Below are positions 1 through 64,000 of a DNA stretch of 64,000 nt, one piece after another. The stretch covers positions 62,001 through 126,000 of the forward strand of contig NZ_JTDW01000004.1 of the NCBI RefSeq assembly GCF_000943565.1, read 5' to 3'. Position 1 is the first letter of the stretch, and each line of letters starts with the position of its first letter. The stretch comes from Neotamlana sedimentorum. Its GTDB lineage: Bacteria; Bacteroidota; Bacteroidia; Flavobacteriales; Flavobacteriaceae. A program made the translations under genes and the position numbers. The notes below the pieces were generated by a model that was given only the letters and a program-made list of their open reading frames with translations, searched no databases and was not told the DNA's origin.

Positions 1-1277
1 GCTTCCTCTTCGGTAATATCCCAAAAAGGTTTCATTGTGGGATTTCCATCAGGATCAGTTTGTTGTGCAGTTGCATCTAGCGTTGTAGAACCAGAATTGA
101 TTAGATGAATAATTCCATCTTTAGCAATTCCAGTTAACTTTTTACCTGTTACTCGTTCAACAGATTCTGGGCTCCAATAGGTTCTTACATCCGAAAATAT
201 TTGAGCAGTATTGGTTAATAAATGACCAAATAGCATAGAAACCGCATTTAAACAATCGTTTTCTGTAGCAAAAACATAAGCTTGACGTATACCGTTCCAA
301 TCGAAAGATGAGTTTAAAATAGACTCTGTAAAATCGGCGTTTGGTTGGTAATCTGTCCATTGGCGTTGCCCTTGGAAACCACCCATAATCGCGTTTCTGC
401 CTTTTGATTCTTCACCAAAACCTAAAGCTTTTAATTTTGGGTTTCCAATCATTAAATCACGACAAATTAATGTCATTTTAATAATCTTTTCCCATTCTTG
501 TTCTTTAACTTCAGCTGATTTTTGAGCATCGGGACTGTTATAATCTTTACCTTCTTTACAGTTTGCTTTGGTCCAAGCTAATGCTTTTTTGTATTCATCT
601 TTATCATAAATACCTTCATCCATTCTTCGCAATAATTCTACAGATTCTACAAATTCAGCACGAACACCAAAATAATCTTGCAAGAAATTAACATCTACCA
701 TAGAACCGGCAATTCCCATGGAACTGTAGCCAATTGATAAATATGATTTACCTTTCATTTGAGCAACCGCTAATCCAGCTTTTGCAAAACGAAGTAATTT
801 TTCTTCAACATCTTTTGGGATGCTCATATCTCCAGCATCTTGAACTTCTCTTCCGTAAATACCAAATGTAGGTAATCCTTTTTGAGAATATCCAGCTAAA
901 GCTGCTGCTAAATAAACAGCTCCAGGTCGTTCAGTTCCGTTAAAACCCCAAACAGCTTTTGGCATTAATGGGTCGGTATCCATAACTTCTGTGCCATAGC
1001 ACCAACAAGGCGTTACGGTTAAAGATACTTCTACACCTTCTTTTTTAAATTTATCTGCACAGGCTGCTGCATCTGCAACACCGCCAATAGTAGTATCTGC
1101 AATAACGCATTCTACCCGTTCGCCACTAGGGAAACGTAAATTACCCTCTATTAATTTGGCTGCGGCTTTAGCCATATCCATACATTGGTCTTCCAATGAT
1201 TCTCTTACACCAAGTTCACGACCATCAATTACTGGACGAATGCCTATTTTTGGTAACCTTCCTATTAATCTATTCAT
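1..1277 (-). CDS. fucI: L-fucose isomerase (3' end cut by window)
   Basis: Converts L-fucose to L-fuculose, the first cytoplasmic step of fucose breakdown. The 425 residues present run from an ATG at 1277 and match FucI closely from the N-terminal [10 protein letters not shown] motif onward. CWCYG and [10 protein letters not shown] are present, and the catalytic acids sit at Glu339 (in FATEND) and Asp363 (in FSDVRTYW), two residues offset from the E. coli enzyme. FucI is about 590 residues, so roughly 165 C-terminal residues, including the third metal ligand, lie beyond the left edge. It sits 34 bp downstream of the aldolase gene on the same strand, so the two are probably one transcript that may continue leftward, perhaps into the kinase gene. 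Identification is very secure. Confidence 0.96.
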
Positions 1278-1311
1278 AATATAAGTTTTAGTTTTTTTTA
1301 GCAGTTTAATT

Positions 1312-2106
1312 TTATGTGAATTGCTCTAATTCAGTTAATTGTTCGTTAGAAAGTCCTGCTGGTTTAAACCCTGCAGCCCAACACATCATTAACATTTTAG
1401 CGCCTTTATTCGCCACATCTAAAAAGTCCCATGCTTTCATTACATCGGGTGCTGTAGCTGTTGCACCATGTTTTTCCCAAAGAGAAACGTTTCTTGTTTT
1501 AAAAGCTTCAATAGTTACTTTTGCTAAAGATTCTGTGCTCGATAGGGCATAAGGTGTACAATGAATACCTTTAGGTACAAACACTTTTACCTCAGGACAC
1601 ATCATCCAAATTTGTCTGTTTAATTCTTCTTCGTTATCAAACAATTCATGATGACTCATGCAGATTAACTCTAAAGGATGTGTATGTACAACCGCTAAGT
1701 TTTCTGGATTATGAATGGAATTATAAAGGTGAATGCTTGAGTGGGAAATCAACTCGCAGGTTGGTCCAAAATTTTCACGTTTACCACCCCAAATTATTGA
1801 ATATGCTGTGGCGTCTTCATTTATATAAAGAATACAAGAAACTTCTTCAAGTTTATTAACTAAATCTCTGAGGTAACAACCTGTACCAGTTATGTAAATA
1901 ACAAATCCTGCAGCTCCTTTTGGAAAATCAAATGGAACTTCAGTTCCTATTCCCTGTACGTCTTCTTTAGAAAAGTAGGAAGTTAAATTCATAGAAATGT
2001 TGCCTGCATTTCGTTCTGCCCATTCGCGTTGCCATAGATAACCAGCGACTTCTGACACTTTACTTAATTCTTTTTGTACTTCAATTGGAAGTTTTATAGC
2101 GCTCAT
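1312..2106 (-). CDS. rhaD: RhaD-type class II aldolase (rhamnulose/fuculose-1-phosphate aldolase)
   Basis: Zinc-dependent aldolase expected to split a 6-deoxyketose 1-phosphate into dihydroxyacetone phosphate and L-lactaldehyde. By sequence it belongs to the rhamnulose-1-phosphate aldolase family. Counting from the ATG at 2106 gives 264 residues (E. coli RhaD has 274). The zinc ligands fall in VVHTHP and in EKHGA, and the catalytic Glu is in FGPTCEL. A TTG 33 bp further upstream would add 11 residues, but alignment to the family favours the ATG. It directly precedes fucI, and the lactaldehyde product would feed aldA. RhaD-family enzymes can act on fuculose-1-phosphate, so the substrate here is inferred from context to be fuculose-1-phosphate. 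The symbol names the family, not a proven substrate. Confidence 0.88.
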
Positions 2107-2215
2107 AGTTTTGTTTATTATAGATTTAAACTGATGCAAAGTTAATGGGGCTTAAGAGGGATTTCGATATTCAAAATTTGTATATTTGTGTATAATTCAA
2201 ACATTCGGCTTAAAA

Positions 2216-3115
2216 ATGAAATTTGTCAAAGAACTTGGTTCTGGAGATCCATCTATTAACAATCAGCAGTTTATAGACGTAAAATTGAAGTTGTTATGTT
2301 GCCGGTATTGGTATTTAGATTTGTGGGATTGTCACGATATGGTATTTCCTTTCTGGAGAATATATTGGAATAAAAATGAAGGTGGCGAGTTAAAGCTTCA
2401 AGAAGAGGTTTATAAAATGGATCCTAATTACCTTTATATTATATCGCCTTTTACATCTTTTTCTACACGTTTTTTAAAAAATCATAAACATAATTCAGGC
2501 ATACATGTATCCGGTAAAAATTTGACACAATTACATAAGGAAGCGGATTATGAAGATAAATCGTTAATTCATTTTTTTACACACTTTAAACTAGGTACAC
2601 CGTTTGATAATGTGTTTCCAGGCATTTTTAAAATTGAACTTACAGACCATCTTAAAGAGCGGTTGGTTTATATTACTGATAGATTAAGGTTAGAAAATTA
2701 TGATTTTAAGTTAACCTTTAATTTAAAATTACAGTCCTTTATACAAGAGGTGCTTTCTAATATTGGGCCGCAGTTATGGAAAACCATAAATATAGATCCA
2801 CGTGTGTTAACGGTACACAGGTATATAGAGCGTAGTGTGGGAGAAAAATTAAGTAACTCAGAACTAGCTTCGCTTGTAAACATGGCTCCTAACTCGTTTG
2901 CAAGATTGTTTAAAGAGGAAATGCACATCACGCTGCATAGTTTTATTCAAAATAGAAAAATAGCCAAAGCTTGCGAATTATTTGAACATTCAAATGAAAG
3001 TATAGAAAGTGTTTCTTATAATTTAGGCTTTTCAGATCGTTATCATTTTTCCAGAGTATTTAAGTCTATTACAGGTATTAGTCCAGCGGTTTATAAATCG
3101 GGTAGGTATACTTAA
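2216..3115 (+). CDS. AraC-family transcriptional regulator
   Basis: Likely sugar-responsive activator of the neighbouring fucose genes. The C-terminal ~95 residues form the double helix-turn-helix of AraC proteins: SNSELASLVNMAPNSFARLF for the first unit, then the family signature ending in LGFSDRYHFSRVFKSITGIS. The N-terminal ~200 residues are the presumed effector domain and show no motif I recognise. I chose the ATG at 2216 (299 residues) over a TTG at 2186, because the TTG lies inside a TAnnTTTG promoter-like box at 2181-2188. The gene is divergent from the aldolase-fucI pair and upstream of aldA-fucP, the usual position for a local pathway regulator. The ligand is unknown; fucose or an intermediate is an inference from position. 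Confidence 0.9.
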   Translation: MKFVKELGSGDPSINNQQFIDVKLKLLCCRYWYLDLWDCHDMVFPFWRIYWNKNEGGELKLQEEVYKMDPNYLYIISPFTSFSTRFLKNHKHNSGIHVSGKNLTQLHKEADYEDKSLIHFFTHFKLGTPFDNVFPGIFKIELTDHLKERLVYITDRLRLENYDFKLTFNLKLQSFIQEVLSNIGPQLWKTINIDPRVLTVHRYIERSVGEKLSNSELASLVNMAPNSFARLFKEEMHITLHSFIQNRKIAKACELFEHSNESIESVSYNLGFSDRYHFSRVFKSITGISPAVYKSGRYT

Positions 3116-3424
3116 ATTTATTTCTTACATCTTTTTTTTTAAAGCCTCATATTGTTTTTTAGCTAGAAGCACAGTTATGCTATGTTTTATAGTGATGTAG
3201 CTACAAATTTAATGTGTTTGTAAAATAGGTTATGTTTAAATTATACATAAAGTAGATGATTATGGATAAATTTTTTTTAAACATCCTATTCTATTTTTGT
3301 ACGCAGTCCATATTTATACACAGTCTTATAAATAGTGGGGGTTAAATCTAATAAGATGTTGTTAAATAAGCTACAACTTTTTGGCTCATGAATAAACTAA
3401 CTAAAATTTAATAAAAACTAAATT
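3116..3424. other. Intergenic region upstream of aldA
   Basis: This stretch has no open reading frame worth calling. A TAnnTTTG -7 box (TATTTTTG, 3292-3299) implies transcription starting near 3305, leaving a leader of about 120 nt before aldA. The AT-rich sequence around 3180-3280 would be a natural place for AraC-type operators, but I could not define half-sites by eye. Confidence 0.5.
3292..3299 (+). promoter_or_regulatory. -7 box TATTTTTG, putative aldA-fucP-lldD promoter
   Basis: Exact match to the Bacteroidota primary-sigma -7 consensus TAnnTTTG, on the coding strand of aldA. No clear TTTG -33 element is visible at the expected distance, which would be consistent with an activator-dependent promoter. 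Prediction from sequence only. Confidence 0.4.
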
Positions 3425-4864
3425 ATGAAAGAATTTAATCAATACATTAATGGGAAGTTTGTAAAATCTACATCTTCGGAGGTTACAGAAGTTTTAAACC
3501 CCTGTACTGAAGAGGTTTTATCTCTTATACCTAAAGGCTCAATTACAGATGCTAATTTAGCATTAGATGCAGCGCAAGGAGCACAACATGCTTGGAAATC
3601 GTTAACGGCAATTGAAAGAGCTAGTTACCTGCATAAAATGGCTAATGTAATTCGTGAAAACCGAGTGTTTTTAGCAGAAACCTTAGCAAAAGAGCAAGCA
3701 AAAGTAATAGGTTTAGCTCAAGTTGAAATAGATGTTACTGCAGATTATTACGATTACAATGCTGGGTGGGCAAGAAGAATAGAAGGTGAAATAATTCAAA
3801 GTGATCGTAAAAAGGAACATATATTTTTACATAAAGCACCTATTGGTGTAGCTGTGGGTATTTGTCCTTGGAACTTTCCGTTTTTTGTTGCCGCTCGTAA
3901 AATTGCTCCATCCTTGGTAACAGGTAATACATGTATTGTTAAACCAAGTTGTATAGCTCCTAATACTATTTTAGAATTTACTAAACTTATTGAAAATATA
4001 GGCTTACCAGCAGGGGTTTTAAATGTGGTTTGCGGTACAGGTCCTGTAGTAGGAAATGCACTTACATCAAGTCCAATTACTGGTATTATAAGCTTAACTG
4101 GTAGTGTGCTTGCAGGACAAAAGGTTATGGAAGCAGCATCTCCAAATTTAACAAAAGTGTCATTGGAACTAGGAGGAAAGGCGCCAGCTATTGTTTGTGC
4201 TGATGCTAATATGGATTTAGCTGTAAATGCAGTGGTTTCTTCAAGAATAATTTTTAGCGGTCAGGTTTGTAATTGCGCAGAGCGTGTTTATGTTGAAGAT
4301 TCTATTTTCGATGAATTTATGGATAAGGTCACTACAAAAATGAGTGAATTAAAAGTAGAAGATGCTTTTTCTACTAACAACCCGGACATGAGTAGTATGG
4401 TCTCTAAAGATCAATTTGATAAAGTAGCAGAAATGGTTGAGTATGCTAAAAAAGAAGGTGCCGAAGTTCTAGTAGGTGGAGGCCCTTCAACTAATTTCGA
4501 TAAAGGTTATTTCTACCAACCAACCTTACTAACCAATGTAAAACAGGATATGCAAATTGTGCAAGAAGAAGTTTTTGGCCCTGTTTTGCCAGTAATGAAA
4601 TTTGGTACGCTAGATGAAGCTATTGCTATGGCTAACGATAGCGAATTTGGTTTAACATCATCTATTTTCTCTGAAAACTTTAATAAAGTAATGCATGCTT
4701 GCGATCAATTAGATTTTGGCGAAACCTATGCAAATAGAGAGCATTTTGAAGCTATTCAAGGATTTCATGCAGGATGGAAAAAATCTGGTTTAGGTGGTGC
4801 TGATGGTAAACATGGTATGGAAGAGTACTTGCAAACAAAAGTAGTATATGCACAATACCAATAA
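3425..4864 (+). CDS. aldA: Lactaldehyde/aldehyde dehydrogenase (AldA-like)
   Basis: NAD-dependent oxidation of L-lactaldehyde, the aldolase product, to L-lactate. At 479 residues it is exactly the length of E. coli AldA. Family motifs are in order: PWNFPFFVAARKIAPSL, then the cofactor-site GTG and LTGSV, the general-base Glu in LELGGKAP, and the catalytic Cys in SGQVCNCAERV. The stretch QEEVFGPVLPV is also typical. It starts at ATG 3425. Its place between the fucose regulator and fucP makes lactaldehyde the likely substrate, although related glycolaldehyde or succinate-semialdehyde activity cannot be excluded from sequence. A long hairpin separates it from fucP, so expression of the downstream genes may be reduced or separately controlled. 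Confidence 0.93.
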   Translation: MKEFNQYINGKFVKSTSSEVTEVLNPCTEEVLSLIPKGSITDANLALDAAQGAQHAWKSLTAIERASYLHKMANVIRENRVFLAETLAKEQAKVIGLAQVEIDVTADYYDYNAGWARRIEGEIIQSDRKKEHIFLHKAPIGVAVGICPWNFPFFVAARKIAPSLVTGNTCIVKPSCIAPNTILEFTKLIENIGLPAGVLNVVCGTGPVVGNALTSSPITGIISLTGSVLAGQKVMEAASPNLTKVSLELGGKAPAIVCADANMDLAVNAVVSSRIIFSGQVCNCAERVYVEDSIFDEFMDKVTTKMSELKVEDAFSTNNPDMSSMVSKDQFDKVAEMVEYAKKEGAEVLVGGGPSTNFDKGYFYQPTLLTNVKQDMQIVQEEVFGPVLPVMKFGTLDEAIAMANDSEFGLTSSIFSENFNKVMHACDQLDFGETYANREHFEAIQGFHAGWKKSGLGGADGKHGMEEYLQTKVVYAQYQ

Positions 4865-4899
4865 TATTTTTTAAATATTGAATAAATTGTTTTAGTTAG

Positions 4900-4949
4900 T
4901 AAAGCATACTATAATAAATGAAATTCATTTTAAAATATAGTATGCTTTA
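4900..4949 (+). terminator. Long hairpin between aldA and fucP
   Basis: A perfect 14-bp inverted repeat (TAAAGCATACTATA at 4900-4913 and its complement at 4936-4949) encloses a second palindrome, AAATGAA/TTCATTT (4916-4930). TTTTTC follows. It could terminate transcription, attenuate it, or stabilise the aldA message by blocking 3' exonucleases. Confidence 0.6.
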
Positions 4950-4994
4950 TTTTTCTAAAATGGTGTAGCATTATTAAATAACTAAAAATAAGAC

Positions 4995-6296
4995 ATGAAT
5001 AATACAGAAAAAATACCAGTTGTCTCCAAAGAATTTCTAATTCCATTTATATTAATTACATCCTTATTTTCGCTATGGGGTTTTGCAAATGATATAACAA
5101 ATCCTATGGTTGCCGCATTTAAAACTGTAATGGAAATTTCTACTGCAAAAGCGGCATTGGTTCAATTTGCATTTTATGGTGGTTATGCTACTATGGCAAT
5201 TCCTGCGGCACTTTTTGTTAGAAAATACAGTTATAAAAAAGGTATTTTGTTAGGGCTTTCATTGTATGCCTTTGGGGCTCTGTTATTTTATCCAGCAGCA
5301 CAGTTTGAAGTTTTTGGATTCTTTTTAGGTTCACTTTATATTATAACCTTTGGATTGGCTTTTTTAGAAACAACAGCCAACCCTTACATTCTATCTATGG
5401 GAGATGACCGTACAGCTACACAACGTTTAAATCTTGCTCAGGCCTTCAATCCAATAGGTTCACTTTTTGGAATGTTTGTAGCTTCAAAATTTATTCTTGC
5501 CGCATTAGATTCAGAAATAAGAAACGAGGCAGGTGAATTGATTTTTTCCACCTTGGACGAAGCTAAGAAAGCAGTCATTAGAACTCATGATTTAGCCATT
5601 ATTAGAAACCCTTACGTTATCCTTGGAGCTGTAGTTATTTTAATGCTGATAGTTATTGCATTATCCAAAATGCCTAAAAGAGCTAAGAATGATGACCAAG
5701 GTTCACCTGCTGAATCTTTTAAGAGATTATTTGCAAACGGAAAATACCGCGAAGGTGTTTTAGCCCAATTATTTTATGTGGCTGCACAAATTATGTGTTG
5801 GACATTCATCATTCAATACGCAGATAATTTAGGTATCTCTAAAGAAGCGGCTCAAAATTACAATATTGTAGCAATGACTATATTTTTAACCAGCAGGTTT
5901 ATTACAACCTATTTAATGAAATATGTTAACGAAAAAAAGTTGTTAATGATATTTGCGTTATGTGCCATGGCAACTATGCTAGGAGTTATATTTATAGAAG
6001 GTATGATGGGACTTTATTTGTTAATCGCAACTTCCGCATTTATGTCATTAATGTTCCCAACCATTTATGGTATTGCGCTAAACGGTTTAAGTGAAGAAGA
6101 TTCAACGCTTGGTGCTGCAGGTTTGGTAATGGCCATTGTTGGAGGTGCTTTGATGCCAATCTTACAAGGCAAAATTATTGATGAGGAAACTATTGGTTCC
6201 ATGGCAGCTGTTAATGTCTCATTTATATTGCCTTTTATATGCTTTTGTGTTATTGCATTTTATGGGTATAGAACACTTAAGGTTTATACAGATTAA
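4995..6296 (+). CDS. fucP: L-fucose:H+ symporter, MFS family
   Basis: Inner-membrane proton symporter importing L-fucose. The 433 residues and about 12 hydrophobic segments match FucP (E. coli 438). The N-terminal FSLWGFANDITNPM signature carries Asp33, and FLETTANPYILSMG carries Glu125. These correspond to the two charged residues known to matter for fucose/proton coupling in E. coli FucP. It follows aldA after the 4900-4949 hairpin and precedes the lactate dehydrogenase gene by 43 bp, so the latter two genes are very likely co-transcribed. Homologues in Bacteroidota can also carry glucose or galactose, but context makes fucose the best assignment. Confidence 0.93.
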   Translation: MNNTEKIPVVSKEFLIPFILITSLFSLWGFANDITNPMVAAFKTVMEISTAKAALVQFAFYGGYATMAIPAALFVRKYSYKKGILLGLSLYAFGALLFYPAAQFEVFGFFLGSLYIITFGLAFLETTANPYILSMGDDRTATQRLNLAQAFNPIGSLFGMFVASKFILAALDSEIRNEAGELIFSTLDEAKKAVIRTHDLAIIRNPYVILGAVVILMLIVIALSKMPKRAKNDDQGSPAESFKRLFANGKYREGVLAQLFYVAAQIMCWTFIIQYADNLGISKEAAQNYNIVAMTIFLTSRFITTYLMKYVNEKKLLMIFALCAMATMLGVIFIEGMMGLYLLIATSAFMSLMFPTIYGIALNGLSEEDSTLGAAGLVMAIVGGALMPILQGKIIDEETIGSMAAVNVSFILPFICFCVIAFYGYRTLKVYTD

Positions 6297-6339
6297 TTTA
6301 AAAAGAAATAGATTCTATTAATAAAACTCTTCTAGAAAG

Positions 6340-7506
6340 ATGGCAAAGCAAAAAAAAGAAATCAAAATTAACTCAAAATACCCTTCGGTTACGGATTTAA
6401 GAAATAGAGCTAAGAAAAAAATGCCAAAGTTTGCTTTTGAGTATTTAGATGGAGGATGTAATGAAGATATTAATTTAGATAAAAACCGCTTAGATATTCA
6501 GAAAGTAGAACTCATGCCACAATATTTATCAAAGTTTGATAATTCTGACTTGAGAACTGAATTGTTTGGCCATACGTATGATGCTCCTTTTGGTATTGCA
6601 CCTGTTGGTTTACAAGGTTTAATGTGGCCTAATTCGCCAGAAATTTTAGCAAAGGCAGCTTTTGAACATAATATCCCGTTTATATTAAGTACTGTAACAA
6701 CTTCGAGTATAGAACGTATCGCGGAAATTACAGAAGGGAAGTCTTGGTTTCAATTATACCATCCAGCAGAGGAAAAAGTAAAAAGAGATTTATTGGATAG
6801 ATCTGCGGCTGCAGGAACAGATGTATTAGTTATTTTGGCAGATGTTCCAACTTTTGGTTACAGACCTCGAGATGTACGTAATGGTTTAGCTATGCCACCA
6901 TCAATGAGTGTAAAGAATATAATTGAAGTTTTTAAGAAACCAGACTGGGCCATTCAAACTTTAATACACGGACAACCAGCTTTTAAGACTTTAGAACCCT
7001 ATATGCCTAAAGGGTTAAACTTGAAAAAACTAGGCGAATTTATGGATGCTACATTCTCTGGAAGATTAAATCAAGATAGAATAGCTTCCATAAGAGAACA
7101 GTGGAAGGGTAAATTAGTGATTAAAGGTGTTGTAAGTGAAGAAGATACTGAAAAAGCAATTAGCCTAGGTGTTGATGGTTTAATTGTATCTAATCATGGT
7201 GGACGCCAATTAGATGCAGGACAATCAACTATAGTACCTATGACTCACTTAGCTAAAAAATATAAGGATAAAATAAAAATTATGGTAGACTCAGGATTAC
7301 GTGGAGGACCAGATATAGCAAGAGCAATAGCAAGTGGTGCAGAGTTTACATTTATGGGGCGTAGTTTTATGTATGGTGTTGGTGCTTTGGGAAAAGAAGG
7401 TGGTAATCATACTATTTCTTTAATGAAACGTGAGTTTCAACAAGTAATGGAACAGGTTTGCTGTGAGAAAGTAGGGGATTTACCAAATCACATAATAACG
7501 AAATAG
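6340..7506 (+). CDS. lldD: FMN-dependent alpha-hydroxy-acid dehydrogenase (L-lactate dehydrogenase)
   Basis: Expected to oxidise L-lactate, formed by AldA, to pyruvate, passing electrons to the quinone pool. The 388-residue protein is a full-length member of the FMN alpha-hydroxy-acid oxidase family. PFGIAPVGLQGLMWP occurs near the N-terminus, the active-site His lies in SNHGGRQLD, and the phosphate-binding region includes DSGLRGGPDIARA and FMGRSFMYG. Last intact gene of the fucose catabolic run; remnants of polysaccharide-degrading genes follow. L-lactate is the inferred substrate from the pathway; other 2-hydroxy acids are possible. Confidence 0.92.
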   Translation: MAKQKKEIKINSKYPSVTDLRNRAKKKMPKFAFEYLDGGCNEDINLDKNRLDIQKVELMPQYLSKFDNSDLRTELFGHTYDAPFGIAPVGLQGLMWPNSPEILAKAAFEHNIPFILSTVTTSSIERIAEITEGKSWFQLYHPAEEKVKRDLLDRSAAAGTDVLVILADVPTFGYRPRDVRNGLAMPPSMSVKNIIEVFKKPDWAIQTLIHGQPAFKTLEPYMPKGLNLKKLGEFMDATFSGRLNQDRIASIREQWKGKLVIKGVVSEEDTEKAISLGVDGLIVSNHGGRQLDAGQSTIVPMTHLAKKYKDKIKIMVDSGLRGGPDIARAIASGAEFTFMGRSFMYGVGALGKEGGNHTISLMKREFQQVMEQVCCEKVGDLPNHIITK

Positions 7507-7560
7507 TTATTGAACATTTTAGCATATTTAGGTTGTAATCATATTAAATTTATTTTTTAA

Positions 7561-8273
7561 AATGGTGAAGCAATTTACGGAGCCGATCCAAGTCCGCTAA
7601 AACTTCCGCCCTATGCTATAACAAGTAAGCCAGGGAAAGTTTATTTACATAAACAGGAATTAGATGGGAATCAGGTTGAATTGAATGGTCTTTTATCAAA
7701 AGTGGAAAAGGGCTATTGTTTGGCGGATAAATCACAACGAGCATTATCATTTAATCAGGAAGAAGGAACACTTAGCGTCACAATTCCCGATGAGTTAAAA
7801 CAGCCCCGAGTAACAGTTGTGGTATTGGAAATTGAGGATACTGAGGCAAAAGTAATTGATGAAACCATCCAGCAAGAAGAAAATGGAGCCATTAAATTAC
7901 CAGTTTCAAAATGTGAATTTGCATTAGACGGATAAGTTATGATTATGATGAACAGGTAACACACCGTTGGGGAGAAAATACAAAACAAGGTTTAATCTGG
8001 ACTGTAAATATTAAACAGCCGGGTACTTTTAAGGTGATAAGTGAGGATAACGGAAACGATGGGTTCGTTTATAACCTGATTACTTCAAACGATACAATTA
8101 CACTAAATGCCTCGGGTGAAATTGGTAAAATGACTAAAAAACAACAGGAAGAAAACCTAATAATAAATCGGGCAGGGATACAAAAGTTAATAATATACCC
8201 TAAGGTGCCTGCATCTAAAGCAACAAAATCGAGTTATAAATTTAAAGGATTGGAACTTATACCTGTAAAATAG
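7561..8273 (+). pseudogene. Alpha-L-fucosidase (GH29) C-terminal remnant, frameshifted
   Basis: Reading from 7561 gives NGEAIYG followed by SKPGKVYLH, the pattern that ends the GH29 catalytic region of alpha-L-fucosidases, and then a beta-rich stretch. Immediately before it is an in-frame stop (7558-7560), and the catalytic barrel that should precede it is absent: the remnant begins 55 bp after lldD. The frame closes at 7933-7935, and the homologous reading resumes in another frame from about 7935 (SYDYDEQVTHRWGENTKQG), continuing to a stop at 8271-8273. The gene therefore has a 5' deletion and at least one frameshift, and cannot make an active fucosidase. Its position after fucose-catabolic genes fits a former fucan-degrading locus. 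Confidence 0.85.
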
Positions 8274-8360
8274 TCGATAAGAGACAAATGTTGGGTTATT
8301 TGAGCATAATAAAAAAGATAGATTTAGGTATTTTGGTTAAACTTAAAAAAATACTTATTA

Positions 8361-9191
8361 ATGAGAATCTTTAAATTAATTACGTTCTATTTTATTATAA
8401 TTATATCTTTTCAAAATTGTAAAGAACAGTCTAATTTTAACCCTGATAAGGAGGTAATTGAAACACGACCAAATATCGTATTTATTTTTGCTGATGATTG
8501 GGGCTGGGGAGATTTAAGCGCACATGGTCATCCTTATATAAAAACACCTAGCATTGATCGTCTTGTAAGGGAAGGGGTTGATTTATATAGATTTACAGTA
8601 GCTGGTGGTGTTTGTTCACCAAGTAGAACAGCGGTAATGATTGGGCAATTTCCGGCAAGACATAACATTGATGGACATTTTGCTTGGGTTGAAAACAATG
8701 CCCAACGAAATATGCCAGATTGGTTTGATCAAGATACTACCTTATTGCCAAGGTTATTACAGGAAAGTGGTTATGCTACAGCGCATTTTGGTAAATGGCA
8801 CCCATCAAATAACATGATTCCAGATTCTCCTTCACCCAGTGAATATGATTATGATGGATATGGTGCATTTAATTGTTCAGGAGAACAAATGCCAGTTCAT
8901 GAAGATGTCAATCATACCATTGCTTTTATAGAAAAATCAAGCAAAGAAAATAAACCCTTCTTTATTAATTTATGGATGCATGAGCCCCATACACCGCATC
9001 ATGTAATTCCAAAATTTCAATGGCGTTTTCCTGACTTAGCAGAAGACGATAACATATATGCGTCAATCATATCTCAAGCAGATGACAGAATTGGTGAGTT
9101 GTTAGATGCTCTTGACCGTTTAAAACTAACCGATAATACACTAGTTGTTTTTAGTTCAGAAAAACTTAAATTAAAAGAGAAATGGATTTAG
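8361..9191 (+). pseudogene. S1-family sulfatase lipoprotein, C-terminally truncated
   Basis: The N-terminus is a lipoprotein signal with the lipobox cysteine at residue 20 (SFQNC). Next come the metal-binding FADDWGWGD (Asp45, Asp46) and the formylglycine motif CSPSR (Cys85 to Arg89), which marks active S1 sulfatases. Also seen are the AHFGKWH region and the metal-site pattern LWMHEPHTPHH. Homology stops exactly after NTLVVFSS, where sulfatases continue DNG..., and a short foreign tail (EKLKLKEKWI) ends the frame at 276 residues. S1 sulfatases are usually 450-550 residues. The loss removes metal-binding residues, so activity is unlikely. The tail is DNA just upstream of, and overlapping, the next gene, indicating a deletion junction near 9158-9165. 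Confidence 0.87.
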
Positions 9192-9907
9192 GATTAAAAG
9201 GTAAAGTAGTCGTAATTATTGGTTCTTCAAGGCTACCAGTTGATTTAGAAAAAATTATCATTGAAAAACTTATCGAAGAATTAACTATACCTGTGATTTT
9301 AGAAAATAGCGACACGAGCTTAGATATTGTAAAAAGAATCCAGTTTGCTGGGAATAGGGCGACATATTACGAAACTGATCTGGATGATTCAATGTCGATT
9401 GAAATAGCAATAAGTATTATTTCAAATAATTATAGTGGGATTGATTTTATTATTAATATCAATAATTTATATGAAAAAATTGGAATCGAAACTCTAATGG
9501 ACGAATCCGTGATGTCATTAAATTTGGTTCAAGGAAATTTGATTTCTGATGCAGATGGAAGATTGAATGTATTTAACCATTCCAAAGGAAGTGTCTTGTT
9601 TATTAGGTGTGGTGTTCCAATAATTAGCCAAGAAAATTTATCCTTAAACAATCATTTAATGCTAATAGCAGAAGACTTTAAGGAGAAAAAATTTGAAGAT
9701 TCTATTAGGGTAAATCAACTCATTATTTCTCAAAATTTCTTTAATGAAGAAAATAATTTCATTAAAGAAAAAGATAAACAAGAAGCGATCGCTGATATTT
9801 GCTTAGTTTTAGTAGCAACAAATATGTCAAATTCAGGAAAACAAATTCTATGCAACGAAGACAATCTTCACTACCTTAATGACGGGTTTTCATATTTAAA
9901 TGGATAG
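9182..9907 (+). CDS. Degenerate short-chain dehydrogenase homologue (pseudoenzyme?)
   Basis: The frame is intact, 241 residues from ATG 9182, and the start (MDLGLKGKVVVI) and overall layout resemble the fucose-locus SDR oxidoreductases. The expected catalytic elements are gone, though. The glycine-rich TGxxxGxG is replaced by GSSRLPVD, the NNAG region by ININNLYE, and no YxxxK is present. The stretch KGSVLFIRCGVPI aligns with the usual GSIVNISS region, and SIRVNQLIIS and SGKQIL align with the later IRVN and TGQ motifs. The open frame suggests either recent decay or a retained non-catalytic protein. It overlaps the truncated sulfatase frame by 10 bp. Annotation as an SDR relic is inference from motif order. 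Confidence 0.6.
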   Translation: MDLGLKGKVVVIIGSSRLPVDLEKIIIEKLIEELTIPVILENSDTSLDIVKRIQFAGNRATYYETDLDDSMSIEIAISIISNNYSGIDFIININNLYEKIGIETLMDESVMSLNLVQGNLISDADGRLNVFNHSKGSVLFIRCGVPIISQENLSLNNHLMLIAEDFKEKKFEDSIRVNQLIISQNFFNEENNFIKEKDKQEAIADICLVLVATNMSNSGKQILCNEDNLHYLNDGFSYLNG

Positions 9908-10718
9908 AATAATAGATTTTAATTTATTGTCTTGCTTTTATGCAAAATTATCGTATTGATATTTTATTAAAAACTTCTATCGTTAATTTACATTCTTTCC
10001 ATGCATCCAATAAATCAATAAATTGATTTTGTTGTTGTTGACTCTACTCCTAGACAATCTGTTTCTTTTGTGGAGAATACATAACGTTATACTAGTTTAG
10101 AAATATCATATTTTTTAGATATTTGATTTTGACGTTACTATAGTTATAACAGGATATGGTATACTAGAGAGGGGAATTTGAGAATTGAATCTTTTGTCAA
10201 ATTTGTCTACATTTTGTTATTATGGATATATGTATTAAGTAGAATCTATACATTAATATGAGAGTAATAGTAAAGCCGTAGCATATATCCCATTCAGCAC
10301 ATTTTCTTCCATTCCGTAAAAAAGACATTCCAGAAAAAGAGCTTCATTAAAATAAGTCTTGGACCTAATCCACACTTTTTACTTTTCATTCCGTTAATCC
10401 TTTTCGTTGCTCTGGAAAGGAACACTTCATTCTTTAAGTAAAAAGCGTGAATCAAGTCCGCCTAATAGGATAAAAATGTATTTGCATTTTGTTCCACTTC
10501 CTATGATTTTGTATTTCACAAAGACTTTAGAATCACTTCCGTAATCCAACACCGTCACACCTTTTTTTGACAGCAAAATAACAACATTCAGCTTTGAACG
10601 ACAGCATAACCAGGCTCGTGCCTCGCACTTTTTATATGTCTAAACAAAGCTGAATATCGAAAGCACTAAGCAATAAAAAGAAGGTAACAGCGTCGGCTCT
10701 ATAGGAAGTAAATCTAAA
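9908..10718. other. Non-coding stretch at the left side of the mobile region
   Basis: About 810 bp without a convincing gene. The minus strand reads through roughly 20 codons near 9950-10030 (FIDLLDAWKECKLTIEVFNK) before a stop, which may be the tail of a destroyed gene. From about 10260 the composition changes, with repeated TTCCGTAA-like words and an inverted repeat at 10586-10655. This resembles the untranslated region before ssb in Bacteroidota conjugative elements. No recombinase, resolvase or insertion sequence was seen. Confidence 0.5.
10586..10655. other. Nested inverted repeat (structured element)
   Basis: ATTCAGCTTTG at 10586-10596 is complementary over all 11 bases to 10645-10655. 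Within the 48-nt interval lies AGGC-TCGT-GCCT, a small hairpin. It may be a non-coding RNA or a protein-binding site of the mobile element; nothing identifies which. Confidence 0.45.
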
Positions 10719-10835
10719 ATGAATCTTATGAAATCTTACAAAATCAATAAAAAGGAAGCGGAACAAAAGTTAAAAAAACAAAATAAGGAAAACGCTCTGG
10801 ATATAATAAGTAAATCAATAACAAAGCCTTTCTGA
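10719..10835 (+). CDS. Possible small basic protein upstream of ssb
   Basis: A 38-residue frame from ATG 10719, very rich in Lys, Gln and Asn (KKEAEQKLKKQNKEN), ends 42 bp before ssb on the same strand. It has no motif and could be a chance frame in AT-rich DNA. Its position as a short leader gene of the ssb transcript makes it worth recording. I do not recognise it. Confidence 0.35.
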   Translation: MNLMKSYKINKKEAEQKLKKQNKENALDIISKSITKPF

Positions 10836-10877
10836 ATAGTTCAGATAGGTAAATATTAATCTTTAAATTTTTTAATT

Positions 10878-11231
10878 ATGAGTACTCTAAGAAACAAAGT
10901 ACAGTTAATTGGCAACGTAGGAAATGAGCCAGAAATCACAAACCTTGAAAGCGGAAAGAAAGTTGCAAAATTTTCAATCGCTACTAATGAATCTTATAAA
11001 GATTCTAAAGGCGAAAAAGTGACAAACACCCAATGGCACAATATTGTGGCATGGGGAAAAATTGCCGAAATCGTTGAGAAATATGTAGGCAAAGGAAAAG
11101 AAGTAGCACTAGAGGGAAAATTGACCTCACGCTCTTATGAAACCAAAGAGGGAGAAAAAAAATACGTTACCGAAGTGGTCGTGGATGAAATCTTGCTTTT
11201 AGGAATTAAAGGGGATAACACTACGGAATAA
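10878..11231 (+). CDS. ssb: Single-stranded DNA-binding protein, mobile-element type
   Basis: Binds single-stranded DNA during replication, repair or conjugal transfer. The OB-fold begins with VQLIGNVGNEPEI, followed by FSIATNESYKD, TQWHNIVAWGK and a closing strand with EGKLTSRSY. At 117 residues it is short. It lacks the flexible linker and the acidic DDLPF-like tip used by chromosomal SSBs to recruit partners, ending instead in GIKGDNTTE. This shape is typical of SSBs carried by plasmids and integrative conjugative elements in Bacteroidota. A terminator follows at once (11241-11283). The surrounding mobilisation-gene relics support a mobile origin. Confidence 0.92.
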   Translation: MSTLRNKVQLIGNVGNEPEITNLESGKKVAKFSIATNESYKDSKGEKVTNTQWHNIVAWGKIAEIVEKYVGKGKEVALEGKLTSRSYETKEGEKKYVTEVVVDEILLLGIKGDNTTE

Positions 11232-11240
11232 TTTAAAATT

Positions 11241-11283
11241 AAAAGAGAGCGTTCCTGTGGAAAAGTAGCGCTCTCTTTTTCAT
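11241..11283 (+). terminator. Intrinsic terminator after ssb
   Basis: AAAAGAGAGCG (11241-11251) pairs with CGCTCTCTTTT (11269-11279), and a T-run follows. It lies 10 bp after the ssb stop codon. Confidence 0.85.
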
Positions 11284-11309
11284 TATTAATCTTATAAAAT
11301 AGAATTACA

Positions 11310-11690
11310 ATGAATGATAAAGTTAACAAAATAAAAGCCGATTTGCAACATTTTTGTGGTGCAGAAATGTTTTTTAAAATCCCATTAATTGGAACTCGTT
11401 TTACAGATGGATTAAAATATTTAGCCAACGAAGCGGAATGCTTTTGGCTGATTACTGATGCATCAGTAATTGCCAAAAGTTTATCAAATAGAAGTTCTTT
11501 TATTACCATCGATTTTAAGCGACTTTCTGAAAAAGAACAGTTTGAAAAGCAATGTGAAGCCATCATTAATTATAGCGATGGAAATGATAAAATTTTTGAA
11601 ACGCATAGATATAATGTAACCGATTTTCCTTTGGATGAATTGCGATTATTTTTTGTAGATAATACACTAATGCTTCCAAGCGAATACTGA
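11310..11690 (+). CDS. DUF6876-like mobile-element protein
   Basis: A 126-residue soluble protein from ATG 11310. It opens with LQHFCGAEMFFK, and the central TDGLKYLANEAECFWLITDAS is the pattern I associate with DUF6876, a family of unknown function found next to ssb in Bacteroidota conjugative elements. There is no signal peptide or membrane segment. It probably shares a transcript with the 65-residue gene that begins 10 bp downstream. Family assignment is from memory of the motif; function is unknown. Confidence 0.7.
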   Translation: MNDKVNKIKADLQHFCGAEMFFKIPLIGTRFTDGLKYLANEAECFWLITDASVIAKSLSNRSSFITIDFKRLSEKEQFEKQCEAIINYSDGNDKIFETHRYNVTDFPLDELRLFFVDNTLMLPSEY

Positions 11691-11700
11691 AAATGACGTT

Positions 11701-11898
11701 ATGGTATATCTCAATTATACGAACCTCGATAACGAAACCCAAGAGCGTTTGGTTTCGGTTTCCAAAAAAGATGTTGAGCATAAATTTGGAAATGATTTGA
11801 AACGCTACGCCGAAGAATATCATATTGAATATGACAAACTATTGGAAGAAGAAGCTCTAAGAAATCTGTATTCTTATGACTATGTTTTTAATGTTTAA
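11701..11898 (+). CDS. Small hypothetical protein of the mobile element
   Basis: A 65-residue acidic protein starting at ATG 11701, 10 bp after the preceding gene and closed by a strong terminator, so it reads as the second gene of a two-gene unit. It contains an amphipathic, charged stretch (EERLVSVSKKDVE-type pattern followed by LKRYAEEYHIEYDKLLEEE) that could form a helix pair. There is no recognisable family and no catalytic motif. Its partners are unknown. Confidence 0.6.
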   Translation: MVYLNYTNLDNETQERLVSVSKKDVEHKFGNDLKRYAEEYHIEYDKLLEEEALRNLYSYDYVFNV

Positions 11899-11917
11899 AA
11901 TCAAATTATTAACTCAG

Positions 11918-11946
11918 GACCTTTAAGTTTTTTAAAGGTCTTTTTT
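11918..11946 (+). terminator. Intrinsic terminator
   Basis: GACCTTTAA (11918-11926) pairs with TTAAAGGTC (11932-11940), followed by six T residues. It ends the DUF6876 transcript. Confidence 0.85.
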
Positions 11947-12090
11947 GTTCTGTTATTTTATATTCTGCAACAAAAAGAGCGGTTTACTAAAGATACTTTT
12001 AAACTTCAAGAATAACAATCTTAAAAAATCGCATTACAATTAATAATCGTTATAAAGCCATTACATTTTGGATGTGATGGTATTTTTTTT

Positions 12091-12148
12091 GTCCAGCGAG
12101 CTGGACGAAAAGGAATAGCAAGAGGGTAACACGCTAGCGCGATGTTAC
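12091..12148. other. Candidate origin of transfer (oriT) hairpins
   Basis: Two palindromes stand just upstream of mobilisation genes: GTCCAGC-GA-GCTGGAC (12091-12106), and GTAACA...TGTTAC (12126-12148) enclosing CGC-TA-GCG. Hairpin clusters beside mob genes are typical of relaxase recognition sites. The call is inferred from location and structure; the nick site is not identified. Confidence 0.45.
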
Positions 12149-12287
12149 ATATATTGATTTTATGTTCAAGTCATTGAATATCAGTTTTTTACTTGGATTT
12201 TGAATACTTATTTGAATAACTCTTTTCTAACAGTTTATTGAAAACCATGTGAAAAACACCGAAAACATTGAAAAAGTTTATTGAAAA

Positions 12288-12683
12288 ATGAAAGTTAAGG
12301 ACAAATATGAATACGACTATTTAGCAATCAATTTAAAGCGCCATGTGGTAAAGCGTTTTCGTAAACTATCAAGAAAGTTTGCTTAACCACAATCGGAAAC
12401 TTTGGATGCCATGGTCGATTTTTTTGAATGGCACGGGTTCTCGCCATTTGATAAAAAAGAGCCAAGTCTTTTGATTGAACTATTAAAGAATCGTAAACGG
12501 ACTGAAGCAGTAATCGCTACCATAAAAGACATTGAAAAGAACCATGATAAACCCACAACTGCAATGTTACAATCTTTATTTATGGAGTTTGAACCAAAGC
12601 AAGAAAAGTTGATTTTAGAAAAAGAGGTTGAAGAGAAGGAAGTGCTGTTTGTAGAAAAAAAAGATTCAAATAATCAATTATAA
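12288..12683 (+). pseudogene. BfmA/BtgA-like mobilisation protein with premature stop
   Basis: From ATG 12288 the frame reads 32 residues (YEYDYLAINLKRHVVKRF...) to a TAA at 12384-12386. It then continues in the same frame as PQSETLDAMVDFFEWHGFSPF through to 12683. Together the pieces make about 130 residues resembling BfmA/BtgA, the small DNA-binding accessory protein of Bacteroides mobilisable elements, which has a SETLDAMxDFF core. A single nonsense mutation is the simplest explanation. A TTG at 12402 or ATG at 12411 could restart translation, but that product would lack the N-terminal DNA-contacting segment. It lies 4 bp upstream of the next mobilisation gene, as expected for an operon. 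Confidence 0.6.
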
Positions 12684-12687
12684 AATT

Positions 12688-12984
12688 ATGTACATCACTA
12701 TCACAGCTCAAAAATTAGGAGGGGATTATTCACAAAGTTCTGCGGATTTTGCTGAGTATTTGGAGAAGGAAAATCAAGGTTTGGAGCAAGAAGATGTGGA
12801 ACATTTTTTTAATCAATATGGAGATGAAATTGACGCCAAAGACGTGGTAAAAGAAATCGATGGCAATACTGCAAAACTCAAAAAGAAAGAACCTAAATTT
12901 TATTCAATTATAGTTAGTCCTAGTAAATATGAATTGAGAAAATTACAGAATAATTCTGAAGATTTAAAGACATATTGTTTTTAG
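12688..12984 (+). pseudogene. DUF5712 mobilisation protein, truncated
   Basis: The first 90 or so residues (MYITITAQKLGGDYSQSSADF, then EHFFNQYGDEIDAKDVV and EIDGNTAKLKKKEPKFYSI) match the N-terminus of DUF5712 (MobB/BfmB-like) relaxase-associated proteins of Bacteroidota mobile elements. These are normally well over 200 residues. Homology ceases at SEDLKTY, about 12970, where the DNA switches abruptly to an ABC-transporter sequence in another frame, and the reading frame ends after two foreign residues. The gene therefore lost its 3' part in a deletion or illegitimate recombination. Confidence 0.72.
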
Positions 12985-13226
12985 ACGAAGCAACTTCGGC
13001 CTTAGATGCCTTTAATGAAAAAATAATTATGAAAAACTTACAGCGATTTTTCCATAATAAAACTGTAATTGTAATTGCTCACCGACTAAGTACTGTTAAG
13101 CATGCCCATCAAATTTTAGTAATTGATAAAGGAAGAGTTGTAGAAATAGGAAACCATAAAACATTGACGGCTAAAAAAGGTCAATATTATAATTTAGTAA
13201 AAAACCAATTAGAATTAGGAAATTAA
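12971..13226 (+). pseudogene. ABC exporter ATPase, only the C-terminal end left
   Basis: The DNA from about 12971 encodes the final ~85 residues of a type-1 secretion or bacteriocin-type ABC exporter: Walker B and D-loop LFLDEATSALDA, the H-loop IAHRLSTVKHA, and then VIDKGRVVEIGNHKTL. Walker A, the signature motif and the entire membrane domain are missing, because the fragment is joined directly to the truncated DUF5712 gene. It ends 1 bp before the TTG of the HlyD gene, its natural partner. No transport activity is possible from this fragment. A TTG at 12975 is the only in-frame start available near the junction. Confidence 0.85.
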
Positions 13227-13227
13227 C

Positions 13228-14520
13228 TTGGAGGTGCCTAAAAAAAATATAGAGTTACGGAGTGAAGAAGTTAAGGATATCTTGTCTAAGGTTCCACCTT
13301 GGCCGATACGATGGGGTAATATATTGTTTTTAGCATTGATATTACTTGTGGTACTGGCTACTTGGTTTATAAAATATCCAGATGTTATTACTGCAGACGC
13401 CTATTTAACTACAGAGCCCTCACCTCAAAAGCTATATGCAAAGGTTACTACAAGAATCGATACACTAATGATATCCGATAAGCAAGGGGTTCATTATAAC
13501 CAGTTACTTGCTGTTTTGGAAAACACGTCCACTCATCAAGATATATATATGTTAAAATCTATTATGGACACTATTACATTGGATAAAAATGCTTTATTTT
13601 TTCCTTTCAAAAGCTTGCCCATCCTATTTTTAGGTGATGTAGATATGGCATTTGCTAATTTTGAAAATAGTTATTTTCAATATACCATGAATAGGGATTT
13701 ACAGCCTTTCGCTAATGAAGCTTGGACTAATACCAGGTCGATATCAGAATTAAAAAAAAGGCTTTATAGTCTTATAGAGCAGAAAAAAACAACTAACACC
13801 AAACTAGATATAAAAAAGACAGATTTGGAACGTCACGAACAACTCCTTCTAAAAGGAATTATTTCAAAACAAAATTATGAAAACATACAGTTGGAATATT
13901 TGAAATCTTTAAAAACCTACCAAAATATGGATGTTTTGATATCACAAATCAAGGAGGCACTGAGAACTACAGAACAGGCTTCAAAAACCATTGATTATAA
14001 AAGAACAAGAGATGAAACCCAACTGTTGAAAAAAGTCTTTCATACATACAATCAGCTTAAAACGGCTATTAAAACTTGGGAGCTAAATTATGCCTTAAAA
14101 TCGAATGTTAACGGTGAAGTCGCTTTTTCAAAGCATTGGAGTTCTGGACAAACCGTAACTACTGGAGATTTGATTTTTACCATTTCTGCAATGCATAACC
14201 CATATTATATTGCGAGGTTAAAAACACCTAAAACGAATTCTGGTAAAATCCGAGTGGGGCAGAAGGTTAATCTCAAACTTTATGATTACCCGGAATATGA
14301 TTTTGGGGTAATCCGTGGCAGCATAAAAAGTATATCTGCTATTTCAGATTCAGGTGGTGCTTATAGTGTAGATGTCATTATACTTAAGGAGTTAGAAACA
14401 TCATTTGGACAAATCATCGAGTTTAAACAAGAAATGAAAGGTGAAGCCGATATTATTACGGAAGATTTACGGCTGATTGAACGTTTCATTTATCAGTTTA
14501 AGGAGTTTTATAGACTTTAG
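13228..14520 (+). CDS. HlyD-family secretion adaptor protein
   Basis: Periplasmic adaptor linking an inner-membrane ABC exporter to an outer-membrane channel. The 430 residues show a single N-terminal membrane anchor (ILFLALILLVVLATWFI, about residues 32-48), a long coiled-coil region in the middle (about 180-290, Lys/Glu/Leu rich), and a C-terminal beta-barrel part with GEVAFSKHWSSGQTV and IRVGQKVNLKLYDYP. The start appears to be TTG 13228, one base after the ABC fragment's stop; GGAGGTG lies just inside. The frame is full length, but its ATPase partner is destroyed, so the gene is probably functionless or recently orphaned. Its cargo is unknown. Confidence 0.85.
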   Translation: MEVPKKNIELRSEEVKDILSKVPPWPIRWGNILFLALILLVVLATWFIKYPDVITADAYLTTEPSPQKLYAKVTTRIDTLMISDKQGVHYNQLLAVLENTSTHQDIYMLKSIMDTITLDKNALFFPFKSLPILFLGDVDMAFANFENSYFQYTMNRDLQPFANEAWTNTRSISELKKRLYSLIEQKKTTNTKLDIKKTDLERHEQLLLKGIISKQNYENIQLEYLKSLKTYQNMDVLISQIKEALRTTEQASKTIDYKRTRDETQLLKKVFHTYNQLKTAIKTWELNYALKSNVNGEVAFSKHWSSGQTVTTGDLIFTISAMHNPYYIARLKTPKTNSGKIRVGQKVNLKLYDYPEYDFGVIRGSIKSISAISDSGGAYSVDVIILKELETSFGQIIEFKQEMKGEADIITEDLRLIERFIYQFKEFYRL

Positions 14521-14907
14521 TTATGGGTAATTTTAAATTAAAAGTACTACTTCTTCAACCATATATATATTGAGATAGAAAAATTAGCAGTATTAAATAG
14601 TTATTTTGGTGAATTGTTAACCTTTTAGTTATTGGTTTAAAGAATTATGCTTTTAACAGACAATAAGGAATTAGAGCAATTTTTTTCTTTATCAAGTATA
14701 AAAAGCTCACATAATTTAATGAAAATTCTGATTATCAATCCTCCCAAGTCTCAAGACGGATACTGTAATGCTCTAAATAATATTTAAAATGAAGTGGATT
14801 TAATTAAATTTAGAGGATTTTATAATTCGAATTCTTTAGATTTATTTAAAATGATATTAAATGTTTTCAAATCAAGTCATTAAATATTTATCTCTAGAAA
14901 TATAACA
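14521..14907 (+). pseudogene. Short decayed gene fragments downstream of HlyD
   Basis: Two stretches look like starts of B12-binding radical SAM-type proteins. One begins at 14523 (MGNFKLKVLLLQPYIY), hits a stop, and continues one frame over as IEIEKLAVLNSYFGELL. The other begins at 14700 (MKILIINPPKSQDGY) and stops after 22 codons. Both are too short for certainty. They fit the pattern of a peptide-maturation or export cluster in decay, but this is a weak inference and the product type is a guess from the KVLLLQP / KILIINPP pattern. Confidence 0.3.
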
Positions 14908-14909
14908 AA

Positions 14910-14931
14910 TGTTGTACCTATGTTGTACCTA
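14910..14931. repeat. Tandem direct repeat 2 x TGTTGTACCTA
   Basis: Two perfect, adjacent 11-bp copies (14910-14920 and 14921-14931) lie just beyond the terminator of the tRNA gene, at the edge of the decayed mobile region. Such repeats beside a tRNA can be recombinase arm sites or an integration scar. No integrase gene is present to confirm this. Confidence 0.5.
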
Positions 14932-14935
14932 TAAT

Positions 14936-14966
14936 AAAAAAGCCGAAGACGAATCTTCAGCTTTTC
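14936..14966 (-). terminator. Terminator of the tRNA-Met gene
   Basis: On the minus strand AGCTGAAGA-TTCG-TCTTCGGCT forms a 9-bp stem (one G-U) with a UUCG tetraloop, and a T-run follows. It starts about 15 nt after the tRNA 3' end. Confidence 0.85.
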
Positions 14967-14980
14967 CTTTAATTACCTTG

Positions 14981-15054
14981 TAGCGAGAGCGGGGCACGAT
15001 CCCGCGACCTCCGGGTTATGAATCCGACGCTCTAACCAACTGAGCTACCTCGCC
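14981..15054 (-). tRNA. tRNA-Met (CAT), elongator-like
   Basis: A 74-nt cloverleaf on the minus strand. Acceptor GGCGAGG pairs with TCTCGCT (two G-U pairs, at 1-72 and 7-66), the D-arm is GCTC...GAGC, and the anticodon CAT is read at 15020-15018. The anticodon-stem ends and the variable loop AGGTC are normal. CCA is not encoded. The T-loop reads ATCGTGC instead of TTCRANY, so positions 54 and 58 are A and T rather than T and A. The non-initiator acceptor stem favours elongator Met, although a tRNA-Ile with modified CAT cannot be fully excluded. It borders the mobile-element relics, as tRNA genes often do when used as integration sites. Confidence 0.9.
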
Positions 15055-15184
15055 GTATTGCGGGTGCAAATATAATAACATTTATTAGGTATGCAAATAC
15101 TTATTTCAGAAAATATTATTTAAAATAATTATAATACTAATTAACAAATTTATATATTAGGCAGCATAAACCTTAAATAATCAC

Positions 15185-15577
15185 ATGGACGACAAAATTA
15201 AATTTAACATTGAGTACCCAATTCATGCTTCTCCGCAACTATTATATCAATATATATCAACACCTTCTGGTTTATCCGAATGGTTTTCAGATAATGTAAA
15301 TTCTCGTGGCGAGTTATTTACTTTTATTTGGGACGATAGTGAAGAGCAGGCAAAATTATTAAACAAAAAAAGTGGTGAACGTGTTAAATTTAGATGGCTT
15401 GAAGATGAGGAAGACGACCAAACTTATTATTTTGAAATTCGTATTCAAGTAGATGAAATAACAAAAGATGTTTCGTTAATGGTTACAGATTTTGCCGAAG
15501 AAGATGAGGTTGATGAAGCTAAAATGCTCTGGGATAATCAAATTTCTAGTTTAAAGCACGTTTTAGGTTCGGTTTAA
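15185..15577 (+). CDS. START-like (SRPBCC) domain protein
   Basis: A 130-residue soluble protein with the AHSA1/START-like helix-grip fold pattern: IEYPIHASPQLLYQYISTPSGLSEWFSDNV at the start and a C-terminal helix (AKMLWDNQISSLKHVLGS). These domains hold a hydrophobic ligand or bind chaperones; the actual role of this conserved Bacteroidota member is not known to me. It starts at ATG 15185. A terminator follows at 15609-15635, so it is a single-gene transcript that ends just before the aminotransferase gene. Confidence 0.8.
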   Translation: MDDKIKFNIEYPIHASPQLLYQYISTPSGLSEWFSDNVNSRGELFTFIWDDSEEQAKLLNKKSGERVKFRWLEDEEDDQTYYFEIRIQVDEITKDVSLMVTDFAEEDEVDEAKMLWDNQISSLKHVLGSV

Positions 15578-15599
15578 CTAAAAAACTATTTAATTAAAT

Positions 15600-15607
15600 T
15601 ATATTTG
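15600..15607 (+). promoter_or_regulatory. -7 box TATATTTG overlapping a terminator
   Basis: Perfect TAnnTTTG match directly in front of the terminator hairpin. Transcription would start near 15613, inside the 5' arm, so messages from this promoter lack the intact hairpin and reach the aminotransferase ATG at 15636 with a leader of about 20 nt. Confidence 0.55.
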
Positions 15608-15608
15608 T

Positions 15609-15635
15609 CCCGCTAAAAAACAGCGGGATTTTTTT
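15609..15635 (+). terminator. Intrinsic terminator abutting the next ATG
   Basis: CCCGCT (15609-15614) pairs with AGCGGG (15622-15627), followed by ATTTTTTT. The T-run ends at the base before the ATG of the aminotransferase gene. Confidence 0.85.
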
Positions 15636-16481
15636 ATGATTAATTTTAACGGAACACTTCAAAACGAAAATAATATTTTATCACCTAATAATAGAGGTTA
15701 TGCTTATGGCGATGCTTTGTTTGAGACGGTAAAGGTAAGTCATGGTAAAATTTTATTTTGGGAAGATCATTATTTTAGGTTAATGGCCTCTATGCGAATT
15801 TTACGTATGGAAATTCCAATGCATTTTACTATGGAGTTTTTAGAATCTGAAATTTTAAAAACCCTGGAAGCAAACAACTTAAAAAATAATACCGCACGAG
15901 TAAAATTGTTAGTTAATAGGGTAGCAGGTGGCTTGTATTTGCCAGAGAGTAACGATATTGATTACATAATCATGACCAAGGCATTAACTATAGATTTTTA
16001 TACTTTAAATGAAGACGCTTACGAGGTGGAATTGTTTAAAGATTATTATGTTCCACCAAGCTTATTATCGACTTTAAAAACGAATAATAAAGCCATAAAT
16101 GTGGTTGGAAGCATTTTTGCAAACGAAAACGGATTTAAAAATTGTTTGCTATTAAATACAAATAAACAAGTTGTTGAAGCTTTAAACGGCAATTTATTTT
16201 TGGTAAAAGGAACAACTATAAAAACGCCTCCATTAGCCGACGGCTGTTTAAAAGGTGTTATGCGTACCCAAATTTTAAACATTCTAAAAGATTTACCCGA
16301 TTTTACATTAGAAGAAGCATCTATTTCGCCATTCGAGCTTCAAAAAGCCGACGAATTATTTATTACTAACGTTATTACAGGAATTCAGCCTATAACAAAA
16401 TACAGAAAAAAAAGCTACAAACATGATGTAGCCAAATTGTTACTTCAAAAATTAAATGTAAAAGTACGGTTGTTGAGTTAG
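15636..16481 (+). CDS. Class IV aminotransferase / aminodeoxychorismate lyase-like
   Basis: PLP enzyme of fold type IV, 281 residues. The N-terminal RGYAYGDALFETVKV and the Lys in LKTNNK (Lys148, the probable PLP lysine) are clear, as is the cofactor-phosphate region TNVITGIQPI near the C-terminus. The family includes branched-chain and D-amino-acid aminotransferases and 4-amino-4-deoxychorismate lyase (PabC, folate synthesis). The short length and the LKTNN motif position are closest to PabC, but I cannot settle the substrate. It starts at ATG 15636, straight after a terminator, with its own promoter at 15600-15607. The 3' end overlaps the convergent YqgE gene by 4 bp. Confidence 0.85.
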   Translation: MINFNGTLQNENNILSPNNRGYAYGDALFETVKVSHGKILFWEDHYFRLMASMRILRMEIPMHFTMEFLESEILKTLEANNLKNNTARVKLLVNRVAGGLYLPESNDIDYIIMTKALTIDFYTLNEDAYEVELFKDYYVPPSLLSTLKTNNKAINVVGSIFANENGFKNCLLLNTNKQVVEALNGNLFLVKGTTIKTPPLADGCLKGVMRTQILNILKDLPDFTLEEASISPFELQKADELFITNVITGIQPITKYRKKSYKHDVAKLLLQKLNVKVRLLS

Positions 16482-17038
16482 TTGTAACTTGGGTGCTCTG
16501 GTGCGTTCGACCATATGCTGTATTCGCCTCCAAGCTCAATCATTTTTTCTTTCCAAAAAGATTCGTAATCTTTTTCAATAATATTCTTTTTATAAATATT
16601 TTCGGTAACCACCCAACTACTTGCTTTTAATTCGTTTTCTAATTGGTGTTCGCTCCAGCCAGAATAACCAAGAAAAAACCTTATGTCAGTTTCTTTTATG
16701 GTATTATCTTTTATAAGTTCGGCTACTTTGGTAAAATCGCCTCCCCAATAAATACCTAGCGATATTTCGATGCTATCTGGAATTAAATGAGGTATTTTAT
16801 GAATAAAGTATAAGTTATCCTGTTCTACCGGCCCACCATTGTATACTTTAAAATTAACATCTAAATCTGGAATTAAATCATTAATGGTATAATCTAATGG
16901 TTTGTTAAGAATAAAACCAATAGAACCCTCTTGCGTATGGTCTGCCAAAAGAACAATTGAGCGATTAAAAGATACATCGCCAATTATAGCAGGTTCGGCT
17001 ATTAATAAATTACCTTTTTGAGGGTTAGATGTTACCAT
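16478..17038 (-). CDS. YqgE/AlgH family protein
   Basis: A 186-residue cytosolic protein of the UPF0301 family. It shows KGNLLIAEPAI and FNRSIVLLADHTQEGSIGFILNKPL at the N-terminus, then YNGGPVEQDNLYFIH and LGYSGWSEHQLENEL, all family signatures in the right order. The biochemical role is not established; AlgH was named for an effect on alginate gene regulation in Pseudomonas. It starts at ATG 17038 and is convergent with the aminotransferase gene, with a 4-bp overlap. No membrane segment or signal peptide. Confidence 0.93.
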   Translation of the reverse strand: MVTSNPQKGNLLIAEPAIIGDVSFNRSIVLLADHTQEGSIGFILNKPLDYTINDLIPDLDVNFKVYNGGPVEQDNLYFIHKIPHLIPDSIEISLGIYWGGDFTKVAELIKDNTIKETDIRFFLGYSGWSEHQLENELKASSWVVTENIYKKNIIEKDYESFWKEKMIELGGEYSIWSNAPEHPSYN

Positions 17039-17106
17039 ATTTTAAGGTATTAATAACTAAATCTAAGATATATTTATTAAAAATGCAACTCTTTAATAAT
17101 ATAAAT

Positions 17107-17134
17107 AAAAAATGCCCTCTTAAATAGAAGGCAT
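17107..17134 (-). terminator. Terminator of the HU gene
   Basis: On the minus strand ATGCCTTCT pairs with AGAGGGCAT and is followed by TTTTTT, 26 bp past the HU stop codon. Confidence 0.8.
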
Positions 17135-17159
17135 CTAAATCATTTATTTTATAAATAAA

Positions 17160-17432
17160 TTAGTTTACTGCGTCAGATAAATCAGATCCAGCTTTAAACT
17201 TTACAACGTTTTTAGCTTTAATTTTGATTGTCTCTCCAGTTTGTGGATTTCTTCCTTCTCTAGCAGCTCTTTTAGAAACTGACCAAGAACCAAAACCTAC
17301 TAAAGAAACTCTGTTTCCTTTTTGTAATGCTCCTTCAATTTCAATTAATGCGCATTCTAAAGCTTTTTTAGCGGCAGCTTTAGTAATTCCAGCATGTTCT
17401 GCCATTGCGTCGATTAAATCTGTTTTGTTCAT
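17160..17432 (-). CDS. hup: HU-family nucleoid DNA-binding protein
   Basis: Small architectural protein that bends and packages DNA as a dimer. The 90 residues contain the diagnostic DNA-contact region GFGSWSVSKRAAREGRNPQTG followed by KAKNVVKFKAGSDL, and the N-terminal helix pair beginning MNKTDLIDAMAEHAG. This is the standard HU-beta length. It is a monocistronic gene with its own -7 box (17487-17494 on the minus strand) and a terminator, consistent with high independent expression. The absence of the long N- or C-terminal extensions found in some Bacteroidota HU paralogues indicates the housekeeping type. Confidence 0.96.
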   Translation of the reverse strand: MNKTDLIDAMAEHAGITKAAAKKALECALIEIEGALQKGNRVSLVGFGSWSVSKRAAREGRNPQTGETIKIKAKNVVKFKAGSDLSDAVN

Positions 17433-17486
17433 AATGTGAATATTTAATTATTAATAAAGTGGTTAAACATTTCGTTAAATCCTATA

Positions 17487-17494
17487 CAAATTTA
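17487..17494 (-). promoter_or_regulatory. -7 box TAAATTTG, HU gene
   Basis: TAnnTTTG match on the minus strand, 55 bp upstream of the HU ATG. No strong -33 TTTG is visible. Confidence 0.45.
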
Positions 17495-17622
17495 TACGGA
17501 TTATGCAATCAGGCAAGTAATAGCAAGGGAAATCCCTATTTTTGTTAATAACTTGCTCGATTTGTTGATAAAGGCCATGTATTTTGTCGATTAATTGCGC
17601 GAATGTAAGTAAATATAAGGGC

Positions 17623-18570
17623 TTACAGCATTTTAACATCAGAATTAAACGTGTACCCGTTAAGTAATGATGTTGTATCCATTAATCGTTTTCCTGGAAG
17701 TTTTATTGTATCAATTATTATAAATCCATTTTTTACGGCAACTTTTAATTCTTTTTTTGAAACTTTTACATCTCCTGTATTTAACTTATGATCTTCTGTT
17801 ACTTTTTTTACGGCATAAATTTTTACATCAAGAGTTTGATCTCCATTTAAAAGTTCGCTCCACGCAGCTGGATACGGACTCAAGCCACGTATTTTGTTGT
17901 AAATATTATCCATATTATCGTTCCAGTTAATTTTACAATTATCACGATTTAATTTATAAGCCGTTTTTATATCTACGTTTTCTTTTTGCTTTTGGGTTTT
18001 TACAGGGCCTTTTTCTATGGCGGCAACTGTTTTTAAAACTAAATTACTTCCTAAAAACATTAATTTATCGTGTAAACTTCCAGCATTTTCGGTTGGTTCA
18101 ATGCTAATTTCTTCTTGTAAAATCATATCTCCTGTGTCTATTTTTTCATCTATAAAAAACGTAGAGACTCCAGTTTTAGTTTCTCCGTTTATTATGGCCC
18201 AATTAATTGGAGCTGCACCTCGGTAGTTTGGTAATAACGAAGCATGCAAGTTAAATGTACCATATTCTGGCATTTGCCAAACGACTTTTGGTAACATTCT
18301 AAAAGCGACCACAATTTGCAAATTGGCTCTTAGAGCTTTTAAATTCTCAATAAAGTCTTCACTTTTTAGATTGGTTGGTTGTAAAATATTTAAATCTTGC
18401 GATTTGGCGTATTGTTTTACGGCACTTTCGTTTAGTTTTCGTCCACGACCCGCTGGTTTATCGGGTGCAGTAATAACACCAACGATATTATAATTATTTT
18501 CTACGAGAGTTTTTAGTGTGGTCACAGCAAAATCTGGCGTGCCCATAAATACAATTCTTAAATTCCTCAT
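17623..18570 (-). CDS. fmt: Methionyl-tRNA formyltransferase
   Basis: Formylates initiator Met-tRNA using 10-formyl-tetrahydrofolate. The 315 residues carry the N-terminal MGTPDFAVTTL, the APDKPAGRGRKL tRNA-contact loop and the active-site region NLHASLLPNYRGAAPINWAI (catalytic Asn and His), then the Asp in IDTGDMI. The C-terminal OB-like domain is also present (LSPYPAAWSEL). It begins at ATG 18570, 20 bp downstream of recQ on the same strand, so it is the last gene of an AAA ATPase-recQ-fmt transcript. Confidence 0.97.
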   Translation of the reverse strand: MRNLRIVFMGTPDFAVTTLKTLVENNYNIVGVITAPDKPAGRGRKLNESAVKQYAKSQDLNILQPTNLKSEDFIENLKALRANLQIVVAFRMLPKVVWQMPEYGTFNLHASLLPNYRGAAPINWAIINGETKTGVSTFFIDEKIDTGDMILQEEISIEPTENAGSLHDKLMFLGSNLVLKTVAAIEKGPVKTQKQKENVDIKTAYKLNRDNCKINWNDNMDNIYNKIRGLSPYPAAWSELLNGDQTLDVKIYAVKKVTEDHKLNTGDVKVSKKELKVAVKNGFIIIDTIKLPGKRLMDTTSLLNGYTFNSDVKML

Positions 18571-18590
18571 GTGTTTACTGTTTTTTTTTA

Positions 18591-20492
18591 TTAATCACTT
18601 AACTTATAAGTGTTTGTTGCGGTTGTAGTAATAATTTGATGCTCTAAAAGGTGCTTTAAAGCTTGCTTTAAGTCGGTTTCACTACATTTTAAAGATTCAC
18701 CCAAAGCTCTAGACGATAAATGATTTACTTGAAGCAACTCAATAATGTTATTTTTAATATGATTTAAGTCTTGAGGGATATGTGCTTTATTTAATTTTAA
18801 GCATACCGAGCATATGCCACAAGGTTTTGTGTTTTGTTCACCAAAATACGCCAGGAGTTGTTCACTTTTGCAATCCTTTTCATTTTCAATATATTGAAGC
18901 ATAGCTAAAACTTGCTTTTCTTTCTGTTTATTTTGCTTTTCAATGGTTTTTGCAATTCTATTTATAGTTTTATCGTCTTCTCGAGGTTCTATAAAAGTGA
19001 TTTGAGCATCGGTTTTGCTTAAATTAAGAGTTATAATTTCATCGCGCTCTAATTCTTTTAAAACAACTATTATTTTTTCTGCGGAAACTGATGATTTGTT
19101 TATTACTTTATTTAAATCTATAGCGGTTTGGTTATCGAAAACACCACCATACATTCGTAAAATCGATTTTACAATAATATCGAAATCATTATGATGCTCT
19201 AAATAATTAAAAAGCGCTGTATTAGATGTGATAAATTGAAGTGTTACTTTATTTTTAAATTGTTTTGAAAGGGTTATAATGCTGTTTCTATCGAGTAGTA
19301 GTAGTGCGTTGTAGCACAATGTAGAGCTAAAGTTATAAGTTTTACTAAAGGTGTAAAAATCGAAATCGAAGGTTAAATATTCGCCTTCTCCATACGAAAT
19401 TTGAAAATAGTTGCACAGTTTTCTATAAACTTGCTTTATAAAATTTATAGGGGGTAAAACTTTTAAAAACTGATTTTTTATTAAAACTTCATCACTATTA
19501 TTTTTAAAAATAACAGCAAAAGCCTTTTTTCCATTTCTACCAGCACGACCAGCTTCTTGAAAATAACTTTCTATGCTTTCGGGCAAATTTATATGAATTA
19601 CGGTTTTTACATCGGGTTTATCTATTCCCATCCCGAAGGCGTTTGTGGCCACCATAACCTGACTTTGGTTATTTAACCAAGCCGTCATATTATCATTTTT
19701 AGTATTGTTGGGTAAACCACCATGGTAGGTGGTTGCGCTTATGTGTTTCGAGTTTAAATAACTGCTAATTTCGTTGGTTAATTTGCGATTTCTAACATAA
19801 ATAATAGAAGGTTCTGTATATTTTTTTAAGATAGTTTCTAGCTTATATAGTTTGTCTTCTTCATGAAAAACCATATAGGCTAAATTGCTTCTAAAAAAAG
19901 ACTGTTTAAAAAGTTTTGGATTTATAAAATCGAGTTCTTTTATAATATCCTCAACCACTTCTGGTGTTGCTGACGCTGTTAAAGCTACCACATTAACAGC
20001 AGGTTGAATTTGCCTTAAAGTAGAAATATTTTTAAAGGCTGGACGAAAATCGTTTCCCCATTGTGAAATACAATGAGCTTCATCAACTGCAATTAAATTG
20101 ACATGCATTTGTTTAATACGATTTTGTACAATTTCCTGTTGTAAGCGTTCTGGCGATAAATATAAAAACTTATAATTTCCATATACACAATTATCGAGCA
20201 TAGTATCAAGCTCTTTATAACTAATACCACTTGTTAAAGCCATGGCTTTTATGCCCTTGTCGTTTAATGCCTTAACTTGATCTTTCATTAATGCAACTAG
20301 AGGTGAAACAACAATACAAATACCGTCTTTTACTAATGCTGGCACTTGAAAACAAATTGATTTTCCGCCGCCAGTTGGCATTAAAGCAAAAGTGTCTTCA
20401 CCAGCTATTACGGCATTTATAATAGTTTCTTGCTGCCCTCTAAAAGAGGTGAATTTCCAATAACGTTCAAGTATGTTAATAGGGTGTTTCAT
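18591..20492 (-). CDS. recQ: ATP-dependent DNA helicase RecQ
   Basis: 3'-5' DNA helicase for recombination and replication-fork repair. It has 633 residues. Walker A is MPTGGGKS (Lys44), the DEAH box is at 137-140 followed by CISQWGNDFRP, and later helicase motifs include GMGIDKPDVKTVIH and QEAGRAGRNGK. The zinc-binding Cys set appears near the C-terminus (CGICSVC with an upstream CKSEQ). After it comes a short region rather than a clear full HRDC domain. The start codon directly follows the stop of the upstream ATPase gene with no spacing, implying coupled translation. Confidence 0.96.
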   Translation of the reverse strand: MKHPINILERYWKFTSFRGQQETIINAVIAGEDTFALMPTGGGKSICFQVPALVKDGICIVVSPLVALMKDQVKALNDKGIKAMALTSGISYKELDTMLDNCVYGNYKFLYLSPERLQQEIVQNRIKQMHVNLIAVDEAHCISQWGNDFRPAFKNISTLRQIQPAVNVVALTASATPEVVEDIIKELDFINPKLFKQSFFRSNLAYMVFHEEDKLYKLETILKKYTEPSIIYVRNRKLTNEISSYLNSKHISATTYHGGLPNNTKNDNMTAWLNNQSQVMVATNAFGMGIDKPDVKTVIHINLPESIESYFQEAGRAGRNGKKAFAVIFKNNSDEVLIKNQFLKVLPPINFIKQVYRKLCNYFQISYGEGEYLTFDFDFYTFSKTYNFSSTLCYNALLLLDRNSIITLSKQFKNKVTLQFITSNTALFNYLEHHNDFDIIVKSILRMYGGVFDNQTAIDLNKVINKSSVSAEKIIVVLKELERDEIITLNLSKTDAQITFIEPREDDKTINRIAKTIEKQNKQKEKQVLAMLQYIENEKDCKSEQLLAYFGEQNTKPCGICSVCLKLNKAHIPQDLNHIKNNIIELLQVNHLSSRALGESLKCSETDLKQALKHLLEHQIITTTATNTYKLSD

Positions 20493-21032
20493 TTACACGC
20501 CTAATACTTTAATTATAAAATTTGTACGGTTTTCAACGGTATCAAAAGGAACGTCAATTAAGGTGTAATTGTAACGTTTATATGTGTTTACTAAATTGTC
20601 ATGAATTTTTAGGGCTTGTTCAAAATTTTCATAGCGTTCACTATCGCTAGTGTAAATCTCTTTCCAAGGTTTTAAAATAAAAACGGCATCGTAAACAGCA
20701 TCATTACACGCATCAATAAAACTTTGTGGATATGTATCACCAATAAAATCCATGTAGGCTAAAATATCGGGAATTCCTCTATCGAAAAAAACAGTTTCAT
20801 TTTTAAAGTTAGTAGCTTCAATAAATTGTTTTTGACGGCCTTTTAAAAGAAGTTCGCTAAATAAAAGTGGGTTAGTTAAAAACAATTGATCGATACCTTC
20901 TTTTTTAGCTTCAATAGTAACTTGTCTCGAAATTTCTTCAAGACAAATATAATTTCTTCTAATAAGGTCGTTTATAATACTTGATTTTCCTGTTCCAGGA
21001 CCGCCTGTTATTACAATTCTTTTGGTATTCAA
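20493..21032 (-). CDS. NadR-like/AAA P-loop ATPase
   Basis: A 179-residue P-loop protein. Walker A is ITGGPGTGKSSIIND (about residues 8-22), followed by an EEISRQV stretch and a Walker-B-like VFFDRGIPDILAYMD. The C-terminal part (YTLIDVPFDTVENR) matches the AAA_28/NadR-kinase-like group of small predicted kinases. Substrate unknown. It lies directly upstream of recQ, stop and start adjacent, so it is co-translated with that helicase. The association is conserved enough in Flavobacteriia, as far as I recall, to suggest co-regulation rather than shared function. Confidence 0.8.
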   Translation of the reverse strand: MNTKRIVITGGPGTGKSSIINDLIRRNYICLEEISRQVTIEAKKEGIDQLFLTNPLLFSELLLKGRQKQFIEATNFKNETVFFDRGIPDILAYMDFIGDTYPQSFIDACNDAVYDAVFILKPWKEIYTSDSERYENFEQALKIHDNLVNTYKRYNYTLIDVPFDTVENRTNFIIKVLGV

Positions 21033-21093
21033 TGCTAAATTTTTTCGTAAAAATCGTAATAAAACGGCTATAAAAAAAATGGAAACAAAACTC

Positions 21094-21101
21094 TATATTT
21101 G
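21094..21101 (+). promoter_or_regulatory. -7 box TATATTTG, DUF493 gene
   Basis: Perfect TAnnTTTG, 18 bp before the ATG at 21120. Its last three bases are an in-frame TTG that I do not use as the start. Confidence 0.55.
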
Positions 21102-21119
21102 CATCTTATAATAATAACT

Positions 21120-21413
21120 ATGAGCGTAACACCAAATTCTGAAGAATTTTATAAAAAATTAAAATCTCAATTACACGATACAGCGCTATGGCCATCGGAG
21201 TATTTGTATAAATTTATTGTAAAAACAGACACTAGTAAAATTGTGCAAGTTGAGTCTATTTTCGATAATATGGGTGCAGTAATAAATACTATAGAATCTA
21301 AAAATGGAAAATATACTAGTGTTTCTGTAAATTTAGTTATGAAAAATCCCGACGCAGTTATAGAAAAATACAAAGAAGTAGCAGAAAAAGTAGAGGGCGT
21401 AATAAGTCTTTAG
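21120..21413 (+). CDS. DUF493 (YbeD-like) protein
   Basis: A 97-residue ferredoxin-like-fold protein. The pattern WPSEYLYKFIVKTD, with SVSVNLVMKNPDAVIEKY at the end, matches DUF493. In proteobacteria YbeD sits between cell-wall and lipoate genes and is suspected to be regulatory; function here is unknown. I start it at ATG 21120, because the upstream TTG lies inside the promoter box. Divergent from the ATPase-recQ-fmt operon. Confidence 0.85.
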   Translation: MSVTPNSEEFYKKLKSQLHDTALWPSEYLYKFIVKTDTSKIVQVESIFDNMGAVINTIESKNGKYTSVSVNLVMKNPDAVIEKYKEVAEKVEGVISL

Positions 21414-21478
21414 TTTTTTTTTGTATTTTGCGATTGCATAATTACTACATGCAAAAAATTTAAAACTTCACATTTATT

Positions 21479-22123
21479 TTGATAGATAATTTAGAATACA
21501 ACACCGAACGCGAGCATTTAATTATTCCAGAATATGGACGCCATATGCAGAAAATGATTAATCATGCTAAAACCATAGAAGATAAAGAAGAACGTAACAA
21601 AATAGCAAAAGCTATAATTGCTGTTATGGGAAATATACAACCGCATTTACGTGATGTTCCCGATTTTCAACATAAACTTTGGGATCAATTATTTATTATG
21701 TCCAATTTTGAATTGGATGTGGATTCTCCATATGAAAAACCTACAAAGGAACTTTTTGAAGAACGACCAGAACCTTTAAGATATCCCCAAAATCATCCAA
21801 AGTATCGTTTTTATGGAAACAATATTAAAACCATGATTGATGTAGCGAACACTTGGGAGGATGGCGATTTAAAGGAGGCTTTAGTATATACTATTGCTAA
21901 TCATATGAAAAAATGTTTTTTAAATTGGAATAAAGATACGGTTGAAGATAATGTAATTTATGATCACTTGTTTGAGCTTTCTGGTGGAAAAATAAATCTT
22001 AAAAATTCTGATGAAGATTTAACTGATTCTTCAAGTTTAATGAGAAGTAAAAGCAAATTTTCAAATAATAAAAAAGGAGGAGGACACCACAAAAAAAATA
22101 ACCGACAAAGAAAACGCTACTAA
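21479..22123 (+). CDS. DUF4290 protein, TTG start
   Basis: A 214-residue conserved Bacteroidota protein. It opens with NLEYNTEREHLIIPEYGRHM and has the family core NIQPHLRDVPDFQHKLWDQLF and ANTWEDGDLKEAL. The tail (about 185-214) is strongly basic, with Lys, Asn, His and Arg, and may bind nucleic acid. The first in-frame ATG lies within the conserved RHM, too late, so TTG 21479 is the plausible start. It ends 5 bp before murA, so the two are co-transcribed. Molecular function unknown. Confidence 0.88.
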   Translation: MIDNLEYNTEREHLIIPEYGRHMQKMINHAKTIEDKEERNKIAKAIIAVMGNIQPHLRDVPDFQHKLWDQLFIMSNFELDVDSPYEKPTKELFEERPEPLRYPQNHPKYRFYGNNIKTMIDVANTWEDGDLKEALVYTIANHMKKCFLNWNKDTVEDNVIYDHLFELSGGKINLKNSDEDLTDSSSLMRSKSKFSNNKKGGGHHKKNNRQRKRY

Positions 22124-22128
22124 ACGTT

Positions 22129-23439
22129 ATGGGAACATTTAAAATTGAAGGCGGCCATCAATTAAAAGGAAGCATTCAACCACAAGGCGCAAAAAATGAA
22201 GCTTTGCAAATTTTATGTGCCGTATTATTAACACCAGAAAAAGTAACTATTAACAACATACCCGATATTGTTGATGTTAATAAGCTAATTAAACTACTAG
22301 GAAAACTAGGTGTTAAAATTGAAAAACTAAGCAAAAGCACTTATACATTTCAAGCCGATGAGGTAAATTTAAAATATTTAGAATCCGATCAATTTAAAAT
22401 TGATGGTCGTGGTTTACGTGGCTCAATTATGATAGTAGGACCGCTTTTAGCTCGTTTTGGCAAGGGTTATATTCCTAAGCCAGGTGGCGATAAAATTGGG
22501 CGTCGTCGTTTAGATACGCATTTTGAAGGTTTAATAAAATTAGGTGCTAAATTTGGTTACAGTAGAGAAGAACAGTTTTATGGTGTTGAAGCTAAAAAGC
22601 TAAAAGGAGCCTATATGCTGCTTGAAGAAGCTTCGGTTACTGGGACTGCAAATATTGTAATGGCAGCCGTTTTAGCAGAGGGGCAAACGACAATTTATAA
22701 CGCAGCTTGCGAGCCCTATTTGCAACAACTTTGTAAAATGTTGAATCGCATGGGAGCTAAAATTAGCGGTGTTGGTTCTAATATGTTAATAATTGATGGT
22801 GTTGATAGTTTAGGTGGTACGGAGCATACCATGTTGCCAGATATGATTGAAATAGGTAGCTGGATTGGTTTAGCGGCTATGACCAAAAGTGAATTAACCA
22901 TTACTAATGTAAGCTGGAACGATTTAGGTATTATTCCTTCTGTTTTTAGAAAATTAGGAATTACCGTTGAAAAACAAGGTGACAATATTTATATTCCTGC
23001 ACATACCGATGGCTATGAGATACAAAGCTTTATTGATGGTTCAATTTTAACCATTGCCGATGCACCTTGGCCAGGATTTACACCCGATTTATTAAGTATT
23101 ATTTTAGTTGTTGCAACCCAGGCTAGAGGAAGTGTGTTAATTCACCAAAAAATGTTTGAAAGTCGTCTGTTTTTTGTCGATAAATTAATTGATATGGGGG
23201 CAAAAATTATACTTTGTGATCCGCATAGAGCTACGGTTATTGGACATGATTTTAAATCTACCTTAAAAGCAACAACCATGACATCGCCCGATATTCGTGC
23301 AGGTGTATCGTTGTTAATTGCGGCGCTATCTGCAAAGGGGACTTCAACTATTATGAATATTGAGCAAATTGATAGAGGTTACGAAAACATAGACGAACGT
23401 TTACGTGCTATTGGTGCCAAAATTGAACGTTTAGATTAA
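22129..23439 (+). CDS. murA: UDP-N-acetylglucosamine 1-carboxyvinyltransferase
   Basis: First committed enzyme of peptidoglycan synthesis: transfers enolpyruvate from PEP to UDP-GlcNAc. The 436 residues start with GTFKIEGGHQLKGSI and keep the GAKNEAL substrate loop (Lys22, Asn23). The catalytic loop reads PKPGGDKIGRR: the residue equivalent to E. coli Cys115 is Asp121. MurA enzymes with Asp here are known to stay active and resist fosfomycin, which alkylates that Cys. Late motifs DMIEIGSW and APWPGFTPDL are normal. A bidirectional terminator follows at 23465-23504. Confidence 0.96.
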   Translation: MGTFKIEGGHQLKGSIQPQGAKNEALQILCAVLLTPEKVTINNIPDIVDVNKLIKLLGKLGVKIEKLSKSTYTFQADEVNLKYLESDQFKIDGRGLRGSIMIVGPLLARFGKGYIPKPGGDKIGRRRLDTHFEGLIKLGAKFGYSREEQFYGVEAKKLKGAYMLLEEASVTGTANIVMAAVLAEGQTTIYNAACEPYLQQLCKMLNRMGAKISGVGSNMLIIDGVDSLGGTEHTMLPDMIEIGSWIGLAAMTKSELTITNVSWNDLGIIPSVFRKLGITVEKQGDNIYIPAHTDGYEIQSFIDGSILTIADAPWPGFTPDLLSIILVVATQARGSVLIHQKMFESRLFFVDKLIDMGAKIILCDPHRATVIGHDFKSTLKATTMTSPDIRAGVSLLIAALSAKGTSTIMNIEQIDRGYENIDERLRAIGAKIERLD

Positions 23440-23464
23440 AGAAATAATAGGAAACTTTATAAAA

Positions 23465-23504
23465 CTAAAAATCCTGAAAACGATTAAGTTTTCAGGGTTT
23501 TTAG
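23465..23504. terminator. Bidirectional terminator after murA
   Basis: CTAAAAATCCTGAAAAC (23465-23481) pairs base for base with 23488-23504. It has T-runs on both strands and serves murA; the convergent lipoprotein gene ends about 100 bp away. Confidence 0.85.
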
Positions 23505-23611
23505 TTTTGGTTGATAGGTTATGATTGTTGTTTATTAACTAATTCATTAGTTAATAATTGTAGTTAAAATTTTCCTTTTAGATTTGAAAATATATTAACA
23601 TGTTTTCAGTT

Positions 23612-24232
23612 CTAACCTTCAATTTCAATATTAATTGATTCTATGTCGCTATACTCAATATCATATTCAATATTAATTATTTCGCCACTGTTGATAGTAA
23701 TTTCGCGGGTGCTGCCTTCTTCTATAGTAGTGAAATTAAAGGTTCCAGAAATTATTTTGTTAGATGTGTCTAAGGCTGTTATTTTGAAGGTTCCCGAACT
23801 TCCTTCAACACCAGAAGAAGCTCCGATATAATTAATTTCATCTTCTATTAAATTTCCAGTCCAATAAACTCCTAAAAAACCACCTAGATTATCTTCGTTT
23901 ATAGTTTCTATTTGATAAAGTTCGGAGTAGGAGATTCCTGAGCTCAAATTATTGAAATTTTGACCATAAATAAATATACCTAAGGTATGAATGTCTCTTA
24001 AAACATCGGTAACATCATCTAAATCTGTAAATGAAAGTACAAGTTTATATGAGTTATCTTGATAAACGGTAAAAGTGCCTCCACCTAATTTACTAACAAA
24101 GTTATAACCTTGAACGTTAGCTTTGGCAAGAACAGGCCCCTCAAGTTCGGTGACATCTTCAATAATATCTTCAATGCATGATGTAAATAATAACGTAATT
24201 AACAAAACAGGAAAAATGGTTAGCTTTTTCAT
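23612..24232 (-). CDS. DUF6252-like lipoprotein
   Basis: A 206-residue predicted lipoprotein: hydrophobic signal, then LLFTSC with the lipobox Cys at residue 19. The mature part is rich in Asp, Glu, Ser and Thr, with pattern pieces GTFTVYQDNSYKL and GTFKITALDTSNKIISGTFNF that recur in secreted Bacteroidota proteins of the DUF6252 type. No enzymatic motif. The neighbouring gene, 20 bp upstream, encodes a shorter relative with the same layout, so they are probably a co-expressed tandem pair of surface proteins. Confidence 0.75.
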   Translation of the reverse strand: MKKLTIFPVLLITLLFTSCIEDIIEDVTELEGPVLAKANVQGYNFVSKLGGGTFTVYQDNSYKLVLSFTDLDDVTDVLRDIHTLGIFIYGQNFNNLSSGISYSELYQIETINEDNLGGFLGVYWTGNLIEDEINYIGASSGVEGSSGTFKITALDTSNKIISGTFNFTTIEEGSTREITINSGEIINIEYDIEYSDIESINIEIEG

Positions 24233-24252
24233 ATTATATAAATTTGTGTATT

Positions 24253-24720
24253 TTAAAGGAAACTCGTTACAGAAAATTTTCCAGAGGTTATTTCTATAGA
24301 CCCACCTTCGTCTTCTTCAAACTCTGCAATAACACTAAATGTTCCGGCGGCGGAGTTATCATCAAAATGAGTTAAAGTAATAGTGCCTGATCCATAATCG
24401 AAGCCTGCAGTATAATTTTCGTATTCCGATAAGCCGGCTGTAATACTTGAAACATCGGTTTCATCGGAAATTGCTCCTAAATTATATGTGGCGCCTTCAA
24501 TAGGATTTAAAATGGTAATATTAACGAACTTTTCGCTAGATAATTCAATTCCTGTAATAGATAAGATGTCGAAACTATAATAACCTGCAGTATAAGTTGA
24601 AGTAAATGAATCTCCATTAATTTTACAAGTGACATAATCGCCGCTAGGGGTATCGCTATCGGTTTCGCAATTAAAAAATAGTAAAGTGAAAGCTAATAAT
24701 AATAAAAGGTGTTTTTTCAT
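24253..24720 (-). CDS. DUF6252-like lipoprotein (second of pair)
   Basis: A 155-residue predicted lipoprotein with a Leu-rich signal and lipobox Cys18 (LLFFNC). The mature part, VTCKINGDSFTS near the start and LTHFDDNSAAGTFSVIAEF near the end, follows the DUF6252 pattern of a small beta-sandwich that ends GKFSVTSF. It lies 20 bp upstream of the 206-residue lipoprotein gene on the same strand. The function is unknown; related proteins are predicted to be surface-exposed. Confidence 0.75.
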   Translation of the reverse strand: MKKHLLLLLAFTLLFFNCETDSDTPSGDYVTCKINGDSFTSTYTAGYYSFDILSITGIELSSEKFVNITILNPIEGATYNLGAISDETDVSSITAGLSEYENYTAGFDYGSGTITLTHFDDNSAAGTFSVIAEFEEDEGGSIEITSGKFSVTSFL

Positions 24721-24917
24721 AATTTAAAGTTTGACTAAGTTTTATTAAATGTTAATAACTTAGGTAAATTTAAATTTTGATATCACTTGAATCAATACGG
24801 GATTTTACTGATTTTTTAATTAGTTTTTAAGAGGTAAAAACACAAAAACGAAACAATTTGTATTTCATAGAGCGTTAAGAAAAATTTGAGCATAGGTTTA
24901 AAAAGCAAATAAAAACA

Positions 24918-24962
24918 GAAAACCCTCGACGTTGCTTTGAGGCAAACTTGTCGAGGGTTTTC
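24918..24962 (-). terminator. Terminator of the secreted N/R-rich protein gene
   Basis: GAAAACCCTCGAC (24918-24930) pairs perfectly with 24950-24962, with a partly complementary interior. It lies 22 bp past the stop codon of the minus-strand gene at 24984. Confidence 0.85.
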
Positions 24963-24983
24963 TTAACTAACCAACCAAAATTG

Positions 24984-26150
24984 TTACGATCGTCTTCTTA
25001 CCGATGTCGATCTTGTATTGTTATTAGAACTTCTGTTGCTTTTATTTGTTGAAGTTCTTGTTTGTGTACTTTTTTTACTTACAGAACGAGAAGCAGTTGC
25101 TTTTGTAGTTGTTCGTGAGTTGTTTCTGTTACCGTTGCTGTTATAGTTACGGTTGTTCGATGTTGTTGCTTTTGGAGAAACCCTGTTGTTATTACGAGTC
25201 GCTACTCTTGCATTCGAACCATTTTTATTTGTATTTGCTTTAGTAACCGTTCTACTAGTTCTTGTTGTAACCGTTCCGTTATTATTTGTTCTAGTTACTG
25301 TTCTGCTATTTCGCGTTACATTATTATTACGGGTATTGTTGTTTCTGTTTACCGTAGTGTTATTTCTAGTAACTTTTGTGTTATTACGGTTTGCTTTATT
25401 TCTAACAACATTATTTCTATTAGCATTTGTATTTATTCTTGTAACATTTCTATTACTTCTGTTAACCGTAGCATAATTTCTATGTCTCGCAATAGTATTT
25501 CCACGTCTTGTTGCCACGGCAGTTCTTGGTCTAGAGTTATTATAAAACGGTCTGTTAAACACGTATCTAACTGGGTTATAAAATTGTCTGTAAGGTCTGT
25601 TAAACACAACTCTAAAGTTTATAGATGGTACAACGTAAAACCTGTGCCATGGTCTGTAAACATATCTGCGGTTGTAAACATTTATAAATCCGCTGTAATG
25701 TGTAAAAGCATTATAATTGTTATAGTGTACATTTAAACCTCCTACTCGTGAAACAAATCCAAAATTATTATAATACACATTTATGTTACCAATTTGACTT
25801 ACTCTTCCGTAGTAATCGTAATAAATAGGAGTGTTTTCAATTTGAATTATAGCTCCGTACTCATCGTATTGTACATAAGCATTATAATCGTATCCAGAGT
25901 TAAAACTTAAATTTGCGTTTGGCGATCCAATAGAAATATTAACTCTAGGGTTGTTGTTAATAATATTAAAATCGAATTGTCCGTCACGGAAAATTGAGAA
26001 TTCTATTCCATTTTCAACAAAAATGATAGAGTTTGCATAACCATCATAAATTGAAGATTTTGTAGTATTTACTTTTGCGTTGGTTGTGGCTGCATTAACA
26101 GTAAATCCTGTAAGGATTAAAGCTGTTATTAAAAATATAAACTTTTTCAT
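24984..26150 (-). CDS. Secreted protein with Asn/Arg/Thr-rich low-complexity tail
   Basis: 388 residues. A signal peptide (about 1-20, ending VNAA) precedes a conserved half (about 40-190) built of short repeats such as YYDYYGRVSQIGNINVYYNNFG, rich in Tyr, Asn and Gly. From about 205 on the protein is almost wholly Asn, Arg, Thr, Ser and Lys (NRNNNTRNNN-type), strongly basic and presumably disordered. The structured part is paralogous to the 168-residue gene at 27044-27550: both have an ENGIEF/EGGIEF motif followed by the same repeat type. The role is unknown; an extracellular or periplasmic nucleic-acid- or glycan-binding tail is one possibility. DNA on the opposite strand is also open, a side effect of composition. 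Confidence 0.8.
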   Translation of the reverse strand: MKKFIFLITALILTGFTVNAATTNAKVNTTKSSIYDGYANSIIFVENGIEFSIFRDGQFDFNIINNNPRVNISIGSPNANLSFNSGYDYNAYVQYDEYGAIIQIENTPIYYDYYGRVSQIGNINVYYNNFGFVSRVGGLNVHYNNYNAFTHYSGFINVYNRRYVYRPWHRFYVVPSINFRVVFNRPYRQFYNPVRYVFNRPFYNNSRPRTAVATRRGNTIARHRNYATVNRSNRNVTRINTNANRNNVVRNKANRNNTKVTRNNTTVNRNNNTRNNNVTRNSRTVTRTNNNGTVTTRTSRTVTKANTNKNGSNARVATRNNNRVSPKATTSNNRNYNSNGNRNNSRTTTKATASRSVSKKSTQTRTSTNKSNRSSNNNTRSTSVRRRS

Positions 26151-26366
26151 AATTGTTTTGTATTAATGTGTTACGCTTAAATAATAACAAACAGCGTGCC
26201 AAAAACCGAAACATGTATTTATGTTACTGTAAATCAGTATTTTAAATTTGTGTTTTGAAGTTGTTGGAAGAGGTTTTTATAAAAAAATTACTTTTTGTAA
26301 TATATGTTACTTAGCATTATTTAACTTGTAATTACTTTTATATGCTAAAATGAAATAGATTTTTAA

Positions 26367-26978
26367 TTGAAAGATTTCTGGAATAATAGATATAGCGATA
26401 AAGCATTTGCCTATGGAAAAGAACCAAATGCTTATTTAGAAGAACGATTGGGGCAATTAAAACCTGGTAAAATTTTATTTCCTGCGGAAGGAGAAGGAAG
26501 AAACGCTGTGCATGCGGCGACCTTAGGGTTTAATGTTTGGGCATTCGATATTAGTGAATCGGGTAGAACTAAAGCGAATATTTTGGCTAATGAAAATAAT
26601 GTAAAAATTGATTATAAAATTGGAGCGCTACCCGAATTAAATTATGAAAATGAAGCGTTCGATGCCATTGCTTTAATTTATTCGCACTTTCCGTCAAGTA
26701 TAAAAAACGAATATTTTAAATTAATAGAAGACAAGTTAAAAAATGGTGGTTATATAATTTTTGAAGGTTTTAGTAAGAATAACCTAAAATTGAAGGAAGC
26801 AAATCCTGCTGTTGGTGGCCCATCGCAATTAGATGCGTTATTTTCTATAAATGAAATAAGCAATTACTTTAAAAACTATGAGATTATTGAATTGTGCGAG
26901 AAAAAAATCAATTTAAAAGAAGGTTTATACCATAATGATGAAGGCTCTGTAATTAGATTTTTTGGTAGAAAAAAATAA
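26367..26978 (+). CDS. Class I SAM-dependent methyltransferase (TehB-like), TTG start
   Basis: A 203-residue cytosolic enzyme. It starts KDFWNNRYSDKAFAYGKEPN, the usual opening of TehB/thiopurine-type methyltransferases. The SAM-binding motif I is ILFPAEGEGRNAVHAA, and the acidic residue of motif II is in WAFDISE. YSHFPSS and GGYIIFEGFS are in the motif IV-V positions. The substrate is unknown; relatives methylate tellurite or small thiols. The only suitable start is TTG 26367. It is the sole gene between the two paralogous secreted-protein genes and runs opposite to both, sharing a bidirectional terminator with the right one. Confidence 0.87.
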   Translation: MKDFWNNRYSDKAFAYGKEPNAYLEERLGQLKPGKILFPAEGEGRNAVHAATLGFNVWAFDISESGRTKANILANENNVKIDYKIGALPELNYENEAFDAIALIYSHFPSSIKNEYFKLIEDKLKNGGYIIFEGFSKNNLKLKEANPAVGGPSQLDALFSINEISNYFKNYEIIELCEKKINLKEGLYHNDEGSVIRFFGRKK

Positions 26979-27013
26979 ATCCCTAAAGCAAAAATTTGCG
27001 CTTAGGGATTTTT
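26978..27013. terminator. Bidirectional terminator
   Basis: AAATCCCTAA pairs with TTAGGGATTT (27002-27011), with an inner GCA/TGC pairing. It ends both the methyltransferase gene and the convergent secreted-protein gene. Confidence 0.8.
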
Positions 27014-27043
27014 ATATTATTTAATAAATAATCTTTATTAAAA

Positions 27044-27550
27044 TTATCTTCTATTTTTATTAGTTGTTTTTACAACCGTTTTTTTAGTTACTACTTTTGT
27101 TTTAGTTACTTTACTATTGGTTTTTACACTACCTTTTCTAGTAACAATTTTACCATTTCTGTTATAGTTAACTTGTAAACCTCCAATTTTTGAAACAACG
27201 GCATTATTGTAATTAATATTAATCGATCCGGCTCTTGTAATATTTCCGAATCTATCATAAATAATATTTACGGTGCCAATTCTGGTAATTTTTCCTGTTC
27301 TATCTTTTATAACCGAATTTCCACGTCTGCTATTAGCGTAATTAATTTTTGTGTTATAATTAAAGTTACCATTAGGATAAATGAAAAATTCTATGCCGCC
27401 TTCAATAAAAATAATAGGCTCTGCATTTTTATAGGTTGTTACAATTCTTTTGTTGTTGTTTAGGTTATCTGTATTTGGTGTTTTAGCAAATGCGGTTGCT
27501 CCAATAAATAATCCTGCTAATACTACTGCTAATTTTTTCATAATGTTCAT
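27044..27550 (-). CDS. Small secreted protein, paralogue of the 24984-26150 gene
   Basis: 168 residues. The signal peptide ends near ATAFA (about residue 22). The core has EGGIEFFIYPNGNFNYN followed by three similar repeats of the type ITRIGTVNIIYDRFGN, SINVxYN and KIGGLQVNYN. The tail is short and basic (KTNSKVTKTKVVTKKTVVK), a reduced version of the long Asn/Arg tail of its paralogue 0.9 kb away. This repeat unit is not one I can assign to a named family. A secreted beta-rich protein is the safest description. Confidence 0.75.
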   Translation of the reverse strand: MNIMKKLAVVLAGLFIGATAFAKTPNTDNLNNNKRIVTTYKNAEPIIFIEGGIEFFIYPNGNFNYNTKINYANSRRGNSVIKDRTGKITRIGTVNIIYDRFGNITRAGSININYNNAVVSKIGGLQVNYNRNGKIVTRKGSVKTNSKVTKTKVVTKKTVVKTTNKNRR

Positions 27551-27741
27551 TTTTTAAATTAATATTTTCCGAAAGTTAAATCGCTTGTTTATTAAAGCTT
27601 GATTAAGGCTTTTCGGTTTTGTTATTGCTTTTTACAATTCAATTTGCGTGCCAAAAATTTAATTAATTGATTGTTAGTGATTTATGTTTTGTGGATTTAT
27701 GAATTCTTTTGTTATTTTTAGTTCATCAAAAAATAGAATAA

Positions 27742-28830
27742 ATGAGCGAGCTGTTAGAAACCTGTAAAAATTGTGAGAAGGTATTTTATTCAGCTTATAA
27801 ATTTTGCCCTCACTGCGGGCAACAAACTAAAGATAAACTTACCGTTGGCGTTTTATTTGCTAATACTATTCAAAATTATTTTGCTTTCGATGCGCGCTTT
27901 TTTAAAAGTTTCTTCCCTTTATTGTTTAAACCAGGATTTTTAGCTCGAAAATTTGTAGAAGGCAAGCGTTTAATGTATTTGCATCCGGCACAAATGTATC
28001 TGTTTGTAACGGTGGTGTTTTTCTTTTTATTTTCGTTTATTCAAACAAAACAAATTGAAAATTTCGATAAGCAATTGGCTAAAAATTTAGATGAAAACTC
28101 AAGTATTTTATCGGGTAATTCGCAATTAAAAGATTCATTATTATTAATGGAAATTAAGCGTGAAGATTCAATAGCTAAAGCCGAAATACGTAATGCGTTG
28201 CAGCAAACTAAGGGTTTTACAAAATTAAGTGATAAGGCAATAGATTCTATAACACATAATGCTTCAAATAAAACATATTCTAATTTCGATTTTAGTTTCG
28301 ATGAAAAAGTAATCGATTCTTTAATAGCTATTAATGCTTCCGACCAAGAAATTTATAAAAGCATGGGAATGGAAGAAGACGATAATTGGTTTAGCAAACG
28401 CATGTACTCGCAAGCGTTAAAATTTTATAAATCGAAAAGAGGTGGTAGTATTTTAAAAGCTTTTTTTGACACTTTTCCTATTGCGATGTTCTTTTTGCTT
28501 CCAATTTTCGCCTTTATATTAAAGTTATTTTATTGGAAACGTGGTTTGTATGCACATCATTTGGTGTTTAGCTTTTACTTTTTTTCGTTTTTATTTGCCA
28601 CTTTTAATATTACACTTGGTGTGAATTTTGTGTTTAAACTTCCTGCTTGGGTTAATTTTTTTATAAGTTTATCTACCTTTATTTATCTAGTTTTAGCGTT
28701 AAAACAATTTTATAAACAAGGTAAATTTATGAGCCTTTTAAAGGGCGGATTGGTAACATTTTTGTTTTTGTCGTTTGTTATACCTGCAACAGTTGTTATT
28801 CTAGGATTGTTTTCCTTTTTATTTTATTAA
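27742..28830 (+). CDS. DUF3667 membrane protein with zinc ribbon
   Basis: 362 residues. The N-terminus carries a zinc ribbon of two CxxC pairs (CKNC and CPHC), followed by the DUF3667 core ARFFKSFFPLLFKPGFLARKFVEGKR and YLHPAQMYLFVTV. The protein has about five membrane segments: one near residue 90, and a group from about 245 to the C-terminus. The intervening soluble part (about 115-235) is charged and Ser/Asp rich. DUF3667 members are often annotated as inner-membrane proteins of unknown function. It is convergent with uvrA, with only 25 bp between the ends. Confidence 0.9.
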   Translation: MSELLETCKNCEKVFYSAYKFCPHCGQQTKDKLTVGVLFANTIQNYFAFDARFFKSFFPLLFKPGFLARKFVEGKRLMYLHPAQMYLFVTVVFFFLFSFIQTKQIENFDKQLAKNLDENSSILSGNSQLKDSLLLMEIKREDSIAKAEIRNALQQTKGFTKLSDKAIDSITHNASNKTYSNFDFSFDEKVIDSLIAINASDQEIYKSMGMEEDDNWFSKRMYSQALKFYKSKRGGSILKAFFDTFPIAMFFLLPIFAFILKLFYWKRGLYAHHLVFSFYFFSFLFATFNITLGVNFVFKLPAWVNFFISLSTFIYLVLALKQFYKQGKFMSLLKGGLVTFLFLSFVIPATVVILGLFSFLFY

Positions 28831-28855
28831 TGTGAATTATTAAAGAAGAATGAAT

Positions 28856-31639
28856 TTAAATTTTATCTTTTAAATATTTACCAGTTTCTGAAGCTTTTAC
28901 TTTTACAATTTCTTCAGGTGTACCAAATGCGACTAGATTTCCTCCATTTTCGCCTCCTTCGGGACCCAAATCAATAATATGGTCGGCACATTTAATTAAA
29001 TCTAAATTGTGCTCAACAACAATAATGGAGTGTCCGTTATCAATTAAAGCATTAAACGATTTTAAAAGTTTTTTAATGTCGTGAAAATGAAGTCCAGTTG
29101 TAGGTTCGTCAAAAATAAATAAGGTATTGTCTTTGTTACTGCCTTTTCCTAAAAAAGTAGCCAGTTTAATACGTTGCGCTTCGCCACCAGAAAGGGTAGA
29201 AGAACTTTGTCCTAAAGTTACATAACCTAAACCAACATCTTGTAATGGTTGTAATTTCTTTTTAATTTTCGCTTGTTTTGAAGCTTCAAAAAATGCAATA
29301 GCATCATCGATTGTAAGGTTTAAAATATCATCAATGTTTTTATTGTTAAATTGTACTTCTAAAACTTCTTTTTTAAATCGTTTTCCTTTACAAGTTTCGC
29401 ATTCTAAATGCACATCGGCCATAAATTGCATTTCAATGGTTACTTCACCTTCACCTTTGCAAGTCTCACAACGTCCGCCATCTACATTAAAACTAAAATG
29501 TTTGGGTTGGTAATTGCGAATTAAACTTAATTTTTGTTTTGAGAATAACGAACGAATATCGTCATAAGCCTTTACATAAGTTACAGGATTTGAGCGCGAC
29601 GAGCGCCCAATAGGATTTTGATCGACAAATTCGATATGTTTTATATTGGTGAAATTGCCTTTTATTTCTGAAAACTGCCCTGGTTTATCGCTAAAATCGG
29701 TTAGTCTTTTTTGTAACGCCGGAAAAAGTATTTTTTTAATTAATGTACTTTTTCCGCTTCCAGAAACTCCTGTAATAACGGTAAGCATACCTAGAGGAAA
29801 GCTAACATCGATATTTTTTAAATTGTTTTCGCGAGCACCTATTATTTCGACATTATATTTTGTGGTTCGACGTTTTTTAGGAACTTCAATTTTTAAATTT
29901 TTATTTAAATACTTAGCTGTTAGAGATTCGGAGTTTAAAATACCCTCAAAATTTCCTTCTGCAACAACATGTCCTCCAAAAGTTCCTGCTTCTGGGCCAA
30001 TATCTATAATGTTATCGGCAGCTTTCATTATATCTTCGTCGTGTTCTACAACAATTACCGTGTTTCCTAAATCGCGTAATTGTTTTAAAACTAAAATTAG
30101 TTTTTCGGTATCTTTTGGGTGCAAACCAATACTTGGTTCGTCCAAAATATACATAGAACCCACAAGGCTACTTCCTAGCGAGGTAGCCAAATTTATACGC
30201 TGACTTTCTCCTCCAGAAAGTGTATTCGATTTTCGGTTTAGCGTTAAGTAATCTAACCCAACGTTGGCTAAAAATTTTAAACGGCTATCAATTTCTTTTA
30301 ATAATCTTTTTGCGACTGTAGTGTCGTAATCGTTTAATTCTAGCTGATTAAAGAAATTTGCTAGTTTATTTAATGGCATTTCTACCAAATCGGTTAAAGT
30401 GGCACCAGAAATTTTAACATAATTAGCTTCCTCTCGTAATCGTTTACCATTACAAGCTTTGCATTTGGTTTTTCCGCGGTAACGCGATAGCATAACACGA
30501 TTTTGAATTTTGTATGCCTTTGATTCTAGTTCTTCAAAAAATGCATTTAACCCTTCAAAATATTCGTTACCATCCCAAACCAATTGTTTTTGTGCTTCGG
30601 TTAGTTCGAAATAAGGTTTATGAATAGGAAAATCGAATTTATGTGAGTTATTTACTAATTGATCTTTGTACCAACTCATGCTTTCTCCACGCCATGGGAA
30701 AATGGCATTTTCGTACACCGAAAGTCCTGTGTTTGGTAATACTAAATCTTCATCTATACCAATAATATCGCCGTAACCTTCGCATTTTGGGCAAGCACCA
30801 TAAGGGTTGTTAAAGCTAAATAAATGAATATTTGGCTCTAAAAAACTAATACCATCTAACTCAAATTTATTACTAAATTGGCGTTGGTTATTTGTGCTTA
30901 ATGTTTCAAGAATACATTCGCCTTTACCTTCAAAAAAAGCAGTTTGTATGGCATCGGCTAAACGGTTGTAAAAATCTTCATCGGTCTTTGTTATTATTCT
31001 ATCTATAACCAATAAAACGGAATCTTTATCGCTTAAATTTTCAACTTCATCAATTCTTAAAACCTTGTTTTTTATTTTAATTCTTGCGTATCCTTGCTGA
31101 TTTAAAGCTTTAAGTTTATCGTTTATACTTCGGCCTTCTTCTAAATAAATAGGAGCGAGAAGCAGCATTTTTTCTCGTTCGGCAAAAGTTTTTACGTAAT
31201 TTATAACATCGGTAACCGTATCTTTTTTTACCTCATTACCAGAAATAGGCGAGTAGGTTTTACCAATTCTTGCGAATAAAAGTTTTAAGTAGTCGTAAAT
31301 TTCGGTTGTAGTCCCAACAGTAGAACGTGGGTTTGTCGAATTCACCTTTTGCTCAATAGCAATAGCTGGCGCAATGCCTTTTATATAATCTACTTTTGGT
31401 TTATTTAACCTGCCTAAAAACTGTCGGGCATAACTAGACAGACTTTCTACATAGCGTCGTTGGCCTTCTGCGTAAAGTGTATCGAATGCTAAACTAGATT
31501 TTCCAGAACCCGATAATCCGGTTATAACGACCAGTTTGTTTCTAGGAATAACAACATCGATATTTTTTAAATTGTGCAATTTTGCACCTTTTATTATAAT
31601 GTTTTCTTTAGGATTTACTTCGGAAATATTTACGCTCAT
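28856..31639 (-). CDS. uvrA: Excinuclease ABC subunit A
   Basis: Damage-recognition ATPase of nucleotide excision repair, 927 residues. It has two ABC modules, each with Walker A (GLSGSGKSSL at 41-50 and GVSGSGKSTL near 625) and signatures LSGGESQRINLATSL and LSGGEAQRIKLATFL. Zinc-finger modules are CxxC pairs: CPKCEGYG, CKACNGKRL, and the pair CETCKGEGEV / CETCKGKRF. It begins at ATG 31639. The long upstream gap has space for promoters of both uvrA and the divergent sigma-factor gene; I did not find a clear LexA box. Confidence 0.98.
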   Translation of the reverse strand: MSVNISEVNPKENIIIKGAKLHNLKNIDVVIPRNKLVVITGLSGSGKSSLAFDTLYAEGQRRYVESLSSYARQFLGRLNKPKVDYIKGIAPAIAIEQKVNSTNPRSTVGTTTEIYDYLKLLFARIGKTYSPISGNEVKKDTVTDVINYVKTFAEREKMLLLAPIYLEEGRSINDKLKALNQQGYARIKIKNKVLRIDEVENLSDKDSVLLVIDRIITKTDEDFYNRLADAIQTAFFEGKGECILETLSTNNQRQFSNKFELDGISFLEPNIHLFSFNNPYGACPKCEGYGDIIGIDEDLVLPNTGLSVYENAIFPWRGESMSWYKDQLVNNSHKFDFPIHKPYFELTEAQKQLVWDGNEYFEGLNAFFEELESKAYKIQNRVMLSRYRGKTKCKACNGKRLREEANYVKISGATLTDLVEMPLNKLANFFNQLELNDYDTTVAKRLLKEIDSRLKFLANVGLDYLTLNRKSNTLSGGESQRINLATSLGSSLVGSMYILDEPSIGLHPKDTEKLILVLKQLRDLGNTVIVVEHDEDIMKAADNIIDIGPEAGTFGGHVVAEGNFEGILNSESLTAKYLNKNLKIEVPKKRRTTKYNVEIIGARENNLKNIDVSFPLGMLTVITGVSGSGKSTLIKKILFPALQKRLTDFSDKPGQFSEIKGNFTNIKHIEFVDQNPIGRSSRSNPVTYVKAYDDIRSLFSKQKLSLIRNYQPKHFSFNVDGGRCETCKGEGEVTIEMQFMADVHLECETCKGKRFKKEVLEVQFNNKNIDDILNLTIDDAIAFFEASKQAKIKKKLQPLQDVGLGYVTLGQSSSTLSGGEAQRIKLATFLGKGSNKDNTLFIFDEPTTGLHFHDIKKLLKSFNALIDNGHSIIVVEHNLDLIKCADHIIDLGPEGGENGGNLVAFGTPEEIVKVKASETGKYLKDKI

Positions 31640-31942
31640 ACACTTAAATAAGGATAAAAAACAAAGATACTATTAAGTAATTATTTAGCTAAATTATTAG
31701 TGTTTAAATGAATATTGATTCTTATTAAAAACAAAAAAGCACCTCAAAATACAGATGTAAACCGTTAAAAATCAGTTTTTTTAGGGTTTTTCCTAAAAAA
31801 TGGATTTAAAAATTGTTTTTTAGGAACGATTGTTGTTATATTTGGCATTATATAATTGATTTAAATAAACACTTGCCTATAGTATAACATTACTTTTTAA
31901 CATTTAACCCCAAACAAAGAAGCAATTCTTTGAAAAAAAGTA
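31640..31942. other. Divergent regulatory region, uvrA and ECF sigma gene
   Basis: 303 bp without coding potential. It contains a hairpin, TTTTTTAGG / CCTAAAAAA, at about 31777-31800, and the -7 box at 31837-31844. The rest is AT-rich, with no operator I can recognise. Confidence 0.5.
31837..31844 (+). promoter_or_regulatory. -7 box TATATTTG, ECF sigma gene
   Basis: Perfect TAnnTTTG. ATTG at 31812-31815, a one-base variant of the -33 TTTG, stands 21 bp upstream, the canonical spacing. The leader to ATG 31943 is about 93 nt. Confidence 0.55.
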
Positions 31943-32533
31943 ATGATTATGCAACATCAATTAATTCCTGACGCGACATTAGTAAGTAACTATATTCAAG
32001 GCCAAGAGGTGGCTTTAGAAACTTTAATAGTTAGACATAAACAAAAAATTTACAGTTTTATTTACTCGAAAGTATATGATAAAGATGTGGCTGAAGATAT
32101 TTTTCAGGACACTTTTATAAAAGTTATAAATACATTAAAACGAGGCGCTTATAACGAAGAAGGTAAGTTTTTACCTTGGGTAATGCGAATTTCTCATAAT
32201 TTAGTCATTGATTATTTTAGAAAAAACAACCGAATGCCAAAATTCGATAATACGGGTGAGTTTAGCATTTTTTCGGTTTTAAGTGATTCTAGTTTAAATG
32301 CCGAAAAAAGTATTATAAAAGATCAGGTAGAAAGTGATGTTCGCCGTTTGGTTGATGAATTGCCAGACGACCAAAAAGAAGTATTATTAATGCGTATTTA
32401 TAAAGATATGAGTTTTAAAGAAATATCGGACAAAACAGGCGTTAGCATTAATACGGCTTTAGGTAGAATGCGTTATGCACTTATTAACTTAAGAAAAATA
32501 ATAGAGAAGCATAATATCGTTTTAACAAATTAA
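31943..32533 (+). CDS. ECF-type RNA polymerase sigma factor
   Basis: 196 residues with sigma-70 region 2 (AEDIFQDTFIKVI and WVMRISHNLVIDYFRK) and region 4 (LPDDQKEVLLMRIYKDMSFKEISDKTGVSINTALGRMRYAL). There are no regions 1 or 3, as in ECF sigmas. No anti-sigma gene is adjacent; instead a 46-codon gene follows. In Flavobacteriia this locus is well conserved and the sigma factor probably serves a housekeeping-like stress or envelope regulon, but the regulon is unknown to me. The start is at ATG 31943; ATG 31949 is also possible. Confidence 0.92.
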   Translation: MIMQHQLIPDATLVSNYIQGQEVALETLIVRHKQKIYSFIYSKVYDKDVAEDIFQDTFIKVINTLKRGAYNEEGKFLPWVMRISHNLVIDYFRKNNRMPKFDNTGEFSIFSVLSDSSLNAEKSIIKDQVESDVRRLVDELPDDQKEVLLMRIYKDMSFKEISDKTGVSINTALGRMRYALINLRKIIEKHNIVLTN

Positions 32534-32590
32534 AACAATAAAGTAAATTTTGCTGCGTTATTAGTTTAAATTAATCTTTAACATAACAAA

Positions 32591-32731
32591 ATGGCAAAAC
32601 TTTACTCTGAAAAAAAATTTTTAAACGAAATGCAGCCGAAAGAAGAAACGGTAAAATTTCTTCTAAATTACTCAAAGGCTTTAAGTGTTATAAATTATAA
32701 AAAAATGAAGTTTGAAGCGCTTCTAAATTAA
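32591..32731 (+). CDS. Small basic protein downstream of the sigma gene
   Basis: A 46-residue frame from ATG 32591 to TAA 32731 (starts MAKLYSEKKFLNEMQPKEET, ends EALLN). The composition is Lys/Leu rich and helical, with no signal. It lies 57 bp after the sigma-factor stop and is followed immediately by a terminator, so it fits a real two-gene transcript. I believe I recall similar short proteins at this place in other Flavobacteriaceae, but cannot verify it here. It could modulate the sigma factor; that is speculation. Confidence 0.65.
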   Translation: MAKLYSEKKFLNEMQPKEETVKFLLNYSKALSVINYKKMKFEALLN

Positions 32732-32736
32732 AATAA

Positions 32737-32761
32737 AAGTCCTGTTTTTCAGGACTTTTTT
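32737..32761 (+). terminator. Terminator after the small gene
   Basis: AAGTCCTG (32737-32744) pairs with CAGGACTT (32750-32757), followed by T-residues. The convergent nth gene ends within the hairpin. Confidence 0.85.
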
Positions 32762-33408
32762 GATTTATAATACGCATCTAAAACCGATTTTCTTCCAATG
32801 GTTTTAGTAATAATATCTTTTTCTAAGTCCCAACCACGTGCAGGAGAGTATTGGCGACCATACCAAATAATTTGCAAGTGTAAATCGTTCCAAAGTTCTT
32901 CAGGAAATAAACGTTTTGCATCTTTTTCGGTTTGTACTACATTTTTTCCGTTTGTTAAATTCCAGCGGTACATTAATCGATGAATATGTGTATCTACAGG
33001 AAAAGCAGGAATTCCAAATGCTTGGGATAAAACTACAGCAGCCGTTTTATGTCCTACAGCAGGAAGAGCTTCAAGGTCCTCATAAGTTTGTGGTACTTTA
33101 CCGTTGTATTTTTCAATTAAAATTTGCGATAACCCATGAATGCCTTTACTTTTCATTGGCGATAGCCCAACGGGTTTAATAATTTCTCTAATTTCATCAA
33201 TCGTAAGTTTTACCATATCATATGGGTTATCGGCTTGTTCAAATAACAAAGGTGTAATTTGGTTTACACGCACATCAGTACTTTGGGCCGACATTAAAAC
33301 CGCAATCAATAATGTGTAGGGATCTTTATGATCTAATGGAATTGGTATTTCTGGATATAATTTGTATAATGTATTTATTACGAAATTTACCTTTTCTTTC
33401 TTTGTCAT
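32749..33408 (-). CDS. nth: Endonuclease III without Fe-S cluster ligands
   Basis: Bifunctional DNA glycosylase/AP lyase for oxidised pyrimidines, 219 residues from ATG 33408. The helix-hairpin-helix LPAVGHKTAAVVL carries the catalytic Lys, and FPVDTHIHRL the catalytic Asp; MSAQSTDVRVNQITP is typical too. The C-terminal region, where Nth proteins usually have Cys-X6-Cys-X2-Cys-X5-Cys for a [4Fe-4S] cluster, reads YSPARGWDLEKDIITKTIGRK instead, and no Cys occurs anywhere in the protein. The fold is otherwise full length. A TTG 24 bp upstream was rejected as start in favour of the ATG. Confidence 0.94.
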   Translation of the reverse strand: MTKKEKVNFVINTLYKLYPEIPIPLDHKDPYTLLIAVLMSAQSTDVRVNQITPLLFEQADNPYDMVKLTIDEIREIIKPVGLSPMKSKGIHGLSQILIEKYNGKVPQTYEDLEALPAVGHKTAAVVLSQAFGIPAFPVDTHIHRLMYRWNLTNGKNVVQTEKDAKRLFPEELWNDLHLQIIWYGRQYSPARGWDLEKDIITKTIGRKSVLDAYYKSKKS

Positions 33409-33414
33409 TAATCG

Positions 33415-33422
33415 TATTTTTG
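33415..33422 (+). promoter_or_regulatory. -7 box TATTTTTG, bcp
   Basis: TAnnTTTG on the plus strand, 20 bp before the bcp ATG at 33443. Confidence 0.5.
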
Positions 33423-33429
33423 TTAAAAA

Positions 33430-33437
33430 CAAAATTA
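33430..33437 (-). promoter_or_regulatory. -7 box TAATTTTG, nth
   Basis: TAnnTTTG on the minus strand, 21 bp before the nth ATG at 33408. It faces the bcp box across 7 bp, so the two start sites cross over. Confidence 0.45.
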
Positions 33438-33442
33438 AGGTT

Positions 33443-33892
33443 ATGAATACATTAAAACAAGGCGATGTAGTTCCAAATTTTTCTGTAAAGGATGAATCTG
33501 GAAATGTGGTGTCGTTAAGTGATTATAGAGGAAAAAAACTTATCGTGTTTTTTTACCCAAAGGCAAGTACACCGGGATGTACAGCCGAGGCATGTAATTT
33601 AAGAGATAATTATAAAGAATTACAAGAGGCGGGTTATGAGCTGTTAGGTGTAAGTGCCGATAGTGAAAAACGTCAGTCTAATTTTAAAAATAAATATGAG
33701 TTTCCATTTCCATTATTAGCAGATGAAGACAAAACAGTTATTAATGCTTTTGGTGTTTGGGGGCTTAAAAAATTCATGGGACGCGAATACGATGGTATTC
33801 ACCGTAAAACTTTTTTAATAAATGAAGATGGTATTGTGGAGCGCGTTATAGATAAAGTGAAAACTAAAGATCACGCGGCTCAAATTTTGGAA
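33443..33892 (+). CDS. bcp: Thioredoxin-dependent peroxiredoxin (BCP/PrxQ)
   Basis: Reduces hydrogen peroxide and organic peroxides using thioredoxin. The 150 residues contain FFYPKASTPGCTAEACNLRD: the peroxidatic Cys follows TPG, and a second Cys five residues later is the resolving one, the PrxQ alpha-helix type. FPLLADEDKTV and the late HRKTFLINEDG match the family. The start was placed at ATG 33443 (opening MNTLKQGDVVPNF); the frame is open upstream to 33362, but that part overlaps nth and its promoter. A bidirectional terminator follows. Confidence 0.95.
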
Positions 33893-33893
33893 T

Positions 33894-33923
33894 AAAAAAA
33901 GAGGCTTGTAAGCCTCTTTTTTT
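33894..33923. terminator. Bidirectional terminator, bcp and the 488-residue gene
   Basis: GAGGCTT (33901-33907) pairs with AAGCCTC (33910-33916), flanked by A- and T-runs of seven on each side. Confidence 0.88.
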
Positions 33924-35388
33924 ATTTTAACCTTTTTCTATTCAAGGTTAAAGGTTTTCGAGTGTAGCCAAATAAACGATAATCTTTAATTAATTCTGCT
34001 GTGCCTTCAGGAACCATATCTTCCCAACCTGTCTCACCATTAGAAATCATTTTTAATATTTCCCTAGAGAAAATATTCATAATACTGGTATCATATTCTT
34101 CAATATCTATAACTTTACCGTTATATTTAAAAAACTTGTAAAGCTCTTTCATTCTTGGATGAACTTTTAAATTCTCACTATTTATTAACTCTCCGGTTTT
34201 TGAGTCGAGCATTGGATATAGGTAAACCTTTAAATCTTTAAAGAATAATTTCCCGAAAGCTTCAAGAATTCCTCCACTAATATGACGATAATATTTCTCA
34301 TCAAAAGTTTCAATCATATTGCTTACTCCCATAACTAATCCCATTCTAGCTTTGGTGTAGTTTGAGAAATATTCTACTACTTTATAATATTCTTGGAAAT
34401 TAGAAATCATAACCGAATGCCCAAGAGAACAAAGTAAGTCGGCTCGGTCAATAAAATCTTGTTCGTCAATTTCACCTTCAGCTCTGAGGTTTGAAAGGGT
34501 AATTTCAAAAACAACTTCAGTTTTTTCTTTTGAAACTTTATTTTCGTTAACAAATAACTCAAATGATTTTTCGTACATAGCCATGTTAACCTTGGTTACA
34601 GGCCTAAAACTTCCTCGCAGTGCTAAAATATTTTTCTTATAGAAAATTTTTGCAGGAAGAACATTAGTGCCGTCTGGACCAAACATTACCGCATCTGTCA
34701 TCCCGTTTTTAACCAGTTGTAAACTCATTAAACGGTTATCAACATTTTTAAAAACAGGCCCAGAAAAGTTGATCGTATCTATTTCTACTTGATCTTTATG
34801 TAAGTGGTCGTATAAATAACGTAGTAATTTTTTGGGTTCGTTATACTTATAAAATGCACCATAAATTAAGTTTGTTCCTAAAATACCTAAAGTTTCTTGT
34901 TGTAAACGCGCATCAGTTTCTTTAAATCTTAAATGTAAAATGATTTCATTATAATCGCCAGATGCTTCAACTTGATACCTAAGACCAACCCAACCATGAC
35001 CTTTAAATTGCTTAGCAAAATCGATAGTTGCTACGGTATTAGCATAGGTAAAAAATATTTTATTCGGATTTTTTTCTCGCGTAATTCGGTCTTCAATCAA
35101 ATTCATTTCATGAGCCAACATTTTACGCAATCTAGCTTCGGTAACATACCGGCCGTCATCTTCAGCTCCATAAATAGCGTCACTGAAATCTTTATCGTAA
35201 GCCGACATTGCTTTTGCAATTGTTCCCGAAGCACCACCTGCTCTAAAAAAATGTCTACATGTTTCTTGGCCAGCACCAATTTCGGCGAAAGTTCCATATA
35301 TATTTTCGTTTAAATTAATGCGAAGCGCCTTAGTTTTAAGTGATGGCACATTATCGATTTCTTTATCTCCTTTTATGGTGATTTCCAT
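33922..35388 (-). CDS. Conserved Bacteroidota protein of unknown function (488 aa)
   Basis: A large soluble protein without signal or membrane segment. It contains GTFAEIGAGQETCRHFFRAGGASGTIAKAMSAYDKDFSDAIYG near the N-terminus and VMFGPDGTNVLPAKIFYKKNILALRGSFRPV in the centre. These are long invariant-looking stretches typical of a widespread family that I recognise but cannot assign a function. Some databases give inconsistent labels, including a nucleotidyltransferase name, but I see no HxGH nucleotidyltransferase motif. Gly-rich and Arg/Lys-rich patches hint at a nucleotide or nucleic-acid substrate. It starts at ATG 35388 and is divergent from the MBL-fold gene. Confidence 0.8.
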   Translation of the reverse strand: MEITIKGDKEIDNVPSLKTKALRINLNENIYGTFAEIGAGQETCRHFFRAGGASGTIAKAMSAYDKDFSDAIYGAEDDGRYVTEARLRKMLAHEMNLIEDRITREKNPNKIFFTYANTVATIDFAKQFKGHGWVGLRYQVEASGDYNEIILHLRFKETDARLQQETLGILGTNLIYGAFYKYNEPKKLLRYLYDHLHKDQVEIDTINFSGPVFKNVDNRLMSLQLVKNGMTDAVMFGPDGTNVLPAKIFYKKNILALRGSFRPVTKVNMAMYEKSFELFVNENKVSKEKTEVVFEITLSNLRAEGEIDEQDFIDRADLLCSLGHSVMISNFQEYYKVVEYFSNYTKARMGLVMGVSNMIETFDEKYYRHISGGILEAFGKLFFKDLKVYLYPMLDSKTGELINSENLKVHPRMKELYKFFKYNGKVIDIEEYDTSIMNIFSREILKMISNGETGWEDMVPEGTAELIKDYRLFGYTRKPLTLNRKRLK

Positions 35389-35458
35389 AGTATAAATATA
35401 GGTTAAAACAGTTTAACACAAAGGTATTAAATAAGTAAAGCAAACAAAAAAATAAGTT

Positions 35459-35466
35459 TATTTTTG
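35459..35466 (+). promoter_or_regulatory. -7 box TATTTTTG, MBL-fold gene
   Basis: TAnnTTTG match, 20 bp before the TTG start at 35487. Confidence 0.5.
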
Positions 35467-35486
35467 TAGCAAACTTTTAGATTACA

Positions 35487-36248
35487 TTGAAAATTACATT
35501 TTTAGGTACAGGCACCTCGCAAGGCGTTCCAATAATTGGGAGTAATCACCCGGTTTGTTTAAGTTCTAATAAAAAGGATAAACGTTTACGAGTTTCTATT
35601 TTGGTTGAATGGGATAACTATACATATGTTGTAGATTGTGGTCCAGATTTTAGATATCAAATGTTGCGTTCTGGCTGCACAAAACTCGATGGTATCATAT
35701 TTACTCACGAACATTCCGATCATGTTTTAGGGTTAGACGATATTAGACCGTTTTATTATATGCACGGTGATATGCCGTTATATGGCCACGAACGCGTTTT
35801 AAAAGAACTAAGTGTTCGTTTTAATTATATTTTCGAAAGTAAAAACAAATACCCTGGAGCACCTGCGGTTATTGAAAATATTGTAGAAAATAAACCATTT
35901 AACTTATATAACCTTGAAGTTGTTCCTATAGACGGTTTACACGGTGAACTGCAAGTTTTTGGTTATAAATTTGGAAATTTTGCATATCTAACCGATATGA
36001 AAACTGTTGCAGATGAAGAGGTTCATAAAATTAAAAATATCGATGTTCTGGTTGTAAATGCTTTACGAGAGCAACCGCATCATTCACATTTTAATTTAGA
36101 GGAAGCATTAGCGTTTATAAAACGTGTAAATCCTAAAAAAGCCTATATAACACATATTAGCCATTTGCTTGGTTTTCATGATGAAGTTGAAAAATCATTG
36201 CCAGATAATGTGTTTTTAGCATATGATGGTTTAGAATTATTTGTTTAA
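35487..36248 (+). CDS. Metallo-beta-lactamase-fold hydrolase (PhnP/RNase Z-like), TTG start
   Basis: A 253-residue hydrolase with the metal motif THEHSDHVLG (His74, His76, Asp78, His79), preceded by KITFLGTGTSQGVPIIG and CGPDF, and followed by the later metal ligands in LTDMKT and THISHLLG. Closest in pattern to PhnP-type phosphodiesterases, which cleave cyclic phosphate diesters, although cyclic-nucleotide or other phosphodiester substrates are equally possible. The first residue is encoded by TTG 35487; no earlier ATG is in frame. The hypothetical gene downstream begins 18 bp later and may be co-transcribed. Confidence 0.88.
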   Translation: MKITFLGTGTSQGVPIIGSNHPVCLSSNKKDKRLRVSILVEWDNYTYVVDCGPDFRYQMLRSGCTKLDGIIFTHEHSDHVLGLDDIRPFYYMHGDMPLYGHERVLKELSVRFNYIFESKNKYPGAPAVIENIVENKPFNLYNLEVVPIDGLHGELQVFGYKFGNFAYLTDMKTVADEEVHKIKNIDVLVVNALREQPHHSHFNLEEALAFIKRVNPKKAYITHISHLLGFHDEVEKSLPDNVFLAYDGLELFV

Positions 36249-36266
36249 AAAACATAATATTATAAA

Positions 36267-36767
36267 ATGAAGAAAAGAATTTTTATGTACTTATTTGTAT
36301 TCGCGGTATTGTTGATAATTTTTCAATACGTAAATGCAAAACATATTTTTGAAGATTTAAATAAACAAAATCAAGGATTTAGAGCGCAAGTAGAGAAGTA
36401 TAAAGATTCTGTAGTAGGGTTGCACCATAAATTGCAAGACTATTCTGGTTTTAGTTTAGAGCAAAATGAAGATGCTATAACTTATTTTGAATCTGATGGT
36501 TTTGAGGTAGTAGAATTAATGCCTTATATAAAAGATAAATTATACGAAACTAATAATGTTAAAGGAGAGCATCCTATAGTGCCATATACTTCGAGCGCAG
36601 GCAGACAAATGCGAATAAACAATGTTAAGTTTTTAAACCATAAATGGTTAATAGCTAATTTTTCCGACGGTGAATTTTGGGGAGAAGTTTTAGTGAAATA
36701 CTTTGTTAATACGGATAAATCGGTCGATTTTGAGCTATCGGAAGCTTTTTTATACCCAGTTAATTAA
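36267..36767 (+). CDS. Membrane-anchored hypothetical protein
   Basis: 166 residues. A single N-terminal hydrophobic segment (about 5-22, ending YVNAKH) looks like a signal anchor or cleavable signal. A short coiled-coil (about 30-58) and a globular domain ending NFSDGEFWGEVLVKYFVNTD follow. I recognise no family with certainty. It lies 18 bp after the MBL-fold gene and converges on the lipoprotein gene 3 bp away. Confidence 0.75.
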   Translation: MKKRIFMYLFVFAVLLIIFQYVNAKHIFEDLNKQNQGFRAQVEKYKDSVVGLHHKLQDYSGFSLEQNEDAITYFESDGFEVVELMPYIKDKLYETNNVKGEHPIVPYTSSAGRQMRINNVKFLNHKWLIANFSDGEFWGEVLVKYFVNTDKSVDFELSEAFLYPVN

Positions 36768-36770
36768 ATT

Positions 36771-37139
36771 TTAATTGGCTTTATAAGCAATTCCTTTTTG
36801 TTTTTTTGTTTCACCAACATATGAATATTCATAGGTGTAAGACGAATCGGTAGTTGTTAGTATTTTTAAGTGAACATCTTTTCGTTCGGCTCTATTTTTA
36901 GGATTAATTGTTTTAAAAATAACTTCACAGTCGTTTATCCAGCGTAGTTTCGAGGAGTCTATTTTATTATTGTAAGTTTCAACCTGTACGTTTTCATTTC
37001 TGTAAAAGTTCGATTTGTATAACTTTCCGTTTATAGTAACTTCACTGTAAAATTTTCCAGTTTTAAAATCGCTACAATTTCTAGTTGTGCTATAACAACT
37101 AAAAAACAAGACACATAAAATTAAATATAAAAACCGCAT
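36771..37139 (-). CDS. Small lipoprotein
   Basis: 122 residues with signal LYLILCVLFFSC, so the lipobox Cys is residue 15. The mature domain is basic and has pattern pieces FKTGKFYSEVTINGKLYKSNFYRNENVQVE and RWINDCEVIFKTINP; it looks like a small beta-barrel. Function unknown. Its stop lies 3 bp from the end of the convergent hypothetical gene. Upstream, the XRE regulator gene follows at 46 bp on the same strand, so both may be read together. Confidence 0.75.
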   Translation of the reverse strand: MRFLYLILCVLFFSCYSTTRNCSDFKTGKFYSEVTINGKLYKSNFYRNENVQVETYNNKIDSSKLRWINDCEVIFKTINPKNRAERKDVHLKILTTTDSSYTYEYSYVGETKKQKGIAYKAN

Positions 37140-37184
37140 ATTAATCTAATTCTATTTTATGCAAAAGTAGAAAAGATAATTCTA

Positions 37185-37592
37185 TTAATTATTGAAGTTT
37201 TTAAAAGTTCCGTCAGAATAAAAAATAACTATTCGTTCAATAGTTTTTCCTTTTTCTGCAAAATCTTGAATAGGCGGTGATACTTTCTTTTTTTCTGACT
37301 CCTTATAATTAGTCGAAAACAAATCTTCTTTTTGTTTTTCTGTTATAACAGATTTGTTTTGTGCTTCACCAAAAAAATCACCTTTACCATTAAAAAGCCA
37401 GTATAAGTTTATTTCGGGGTAGGTATTTAAAATTTTTAAAATAAAGTCTAAACTCGGTTTATTTCTTCCAGATAAAATATGTGATATACTAGAACGCTGC
37501 ACACCAATTTTTTCGGCAAAAGAGGATGCAGATTCGTTGTAATAATCTATTACTTTTTGGAGTCTTTTTATAAAATCTTCACTGTTTATCAT
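37185..37592 (-). CDS. XRE-family helix-turn-helix regulator
   Basis: 135 residues from ATG 37592. The N-terminal ~65 residues form a Cro/cI-type HTH: RLQKVIDYYNESASSFAEKIGVQRSSISHILSGRNKPSLDFILKIL. The rest (about 75-135) is a charged tail ending in a short pattern, ERIVIFYSDGTFKNF, seen in similar Bacteroidota regulators. Its upstream region, shared with the divergent M14 peptidase gene, carries a 14-bp motif three times over the promoters, suggesting autoregulation and control of the peptidase gene. The nine upstream bases to a TTG were not used. Confidence 0.9.
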   Translation of the reverse strand: MINSEDFIKRLQKVIDYYNESASSFAEKIGVQRSSISHILSGRNKPSLDFILKILNTYPEINLYWLFNGKGDFFGEAQNKSVITEKQKEDLFSTNYKESEKKKVSPPIQDFAEKGKTIERIVIFYSDGTFKNFNN

Positions 37593-37619
37593 TGTAAACA
37601 AAAATATAAAAAATATTAA

Positions 37620-37868
37620 TTACAAATGTAAACATGTGCGTTTTTGATTTGTTATAGGAGCTTGTAATTCTTATATTTTATTAAACCTTTAATTTAATTA
37701 AAATAACATAAACATCTGATTAATTGAATTTTAAGCTAATTAATAGTTGTTTATGAAGATTTCTGTAAACTTTTTCTAAACATCACCAACTGGATTGTTT
37801 ACAATTATATACAATAACAAAAAATTAGTTGTTTACATTTGTAATATTTATATTGTTTACATTTGTAA
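37620..37868. promoter_or_regulatory. Three copies of GTTTACATTTGTAA between XRE and M14 genes
   Basis: Exact 14-bp copies are at 37620-37633 (minus strand), 37831-37844 and 37855-37868 (plus strand, 24 bp apart). Partial copies (GTTTACAA) occur at 37797-37804 and around 37592-37599 (minus). Each full copy includes TACATTTG, a TAnnTTTG -7 box, so they may be promoters, operators for the neighbouring XRE protein, or both. Confidence 0.55.
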
Positions 37869-37882
37869 CTCAATATAAATTC

Positions 37883-39025
37883 ATGGATACTTTAGAAATA
37901 AAAAAGTTATTTAATAAGCATAAGGAAATTAGTTTGTCTCACAGATACATTACTAATAAACACATCGCCTCGTTAATTGATAATTTAGATAGCAGTGTTA
38001 CTGTAGAAACAATTGGAACCTCTGTTTTAGGCAAAACTATTTATGGTTTAAAAATTGGATCTGGCGAGAAGCGAATTTTAATGTGGTCGCAAATGCATGG
38101 AAATGAGTCGACGACTACTAAGGCTATTTTCGACTTATTAAACAGCTTTAAAGAGGAAACAGAGTTAAGTTCTATATTAAAAGTTTGCACCATATATATT
38201 ATACCAATTTTAAATCCAGATGGCGCAGAAGCATATACTCGAATAAATGCCAATGAAGTTGATTTAAATAGAGATGCCCAAAATTTATCGCAACCAGAAA
38301 GTAACTGTTTAAAAGCTGTTTTTACTCGTTTTAAACCACATTATTGTTACAATTTACATGGACAGCGAACCATATTTGGAGTAGGAGATTCAGGAAAGTC
38401 CGCAACGGTATCTTTTTTAGCGCCGGCACAAGATCAAGAATGTACCATAACACCCAATAGAAAAGTGGCTATGGAAATTATTTCAGAAATGAATACCGCC
38501 TTGCAAGAAATAATTCCTGGTCAGGTTGGCGTTTATGATGATGCCTTTAATTTAAATTGTGTAGGCGATACATTTCAAAGTGAAAATACACCAACAATAT
38601 TGTTTGAAGCTGGCCATTTTAACGCAGATTATGGCAGAGAATTTACTCGAGAATTGATTTACTTATCGTACGTGAAATCTTTGTTATATATTAGCAATAC
38701 AGATGTTTCTGGAGCTTATTATACAGACTACTTAAAAATCCCAGAAAATAAAAAATGCTTTTTTGATATTATAATTAGAAATGCCAAGTTTAATAACGAG
38801 TTTTTAGATATAGCGATTCAATACCAAGAAGTATTTATTAACGAAAAAATTGAGTTTAAGCCTAAAATTGAAAAAATTGAAGATTTAAATGATTTTTATG
38901 CTCATAACGAAATAGATGCTAAAGGGCAGGTGGTATATTCTGAAACTAACGAAGTAGTGAAAATAGGTAACGAAAACGTTTTCGTAATAATGAATAATGA
39001 AAAAACTTCATTAATACCGAAATAA
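37883..39025 (+). CDS. M14-family zinc carboxypeptidase
   Basis: 380 residues from ATG 37883. The first zinc motif is MHGNES (His72, Glu75), the third ligand is His159 in YNLHGQ, and the catalytic Glu is Glu242 in TILFEAGHF. The surrounding pattern IYIIPILNPDGAEAYTR is typical of M14. There is no signal peptide, so it probably acts in the cytoplasm; intracellular members can trim peptides, peptidoglycan stem peptides or polyglutamate. The first coding bases lie 14 bp after the last copy of the XRE-linked repeat. The C-terminal ~100 residues are an extra domain I do not recognise. A regulator gene of the Lrp type follows 70 bp later. Confidence 0.87.
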   Translation: MDTLEIKKLFNKHKEISLSHRYITNKHIASLIDNLDSSVTVETIGTSVLGKTIYGLKIGSGEKRILMWSQMHGNESTTTKAIFDLLNSFKEETELSSILKVCTIYIIPILNPDGAEAYTRINANEVDLNRDAQNLSQPESNCLKAVFTRFKPHYCYNLHGQRTIFGVGDSGKSATVSFLAPAQDQECTITPNRKVAMEIISEMNTALQEIIPGQVGVYDDAFNLNCVGDTFQSENTPTILFEAGHFNADYGREFTRELIYLSYVKSLLYISNTDVSGAYYTDYLKIPENKKCFFDIIIRNAKFNNEFLDIAIQYQEVFINEKIEFKPKIEKIEDLNDFYAHNEIDAKGQVVYSETNEVVKIGNENVFVIMNNEKTSLIPK

Positions 39026-39095
39026 AACGTATTTTTTATGTGTTATTTTTAATGAAAATGTATTATTTTTACTTTTTGTTTAACAAAAATTAATT

Positions 39096-39575
39096 ATGGG
39101 AAAAATTAAACTGGACGAAATTGATCATCAAATTCTTGACATGTTAATAGATAACACAAGAATACCTTTTACAGACATTGCAAAAAAATTATTAATATCT
39201 GCGGGAACAGTTCATGTTCGTGTAAAAAAAATGGAAGAATCTGGTATTATTAAAGGTTCCTCATTAATGTTAGACTATAAAAAACTAGGTTATTCATTTA
39301 TTGCTTATGTTGGTGTATATTTAAATAACACATCACAAACAAAGTTTGTGTTGGAACGTATTAACGAAATTCCTTATGTTACTGTAGCGCATATTACAAC
39401 AGGTAAGTTTAATATTTTCTGTAAAATTAGAGCAAGAAGTACAGAACACGCTAAAGAAGTTATTTTCTTATTAGATGATATTGAAGGTGTTTATAGAACG
39501 GAAACTATGATTTCTCTAGAAGAGAGTATAAACGATAAAAAACGTTTAATGCACTCCATCTTTAACGATTTATAA
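39096..39575 (+). CDS. Lrp/AsnC-family regulator
   Basis: 159 residues. An N-terminal HTH (IDHQILDMLIDNTRIPFTDIAKKLLISAGTVHVRVKKMEE) is joined to a C-terminal RAM ligand-binding domain (YVGVYLNNTSQ...HITTGKFNIFCKI). Members sense amino acids and oligomerise; the ligand here is not evident. The terminator at 39595-39618 closes the transcript. Confidence 0.92.
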   Translation: MGKIKLDEIDHQILDMLIDNTRIPFTDIAKKLLISAGTVHVRVKKMEESGIIKGSSLMLDYKKLGYSFIAYVGVYLNNTSQTKFVLERINEIPYVTVAHITTGKFNIFCKIRARSTEHAKEVIFLLDDIEGVYRTETMISLEESINDKKRLMHSIFNDL

Positions 39576-39594
39576 AATATTACAATCTTTTAAG

Positions 39595-39618
39595 GCTCTC
39601 GTTTGAGAGCTTTTTTTT
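39595..39618 (+). terminator. Terminator after the Lrp-like gene
   Basis: GCTCTC-GTTT-GAGAGC followed by eight T residues. Confidence 0.88.
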
Positions 39619-39735
39619 GATTAAAAGTGTAGATTACAGTAGTATTTGGTAATTTAAAGAATTTTTTTGACCATTTAAATTCGAAAAATGATATTTACTC
39701 CTTATTAAATTACACCCAATTCTAATAACATTATA

Positions 39736-40509
39736 ATGAATAAACTTAATCTAAATTTCAAGCAATTTTTATTATCTCTTTTTATAGTCTTTTCTATAAC
39801 TTCTTGTGTTACAAAACAAGAGATTGTTTATTTTCAAAATGCAAAAGATTTTGAAACAATGGTCGATACCGATACTTTCGAGGCTAAACTTAAAATTGGA
39901 GATATTATTAGTGTATATATTTCAACGTTAAATCCCACATTAGCTCAGCCTTATAACTTGGTAATGGCTACAGGTGCAGCAGGTGAAATGGTAACGTATA
40001 TTATAGATGTTGACGGAAATATTGATTATCCTGTATTAGGAAAAATAAAACTTGTAGGACTAACTGTCGAAGAAGCCAAAGAATTATTTAAGAAAAAATT
40101 TAAGGATGGTAATTTACTAAAAGACCCAGTGGTTATTATTAGAATATTAAATTACCGCGTTACTATTGCAGGAGAAGTTAATGGTCCAGGTGTTTATAAT
40201 ATTCAAAATGAACGAGTAACAATACTAGAAGCTCTAGGAATGGCTGGCGATTTAACCATTAAGGCCAGAAGAGATAACGTTTTGGTTATAAGAAATCAAA
40301 ATGGAACAAAAACATATTCTAGAGTAGATTTAACTAGTAAAGAAGTGTTTAATTCTCCTGTGTTTTATTTAACACAAAATGATTATGTTTATGTTGAACC
40401 TAATAATTCAGCTATAAGTGGTGCGTCTGGTGATAGTAGGGTGAATACATTAATTACGATAACCTCTTTCATCTTAACAACAGCACTTATTTTTGTTACT
40501 AGAAATTAG
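39736..40509 (+). CDS. Polysaccharide export lipoprotein (Wza/OPX-type)
   Basis: Outer-membrane periplasmic protein for capsule or exopolysaccharide export. The signal ends in SITSC (lipobox Cys24). The export-domain motif is KLKIGDIISVYI followed by a polysaccharide export SLBB region with VTIAGEVNGPGVYNI and ITILEALGMAGDL-like sequence, and a late hydrophobic segment (about 238-254) that probably anchors the C-terminus. 257 residues, typical of the short OPX group. No capsule polymerase or tyrosine autokinase gene is adjacent, unusual for a Wza-type export gene. Confidence 0.9.
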   Translation: MNKLNLNFKQFLLSLFIVFSITSCVTKQEIVYFQNAKDFETMVDTDTFEAKLKIGDIISVYISTLNPTLAQPYNLVMATGAAGEMVTYIIDVDGNIDYPVLGKIKLVGLTVEEAKELFKKKFKDGNLLKDPVVIIRILNYRVTIAGEVNGPGVYNIQNERVTILEALGMAGDLTIKARRDNVLVIRNQNGTKTYSRVDLTSKEVFNSPVFYLTQNDYVYVEPNNSAISGASGDSRVNTLITITSFILTTALIFVTRN

Positions 40510-40533
40510 AAACAATATAAGAACTTATAAAAC

Positions 40534-40567
40534 AAAAAAACATCATTTTAAATAATGATGTTTTTTT
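40534..40567. terminator. Bidirectional terminator, export gene and aroB
   Basis: AAAAAAACATCATT (40534-40547) pairs perfectly with 40554-40567. Confidence 0.85.
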
Positions 40568-40625
40568 GTTTTTAAGATTAAAAGATCTATTTCAATACTA
40601 GAACGTCAAAATTATTACCACTAAA

Positions 40626-41693
40626 TTAATTATCGTAATAATTAAAAGCATCTAAAATTATTTGTTCATCTACAATGCAATCTATTTTAGGTTTACCTAT
40701 ACTTTCTAATAAAACAAAATTTATATTACCATGACTGTTTTTCTTGTCGTATTTAAGTAATTCTAAAATTGGTTTAATGTCTTCGTTTTCAATAGTTGTT
40801 TTTCCGTAGTAACTAATAAATAAATCTTTTATAAAATCTCTATCTGCTTTAGGAAAACCAGTAAGTTCAGACGAAATGTAACCAGCCAGAATCATTCCAA
40901 TTATAATGGCTTCACCATGTAAAAGAGTTGTTTTGTTTTCGTTACCTAAAAAATAAGTTTCAATGGCATGTCCAAGGGTGTGACCGAAGTTTAAAGTTTT
41001 ACGTAAGCCGTCTTCTCTTGGGTCTTCTGTTACAACATTTCGTTTAATAATTACAGATTCGTAAATTAATACATCCAAATCATCTAACGAAAGTTTTGAT
41101 AAATCTGAAAATTTATTCCAATAAGCAACATCGCTAATAAGGCCGTGTTTTAGCATTTCGGCTAAACCAGAACGCATTTGGTTAGTAGGTAAAGTGTTTA
41201 AAAATGAGGTGTCAATTAGTACCAAATCCGGGCTATCAATTACTCCAATTTGGTTTTTTAAATGACCTAAATCAACACCGGTTTTTCCTCCAACCGATGC
41301 ATCAACCATAGAAAGCAAGGTAGTTGGTACATTAATATAAGCAATGCCTCTTTTAAAAGTACAGGCTACAAATCCGCCTAAATCTGTAATTACACCACCA
41401 CCAACATTAATCATTAAACTTTTTCTGTCGGCGTCTAAATCAGACAATGTATTCCAAACACCAACACAGGTGTCTATAGTTTTGTTAATTTCTCCAGATT
41501 CAATTTCAATAATTTCAATAGCAATACTAGTTTCTAATTGCTCTAAAAAACTTGGTAAACAATACTGATGCGTGTTCTCATCAACTAAAATAAATATTTT
41601 AGAAAAATTATTCTCGCTAATATGCTTGTTTAGCGCACTATAGCAATTAGCGTTAAAATGTATGGTGCTGTTATTTGCGGTAATTGAATTCAT
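40626..41693 (-). CDS. aroB: 3-dehydroquinate synthase
   Basis: Second enzyme of the shikimate pathway, making 3-dehydroquinate from DAHP. The 355 residues from ATG 41693 show the NAD-binding GGGVITDLGGFVACTFKRGI, then PTTLLSMVDASVGGKTGVDL, the metal-site Glu and His in GLAEMLKHGLI and the NFGHTLGHAIE motif. A TTG 48 bp further up was not used. It is divergent from the proline dehydrogenase gene, with a 94-bp shared upstream region. Confidence 0.97.
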   Translation of the reverse strand: MNSITANNSTIHFNANCYSALNKHISENNFSKIFILVDENTHQYCLPSFLEQLETSIAIEIIEIESGEINKTIDTCVGVWNTLSDLDADRKSLMINVGGGVITDLGGFVACTFKRGIAYINVPTTLLSMVDASVGGKTGVDLGHLKNQIGVIDSPDLVLIDTSFLNTLPTNQMRSGLAEMLKHGLISDVAYWNKFSDLSKLSLDDLDVLIYESVIIKRNVVTEDPREDGLRKTLNFGHTLGHAIETYFLGNENKTTLLHGEAIIIGMILAGYISSELTGFPKADRDFIKDLFISYYGKTTIENEDIKPILELLKYDKKNSHGNINFVLLESIGKPKIDCIVDEQIILDAFNYYDN

Positions 41694-41763
41694 AAAAATG
41701 AAATTATTTTTTAAGGCTGTGAAATTAAGGAGATTTTGCAAAAAAAGATAACTTAGCTATAAT

Positions 41764-41771
41764 TATCTTTG
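41764..41771 (+). promoter_or_regulatory. -7 box TATCTTTG, proline dehydrogenase gene
   Basis: TAnnTTTG, 16 bp before the ATG at 41788. A TTTG stands at 41735-41738, but 25 bp away, a little long for the -33 element. Confidence 0.45.
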
Positions 41772-41787
41772 TGAAAATTTTTTTAAA

Positions 41788-42960
41788 ATGAATACCGATT
41801 TAATTTTTGATAACACAAAAGTTGCCTTTGCACTAAAAAACGATTCTGAACTTGAACGTGCCTATTTTTTGTTTAAAATGATATCTATTGAGCCTTTGGT
41901 TAAAATTGGTACGGCGGCTACCAACTTTGCATTAAAAGCACATTTGCCAATCGAAGGTTTAATTCGTTCTACGGTTTTCGATCATTTTTGTGGAGGTGTA
42001 AATGAAGAAGATTGCTTGCCGGTTATAGAAAAAATGTACTCAAAAGGTGTAAGTTCTGTGTTGGATTATTCGGTAGAAGGTAAGGCTAATGAAACCGAAT
42101 TTGATGCTGCTCGCGATAAAATTATTAAAATAATAAAGTTTGGTAAAGATAATAAAGCAATGCCTATTGCTGTTTTTAAACCTACAGGATTTGGTCGGTT
42201 TTATTTGTTTGAAAAGATAGGAGATGGTAAGCCATTAACAGAAGCAGAACAAGCAGAGTGGGAGCGTGTTGTCTCACGTTTTGATGCGGTTTGTAATATT
42301 GCCAAAACTTGCGATGTTACAGTATTAATTGATGCTGAAGAAAGTTGGATGCAAGATGCAGCCGACCAATTAGTTACTCAAATGATGCAAAAATATAACA
42401 CCACGAAACCAATTGTTTTTAATACAGTACAAATGTATAGACACGACCGATTGGCTTTTTTACAGGAAGAACTTAAAAAAGCTAAAGTCGGTAATTATTA
42501 TCTTGGTTACAAGTTAGTGCGTGGTGCGTATATGGAAAAAGAAAATAGTAGGGCAGAAGACAAAGGTTATAAAACGCCTATTTGTAATAGTAAATTTGCA
42601 ACCGATCAAAACTTTAATGCTGGCTTACATTTTATAATGGATAATTTAGAAACGATTCATTTATTTGCAGGTACTCATAACGAAGATAGTTCGTATTTAT
42701 TAATGGGTTTAATGGAAGAAAAGGGTTTAGAAAACAATGACTTACGAGTTTGGTTCGGGCAGCTATACGGCATGAGCGATCATATTAGTTTTAATTTGGC
42801 CGCCAAAGGTTACAATGTAGCAAAGTATGTGCCTTTTGGTCCGGTAAAAGATGTGATGCCTTACTTAATTCGTCGTGCTGAAGAAAATACATCTGTAGCA
42901 GGACAAACAGGAAGAGAATTGGCTCTTTTAGGAAAAGAAAAACGACGTAGAAAGGTGTAA
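41788..42960 (+). CDS. putA: Proline dehydrogenase
   Basis: FAD enzyme oxidising proline to pyrroline-5-carboxylate, the PRODH barrel only, without the P5C dehydrogenase half of PutA. 390 residues. Signature regions are VLIDAEESWMQDAADQL, YLGYKLVRGAYMEKE and the late FGQLYGMSDHISFNL and YVPFGPVKDVMPYLIRRAEEN, which bind FAD and substrate. Bacteroidota usually have a separate P5C dehydrogenase gene elsewhere. The symbol is used for the domain; the protein is the monofunctional type. The neighbouring biosynthetic gene aroB is unrelated in pathway. Confidence 0.95.
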   Translation: MNTDLIFDNTKVAFALKNDSELERAYFLFKMISIEPLVKIGTAATNFALKAHLPIEGLIRSTVFDHFCGGVNEEDCLPVIEKMYSKGVSSVLDYSVEGKANETEFDAARDKIIKIIKFGKDNKAMPIAVFKPTGFGRFYLFEKIGDGKPLTEAEQAEWERVVSRFDAVCNIAKTCDVTVLIDAEESWMQDAADQLVTQMMQKYNTTKPIVFNTVQMYRHDRLAFLQEELKKAKVGNYYLGYKLVRGAYMEKENSRAEDKGYKTPICNSKFATDQNFNAGLHFIMDNLETIHLFAGTHNEDSSYLLMGLMEEKGLENNDLRVWFGQLYGMSDHISFNLAAKGYNVAKYVPFGPVKDVMPYLIRRAEENTSVAGQTGRELALLGKEKRRRKV

Positions 42961-42962
42961 AA

Positions 42963-44018
42963 CTAAATGGTGTTTTTTAAAATAGTTTTAATTTCTTGAA
43001 CGCTAAAATTAGAATCAAGTTGTTTTAGCTTTAAGAAATCAATTGGTTTTAGCGCGGTTTTTAAGTTTTCTATAATAAAAATATCAGGGTTTTTTGTTGG
43101 TATTAGATTTTCAGAATTACTAATTATTTCTTCGGTTAGTTTTTCACCTGGTCGTAAGCTTGTAAATTTTATAGGGTAATTTTTATTTAGTTTCGAAAGA
43201 TGAATCATTCGTTTTGCTAAATCTAAAATTTTAATAGGTTCACCCATGTTAAAAGTAAAGCTATTGCTGCTTTCTTCGGTTAGAGCAATTTTTAAAATTA
43301 ATTCGCAGGCAGTTTCTTTTTGTATAAAATATCTGGTGATTTCTTCATTGGTAATTGTTAGTGGTAATCCAGATTCAATTTGTTTTTTAAAAACGGGTAC
43401 AACAGAACCATTTGAACCTAAAACATTTCCGAAGCGTGTAATATAAAAATTAGTGTTTTTATTTTCTGAAATATATTTTAAATAATTTTCAGCAATTAAT
43501 TTAGTAAATCCCATTATACTTATTGGGTTTACGGCTTTATCGGTTGATATAAAAACAAACTTTTTAACCTTAAAATCAACAGCTAAATCTGCTAATAATT
43601 GAGTTCCAAAAATATTTAGATGAATGGCTTCAAGCGGATTATTCTCCATTAATGGAACATGTTTGTAAGCAGCCGCATGAAAAATAATTGTGGGTTTATA
43701 TTTTTTAAATAGATTAACTAATCCCGATTTGTTTGTAATATTTAAAATAAAAAACTCAACCTTTCGTGTATTTGTGTTTTCTAAGCTTTTAATTAGGTTG
43801 TACAGCGGTGATTCGGCTATATCAACAAGAATTAATTTTTTGAAAGTAGAATGAATAAGCTGTTTTACCAAGCCAGATCCTATTGAACCAGCTGCTCCAG
43901 TAATTAATATGGTTTCGTTGCAAAAGTTATGCTGAACAATATTTTCGTTTATTGTATTTGAAAACACATCAGAATTTAGCAATAAGTCATCAATGCGATT
44001 TGAGGTAATACTATTCAT
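42963..44018 (-). CDS. CapD-like nucleotide-sugar 4,6-dehydratase/epimerase
   Basis: 351-residue SDR-extended enzyme acting on UDP-sugars in surface polysaccharide synthesis. It has the dinucleotide motif ILITGAAGSIGSG, the RmlD/CapD core HAAAYKHVPLMENNPLEA, the active-site STDKAVNP, and RPGEKLTEE near the C-terminus. It is the soluble short type without the membrane domain that CapD/FlaA1 family members usually carry. It lies downstream of a sugar transferase gene on the same strand, so the pair could make and transfer the first sugar of a glycan chain. Product not determinable by eye. Confidence 0.85.
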   Translation of the reverse strand: MNSITSNRIDDLLLNSDVFSNTINENIVQHNFCNETILITGAAGSIGSGLVKQLIHSTFKKLILVDIAESPLYNLIKSLENTNTRKVEFFILNITNKSGLVNLFKKYKPTIIFHAAAYKHVPLMENNPLEAIHLNIFGTQLLADLAVDFKVKKFVFISTDKAVNPISIMGFTKLIAENYLKYISENKNTNFYITRFGNVLGSNGSVVPVFKKQIESGLPLTITNEEITRYFIQKETACELILKIALTEESSNSFTFNMGEPIKILDLAKRMIHLSKLNKNYPIKFTSLRPGEKLTEEIISNSENLIPTKNPDIFIIENLKTALKPIDFLKLKQLDSNFSVQEIKTILKNTI

Positions 44019-44088
44019 AAAATGTTATGCTAATTTTTTTTGAATGTTAAAAAGCACGCACTGCAAAGTAATCATTTAAGTTAATTAC

Positions 44089-44676
44089 TCAAAAAATGCT
44101 AAAAATAGTTTTAATTAAAATTTTAATATCTAAAGCTAAACTTTGTGAATTAATATACGTTTTATTTAATTTAATTTTATCTGGTAAAATGGTATTTAAA
44201 TAAACAGTTTCAGGATTTTGCGTGTTTTTTAATAATTCATCTTCATTTTTATATTTTAAAGAAGCTAAACCTGTAAGGCCAGGTTTTACATTTAAAACCT
44301 CTAAGTATTCTGGTTTGTATTTTTTTACAAAATATGGTATTTCTGGTCTTGGCCCAACAAAACTCATATCTCCTTTTAAAATATTAAATAGCTGAGGAAG
44401 CTCGTCTAGCTTATGTTTTCGTAAATAATATCCCAGATTCGTAATTCTAGCATCGTTATTTCCAATAGTTAAATTTGAAGACGTTTTAGAAGAAATAAAC
44501 ATCGTTCGATATTTAAAAAGTGTAAATTTCTTATTGTTTTTCCCAATACGAGTTTGCTTAAAAAAAACGGAACCTTTAGAGTCGAATTTTACAAGAATAG
44601 CTATACAAATAAGGAGAGGAAATAATATTAGGAGTCCTGTTATTGAAAAAAAAATATCAAAACAGCGTTTTATCAT
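44089..44676 (-). CDS. Initiating sugar transferase (PglC/WcaJ-type)
   Basis: Transfers a sugar-1-phosphate to undecaprenyl phosphate to start a glycan. 195 residues: one N-terminal membrane segment (CFDIFFSITGLLILFPLLICIAILV), the FKYRTMF motif, and the catalytic region LDELPQLFNILKGDMSFVGPRPEIP, then VKPGLTGLASL. The short length is the PglC-type minimal enzyme. The ATG overlaps the upstream DUF4258-like gene stop by one base (TAATG), so translation is coupled. Confidence 0.9.
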   Translation of the reverse strand: MIKRCFDIFFSITGLLILFPLLICIAILVKFDSKGSVFFKQTRIGKNNKKFTLFKYRTMFISSKTSSNLTIGNNDARITNLGYYLRKHKLDELPQLFNILKGDMSFVGPRPEIPYFVKKYKPEYLEVLNVKPGLTGLASLKYKNEDELLKNTQNPETVYLNTILPDKIKLNKTYINSQSLALDIKILIKTIFSIF

Positions 44677-45050
44677 TACTCTAAAATTTTCAAATGAGTT
44701 ACGGTTGCAATACTATCGCAATTTTCTATAGTTATTGCAACATTTTTATCATCTATGGTATTTTCTAAATAATAGGAAGCACAAGGTTCTTTGCGTGTTT
44801 CGCTTTTTGAAAAGATAATGTTTCCGTGTTTAATTGCAGCATTTAGTTTTGTGGTGTCTAAGGTGTTTTGGGTTAAAACCGAATACGCATTTTGTGAATA
44901 TACTAACTTTTTTGAATTAATATTTTTTATAACTCTTGCTTCCGGACCATAACTACACGACGTTTTTTTACCACTTAAAAAAAAAGCTAAAACAATTAAT
45001 CCTATTGAGAAGCCACCGAGATAATACCCGAGTCTATGAATAAATTTCAT
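44676..45050 (-). CDS. DUF4258-like membrane-anchored protein
   Basis: 124 residues: one N-terminal membrane segment (YYLGGFSIGLIVLAFFLSG), then a small domain with YGPEARVIKNINSKKLVYSQNA and IIFSKSETRKEPCASYYLE. The pattern matches DUF4258 proteins, which I recall next to alanine dehydrogenase genes in Flavobacteriia. Function unknown. It lies 27 bp downstream of the alanine dehydrogenase gene and overlaps the sugar-transferase gene by 1 bp, so all are probably one transcript. Confidence 0.72.
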   Translation of the reverse strand: MKFIHRLGYYLGGFSIGLIVLAFFLSGKKTSCSYGPEARVIKNINSKKLVYSQNAYSVLTQNTLDTTKLNAAIKHGNIIFSKSETRKEPCASYYLENTIDDKNVAITIENCDSIATVTHLKILE

Positions 45051-45077
45051 TTAAAATATAAATTGAAAAAATCGGAT

Positions 45078-46277
45078 TTAAAAAATAAGCAAATTAATAT
45101 CACTACAATCTAAATCGAACCAATCTGCTACCGATTTACTGGTTAAAATTCCGTGGTAAAAATACAACCCATTTTTTAAACCTCTATCAAAACGCAGAGA
45201 ATTTTCCAATCCACCATCTTCACCAATTTTTAATAGGTAAGGAGTGAAAATATTACTAATTGATATAGAGGATGTTCTTGGATATCTCGCTGGAATATTT
45301 GGAACACAATAATGTACAACTCCGTGGCATATAAACGTTGGTTTGTCGTGGTTTGTAACCTCACTAGTTTCAAAACAACCTCCCATATCAATACTTACAT
45401 CTATAATTATGCTACCTTTTTTCATTGATTGTACCATTTGGTCTGTAACCAAAATAGGGGAGCGGTTTGCGCCTCTAACAGCTCCAATTACTACATCACA
45501 TCTTTTTAAAGCCTTTGCTAAGTTTTTTGGCTGTATAGTAGAAGTAAAAATTGGTCGACCTAAATGAGCTTGAAGTCTTCTAAGCTTAGTTAATGAATTG
45601 TCGAATATTTTTACATTTGCACCTAAGCCCAGCGCACTTCTAGAAGCGAATTCACCAACTGTACCACCTCCAAGAATAACGACTTCTATGGGGGGTACAC
45701 CGCTAATATTTCCAAACATAAGTCCATTTCCATTTTTCGTATCTGAGAGTAGTTCGGCAGCAATAAGAACAGAAGATGTTCCTGCAATTTCACTTAACGA
45801 CCTAACCGCTGGGTAATTACCATCATCATCACGTATAAATTCAAAAGCTAAAGCCGTAACTCGTTTGGCGGCTAAAGCCTCAAAGTATTTTTTATTTTGC
45901 GTTTTTATTTGCAATGCAGAAATTAAAATAGTTTGTGGATTTATAAGTTTAATTTGTTCTAAAGAAGGAGGCTCTACTTTTAAAATCATTGGGCATGAAA
46001 ATACTTTTGCCGTATCTTGTGTAACTTCAGCTCCGGCTTCACTATAATCTTTATCACTAAAATTAGCATTTTCACCTGCCCCAGCTTCAATCAAAACTCT
46101 ATGTCCATTACTTACCAAAGCATAAACTGCATCTGGTGTTAAACAAACACGTTTTTCTTGAAATGCTGTTTCTTTGGGAATTCCTATAAATAAATCTCCT
46201 TTTTTCTTAAATATTTCAAGCTTTTCTTCTTGAGGAATAAGCTGCTGTTTGGTAAAAGGTGATAAGGGTTCTGGCAT
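45078..46277 (-). CDS. ald: Alanine dehydrogenase
   Basis: NAD-dependent interconversion of L-alanine and pyruvate plus ammonia. 399 residues. It carries GIPKETAFQEKRVCLTPDAVYAL, with an Arg/Lys-containing pyruvate-binding region, a nucleotide-binding EVVILGGGTVGEFASRSALGLGA, then VIGAVRGANRSPILV. The N-terminal ~25 residues (EPLSPFTKQQLIPQEEKLEIF) are an extension typical of Bacteroidota. Likely first gene of a run ending in the CapD-like gene, an odd mixture of amino-acid metabolism and glycan initiation. Confidence 0.93.
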   Translation of the reverse strand: MPEPLSPFTKQQLIPQEEKLEIFKKKGDLFIGIPKETAFQEKRVCLTPDAVYALVSNGHRVLIEAGAGENANFSDKDYSEAGAEVTQDTAKVFSCPMILKVEPPSLEQIKLINPQTILISALQIKTQNKKYFEALAAKRVTALAFEFIRDDDGNYPAVRSLSEIAGTSSVLIAAELLSDTKNGNGLMFGNISGVPPIEVVILGGGTVGEFASRSALGLGANVKIFDNSLTKLRRLQAHLGRPIFTSTIQPKNLAKALKRCDVVIGAVRGANRSPILVTDQMVQSMKKGSIIIDVSIDMGGCFETSEVTNHDKPTFICHGVVHYCVPNIPARYPRTSSISISNIFTPYLLKIGEDGGLENSLRFDRGLKNGLYFYHGILTSKSVADWFDLDCSDINLLIF

Positions 46278-46564
46278 TGTTAGATTTTTAATAAAAAATT
46301 AAATTACAAATATTTTTTTAATTGATGATTAATGTTGAATTGAATTATACAATAAATTAAATAAAAGCTAATGTGTGTTTACAAATTTTATTAATAACAT
46401 TTTATAATAAAAAGTCACTCGTTGTAGTTGTTTTCTTAATTTATATTGTGGTTTTTCCATAAATTGATAATTTATCTATTATAGACGTAATTAGAATGAA
46501 AAAAAAATTAATTTAGTCTGATATTACCATTATTTAGGGGTTTTACAATACATTTAACACATCA
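46278..46564. other. AT-rich intergenic region
   Basis: 287 bp between the divergent alanine dehydrogenase and outer-membrane protein genes. It has no coding potential, and I could not define operators or a perfect -7 box by eye. Confidence 0.5.
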
Positions 46565-48991
46565 ATGATTAATAAATTAATTAAGCTCATTTTTTTATCA
46601 TGTTCAATTATAAGTTTTTCACAAGAATTTAATATTTCAGGAATAGTAAATGACGAGAATAAGCTTCCAATTGCTTTTGCAAATATTGTTCTTTTAAATT
46701 CTGAAACAGGTAATTCTGAGAGCGGAACAATATCCAAAGAAAATGGAGAATTCAATTTTGAAAAAATAAATCAAGGAAAGTATATTTTAAAAATTACATT
46801 TTTAGGATTTAAGGAATATTCGAAAAGTATAGAAGTTTTCCAAAATATTGATTTAAAGAGTGTTGTTTTAATTGAAGATATTGAAGAGTTAGATGGAGTA
46901 ACCGTAGTAACTAGACGCCCTACCATAACACGAACAGTTGATCGATTGATATTTAATGTTGAAAATTCAACATTGTCCAATCATAATGTTTTTGATGTTT
47001 TAAAACAAACACCTGGAGTTTGGGTGAGCGATGATGGTATAACCATAAAAAACTCTACACCTGTTGTTTATATTAACGATAGACGTGTTTATTTATCAGA
47101 AAATGAAATAATTCAGTTACTAGAAGGTACATCTGCGAACATAGTAAAATCAATCGAAGTTATTACGAATCCACCTGCAAAATATGATGCGCAAGGTGCA
47201 TCAGTATTAAATATTGTTACTAATAAAAATATTATTTCTGGTTATCATGGGAGTATTTTTGGTAATTACAAGCAAGGTTTTAAATACCCTAAATATTCGT
47301 ATGGAACAAGTCATTTTTATAAATCAGAAAAAATTAATGTTTATTTAAACTTAAATGATAATCCTAGAAAAGATTATAGAAATCAATATCAAGAAGAGAA
47401 TTTTATTGAAAGTGAAGAAATTAAAACGAGTTGGATAACAGATTATCATAGAGTTAGAAAAAGTGAATTAAAAACGCTTAACGGAAATATAGATTATAAT
47501 TTAAGTAGTAAAAGTAATATAGGATTTACTACTAATATTCTTTACCAACCAAGAAAAACTGGGCAACTAGATATTAATTCTTCTACACAGGTATTTAGTA
47601 GCACTATGGAATTAGATTCTATTTTTAACACCTTTAATAATTCCGTAAATGAAAAACTGAATTTTGGTTTTACATTAGATTATTCTACAAAGTTAAAACG
47701 AGAAGGTGAGGAGTTATCTGGGAATTTGCATTATACGCATTATGATTATTCTGATTTTCAAGATGTTAATACTGGGTATTTTTATCCCAATGAAACAAAT
47801 TCATTCAGGGATAATCGGTTTCAAACATATTCCAATCAAATTACTAAAATATTTACAGGTCAATTAGATTATGAATTACCTTTAAAAGATGGTTTTATAG
47901 AAGGAGGGATAAAAATTTCAAGTATTAGTTCTGAAAGCGAATTAGATCAAAATTTAGTAGAACATAGAACACAACAAATTAACATTGATAATTCAGATAC
48001 ATTTTTATATGATGAAATGAATTATGCAGCATATTTTAGTTATTCCAAAGACTGGACAAAATGGAATTTAAAACTTGGTTTGCGATCTGAGCTTACAGAT
48101 TTAGAGGGTGAGTCGCTAATAGCTAATGAAATAAATAAAAATGATTATTTAGAGTTATTTCCGTCGTTTTACTTATTACATAATTTAAATGATAAGAATG
48201 ATATATATTTTAGTTACAACCGTCGTATTTTTAGACCTAATTATAATGAATTAAATCCATTTAGGGTATACTTTACAGATAATAGTTACATTGTTGGTAA
48301 TCCTAACTTACAAATTGAAATAGACGACGTATTAACGTTAGGTTATACTTTTGATAGTAAATATACTTTTGAATTATATTACAGATATGAAAACAATCCT
48401 ACCTACGAAATTGGTTTTCAGGATGTTGATAATAATGAGATTCAACGTATTTATGCAAATATAGAAGAAGCTACGTCATACGGGCTTGATTTCACAACCT
48501 ATACTTCAATAACTAACTCATGGAGTTTATATTGTTATTCATCGTTTTTCTATTACGATACAAAATTTAGAACATTTGATAGTAATGATTTAGTAAAAAC
48601 AGGGAGATGGGGATTTTATGGTTTATTTGCAAATTACTTTTCTTTTTTAAAAGATAAAAGTTTAACTCTAGATGCTACCTATACTTATATTCCTCAAATT
48701 GTCGATGGTACGTCAATTGTAAGTGAAAGAGGAGGGTTAGATATAAGTGTAAGGAAAACGTTTTGGGGAAATAAAGCTTCATTAAGTTTAGGGATTATTG
48801 ATGCTTTTAATACCCAGAATTTTACTGAAACTACGAAGTTTTTGAATCAAGATTCGTTTTTAGACTCAAATATTGAGAATAGAATGTTAGTTTTAGGTTT
48901 TAATTATAAATTTGGAAATTATAAATTAAAGACTAATAAAAAAGATATTGATATGGACGAAAGAGATCGATTAGGGTTTTATCAAAAATAA
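46565..48991 (+). CDS. Outer-membrane beta-barrel protein, TonB-receptor type
   Basis: 808 residues. A signal (about 1-19, LIFLSCSIISFSQ) is followed by a carboxypeptidase-regulatory-like beta-sandwich (FNISGIVNDENKLPIAFANI..., about 22-108), a plug-like region (LKQTPGVWVSDDGITIKN, EVITNPPAKYDAQGASVLNIVTNK), and a long barrel of alternating aromatic strands. Resembles the CarboxypepD_reg-like plus outer-membrane beta-barrel (OMP_b-brl_3) family. It has no TonB-box I can see and no SusD partner next door, so a substrate is not assignable. The tail ends DRLGFYQK, without the usual terminal aromatic signature. It overlaps the convergent gene's end by 10 bp. Confidence 0.85.
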   Translation: MINKLIKLIFLSCSIISFSQEFNISGIVNDENKLPIAFANIVLLNSETGNSESGTISKENGEFNFEKINQGKYILKITFLGFKEYSKSIEVFQNIDLKSVVLIEDIEELDGVTVVTRRPTITRTVDRLIFNVENSTLSNHNVFDVLKQTPGVWVSDDGITIKNSTPVVYINDRRVYLSENEIIQLLEGTSANIVKSIEVITNPPAKYDAQGASVLNIVTNKNIISGYHGSIFGNYKQGFKYPKYSYGTSHFYKSEKINVYLNLNDNPRKDYRNQYQEENFIESEEIKTSWITDYHRVRKSELKTLNGNIDYNLSSKSNIGFTTNILYQPRKTGQLDINSSTQVFSSTMELDSIFNTFNNSVNEKLNFGFTLDYSTKLKREGEELSGNLHYTHYDYSDFQDVNTGYFYPNETNSFRDNRFQTYSNQITKIFTGQLDYELPLKDGFIEGGIKISSISSESELDQNLVEHRTQQINIDNSDTFLYDEMNYAAYFSYSKDWTKWNLKLGLRSELTDLEGESLIANEINKNDYLELFPSFYLLHNLNDKNDIYFSYNRRIFRPNYNELNPFRVYFTDNSYIVGNPNLQIEIDDVLTLGYTFDSKYTFELYYRYENNPTYEIGFQDVDNNEIQRIYANIEEATSYGLDFTTYTSITNSWSLYCYSSFFYYDTKFRTFDSNDLVKTGRWGFYGLFANYFSFLKDKSLTLDATYTYIPQIVDGTSIVSERGGLDISVRKTFWGNKASLSLGIIDAFNTQNFTETTKFLNQDSFLDSNIENRMLVLGFNYKFGNYKLKTNKKDIDMDERDRLGFYQK

Positions 48992-49524
48992 TCTTTAAAT
49001 TTTCCCCAAAAGTTTTTCGGTCTCATTTTAAATTCTTCTTCTAATTCTTCCATGCTTTTTGTAGCCTGATTAATTTGATCAAAAATTCTAGCTCTAATTA
49101 AATATATTGAAGGAATAATAACCGCCATAATAGGAAGTAGGTAAATTAATTGATTAGAATCAACAAAGGAAAAATCTTCATTTAAAGTAGTAAATATTTG
49201 GTAGGTATACATAGCTACTGGAACAAGTAAAACATGGTACCACCAGTGTCTACAAGTAAAAAACCAAATAAATAAAAGTAGTAGAGGAATTAGTTTACTC
49301 GTTAAAGTCCAAGCTAGAACACGAACATTTTCATAATAACTACTTTTTATAGTAAATAAAAAAGTGTCCCAAATCATCTGGTCTGGAACACTTTCATACA
49401 AGTAAAATAAATATGGTGTAGCAGCTATAAGCGTAGCGACTATACTACCAATAATATATACTCTCTTATCCGTGTGTAGGAATTTTGATTTTTGATTTTT
49501 CAATTTTTGCTGTTTGTTCTGCAT
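48982..49524 (-). CDS. Membrane protein of unknown function
   Basis: 180 residues with four membrane segments: about 24-44, 72-90, 93-110 and 125-145. The C-terminus (MEELEEEFKMRPKNFWGKF) is charged and cytoplasmic by the positive-inside pattern. I do not recognise the family. The start overlaps a 47-codon gene by 59 bp in another frame, so the two are coupled or the start lies further in, although the second methionine (QMIWD) would remove a membrane segment. It converges with the beta-barrel gene. Confidence 0.72.
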   Translation of the reverse strand: MQNKQQKLKNQKSKFLHTDKRVYIIGSIVATLIAATPYLFYLYESVPDQMIWDTFLFTIKSSYYENVRVLAWTLTSKLIPLLLLFIWFFTCRHWWYHVLLVPVAMYTYQIFTTLNEDFSFVDSNQLIYLLPIMAVIIPSIYLIRARIFDQINQATKSMEELEEEFKMRPKNFWGKFKDYF

Positions 49525-49609
49525 TGGTGTTATAATCGTTAGCAGCTTGAGCTAAAAATAACACACCTCCGAAAATTGCGATTGCAACTAAATACTTTTT
49601 TGTTTTCAT
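49466..49609 (-). CDS. Small secreted or membrane peptide (47 aa)
   Basis: From ATG 49609: MKTKKYLVAIAIFGGVLFLA, then QAANDYNTNAEQTAKIEKSK and a short end IKIPTHG. This is a clean signal-peptide or signal-anchor shape, short basic start, hydrophobic core and AQA cleavage-like site, which would leave a mature peptide of about 26 residues. It ends at TAA 49466, inside the start of the membrane-protein gene in another frame. Too short for family assignment; I think similar sequences occur in relatives but cannot verify. Confidence 0.6.
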   Translation of the reverse strand: MKTKKYLVAIAIFGGVLFLAQAANDYNTNAEQTAKIEKSKIKIPTHG

Positions 49610-49794
49610 TGTTATAAGGGATTAAATTAATTATATCCCAAACTTAAAGTATCATATTTGTTTAAGTTTAACAGAAGCGTTAAAGAAATGTTAAAAATCA
49701 CCATTTGTAATAAAATTCTGTGCGGCTTTCCCGTAAAACTTAAATTTTCTCGTGTATAATGTTATTTTTTACCCATAAGCAAACTATTAATTAG

Positions 49795-50199
49795 TTATTT
49801 TAAATTTAGAATTCTGTTTAGTTTCTGGTCTAGTTTAATATTAATTTTATGATATTTATCAAATAGAATGGGTTCTATTTTTTCTGGCCATTCTATAATT
49901 ATCCAATCGTTTGTATTTAAATAATCTTCAATTCCAAAGTTATATAACTCTTCTTCATTTTTTATTCTATATAAATCAAAATGAAAAATTTTCTCATTTT
50001 TTATTTTATACTCATTTACTATGGAAAAAGTGGGGCTACTTACCTCGTCATCACTTCCTAAAATTTCTACTAGTTTTTTAACTAAAGTAGTTTTACCAAC
50101 ACCCATTTCACCATAAATTAAAATGGTTTTAGTTTCAAAGTTATTAACAAGTTTTAAAGCAACTTGTTCGATATCACTTAGTTTATATTGTATTTCCAA
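49795..50199 (-). CDS. tsaE: tRNA threonylcarbamoyladenosine ATPase TsaE
   Basis: ATPase of the complex that makes the universal t6A37 modification in tRNAs reading ANN codons. 134 residues. Walker A is GEMGVGKTTL (about 30-39); SSPTFSIVNEYKI and FHFDLYRIKNEEEL follow, and the late WIIIEWPEKIE is the family's conserved Trp/Glu end. It starts at ATG 50199. It sits 95 bp downstream of the porX stop, on the same strand, an arrangement I recall in other Flavobacteriia. Confidence 0.95.
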   Translation of the reverse strand: MEIQYKLSDIEQVALKLVNNFETKTILIYGEMGVGKTTLVKKLVEILGSDDEVSSPTFSIVNEYKIKNEKIFHFDLYRIKNEEELYNFGIEDYLNTNDWIIIEWPEKIEPILFDKYHKINIKLDQKLNRILNLK

Positions 50200-50293
50200 A
50201 ATTTTTCAAGAAAATTGTAAACAATTATAGTTAATATATTTTGAAAATCCTAAACAAATAAGCGTTTTGTCGGATTTTTTTACATTTAATGGA

Positions 50294-51841
50294 TTATTTG
50301 GGAGAAAATACAACAAAAGGAATAATCATCTCTTCTAGCGAAACCCCCCCATGCTGGTATGTATTTCTATAATAACTTACATAATGGTTGTAATTATTGG
50401 GATAAGCAAAAAACAAATCATTTTTAGCAAATATAAAACAACTACTCATATTAATAGATGGTAAAAATACCTCACTAGGATTTTTAGCTAATAAAACGTC
50501 TTTGTTTTCATAGGTTAAACTGCGACCTGTTTTGTAACGTAAATTTAGACTTGTGTCTTTATCACCAATAACTTTCGATGGGTTTTTTACATTTATAGTT
50601 CCATGGTCCGTAGTTAAAATTAATTTAAATCCCATACGCTGCGCTTGCTGAATCATGTCGAGTAAAGGGGAATTTTTAAACCAACTTAAAGTTAAAGAGC
50701 GATATGCCTTGTCATTAGATGCGAGTTCTTTTACAACTTCCATTTCCGTTTTAGAGTGGGAGAGCATGTCAACAAAGTTATAAACAACCACTGTTAAATC
50801 GTTATCTTTTAATGACTTAAAATTTTCAGCAAGTTTTTTTCCAGTTTTTAAATTGGTAATTTTATGGTATTCATATTTTAAATGGTTTAAACCTAAGCGT
50901 TTCATTTGTGTCTCTAAAAAATCTGCTTCATGTAGGTTCTTGCCACCTTCGTCTGTATCGTTTTTCCAATATTGCGGATATAATTTTTCCATTTCGCTAG
51001 GCATTAGTCCTGAAAAAATGGCATTTCTAGCGTATTGTGTAGCCGTTGGAAGAATACTAAAAAAGGCATCTTCACTATCTTTTTTAAAATAATTATTAAT
51101 TATAGGTTCGAAAACTTTCCATTGGTCGTAGCGCAAATTATCGATTACTACTAACAATGTAGGTTGCTCATTGTTAATTTCAGGAACTACCATTTCTTTA
51201 AAAAGGGTATGCGACATTATGGGGGCATCTGTATCTGGGTTAAACCAATGAGCGTAATTTTTATCTATAAATTTTCCAAATTGTGAATTAGCTTCAACTT
51301 TTTGTGATTCTAAAATTTCAAACATGCTGGCATCTTCTATATCTTCCAATTGAATTTCCCAATAAATCAGTTTTTGATATAAACTAACCCAATCTTCATA
51401 ACTGTTTACCATGGCCAAATCCATAGCTATTTTTCTAAATTCTTGTTGGTAATTTGATGTGGTTTTTTCGTTTACTAATCTAGAGTGGTCCAAATTCTTT
51501 TTTAAGCTTAATAGAATTTGGTTAGGGTTAACTGGTTTAATTAAGTAATCGGCTATTTTATTTCCAATAGCTTCCTCCATTATATATTCTTCTTCACTTT
51601 TGGTAATCATCACCACAGGAAGTGTGTCTTTTTTCTCCTTTATTTCATTAAGCGTTTCTAAACCTGTTAATCCAGGCATATTTTCATCTAAAAAAACAAT
51701 GTCAAAATTATCTTCATCTAAAGCATCAATGGCTTCGGTACCACTTTTGCAAGTGCTTACTTTGTAATTTTTCTTCTCAAGAAATAGAATGTGTGGTTTT
51801 AGTAAATCTATTTCATCATCAACCCAAAGTATATTTATCAT
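50294..51841 (-). CDS. porX: PorX-type response regulator with PglZ domain
   Basis: Cytosolic response regulator linked in Bacteroidota to control of the type IX secretion system, with partner PorY. Residues 1-120 are a receiver domain (VDDEID, phosphoacceptor Asp52 in FLDENMP, Lys in YLIKPVNP). A helical linker follows, and from about residue 205 comes an alkaline-phosphatase-like PglZ domain: LLVVIDNLRYDQWKVFEPI, FSILPTATQYARNAIFSGLMP, NFVDMLSHSK and LTTDHGTINVKNP, with the metal-site Asp/His set. 515 residues, the usual length. Expected to act with T9SS genes elsewhere. Divergent from the HD-domain gene. Confidence 0.93.
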   Translation of the reverse strand: MINILWVDDEIDLLKPHILFLEKKNYKVSTCKSGTEAIDALDEDNFDIVFLDENMPGLTGLETLNEIKEKKDTLPVVMITKSEEEYIMEEAIGNKIADYLIKPVNPNQILLSLKKNLDHSRLVNEKTTSNYQQEFRKIAMDLAMVNSYEDWVSLYQKLIYWEIQLEDIEDASMFEILESQKVEANSQFGKFIDKNYAHWFNPDTDAPIMSHTLFKEMVVPEINNEQPTLLVVIDNLRYDQWKVFEPIINNYFKKDSEDAFFSILPTATQYARNAIFSGLMPSEMEKLYPQYWKNDTDEGGKNLHEADFLETQMKRLGLNHLKYEYHKITNLKTGKKLAENFKSLKDNDLTVVVYNFVDMLSHSKTEMEVVKELASNDKAYRSLTLSWFKNSPLLDMIQQAQRMGFKLILTTDHGTINVKNPSKVIGDKDTSLNLRYKTGRSLTYENKDVLLAKNPSEVFLPSINMSSCFIFAKNDLFFAYPNNYNHYVSYYRNTYQHGGVSLEEMIIPFVVFSPK

Positions 51842-51883
51842 AATGTTTAGTCTTTTAAAGTATGCCCTTGCGAGCGCGATTAT

Positions 51884-51891
51884 TATATTTG
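51884..51891 (+). promoter_or_regulatory. -7 box TATATTTG, HD-lpxD cluster
   Basis: Perfect TAnnTTTG, 23 bp before the TTG start of the HD-domain gene. Confidence 0.55.
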
Positions 51892-51914
51892 TAAATATTT
51901 AAAAAATTTAAAGT

Positions 51915-53126
51915 TTGAATAAACTCAAAATATTAAACGATCCAATTTACGGATTTATTACGATTCCCAATTCGCTAATTTTCGATTTAATTCAGCACAA
52001 ATACTTTCAGCGATTACGACGCATTACTCAAATGGGAATGTCGTATTTAGTTTATCCTGGTGCGCATCATACACGTTTTCATCATGCCATAGGTTGTATG
52101 CATTTAATGCAACAAGCGGTGAATGTACTTCGTTTTAAAGATGTTAGCATTTCCGAAAATGAAGAAACGGCACTTTATTGTGCTATATTATTACATGATA
52201 TTGGTCATGGGCCATTTTCGCATGCCATGGAACATAGTATTGTAAACGATGTCTCTCATGAAGAAATTTCACTTATTTTTATGGAGCGGTTAAATGAAGA
52301 ATTTAACGGAAGTTTAACGCTAGCGATCGATATTTTTAAAGGAAATTACGAACGTAAATTTTTATGCCAGTTAATTTCAGGTCAAATAGATATGGATCGA
52401 GCTGATTATTTAAAGCGCGATAGTTTTTATACAGGTGTTGCCGAGGGTAATATAAATAGTGAACGTTTAATTACTATGCTAAATGTAGTTGATGATAATT
52501 TAGTGGTTGAGGAAAAAGGTATATATAGCGTTGAAAAATTTATAATAGCCAGACGCTTAATGTACTGGCAAGTGTATTTACATAAAACTAGCTTGGTAGC
52601 AGAACAATTACTAATTAGAGTTTTAAAGCGTGCAAAAGAATTAAATGATGAGGGGGGAGATATCAAAGCTAGTTTACCAATTTTATACTTTTTAAATAAT
52701 AAAATAACGTTAAGTAATTTTAATAATGATACTATTGAGGTTTTCTCAAAGTTGGACGATTATGATATCATTTCGGCAATGAAGCAATGGCAAGAGCATC
52801 CCGATTTCGTGCTAAGTTCATTGTGTAATATGATAATTAATAGAAACCTTTTAAAAATAAAAGTAAAAAAGAAGCAAATCAAGACTTCAACAATAGAAAA
52901 ATATAAAAAAGAAATAATAAACACTTATAATATTAGTGAAAAAGAAGCCGGATATTTTGTGTTTACTGGAAGCATGTCTAACCAAGCCTATCAGTTAAAT
53001 ACCAAGGGTATTAACATTTTACATAAGTCTGGAAAAATTGAAGATATTGTAAAAGCGTCCGACCAACTTAACCTTAAAGCGCTTTCGAAAACTGTAACAA
53101 AATATTATATATGCTATCCTAAGTAA
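51915..53126 (+). CDS. HD-domain phosphohydrolase (dGTPase-like), TTG start
   Basis: 403 residues. An HD metal site: FHHAIGCMHLM (His) with the HD pair in ILLHDIGHGPFSHAMEH, and a later Asp in SGQIDMDRADYLKRD. The pattern matches the deoxynucleotide triphosphate triphosphohydrolase-like HD family (SAMHD1/YdhJ type). No N- or C-terminal transmembrane segments. The substrate is not decidable; dNTPs or cyclic nucleotides are possible. It begins at TTG 51915 (family opening NKLKILNDPIYGFI). It precedes lpxD by 60 bp and could share the message. Confidence 0.9.
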   Translation: MNKLKILNDPIYGFITIPNSLIFDLIQHKYFQRLRRITQMGMSYLVYPGAHHTRFHHAIGCMHLMQQAVNVLRFKDVSISENEETALYCAILLHDIGHGPFSHAMEHSIVNDVSHEEISLIFMERLNEEFNGSLTLAIDIFKGNYERKFLCQLISGQIDMDRADYLKRDSFYTGVAEGNINSERLITMLNVVDDNLVVEEKGIYSVEKFIIARRLMYWQVYLHKTSLVAEQLLIRVLKRAKELNDEGGDIKASLPILYFLNNKITLSNFNNDTIEVFSKLDDYDIISAMKQWQEHPDFVLSSLCNMIINRNLLKIKVKKKQIKTSTIEKYKKEIINTYNISEKEAGYFVFTGSMSNQAYQLNTKGINILHKSGKIEDIVKASDQLNLKALSKTVTKYYICYPK

Positions 53127-53146
53127 AAACTTTAGTACATTTTTTA

Positions 53147-53154
53147 TATTTTTG
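53147..53154 (+). promoter_or_regulatory. -7 box TATTTTTG, lpxD
   Basis: TAnnTTTG, 31 bp before the lpxD TTG, giving lpxD a promoter separate from that of the HD gene. Confidence 0.5.
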
Positions 53155-53185
53155 CGTGAATTAAATAAGAACTAACTTAATTATT

Positions 53186-54214
53186 TTGAAATTTACTGCA
53201 CAACAAATAGCAAGTATTTTGGAAGGCGATGTTGTTGGAAATCCTGATATAGAAGTATCTAAACTTGCTAAAATAGAAGAAGGGCATGAAGGAACTTTAA
53301 CGTTTTTGGCAAATCCAAAATATACGTCTCATATATATTCAACAAAAGCCTCAATTACAATTGTTAATAAATCTTTTGAACCAGAGAATTTACTTGAAAC
53401 AACTTTAATAAAAGTAGATGACGCTTATAAGTCGTTTTCAAAATTATTAGAATATTATAATCAGGTTAAACTGAACAAAACAGGCATAGAAAACCCCTCT
53501 TTTATTTCAGACTCCGCTTCTTATGGAGATAATATTTATCTTGGTGCATTTTCTTATATTGGAGATAATGTATCTATTGGAGATAATGCTAAAATTTTTC
53601 CAAATACTTATGTGGGAGATAATGTTAAAATAGGTGATAATGTTGTAATTTTTGCTGGAGCCAAAGTATATTCCGACTGTATTATTGGGAAGGATTGTGT
53701 CATAAATTCGGGAGCTATCATTGGTGCCGACGGATTTGGTTTTGCTCCAAATGATGATGGTGAGTATAATAAAGTGCCACAAATAGGAAATGTTATTTTA
53801 GAAGATAATGTTGATGTTGGTGCAGGAACCACTATAGATAGAGCTACGCTTGGCTCAACAATTATTCGTCGTGGTGTAAAACTTGATAACCAAATACAAA
53901 TTGCACATAATGTAGAAATTGGTAAAAACACTGTTATTGCAGCACAAACTGGAGTAGCTGGATCAACTAAAATTGGAGAAAACTGTGTTATTGGCGGACA
54001 AGTTGGAATTGTTGGTCACATAATCATTGGTAATAATGTAAAAATACAAGCACAATCTGGTATTGGAAGAAATATAAAAGATAATGAAGTGCTTCAAGGT
54101 TCACCAGCTTTAGGTTACGGAGACTATAATAAATCTTACGTACATTTTAAAAATTTACCTAAGATTGTAAGAAATATAAGTGAAATTGAAAAAAAACTAG
54201 ATGGGAATAATTAA
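53186..54214 (+). CDS. lpxD: UDP-3-O-acylglucosamine N-acyltransferase, TTG start
   Basis: Third step of lipid A synthesis: adds the second acyl chain to UDP-3-acyl-glucosamine. 342 residues: an N-terminal LpxD domain ([38 protein letters not shown]) and then a left-handed beta-helix of hexapeptide repeats (about 100-300, [18 protein letters not shown]). The catalytic His is in [12 protein letters not shown]. It starts at TTG 53186, the family's opening methionine position. Its stop overlaps the lpxC-fabZ start by 14 bp. It has a second LpxD-like relative at 57080. Confidence 0.95.
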
Positions 54215-55607
54215 TACCGAAATAAAACAAAAAACCATTAAAGAAGCCGTTACTTTAACTGGAGTAGGTTTACATACAGGGAAAGATGTTACACTAATAT
54301 TTAAACCAGCAGCTGGAAACTTTGGTTTAGCTTTTAAACGTGTTGATTTGGAAGGAGAACCAGTTATAGAAGCTGATGCGAATTATGTAACAAGTACACA
54401 ACGTGGAACCTGTTTAGAGAAAAATGGTGTATCTATTCAAACTTCAGAGCATGTTTTAGCGGCATTGGTTGGTCTTGATGTAGATAATGTTTTAATTGAG
54501 TTGAATGCTTCCGAACCACCAATTATGGATGGTTCGTCAAAGTTTTTTGTTGAAGCTATTGAAAAAGCTGGTATTGTTGAGTTGGATGAAACTCGTGAAG
54601 AATTCGAAATCACCGATGTTATTTCATATACAGATGAAGAATCTGGAAGTGAAATTTTAGTAATGCCAGCAAAAGAGTATCAAATAACTACAATGGTAGA
54701 TTTTGGTACTAAAGTTTTAGGAACACAAAATGCCACTTTAAATCAGATTTCAGATTTTAAAGAAGAAATTTCAAATTCAAGGACTTTTAGTTTTTTACAT
54801 GAAATCGAAATGCTTCTTGAAAATGGGTTAATAAAAGGAGGAGATTTAAATAATGCCATAGTTTATGTAGATAAACCTTTGTCTGAACAAACTATGGAAA
54901 AGTTAAAAGATGCTTTTAAAAAGGATACTATAACTGTAAAACCTAATGGTATACTTGATAATTTAACACTTCACTATCCAAACGAAGCTGCAAGACATAA
55001 ATTATTAGACGTTTTAGGCGATTTAGCTTTAATAGGTACAAGAATTAAAGGTAAAGTTATTGCAAATAAGCCTGGACACTTTATAAATACTCAATTTGCT
55101 AAAAAATTAGCAAAAATTATAAAAAACGAACGTCGCAACAATGTGCCAAATATCGATTTGAATCAACCTCCATTAATGGATGTAACTCAAATCATGGCAA
55201 TGCTACCTCACAGGCAACCTTTTTTATTAATTGATAAGGTTTTCGAATTGGAAGCTAGTTATGTTACTGCAACTAAAAATGTAACCATGAACGAAGAGTT
55301 CTTTAAAGGTCATTTTCCTGGTGCACCAGTAATGCCGGGTGTTTTAATAGTTGAAGCGATGGCACAAACAGGCGGTATTTTGGTATTAAATACAGTTCCA
55401 GATCCAGAAAATTATTTAACTTTTTTCATGAAAATGGACAATGTTAAATTCAAACAAAAAGTAATGCCAGGTGATACTTTAATTTTTAAATGTTCGTTAA
55501 TTACGCCTATACGTCGTGGTATCTGCCATATGCAAGGTTATGCTTATGCTAATGGAAAACTATGTGCAGAAGCAGAGTTAATGGCTCAAATTTCAAAAGT
55601 AAAGTAA
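54201..55607 (+). CDS. lpxC: Bifunctional UDP-3-O-acyl-GlcNAc deacetylase / 3-hydroxyacyl-ACP dehydratase
   Basis: A fusion of two enzymes, 468 residues. Residues 1-310 are LpxC, the zinc deacetylase that commits to lipid [10 protein letters not shown] (His84), and late HKLLDVLGD (His266, Asp270) and PGHF (His293). Residues from about 320 are FabZ, a hotdog dehydratase for fatty acid synthesis: [11 protein letters not shown], with catalytic His371 in [12 protein letters not shown] and Glu385. The lpxC-fabZ fusion is a known Bacteroidota trait. Overlap with lpxD suggests translational coupling. Confidence 0.96.
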
Positions 55608-55700
55608 CATACATCGAGCTAATTTTTATACATTACATGGCTCTAATAATTTGGTAGGTGAACACATTTTTACCTATTTATAATTAATAAAATTTCGAAA

Positions 55701-56486
55701 ATGAATCAACCTTTAGCATATGTGCACCCAGGTGCGAAAATTGCAAAAAACGTGGTTATCGAGCCATTTGCAACCATTCATAATAATGTTATAATTGGAG
55801 AAGGAACCTGGATTGGTAGTAATGTTACTATTATGGAAGGTGCTAGAATTGGTAAAAACTGTAACATATTTCCTGGAGCTGTAATTTCTGCGGTACCTCA
55901 AGATTTAAAATATAATGATGAAGATACCACTGTGGAAATAGGTAATAACGTAACCATCAGAGAATGTGTAACTATTAACAGAGGAACAGTAGACAAAATG
56001 AAAACCGTAGTTGGTGATAATTGTTTAATTATGGCATATTGCCATATTGCCCACGATTGTATTGTTGGTAATAATTGTATTTTTTCAAATAACAGTACTT
56101 TAGCTGGACATATTAATATAGGTGATTATGTTGTTTTAGCAGGTATGACAGCTGTACATCAATTTGTATCTGTTGGTAATCATGCTTTTGTAACAGGAGG
56201 GTCTTTAGTACGTAAAGATGTGCCGCCATTTGTAAAAGCCGCGCGCGAGCCACTATCGTATGTTGGTATAAACTCTGTTGGTTTACGTCGTCGAGGATTT
56301 TCAACCGAAAAAATAAGAGAAATTCAAAATATATACAGAATCCTGTATCAAAAAAACTATAATAATACACAAGCTTCAGAAATTATTGAAGCCGAAATGG
56401 AAGCCACTCCAGAACGCGACGAAATTCTTCAGTTTATAAAAGATTCGCAACGCGGTATAATGAAAGGGTATTTCAAATCAAATTAA
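55701..56486 (+). CDS. lpxA: UDP-N-acetylglucosamine acyltransferase
   Basis: First lipid A enzyme: moves 3-hydroxyacyl from ACP to UDP-GlcNAc. 261 residues. A trimeric left-handed beta-helix of hexapeptides (IGEGTWIGSNVTIMEGARIG) with catalytic His in MAYCHIAHDC, followed by GMTAVHQFVSVG and a C-terminal helical part (VGINSVGLRRRGFS) that matches LpxA. Usual length. It starts at ATG 55701, 93 bp after lpxC-fabZ, and is followed at 23 bp by efp. Confidence 0.96.
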   Translation: MNQPLAYVHPGAKIAKNVVIEPFATIHNNVIIGEGTWIGSNVTIMEGARIGKNCNIFPGAVISAVPQDLKYNDEDTTVEIGNNVTIRECVTINRGTVDKMKTVVGDNCLIMAYCHIAHDCIVGNNCIFSNNSTLAGHINIGDYVVLAGMTAVHQFVSVGNHAFVTGGSLVRKDVPPFVKAAREPLSYVGINSVGLRRRGFSTEKIREIQNIYRILYQKNYNNTQASEIIEAEMEATPERDEILQFIKDSQRGIMKGYFKSN

Positions 56487-56509
56487 AATAAGTAATTTAA
56501 ATTATAAAA

Positions 56510-57076
56510 ATGGCAACAACTAGTGACATTAGAAACGGATTATGTATTCGCTATAACAATGATATTTATAAAGTAGTAGAGTTTTTACACGTAAAACCAG
56601 GAAAAGGTCCTGCGTTTGTTAGAACTAAACTTAAAAGTGTAACTAACGGAAAAGTTATAGATAATACATTTTCTGCTGGTCATAAATTAGAAGATGTTCG
56701 TGTAGAAACACATAAATTTCAATATTTATATAACGATGGTGAATATTTTCATTTTATGAATGAAGCCGATTATACGCAAATTCAGTTAACAGAATCTGCT
56801 TTAGATCGTTCTGATTTAATGAAAGAAGGCGAAATTGTTACCATTCAAATTAATTCGGAAGATAATATGCCACTTTCTGTAGACATGCCGGCTACTGTTA
56901 TTTTAGAAGTTACACATACCGAACCTGGAGTAAAAGGAAATACCGCTACAAATGCCACAAAACCAGCTACTGTAGAAACTGGGGCAGAAGTAAATGTGCC
57001 ACTTTTTATAAATGAAGGTGATAAAATTAAGGTAGAAACCGAAAAAGGTACTTACAAAGAACGCGTTAAAGAATAA
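56510..57076 (+). CDS. efp: Elongation factor P
   Basis: Frees ribosomes stalled at polyproline. 188 residues with three beta-barrel domains. The loop tip is HVKPGKGPAFVRTKLKS, with Lys32 in PGKGP at the place that is modified in many bacteria; no modifying enzyme gene is nearby. The late pattern GDKIKVETEKGTYKERV is typical. It lies between lpxA and a second lpxD-like gene, an arrangement I recall in other Bacteroidota. Confidence 0.97.
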   Translation: MATTSDIRNGLCIRYNNDIYKVVEFLHVKPGKGPAFVRTKLKSVTNGKVIDNTFSAGHKLEDVRVETHKFQYLYNDGEYFHFMNEADYTQIQLTESALDRSDLMKEGEIVTIQINSEDNMPLSVDMPATVILEVTHTEPGVKGNTATNATKPATVETGAEVNVPLFINEGDKIKVETEKGTYKERVKE

Positions 57077-57079
57077 CGA

Positions 57080-58018
57080 TTGAAGTTCTCTAAACCACAT
57101 ACTTTAAAGCAAATTTCAGAATTAATTAATTGTGAATTTGTAGGTGCAGATGACTTTCAGGTGTTAGGCATGAATGAAATTCATGTTGTAGAACCAGGAG
57201 ATATTGTTTTTGTAGATCATCCTAAATATTACGATAAAGCATTAAATTCTGCTGCAACCATCATTTTAATTAATAAAAAAGTAGATTGTCCAGAAGGAAA
57301 AGCATTATTGGTTAGCGACGATCCTTTTAGAGACTTCAACAAGTTAAGTCTTCATTTTAAATCGTTTACAGCTTCAAATGTTTCAATTTCTGAAACAGCA
57401 ACTATTGGCAAAAACACCATAATTCAGCCTAATACATTCATAGGTAATAATGTGGTTATTGGCGATAATTGTACCATTCATTCTAACGTAAGTATATACG
57501 ATGATGCTGTTATTGGTAATAATGTTACCATTCATTCAGGAACCATTATTGGAGCCAATGCCTTTTATTACAAAAAGCGTCCTGAAGGCTTCGATAGATT
57601 AATTTCTTGCGGAAGAGTTGTTATTGAAGATTTTGTAGATATTGGTGCATCATGCACTATAGATAGAGGTGTTACTGCAGACACAACAATTAAAGAAGGT
57701 ACTAAAATAGACAATTTGGTGCAAATTGGTCATGATACCGTAATTGGCAAAAAGTGCTTAATAGCGTCTCATGTTGGTATTGCCGGCTGTGTAGTTGTTG
57801 AAGATGAAGTAACGCTTTGGGGGCAAGTTGGCACAACAAGTGGTATAACAATAGGTAAAGGAGCCGTTGTACAAGGGCAGTCTGGAGTAACAAAATCGAT
57901 TGAAGGAAATAAAACATATTGGGGAACACCAATACAAGAAGTGCGTTTAAAATTAAAGGAAATGGCTTTAATTAAACAATTGCCTAAATTAATAGAAGCT
58001 TTAAAGAAAAATAACTAA
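57080..58018 (+). CDS. Second LpxD-like acyltransferase, TTG start
   Basis: 312 residues: an N-terminal LpxD-type domain (LKQISELINCEFVGADDFQVLGMNEI, PGDIVFVDHPKYYDKALN) and the hexapeptide beta-helix (IGKNTIIQPNTFIG and so on), with a His in NLVQIGHDTVIG in the catalytic position. It is shorter than LpxD1 (342) and diverged from it. It may acylate a different amino sugar, or be the alternative LpxD of this lineage. It begins at TTG 57080, 3 bp after the efp stop, which implies coupling with efp. Confidence 0.85.
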   Translation: MKFSKPHTLKQISELINCEFVGADDFQVLGMNEIHVVEPGDIVFVDHPKYYDKALNSAATIILINKKVDCPEGKALLVSDDPFRDFNKLSLHFKSFTASNVSISETATIGKNTIIQPNTFIGNNVVIGDNCTIHSNVSIYDDAVIGNNVTIHSGTIIGANAFYYKKRPEGFDRLISCGRVVIEDFVDIGASCTIDRGVTADTTIKEGTKIDNLVQIGHDTVIGKKCLIASHVGIAGCVVVEDEVTLWGQVGTTSGITIGKGAVVQGQSGVTKSIEGNKTYWGTPIQEVRLKLKEMALIKQLPKLIEALKKNN

Positions 58019-58059
58019 AAGTAATTCAGTTTTTGCTTTAAAAATTTAATTCAAAAAAT

Positions 58060-58067
58060 TACTTTTG
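58060..58067 (+). promoter_or_regulatory. -7 box TACTTTTG, sucD
   Basis: TAnnTTTG match, 36 bp before the sucD ATG. A TTTG lies at 58032-58035, 24 bp upstream, slightly longer than optimum. Confidence 0.45.
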
Positions 58068-58103
58068 TTTTCAACATAATTAAATAAACGAAAATATAAA
58101 CAA

Positions 58104-58976
58104 ATGAGCGTTTTAGTAAACAAAGATTCGAAAATAATAGTTCAAGGTTTTACAGGAAGTGAAGGAACTTTTCACGCTGGTCAAATGATTGAATACGGAA
58201 CTAATGTTGTTGGTGGTGTTACACCAGGAAAAGGTGGGCAAACTCACCTAGATAAGCCAGTTTTTAATACAGTGGCAGAAGCTGTAGAAAAAGTTGGTGC
58301 AGATACAACGCTTATTTTCGTACCACCTGCATTTGCTGCAGATGCTATTATGGAAGCTGCTGACGCTGGTATAAAAGTAATTATAGCTATTACCGAAGGT
58401 ATTCCTGTTGCAGATATGATAACTGCTTCAAACTATATAAAAGATAAAGATTGTCGTTTAATCGGTCCTAATTGTCCAGGTGTTATTACTCCAGGAGAAG
58501 CAAAAGTTGGTATTATGCCAGGTTTTGTATTTAAAAAAGGTAAAGTTGGTATCGTTTCTAAATCAGGAACTTTAACTTACGAAGCTGCAGACCAAGTTGT
58601 AAAACAAGGTTTAGGAATTACTACTGCAATTGGGATTGGTGGAGATCCAATTATTGGAACAACTACTAAAGAAGCTGTTGAGTTATTAATTAACGATCCA
58701 GAAACAGAAGCTGTTGTTATGATTGGTGAAATTGGTGGACAATTAGAAGCCGATGCTGCTAAATGGTACAAAGAAAGCGGAAGTAAAAAACCAGTAATTG
58801 GTTTTATTGCTGGTGAAACAGCTCCTGCTGGTCGTACAATGGGTCACGCTGGTGCAATTGTAGGGGGTAGCGATGATACAGCTCAAGCTAAAAAAGCAAT
58901 TATGAGAGAATGTGGTATTCACGTAGTAGATTCTCCGGCTAAAATAGGTGTAAAAGTTGCTGAAGTTTTAGGATAA
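58104..58976 (+). CDS. sucD: Succinyl-CoA ligase, alpha subunit
   Basis: TCA-cycle enzyme alpha subunit; makes ATP or GTP from succinyl-CoA with beta subunit SucC, encoded elsewhere. 290 residues. The CoA-binding pattern is [14 protein letters not shown], then [18 protein letters not shown], and the phosphorylated His248 is in [13 protein letters not shown]. It starts at ATG 58104. A terminator follows at 58995-59027. The absence of sucC nearby is common in Bacteroidota. Confidence 0.97.
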
Positions 58977-58994
58977 AAACACATTAAAAATATA

Positions 58995-59027
58995 AAAAAA
59001 CCTTGCAAAATGTTGTAAGGTTTTTTT
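58995..59027 (+). terminator. Terminator after sucD
   Basis: CCTTGCAA (59001-59008) pairs with TTGTAAGG (59013-59020; one G-U), flanked by A-run and seven T residues. Confidence 0.82.
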
Positions 59028-59049
59028 ATTTGATCACATTTGTATTTCT

Positions 59050-59057
59050 TATCTTTG
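59050..59057 (+). promoter_or_regulatory. -7 box TATCTTTG, fabG
   Basis: TAnnTTTG match, with TTTG at 59029-59032 as a possible -33 element (17-bp spacer). The leader to ATG 59096 is about 33 nt. Confidence 0.5.
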
Positions 59058-59095
59058 ATTTAATAAAGAATAACGAACTAACTAGAATTTTATAA

Positions 59096-59842
59096 ATGAA
59101 ATTATTAGAAGGAAAAACAGCTATTATTACTGGAGCTAGCCGTGGTATTGGCAAAGGAATTGCTCAAGAATTTGCTAAACAAGGTGCAAATGTAGCATTT
59201 ACATATAGTTCTTCTGTTGAAGCCGCTAACGAACTTGAAAAAGAATTAAATGCCTTAGGTGTAAAAGCTAAAGGTTACCAAAGTAATGCTGCAAGCTTTG
59301 ATGAAGCACAAGAGTTAGCTGCCGACGTAGCTAAAGAGTTTGGTAGTATAGATGTATTAATAAATAATGCTGGAATTACAAAAGATAATTTATTAATGCG
59401 TATAACCGAAGATGATTTCGATAAAGTTATTGAAGTAAATCTTAAGTCAGTTTTTAACATGACCAAAGCGGTACAACGTACCATGTTAAAACAACGCAAA
59501 GGTTCTATTATTAACATGAGTTCTGTAGTTGGTGTAAAAGGAAATGCAGGACAAACCAATTATGCTGCTAGTAAAGCTGGAATTATTGGTTTTTCTAAAT
59601 CTGTTGCTTTAGAGTTAGGTTCTCGTAATATTAGAAGTAACGTAGTTGCTCCTGGTTTTATTGAAACAGAAATGACTGCAAAATTAGATGAGGAAGTTGT
59701 AAAAGGATGGCGTGCTGGTATTCCTTTAAAACGTGGAGGAACTCCAGAAGATGTAGCTAATGTTTGTGTATTTTTGGCTAGCGACATGAGTGCTTATGTT
59801 ACAGGGCAAACATTAAATGTAGATGGCGGTATGCTAACCTAA
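59096..59842 (+). CDS. fabG: 3-oxoacyl-ACP reductase
   Basis: NADPH-dependent reductase of the fatty acid elongation cycle. 248 residues: dinucleotide motif TGASRGIG (12-19), NNAG, and catalytic Ser142 (INMSS), Tyr156 and Lys160 (NYAASK). Also VNVDGGM at the end, typical of FabG. It contrasts with the degenerate SDR at 9182, which has lost these residues. The gene sits 9 bp before the VWA gene, so the two may be co-transcribed up to the hairpin at 59936. Confidence 0.96.
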   Translation: MKLLEGKTAIITGASRGIGKGIAQEFAKQGANVAFTYSSSVEAANELEKELNALGVKAKGYQSNAASFDEAQELAADVAKEFGSIDVLINNAGITKDNLLMRITEDDFDKVIEVNLKSVFNMTKAVQRTMLKQRKGSIINMSSVVGVKGNAGQTNYAASKAGIIGFSKSVALELGSRNIRSNVVAPGFIETEMTAKLDEEVVKGWRAGIPLKRGGTPEDVANVCVFLASDMSAYVTGQTLNVDGGMLT

Positions 59843-59851
59843 TAGCAATTA

Positions 59852-61888
59852 ATGCAAATACAAACAATTTTATATATTATTTTAGCTGGAATTATAGCAT
59901 TATTACTTGCTCTTTTTCAGTATTATAAAAAAAATGAAAAAAGCATGTTCAAATTAAACATGCTTTTTTCGATTTTTCGGTTTATTAGTATTTTTTCGGT
60001 TTTAGTTTTAATTATTAATCCGCAATTCAATAAAACCATCATTTATACAGAAAAAGCTAATTTAATTATAGCTACAGATAATTCTAAATCTGTAAAATTT
60101 TTAAAACAAGACCAAAAAACACTTCAACTATTAAAAAAACTATCTTCAAACCAGGATTTAAACTCTAAATTTAACATTCAATTTTACAATTTTGGTGAAA
60201 CTTTAAACTTATCAGATAGTCTGTATTTTTCAGAAAATCAAACCAATATTTCTTCAGCGTTTAATCAACTAAACAAAATTTATAGGCAAACTACAGCACC
60301 AACCATTTTAATTACAGATGGTAATCAAACTTATGGTAACGATTATCAATTTGTAAATAATAATTATAAACATCCAATTTACCCCATTGTTTTAGGTGAT
60401 ACGCTAACTTATACCGATTTAAAAATAGAACAACTTAACGTAAACAAATACGCCTATTTAAATAATAAATTCCCTGTAGAAGTTATTTTAGTTTACAACG
60501 GAAAAAAACAAGTAAGTTCTAATTTTACGGTATCAAATAATGGCAGAACGGTATATTCTTCAACTTTGAAGTTTTCAGAAGAAAATAATTCAAAAGTTTT
60601 AAATTTTACTATACCAGCTAATTCGGTAGGCTTTAGTAATTATAAAGCAACTATTTCTCCAATTGAAAATGAGAAAAATAAGGTAAACAACACTAAAAAT
60701 TTCGCTGTAGATGTTATTAATGAAAAAACAAAAATTGCAATTGTTAGTAATATAATTCATCCAGATATTGGGCTTCTTAAAAAAAGTATAGAAACCAATA
60801 AACAGCGCGAAGTTGTTATTTTAAAACCTAATGATTTTATCTCTCAAGTAAATGATTTTAAATTAGTTATATTAAATCAACCGAATAATTCATTTAAGTC
60901 TATTTTTGAGATTATTAAAAAAAACAAAATCAATAAATTAGTTATTGTTGGTTCTAAAACCGACTTGTCTTTTTTAAATAATACCGTTAAAGAATATGAG
61001 TTTGAAATTACTAATCAAACCGAAAATTATCAAGCTCAATTAAATTCAGGTTTCTCTCCTTTTATTGTAAGCGATATTGAATTTGAAAGTTTTCCACCGT
61101 TGCTTTCCAACTACAGCTCGGTTATTTTTAACACGCCTTATCAGGTACTTTTAAATAAAAATTTAAATGGAGTTTCTATTAACGAACCGCTTATTGCTAC
61201 TATTGAAAACGATAAACAACGTGAAGTTTTAATTTTAGGAGAAAACATATGGCAATGGCGGGCTCAAAGCTTTTTAAACACCAAGTCATTTAACGATTTT
61301 GATGATTTTATAGGCAAGCTAATTCAATTTTTAAACACCAATCAACAAAGAAGTCGCTTAAATATCGATTATAATTCATTTTATAACAGCGGAACAAATA
61401 TTATTGTAAAAGCAGAATATTTCGATAAAAACTTTGTTTTCGATACTCGCGAAACTATCAATATTACTGTGATTAACGAAGCTTCAAACGAGCAAAAAAC
61501 ATATCCTTTTGTTCTAAAAAACAACAATTATCAAGTAGATTTAAGTAATTTATCTACAGGTTCATATAAATTCAATATTCAAACTTCAACAGATAAACTA
61601 ACTAAATCTGGGCGTTTTGAGATTTTAGATTATAATGTAGAAGAACAATTTTTAAGCGCTAACGTAACAAAACTAAAAAGTATATCGACAAACAGTAATG
61701 GAGAAGTGTTTTTTATAAATAATACAGATAATTTAATATCAACTTTAGTAAACGATGAGCGTTTTACACCTGTTCAAAAAAGTAAAAAAGAAACCATACC
61801 TTTAATAAATTGGAAAATGCTTTTAGCAATTATAGCTTTAAGCTTAAGTGCAGAATGGTTTTTACGAAAATATAACGGATTAACATAA
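59852..61888 (+). CDS. VWA-like membrane protein
   Basis: 678 residues. Two N-terminal membrane segments (about 5-22 and 40-57) are followed by a von Willebrand A-like domain with the MIDAS start IIATDNSKSV (Asp76, Ser78, Ser80) and TILITDGNQT. A long beta-rich periplasmic part comes next, and then a membrane segment at about 652-668 (MLLAIIALSLSAEWFL). This layout resembles the BatA/VWA family that works with membrane chaperones or peptidases, but no BatA-BatD or MoxR neighbours are present. A 14-bp hairpin lies within codons 29-40 (listed as terminator). It probably continues into the prohibitin gene 24 bp later. Confidence 0.82.
   Translation: MQIQTILYIILAGIIALLLALFQYYKKNEKSMFKLNMLFSIFRFISIFSVLVLIINPQFNKTIIYTEKANLIIATDNSKSVKFLKQDQKTLQLLKKLSSNQDLNSKFNIQFYNFGETLNLSDSLYFSENQTNISSAFNQLNKIYRQTTAPTILITDGNQTYGNDYQFVNNNYKHPIYPIVLGDTLTYTDLKIEQLNVNKYAYLNNKFPVEVILVYNGKKQVSSNFTVSNNGRTVYSSTLKFSEENNSKVLNFTIPANSVGFSNYKATISPIENEKNKVNNTKNFAVDVINEKTKIAIVSNIIHPDIGLLKKSIETNKQREVVILKPNDFISQVNDFKLVILNQPNNSFKSIFEIIKKNKINKLVIVGSKTDLSFLNNTVKEYEFEITNQTENYQAQLNSGFSPFIVSDIEFESFPPLLSNYSSVIFNTPYQVLLNKNLNGVSINEPLIATIENDKQREVLILGENIWQWRAQSFLNTKSFNDFDDFIGKLIQFLNTNQQRSRLNIDYNSFYNSGTNIIVKAEYFDKNFVFDTRETINITVINEASNEQKTYPFVLKNNNYQVDLSNLSTGSYKFNIQTSTDKLTKSGRFEILDYNVEEQFLSANVTKLKSISTNSNGEVFFINNTDNLISTLVNDERFTPVQKSKKETIPLINWKMLLAIIALSLSAEWFLRKYNGLT
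59936..59970 (+). terminator. Intrinsic-terminator-like hairpin inside the VWA gene
   Basis: GAAAAAAGCATGTT (59936-59949) is perfectly complementary to 59957-59970, loop of 7 nt, with six T residues in the 3' arm. It is coding for codons 29-40, so it would stop part of the fabG transcript soon after the VWA start codon. Confidence 0.6.
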
Positions 61889-61912
61889 ATAATAAACTAA
61901 TTAAACAACAAA

Positions 61913-62728
61913 ATGGACAAATTACCTAAAGTAGCATTTCCAGCGATAATTGCAGCTGTAGTTTTAATCATAATTCTAACAAAATCTGCGATAACTATTG
62001 GCTCTGGTGAAGCAGGCGTTTTATATAAAACTTTTGATAATGGTGTAGTAACCGACGAGCCACCTTTAGGCGAAGGTTTTCATATTGTAGCACCTTGGAA
62101 TAAAGTTATTGTTTACGAAGTGCGTCAACAGGAATTATTTGAAAAAATGAAGGTATTATCTTCAAACGGGTTAGAAATTCAAATTGATGGTTCTGCTTGG
62201 TTTCAACCTGTATTTCAAGATTTAGGAAAACTACACCAAACTTTAGGCGAAAATTATTTGCAACGTGTAATTCAACCTGCTATTCGAAGTGCCGCTCGTA
62301 GTGTTGTAGGTCGTTACACACCAGAGCAATTATACTCTAGTAAACGTGATGCTATACAAGATGAAATTTTTGTAGAGACTAAAAAAATTCTAGAAAAACA
62401 ATATATTAAATTAAACGAATTTCTAGTTCGCGATGTAACGTTGCCATCAACTATAAAAGAGGCAATTGAGCGTAAATTAAAGCAAGAACAAGAGTCGTTA
62501 GAATATGAGTTTAGACTTGTAACTGCTCAAAAAGAAGCCGAAAAACAAATTATTGAAGCCGAAGGTAAAGCTGAAGCTAATAAAATTTTAAGTGCATCGT
62601 TAACCGATAAAATTTTACAAGACAAAGGTATCGAGGCAACAAACAAGTTAGCTGAATCACCAAATAGTAAAGTGGTAATTATTGGTTCTGGAGATAGTGG
62701 AATGCCAATTATTCTAGGAAATCAATAA
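61913..62728 (+). CDS. Prohibitin/SPFH-domain protein
   Basis: 271 residues with an N-terminal membrane anchor (IIAAVVLIIILTKSAITI, about 12-30) and the SPFH/prohibitin domain: GSGEAGVLYKTFDNGVVTDEPPLGEGFHIVAPWNKVIVYEVRQQ. A coiled-coil follows (about 175-235), with EKQIIEAEGKAEANKIL. Forms ring-shaped membrane complexes; in other bacteria prohibitin homologues associate with FtsH protease. Preceded by the VWA gene at 24 bp; probably co-transcribed with it, and its stop precedes the his leader by 118 bp. Confidence 0.93.
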   Translation: MDKLPKVAFPAIIAAVVLIIILTKSAITIGSGEAGVLYKTFDNGVVTDEPPLGEGFHIVAPWNKVIVYEVRQQELFEKMKVLSSNGLEIQIDGSAWFQPVFQDLGKLHQTLGENYLQRVIQPAIRSAARSVVGRYTPEQLYSSKRDAIQDEIFVETKKILEKQYIKLNEFLVRDVTLPSTIKEAIERKLKQEQESLEYEFRLVTAQKEAEKQIIEAEGKAEANKILSASLTDKILQDKGIEATNKLAESPNSKVVIIGSGDSGMPIILGNQ

Positions 62729-62795
62729 ACATTCACGATAAATATTTTACAAATACCTAAAAATTGTAAAATGTTTCAATATTTATAAATTAAAG

Positions 62796-62826
62796 TTTGA
62801 AAATTTACTTTTATTATAGATATTTG
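62796..62826 (+). promoter_or_regulatory. his operon promoter (TTTG-N19-GATATTTG)
   Basis: TTTG (62796-62799), a 19-bp spacer and GATATTTG (62819-62826), one base off TAnnTTTG. This is the best two-element match in the window. Start is expected near 62832, about 15 nt before the leader peptide ATG. Confidence 0.55.
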
Positions 62827-62846
62827 CTTCAGTAAAACAAAAAGAC

Positions 62847-62900
62847 ATGACTTTTATTCAAACACATCATCATTTTTACATTTGCTCTCAAGCGAAGTAA
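62847..62900 (+). CDS. hisL: his operon leader peptide
   Basis: 17 codons, MTFIQTHHHFYICSQAK, with three consecutive His codons (CAT CAT CAT at 62865-62873). The hairpins that surround it, and the terminator before hisG, make it a leader peptide for transcription attenuation rather than a functional protein. A ribosome delayed at the His codons leaves 62886-62894 free to pair with 62936-62944 (antiterminator), while one reaching the stop codon at 62898-62900 covers that region and lets the terminator form. Similar in concept to enterobacterial hisL, but with fewer His codons. Confidence 0.82.
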   Translation: MTFIQTHHHFYICSQAK

Positions 62901-62962
62901 AAATGTATTGAATAAAATGAAAATATATTTAAACCCGTTTGAGACAATCAAGCGGGTTTTTT
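62853..62962 (+). promoter_or_regulatory. his attenuator: pause hairpin, antiterminator, terminator
   Basis: Pause stem: TTTTATTCAA (62852-62861) with TTGAATAAAA (62908-62917), CATTTTTAC (62871-62879) with GTAAAAATG (62897-62905), and TTTGCT with AGCGAA inside. Antiterminator: TCTCAAGCG (62886-62894) with CGTTTGAGA (62936-62944), one G-U. Terminator: AAACCCGTTTGA (62931-62942) with TCAAGCGGGTTT (62948-62959), one G-U, and then T-run. The antiterminator uses the 5' arm of the terminator, so the two exclude each other. Confidence 0.82.
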
Positions 62963-63012
62963 AATTAAAAGAAAATCAACAAGATTGTTTCAAACTCATA
63001 TAAAAAACAACA

Positions 63013-63870
63013 ATGAGTAAACTAAAAATTGCAGTACAAAAATCAGGACGATTAAACGAAGAGTCGTTAGACCTACTAAAAAATTGTGGAATCTCTATCG
63101 ATAATGGTAAAGACCAATTAAAAGCCGAAGCTAGAAATTTCCCAATGGAAGTTTTGTATTTACGTAACGGCGATATTCCACAGTATTTGCGCGATGGCAT
63201 TGTAGATATTGCCATTTTAGGCGAAAACACATTAATAGAAAAAGGTAGCGATTTACCAATAGTAGAGCGCTTAGGGTTTTCAAAATGTAAAGTTTCTATT
63301 GCAGTGCCAAAAAACGCAGAATACAATTCTATAAAAGATTTACGTGGTAAAAAAATTGCAACATCATACCCAAATACAGTAAATCAGTTTTTCGAAAAGA
63401 AAGGTGAGAAGGCCGATATTCATGTTATTAATGGTTCGGTAGAAATTGCTCCAAATATTGGGTTATCGCATGCTATTGTTGATATTGTTTCAAGTGGTAG
63501 CACGCTTTTTAAAAACAATTTAAAAGAAGTAGAAGTACTTTTTAAAAGTGAAGCCGTCTTAACTTCGGCTCTAGAATTAACCGAAGAAAAACAAGTCATT
63601 CTAGACAAGTTATTATTTAGAATGAAATCGGTTTTAAAAGGTAAAAACTCTAAATACGTTTTATTAAATGCGCCAAACGACAGGTTAGATGAAATTGTGA
63701 GTTTATTACCAGGAATGAAAAGCCCAACCGTGTTGCCTTTAGCACAAGAAGGTTGGAGCTCGGTACATTCTGTTATTAATAAAAACGATTTTTGGGAAGT
63801 TATTGATGAGTTAAAAGCCAATGGCGCCGAAGGTATTTTAGTTTGCCCAATCGAAAAAATGGTGCTTTAA
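63013..63870 (+). CDS. hisG: ATP phosphoribosyltransferase (long form)
   Basis: First enzyme of histidine biosynthesis, joining ATP and PRPP. 285 residues, the long HisG type with a C-terminal regulatory ACT-like domain (from about 210, LLNAPNDRLDEIVSLLPGMKSPTVLPL, then AEGILVCPIEKMV), which binds histidine for feedback inhibition. The catalytic half has IAVQKSGRLNEESL and VDIVSSGSTLFKNNL, the PRPP loop. Preceded by the attenuator; hisD begins 99 bp after its stop. Confidence 0.97.
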   Translation: MSKLKIAVQKSGRLNEESLDLLKNCGISIDNGKDQLKAEARNFPMEVLYLRNGDIPQYLRDGIVDIAILGENTLIEKGSDLPIVERLGFSKCKVSIAVPKNAEYNSIKDLRGKKIATSYPNTVNQFFEKKGEKADIHVINGSVEIAPNIGLSHAIVDIVSSGSTLFKNNLKEVEVLFKSEAVLTSALELTEEKQVILDKLLFRMKSVLKGKNSKYVLLNAPNDRLDEIVSLLPGMKSPTVLPLAQEGWSSVHSVINKNDFWEVIDELKANGAEGILVCPIEKMVL

Positions 63871-63886
63871 TATAATAGCTTTTTGT

Positions 63887-63906
63887 ATTTCCGTGTAAAC
63901 GGAAAT
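63887..63906. repeat. Hairpin between hisG and hisD
   Basis: ATTTCCGTGTAAACGGAAAT: TTTCCGT and ACGGAAA are complementary over seven bases with a short loop. There is no T-run, so it is an mRNA structure rather than a terminator. Confidence 0.5.
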
Positions 63907-63969
63907 CTCAAATTAAATTTATACACTTTAAGATTTACGCTTTTGCGGAAATGAAGAAAAGAAAGTTTT

Positions 63970-64000
63970 ATGCAAATAATTAACAATCCAGATAAAAACA
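63970..64000 (+). CDS. hisD: Start of the next his gene, probably hisD
   Basis: ATG 63970 opens MQIINNPDK, ten codons before the window ends. The INNPDK pattern and position directly after hisG suggest histidinol dehydrogenase, which has this place in the usual hisGDCB order. Too little sequence to prove it. Confidence 0.5.
   Translation, partial: MQIINNPDKN

Follow-up and report, generated by a model that had tools for sequence, protein, structure and literature searches.

The window analysed here, i.e. the whole stretch of 64,000 nucleotides, comes from a Tamlana-like member of the Flavobacteriaceae, and the HisG encoded here shares 98% identity with the Tamlana laminarinivorans protein. 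The gene hisG encodes the long form of ATP phosphoribosyltransferase (TIGR00070 and TIGR03455, both above cut-off) and is the first gene of hisGDCBHAFIE; ORF translations of L304 place hisD, hisC, hisB, hisH, hisA, hisF and hisIE 3' of it, giving a complete his operon. The following features, all on the forward strand, were located at and upstream of hisG, with the pairing strands numbered in their order along the RNA and helices named after their two strands (e.g., 2:3):

62796..62826, +, Bacteroidota-type promoter: TTTG at 62796-62799, N19, GATATTTG at 62819-62826
62847..62900, +, leader peptide ORF MTFIQTHHHFYICSQAK: ATG at 62847, stop codon TAA at 62898-62900, 17 codons
62865..62873, +, three tandem His codons, CAT CAT CAT in the sequence
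62852..62917, +, pause structure: inner hairpin 62871-62905, outer stem 62852-62861/62908-62917
62886..62894, +, strand 2: antiterminator 5' half, UCUCAAGCG
62931..62944, +, strand 3: terminator 5' arm 62931-62942; antiterminator 3' half 62936-62944, CGUUUGAGA
62948..62962, +, strand 4: terminator 3' arm 62948-62959, U tract to 62962
62983..62995, +, strand 5, GAUUGUUUCAAAC: 13-bp complement (one G.U) of GUUUGAGACAAUC at 62937-62949; ends 17 nt before the hisG ATG
63013..63870, +, hisG

The 9-bp antiterminator formed by UCUCAAGCG (62886-62894) and CGUUUGAGA (62936-62944) is exact, with one G.U, and the terminator (62931-62942/62948-62959) is T-tailed, ending in its U tract. Folding of 62840-62966 yielded -35.3 kcal/mol compared with -15.3 ± 3.2 for shuffled sequences (z = -6.25), and in the predicted folds the pause structure sequesters strand 2 in the absence of a ribosome. 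An initial annotation of this DNA had proposed a complete his attenuator at 62796-62962, with leader, pause hairpin, antiterminator and terminator in the correct order before hisG; every part was found in the sequence, and the attenuator as such is confirmed. It had described a pause hairpin, located here at 62871-62905, without the outer stem (62852-62861/62908-62917), and it had missed strand 5, found here in Flavobacteriales, so that the module does not end at 62962 but runs on to 62983-62995. The promoter, which it had called a TTTG-N19 promoter typical of Bacteroidota, is present as a sequence, and of 245 related loci, 158 carry an exact TAnnTTTG no more than 90 nt ahead of the leader, versus 9 out of 245 after shuffling, although the -7 box of the window itself carries one mismatch to TAnnTTTG. 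Furthermore, a near-invariant (A/G/U)UGUAUUG motif lies 3' of the leader stop codon in the window (62904-62912) and in its relatives within the Flavobacteriaceae; it could provide the start codon of a tiny frame (AUG UAU UGA in the window), and it is also paired with leader codons within the pause structure.

Conservation and operation of the his attenuator

Regions upstream of hisG were sampled from 80 named Flavobacteriaceae loci, from 110 matching genomes (class-wide sample) and from an order-wide sample. A His-rich leader ORF precedes hisG in 245 out of 269 sampled Bacteroidia loci, covering nearly all families sampled, and the frame is kept in about 78 of the 80 Flavobacteriaceae loci with the consensus M....(H)HHHF.T..QA(R/S/K). 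Where the frame ends in QA(R/S/K), it overlaps strand 2, and this conserved tail is strand 2 as read in codons, thus reflecting the RNA and not the peptide. The number of His codons per leader ranges from three to eight overall and from three to six in Flavobacteriales, so the count of only three in the window, at first considered special, falls within the usual range of the order. Over all leaders, 936 CAT stand against 147 CAC codons.

Covariation of 2:3, 3:4 and the pause structure was evaluated on a MAFFT alignment of 63 sequences (A1). The terminator 3:4 is paired in 98.1% of the cells, with a covariation of 0.246 versus 0.138 ± 0.008 and compensatory change in nine out of 11 pairs, and the pause structure reaches 0.235 versus 0.156 ± 0.009 for shuffled data, with 113 versus 63 compensatory cells. 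For the antiterminator 2:3, 86.5% of the cells are paired and covariation is modest (0.183 versus 0.149 ± 0.011 shuffled), because strand 3 has to fit three partners; 2:3 is retained in distant members despite a quite different sequence, e.g., GCGACC/GGUCGC in L258, as read by eye. The initial annotation had staked its claim on covariation of the pair 62886-62894/62936-62944 and on conservation of the leader frame in close relatives, and both are borne out by the numbers given above.

With the 3' edge of the ribosome modelled 12 nt past the start of the A-site His codon, each of the 164 Flavobacteriales leaders is predicted to have strand 2 free when the ribosome stands at the first His codon and masked when it has reached the stop codon. 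When the RNA made before strand 4 appears was folded in silico and its best structure scored for 2:3, this helix was present in 163/164 leaders with the ribosome stalled at His, in 0/164 with the ribosome at the stop codon and in 62/164 without a ribosome, i.e. the modelled switch is right in 163 of the 164 Flavobacteriales leaders and agrees with the earlier statement that the ribosome positions fit. Because the His-codon leader frame is conserved, 2:3 and 3:4 covary, the ribosome positions fit and the his operon lies downstream, we consider the element almost certainly a leader-peptide attenuator of the his operon, ordinary by mechanism. It shows the features by which such attenuators are recognised, namely cognate consecutive codons in a short ORF before hisGDCBHAFIE, a mutually exclusive and covarying pair of antiterminator and intrinsic terminator and, in silico only, a ribosome that frees or masks the antiterminator strand. 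Under histidine shortage the ribosome would wait on the His codons, strand 2 would be released to pair with strand 3, and with 2:3 formed transcription would proceed into hisGDCBHAFIE; under histidine plenty the ribosome would cover strand 2 at the stop codon, 3:4 would form and transcription would end.

Some loci of the sample depart from this arrangement. In one family (f39; L174-L180, L182 and L183), His-rich leaders with GTG or TTG start codons precede hisG with no obvious T-tailed terminator, and another control mode may operate at hisG there. The His leaders of L123, L134, L135, L138, L150 and L163 end in ...HHSS, with no convincing intrinsic terminator before hisG, and in L123, L150 and L163 a palindrome of the type TTCCTCnnnnGAGGAA is located at the leader stop codon.

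Strand 5 upstream of the hisG start codon

The partner of strand 5 at 62937-62949 runs from the strand 3 core through the terminator loop into the first bases of strand 4. This loop varies among species and strand 5 changes with it, as illustrated by GUUUGAGUAAAUC/GAUUUACUCAAAC in L018, GUCUGAAUAAAUC/GGUUUAUUCAGAC in L251 and GCCUUGAGUUUU/AAAACUCAAGGC in L231, and by L256 (CAAACACUUAGGC). Strand 5 is present in 123 out of 164 Flavobacteriales loci, about a quarter being without it. Alignment A1 is unsuited to 3:5, since strand 5 is misplaced in species with 4-nt loops; the helix was counted on a second alignment (A2; 5-nt loops, not fitted to structure) and complemented by alignment-free duplexes. 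On A2, 69 compensatory cells were observed versus 18.9 ± 3.4 expected, and covariation amounted to 0.374 versus 0.178, which is stronger than that of the terminator 3:4 and drops to about 0.08 or less in slid registers. Pooled over six columns, about 11 phylogenetically independent pairs point the same way and none the opposite way. The alignment-free duplex energy was -13.2 kcal/mol for the own strands versus -9.03 (sd 0.18) for permuted ones (n = 164), and among 67 distinct strand 3s it was -12.06 versus -8.12 (sd 0.28), with none of 5000 permutations coming near.

The wobble pairs add a direction to this signal, as G.U pairs (127) exceed A.C mismatches (54) in 3:5, and therefore it is the sense RNA that pairs, which rules out strand 5 as a DNA palindrome or as part of an antisense RNA. 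A second terminator is likewise ruled out, there being no U tract after strand 5. Other Bacteroidia gave no strand 5 signal (own duplex -4.36, swapped -4.61), and the trp, phe and ilv attenuators sampled by family searches in this genome and in relatives lack strand 5, which rules it out as a general attenuator part. Judged from the covariation, strand 5 very probably represents a real RNA pairing. The terminator loops of Flavobacteriales are mostly GNRA tetraloops (GAAA, GCAA, GUAA) or five-base G...A loops, and this form is kept although the loops also co-vary with strand 5.

The position of strand 5 might give a hint to its function. In Flavobacteriales loci with a spacer of more than 57 nt between terminator and hisG, strands 4 and 5 lie 43 nt apart instead of 16, whereas strand 5 remains 14-15 nt from the AUG; this second distance holds even where the spacer doubles, and therefore strand 5 is tied to the start codon and not to the terminator. 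It ends before position -13 and thus borders the core of the initiation site without covering it. In F. johnsoniae, the zone from -20 to +20 around the start is kept unstructured, an A at -12/-13 promotes initiation, and bS1 is located near -12 to -15 (PMC6847099). By analogy, the start region kept open in F. johnsoniae would be encroached upon by 3:5 if this helix ends at about -15.

Possible roles of strand 5

In transcripts that extend past the terminator, strand 3 could pair with strand 5, and the resulting helix would reach the hisG initiation region and lower hisG translation, whereas a stalled ribosome would hold strand 3 with strand 2 and keep this brake off. Strand 3 would then have three partners with three outcomes (strand 2, both levels on; strand 4, transcription off; strand 5, translation low), and histidine sensing by the leader would persist over the lifetime of the mRNA. 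Here covariation shows the pairing itself; the timing of 3:5 formation and its effect are inferred. We propose that the locus combines ribosome-mediated attenuation of the his operon with a second arm specific to the lineage, in which strand 5 tunes hisG translation; this reading as a whole, and the role of 3:5 as a translational brake on hisG, each have about an even chance. Tentatively, Flavobacteriales his leaders might be five-strand switches, in which one stalled ribosome controls both transcription and translation; in such a five-strand reading, a single RNA strand would possibly be common to the antiterminator, the terminator and the hisG start-site helix.

The energetics are ambivalent in this respect. 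In the readthrough RNA of the window, 3:5 is about as stable as 3:4 (-22.7 vs -22.4); in most species the equilibrium fold of the readthrough RNA favours 3:4, the mean advantage over 3:5 being 4.9 kcal/mol, with 3:5 within 3 kcal of 3:4 in only 32% of species and preferred in 6.5%. Considered as part of a dual transcription/translation attenuator of the yxjB or TRAP-trpE type, 3:5 covaries and lies 14-17 nt from the AUG, yet 3:4 is usually the more stable helix; to act as a brake, 3:5 would then have to rely on kinetics, on a protein or on a different balance of energies in vivo.

Covariation reveals pairing and not purpose, and strand 5 might instead govern the fate of the mRNA, with 3:5 marking or protecting a processing site, or refolding the leader after readthrough. 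A helix just 5' of the first gene is a common spot for processing or 5' protection, and 3:5 sits in such a place, directly upstream of hisG; nevertheless, we consider this role unlikely, as the fixed distance to the start codon rather than to the terminator points to initiation. Quite improbable, too, is an action in trans, by which the terminated leader, abundant when histidine is, would use its terminator arm and loop to pair with strand 5 in a readthrough hisG mRNA and lower the translation or stability of the latter. The complementarity spans exactly the terminator arm and loop carried by the terminated leader, strand 5 is located near the hisG start codon, and in Sinorhizobium a riboswitch RNA left by termination (RZ) has been reported as an sRNA (PMC9373788). 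However, the loop is only 4-5 nt long and often GNRA-like, i.e. a poor seed, and the 3:4 hairpin would have to open as in cis, without the advantage of a single molecule. A plain his attenuator with strand 5 as a functionless inherited or mutational leftover (e.g., of quasi-palindrome copying) would agree with an attenuator that is complete without strand 5 and with its lack in other Bacteroidia and some Flavobacteriales, but is very unlikely given compensatory changes over six variable pairs, conservation across several families, and an excess of G.U over A.C where copying would yield perfect complements and not wobble.

Relation to known systems

The enterobacterial his leader (Rfam RF00514, His_leader) shares its layout before hisG (tandem His codons, then pause, antiterminator and terminator) and its control logic with the leader of the window, whereas the latter has a shorter His run, other helices, a strand 2 that lies within the reading frame, and strand 5; it scores 26.4 bits against RF00514 and falls outside the family (gathering score 49). 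None of eight relatives scanned against Rfam reaches any gathering score, and Rfam is without a family covering the Bacteroidia his attenuator. Attenuators in the Bacteroidetes/Chlorobi group are reportedly mentioned by Vitreschak et al. 2004 (FEMS Microbiol Lett). For F. psychrophilum, the main text of one study describes a structured 5' element of hisG, conserved in other Flavobacteriaceae and with no Rfam hit, and regards leader-peptide attenuation as likely for amino-acid operons (PMC9723704). This concerns the same gene and family, and the suggestion that the his attenuator might be undescribed in this lineage has to be withdrawn in view of it; that main text gives no strands and nothing past the terminator (PMC9723704). 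No description of strand 5 was found in the literature searched, in which coverage of subscription journals is mostly lacking.

With this attenuator, a textbook mechanism extends over the whole class Bacteroidia, in which it had been noted before but not modelled, and strand 5 adds a conserved, strongly covarying RNA element that is new with respect to the literature searched. If translational control by strand 5 holds true, the leader peptide would act after transcription, in a phylum that chooses starts by mRNA openness and not by Shine-Dalgarno pairing. In B. subtilis trpE with TRAP, a second hairpin in the readthrough transcript lowers translation of the first gene. Compared with the his leader, TRAP-trpE has a protein sensor and no leader ribosome. 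In function, B. subtilis yxjB comes closest: a ribosome stalled on its leader prevents termination and also prevents a fold of the readthrough RNA that would block initiation, a precedent for a stalled leader combined with a terminator and an initiation-blocking hairpin; yxjB differs in that it senses tylosin, sequesters the Shine-Dalgarno sequence, and had no overlapping antiterminator found (PMC6851288). Flavobacteriales, unlike the host of yxjB, make no use of Shine-Dalgarno sequences.

The Bacteroid-trp RNA (RF01692, Weinberg 2010, PMC2864571) is likewise a Bacteroidota leader with a cognate-codon run and a terminator, but has Trp codons, and nine of its loci that were inspected all lack strand 5. 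It is present in the same genome outside the window (L284, a trp leader-peptide attenuator, MKNSLNNTWWWCLRN, RF01692), together with leader-peptide attenuators for phe (L275, ...FINFFYFFFSGRNEALYV) and ilv (L301, MRNNLLNIVLIVVVVIFSQG). In L291, two WWW-containing trp leaders (MQKINTIWWWQSKL, MLNNKINNWWWPVLTQ...) are arranged in tandem before one gene, and each has a terminator of its own.
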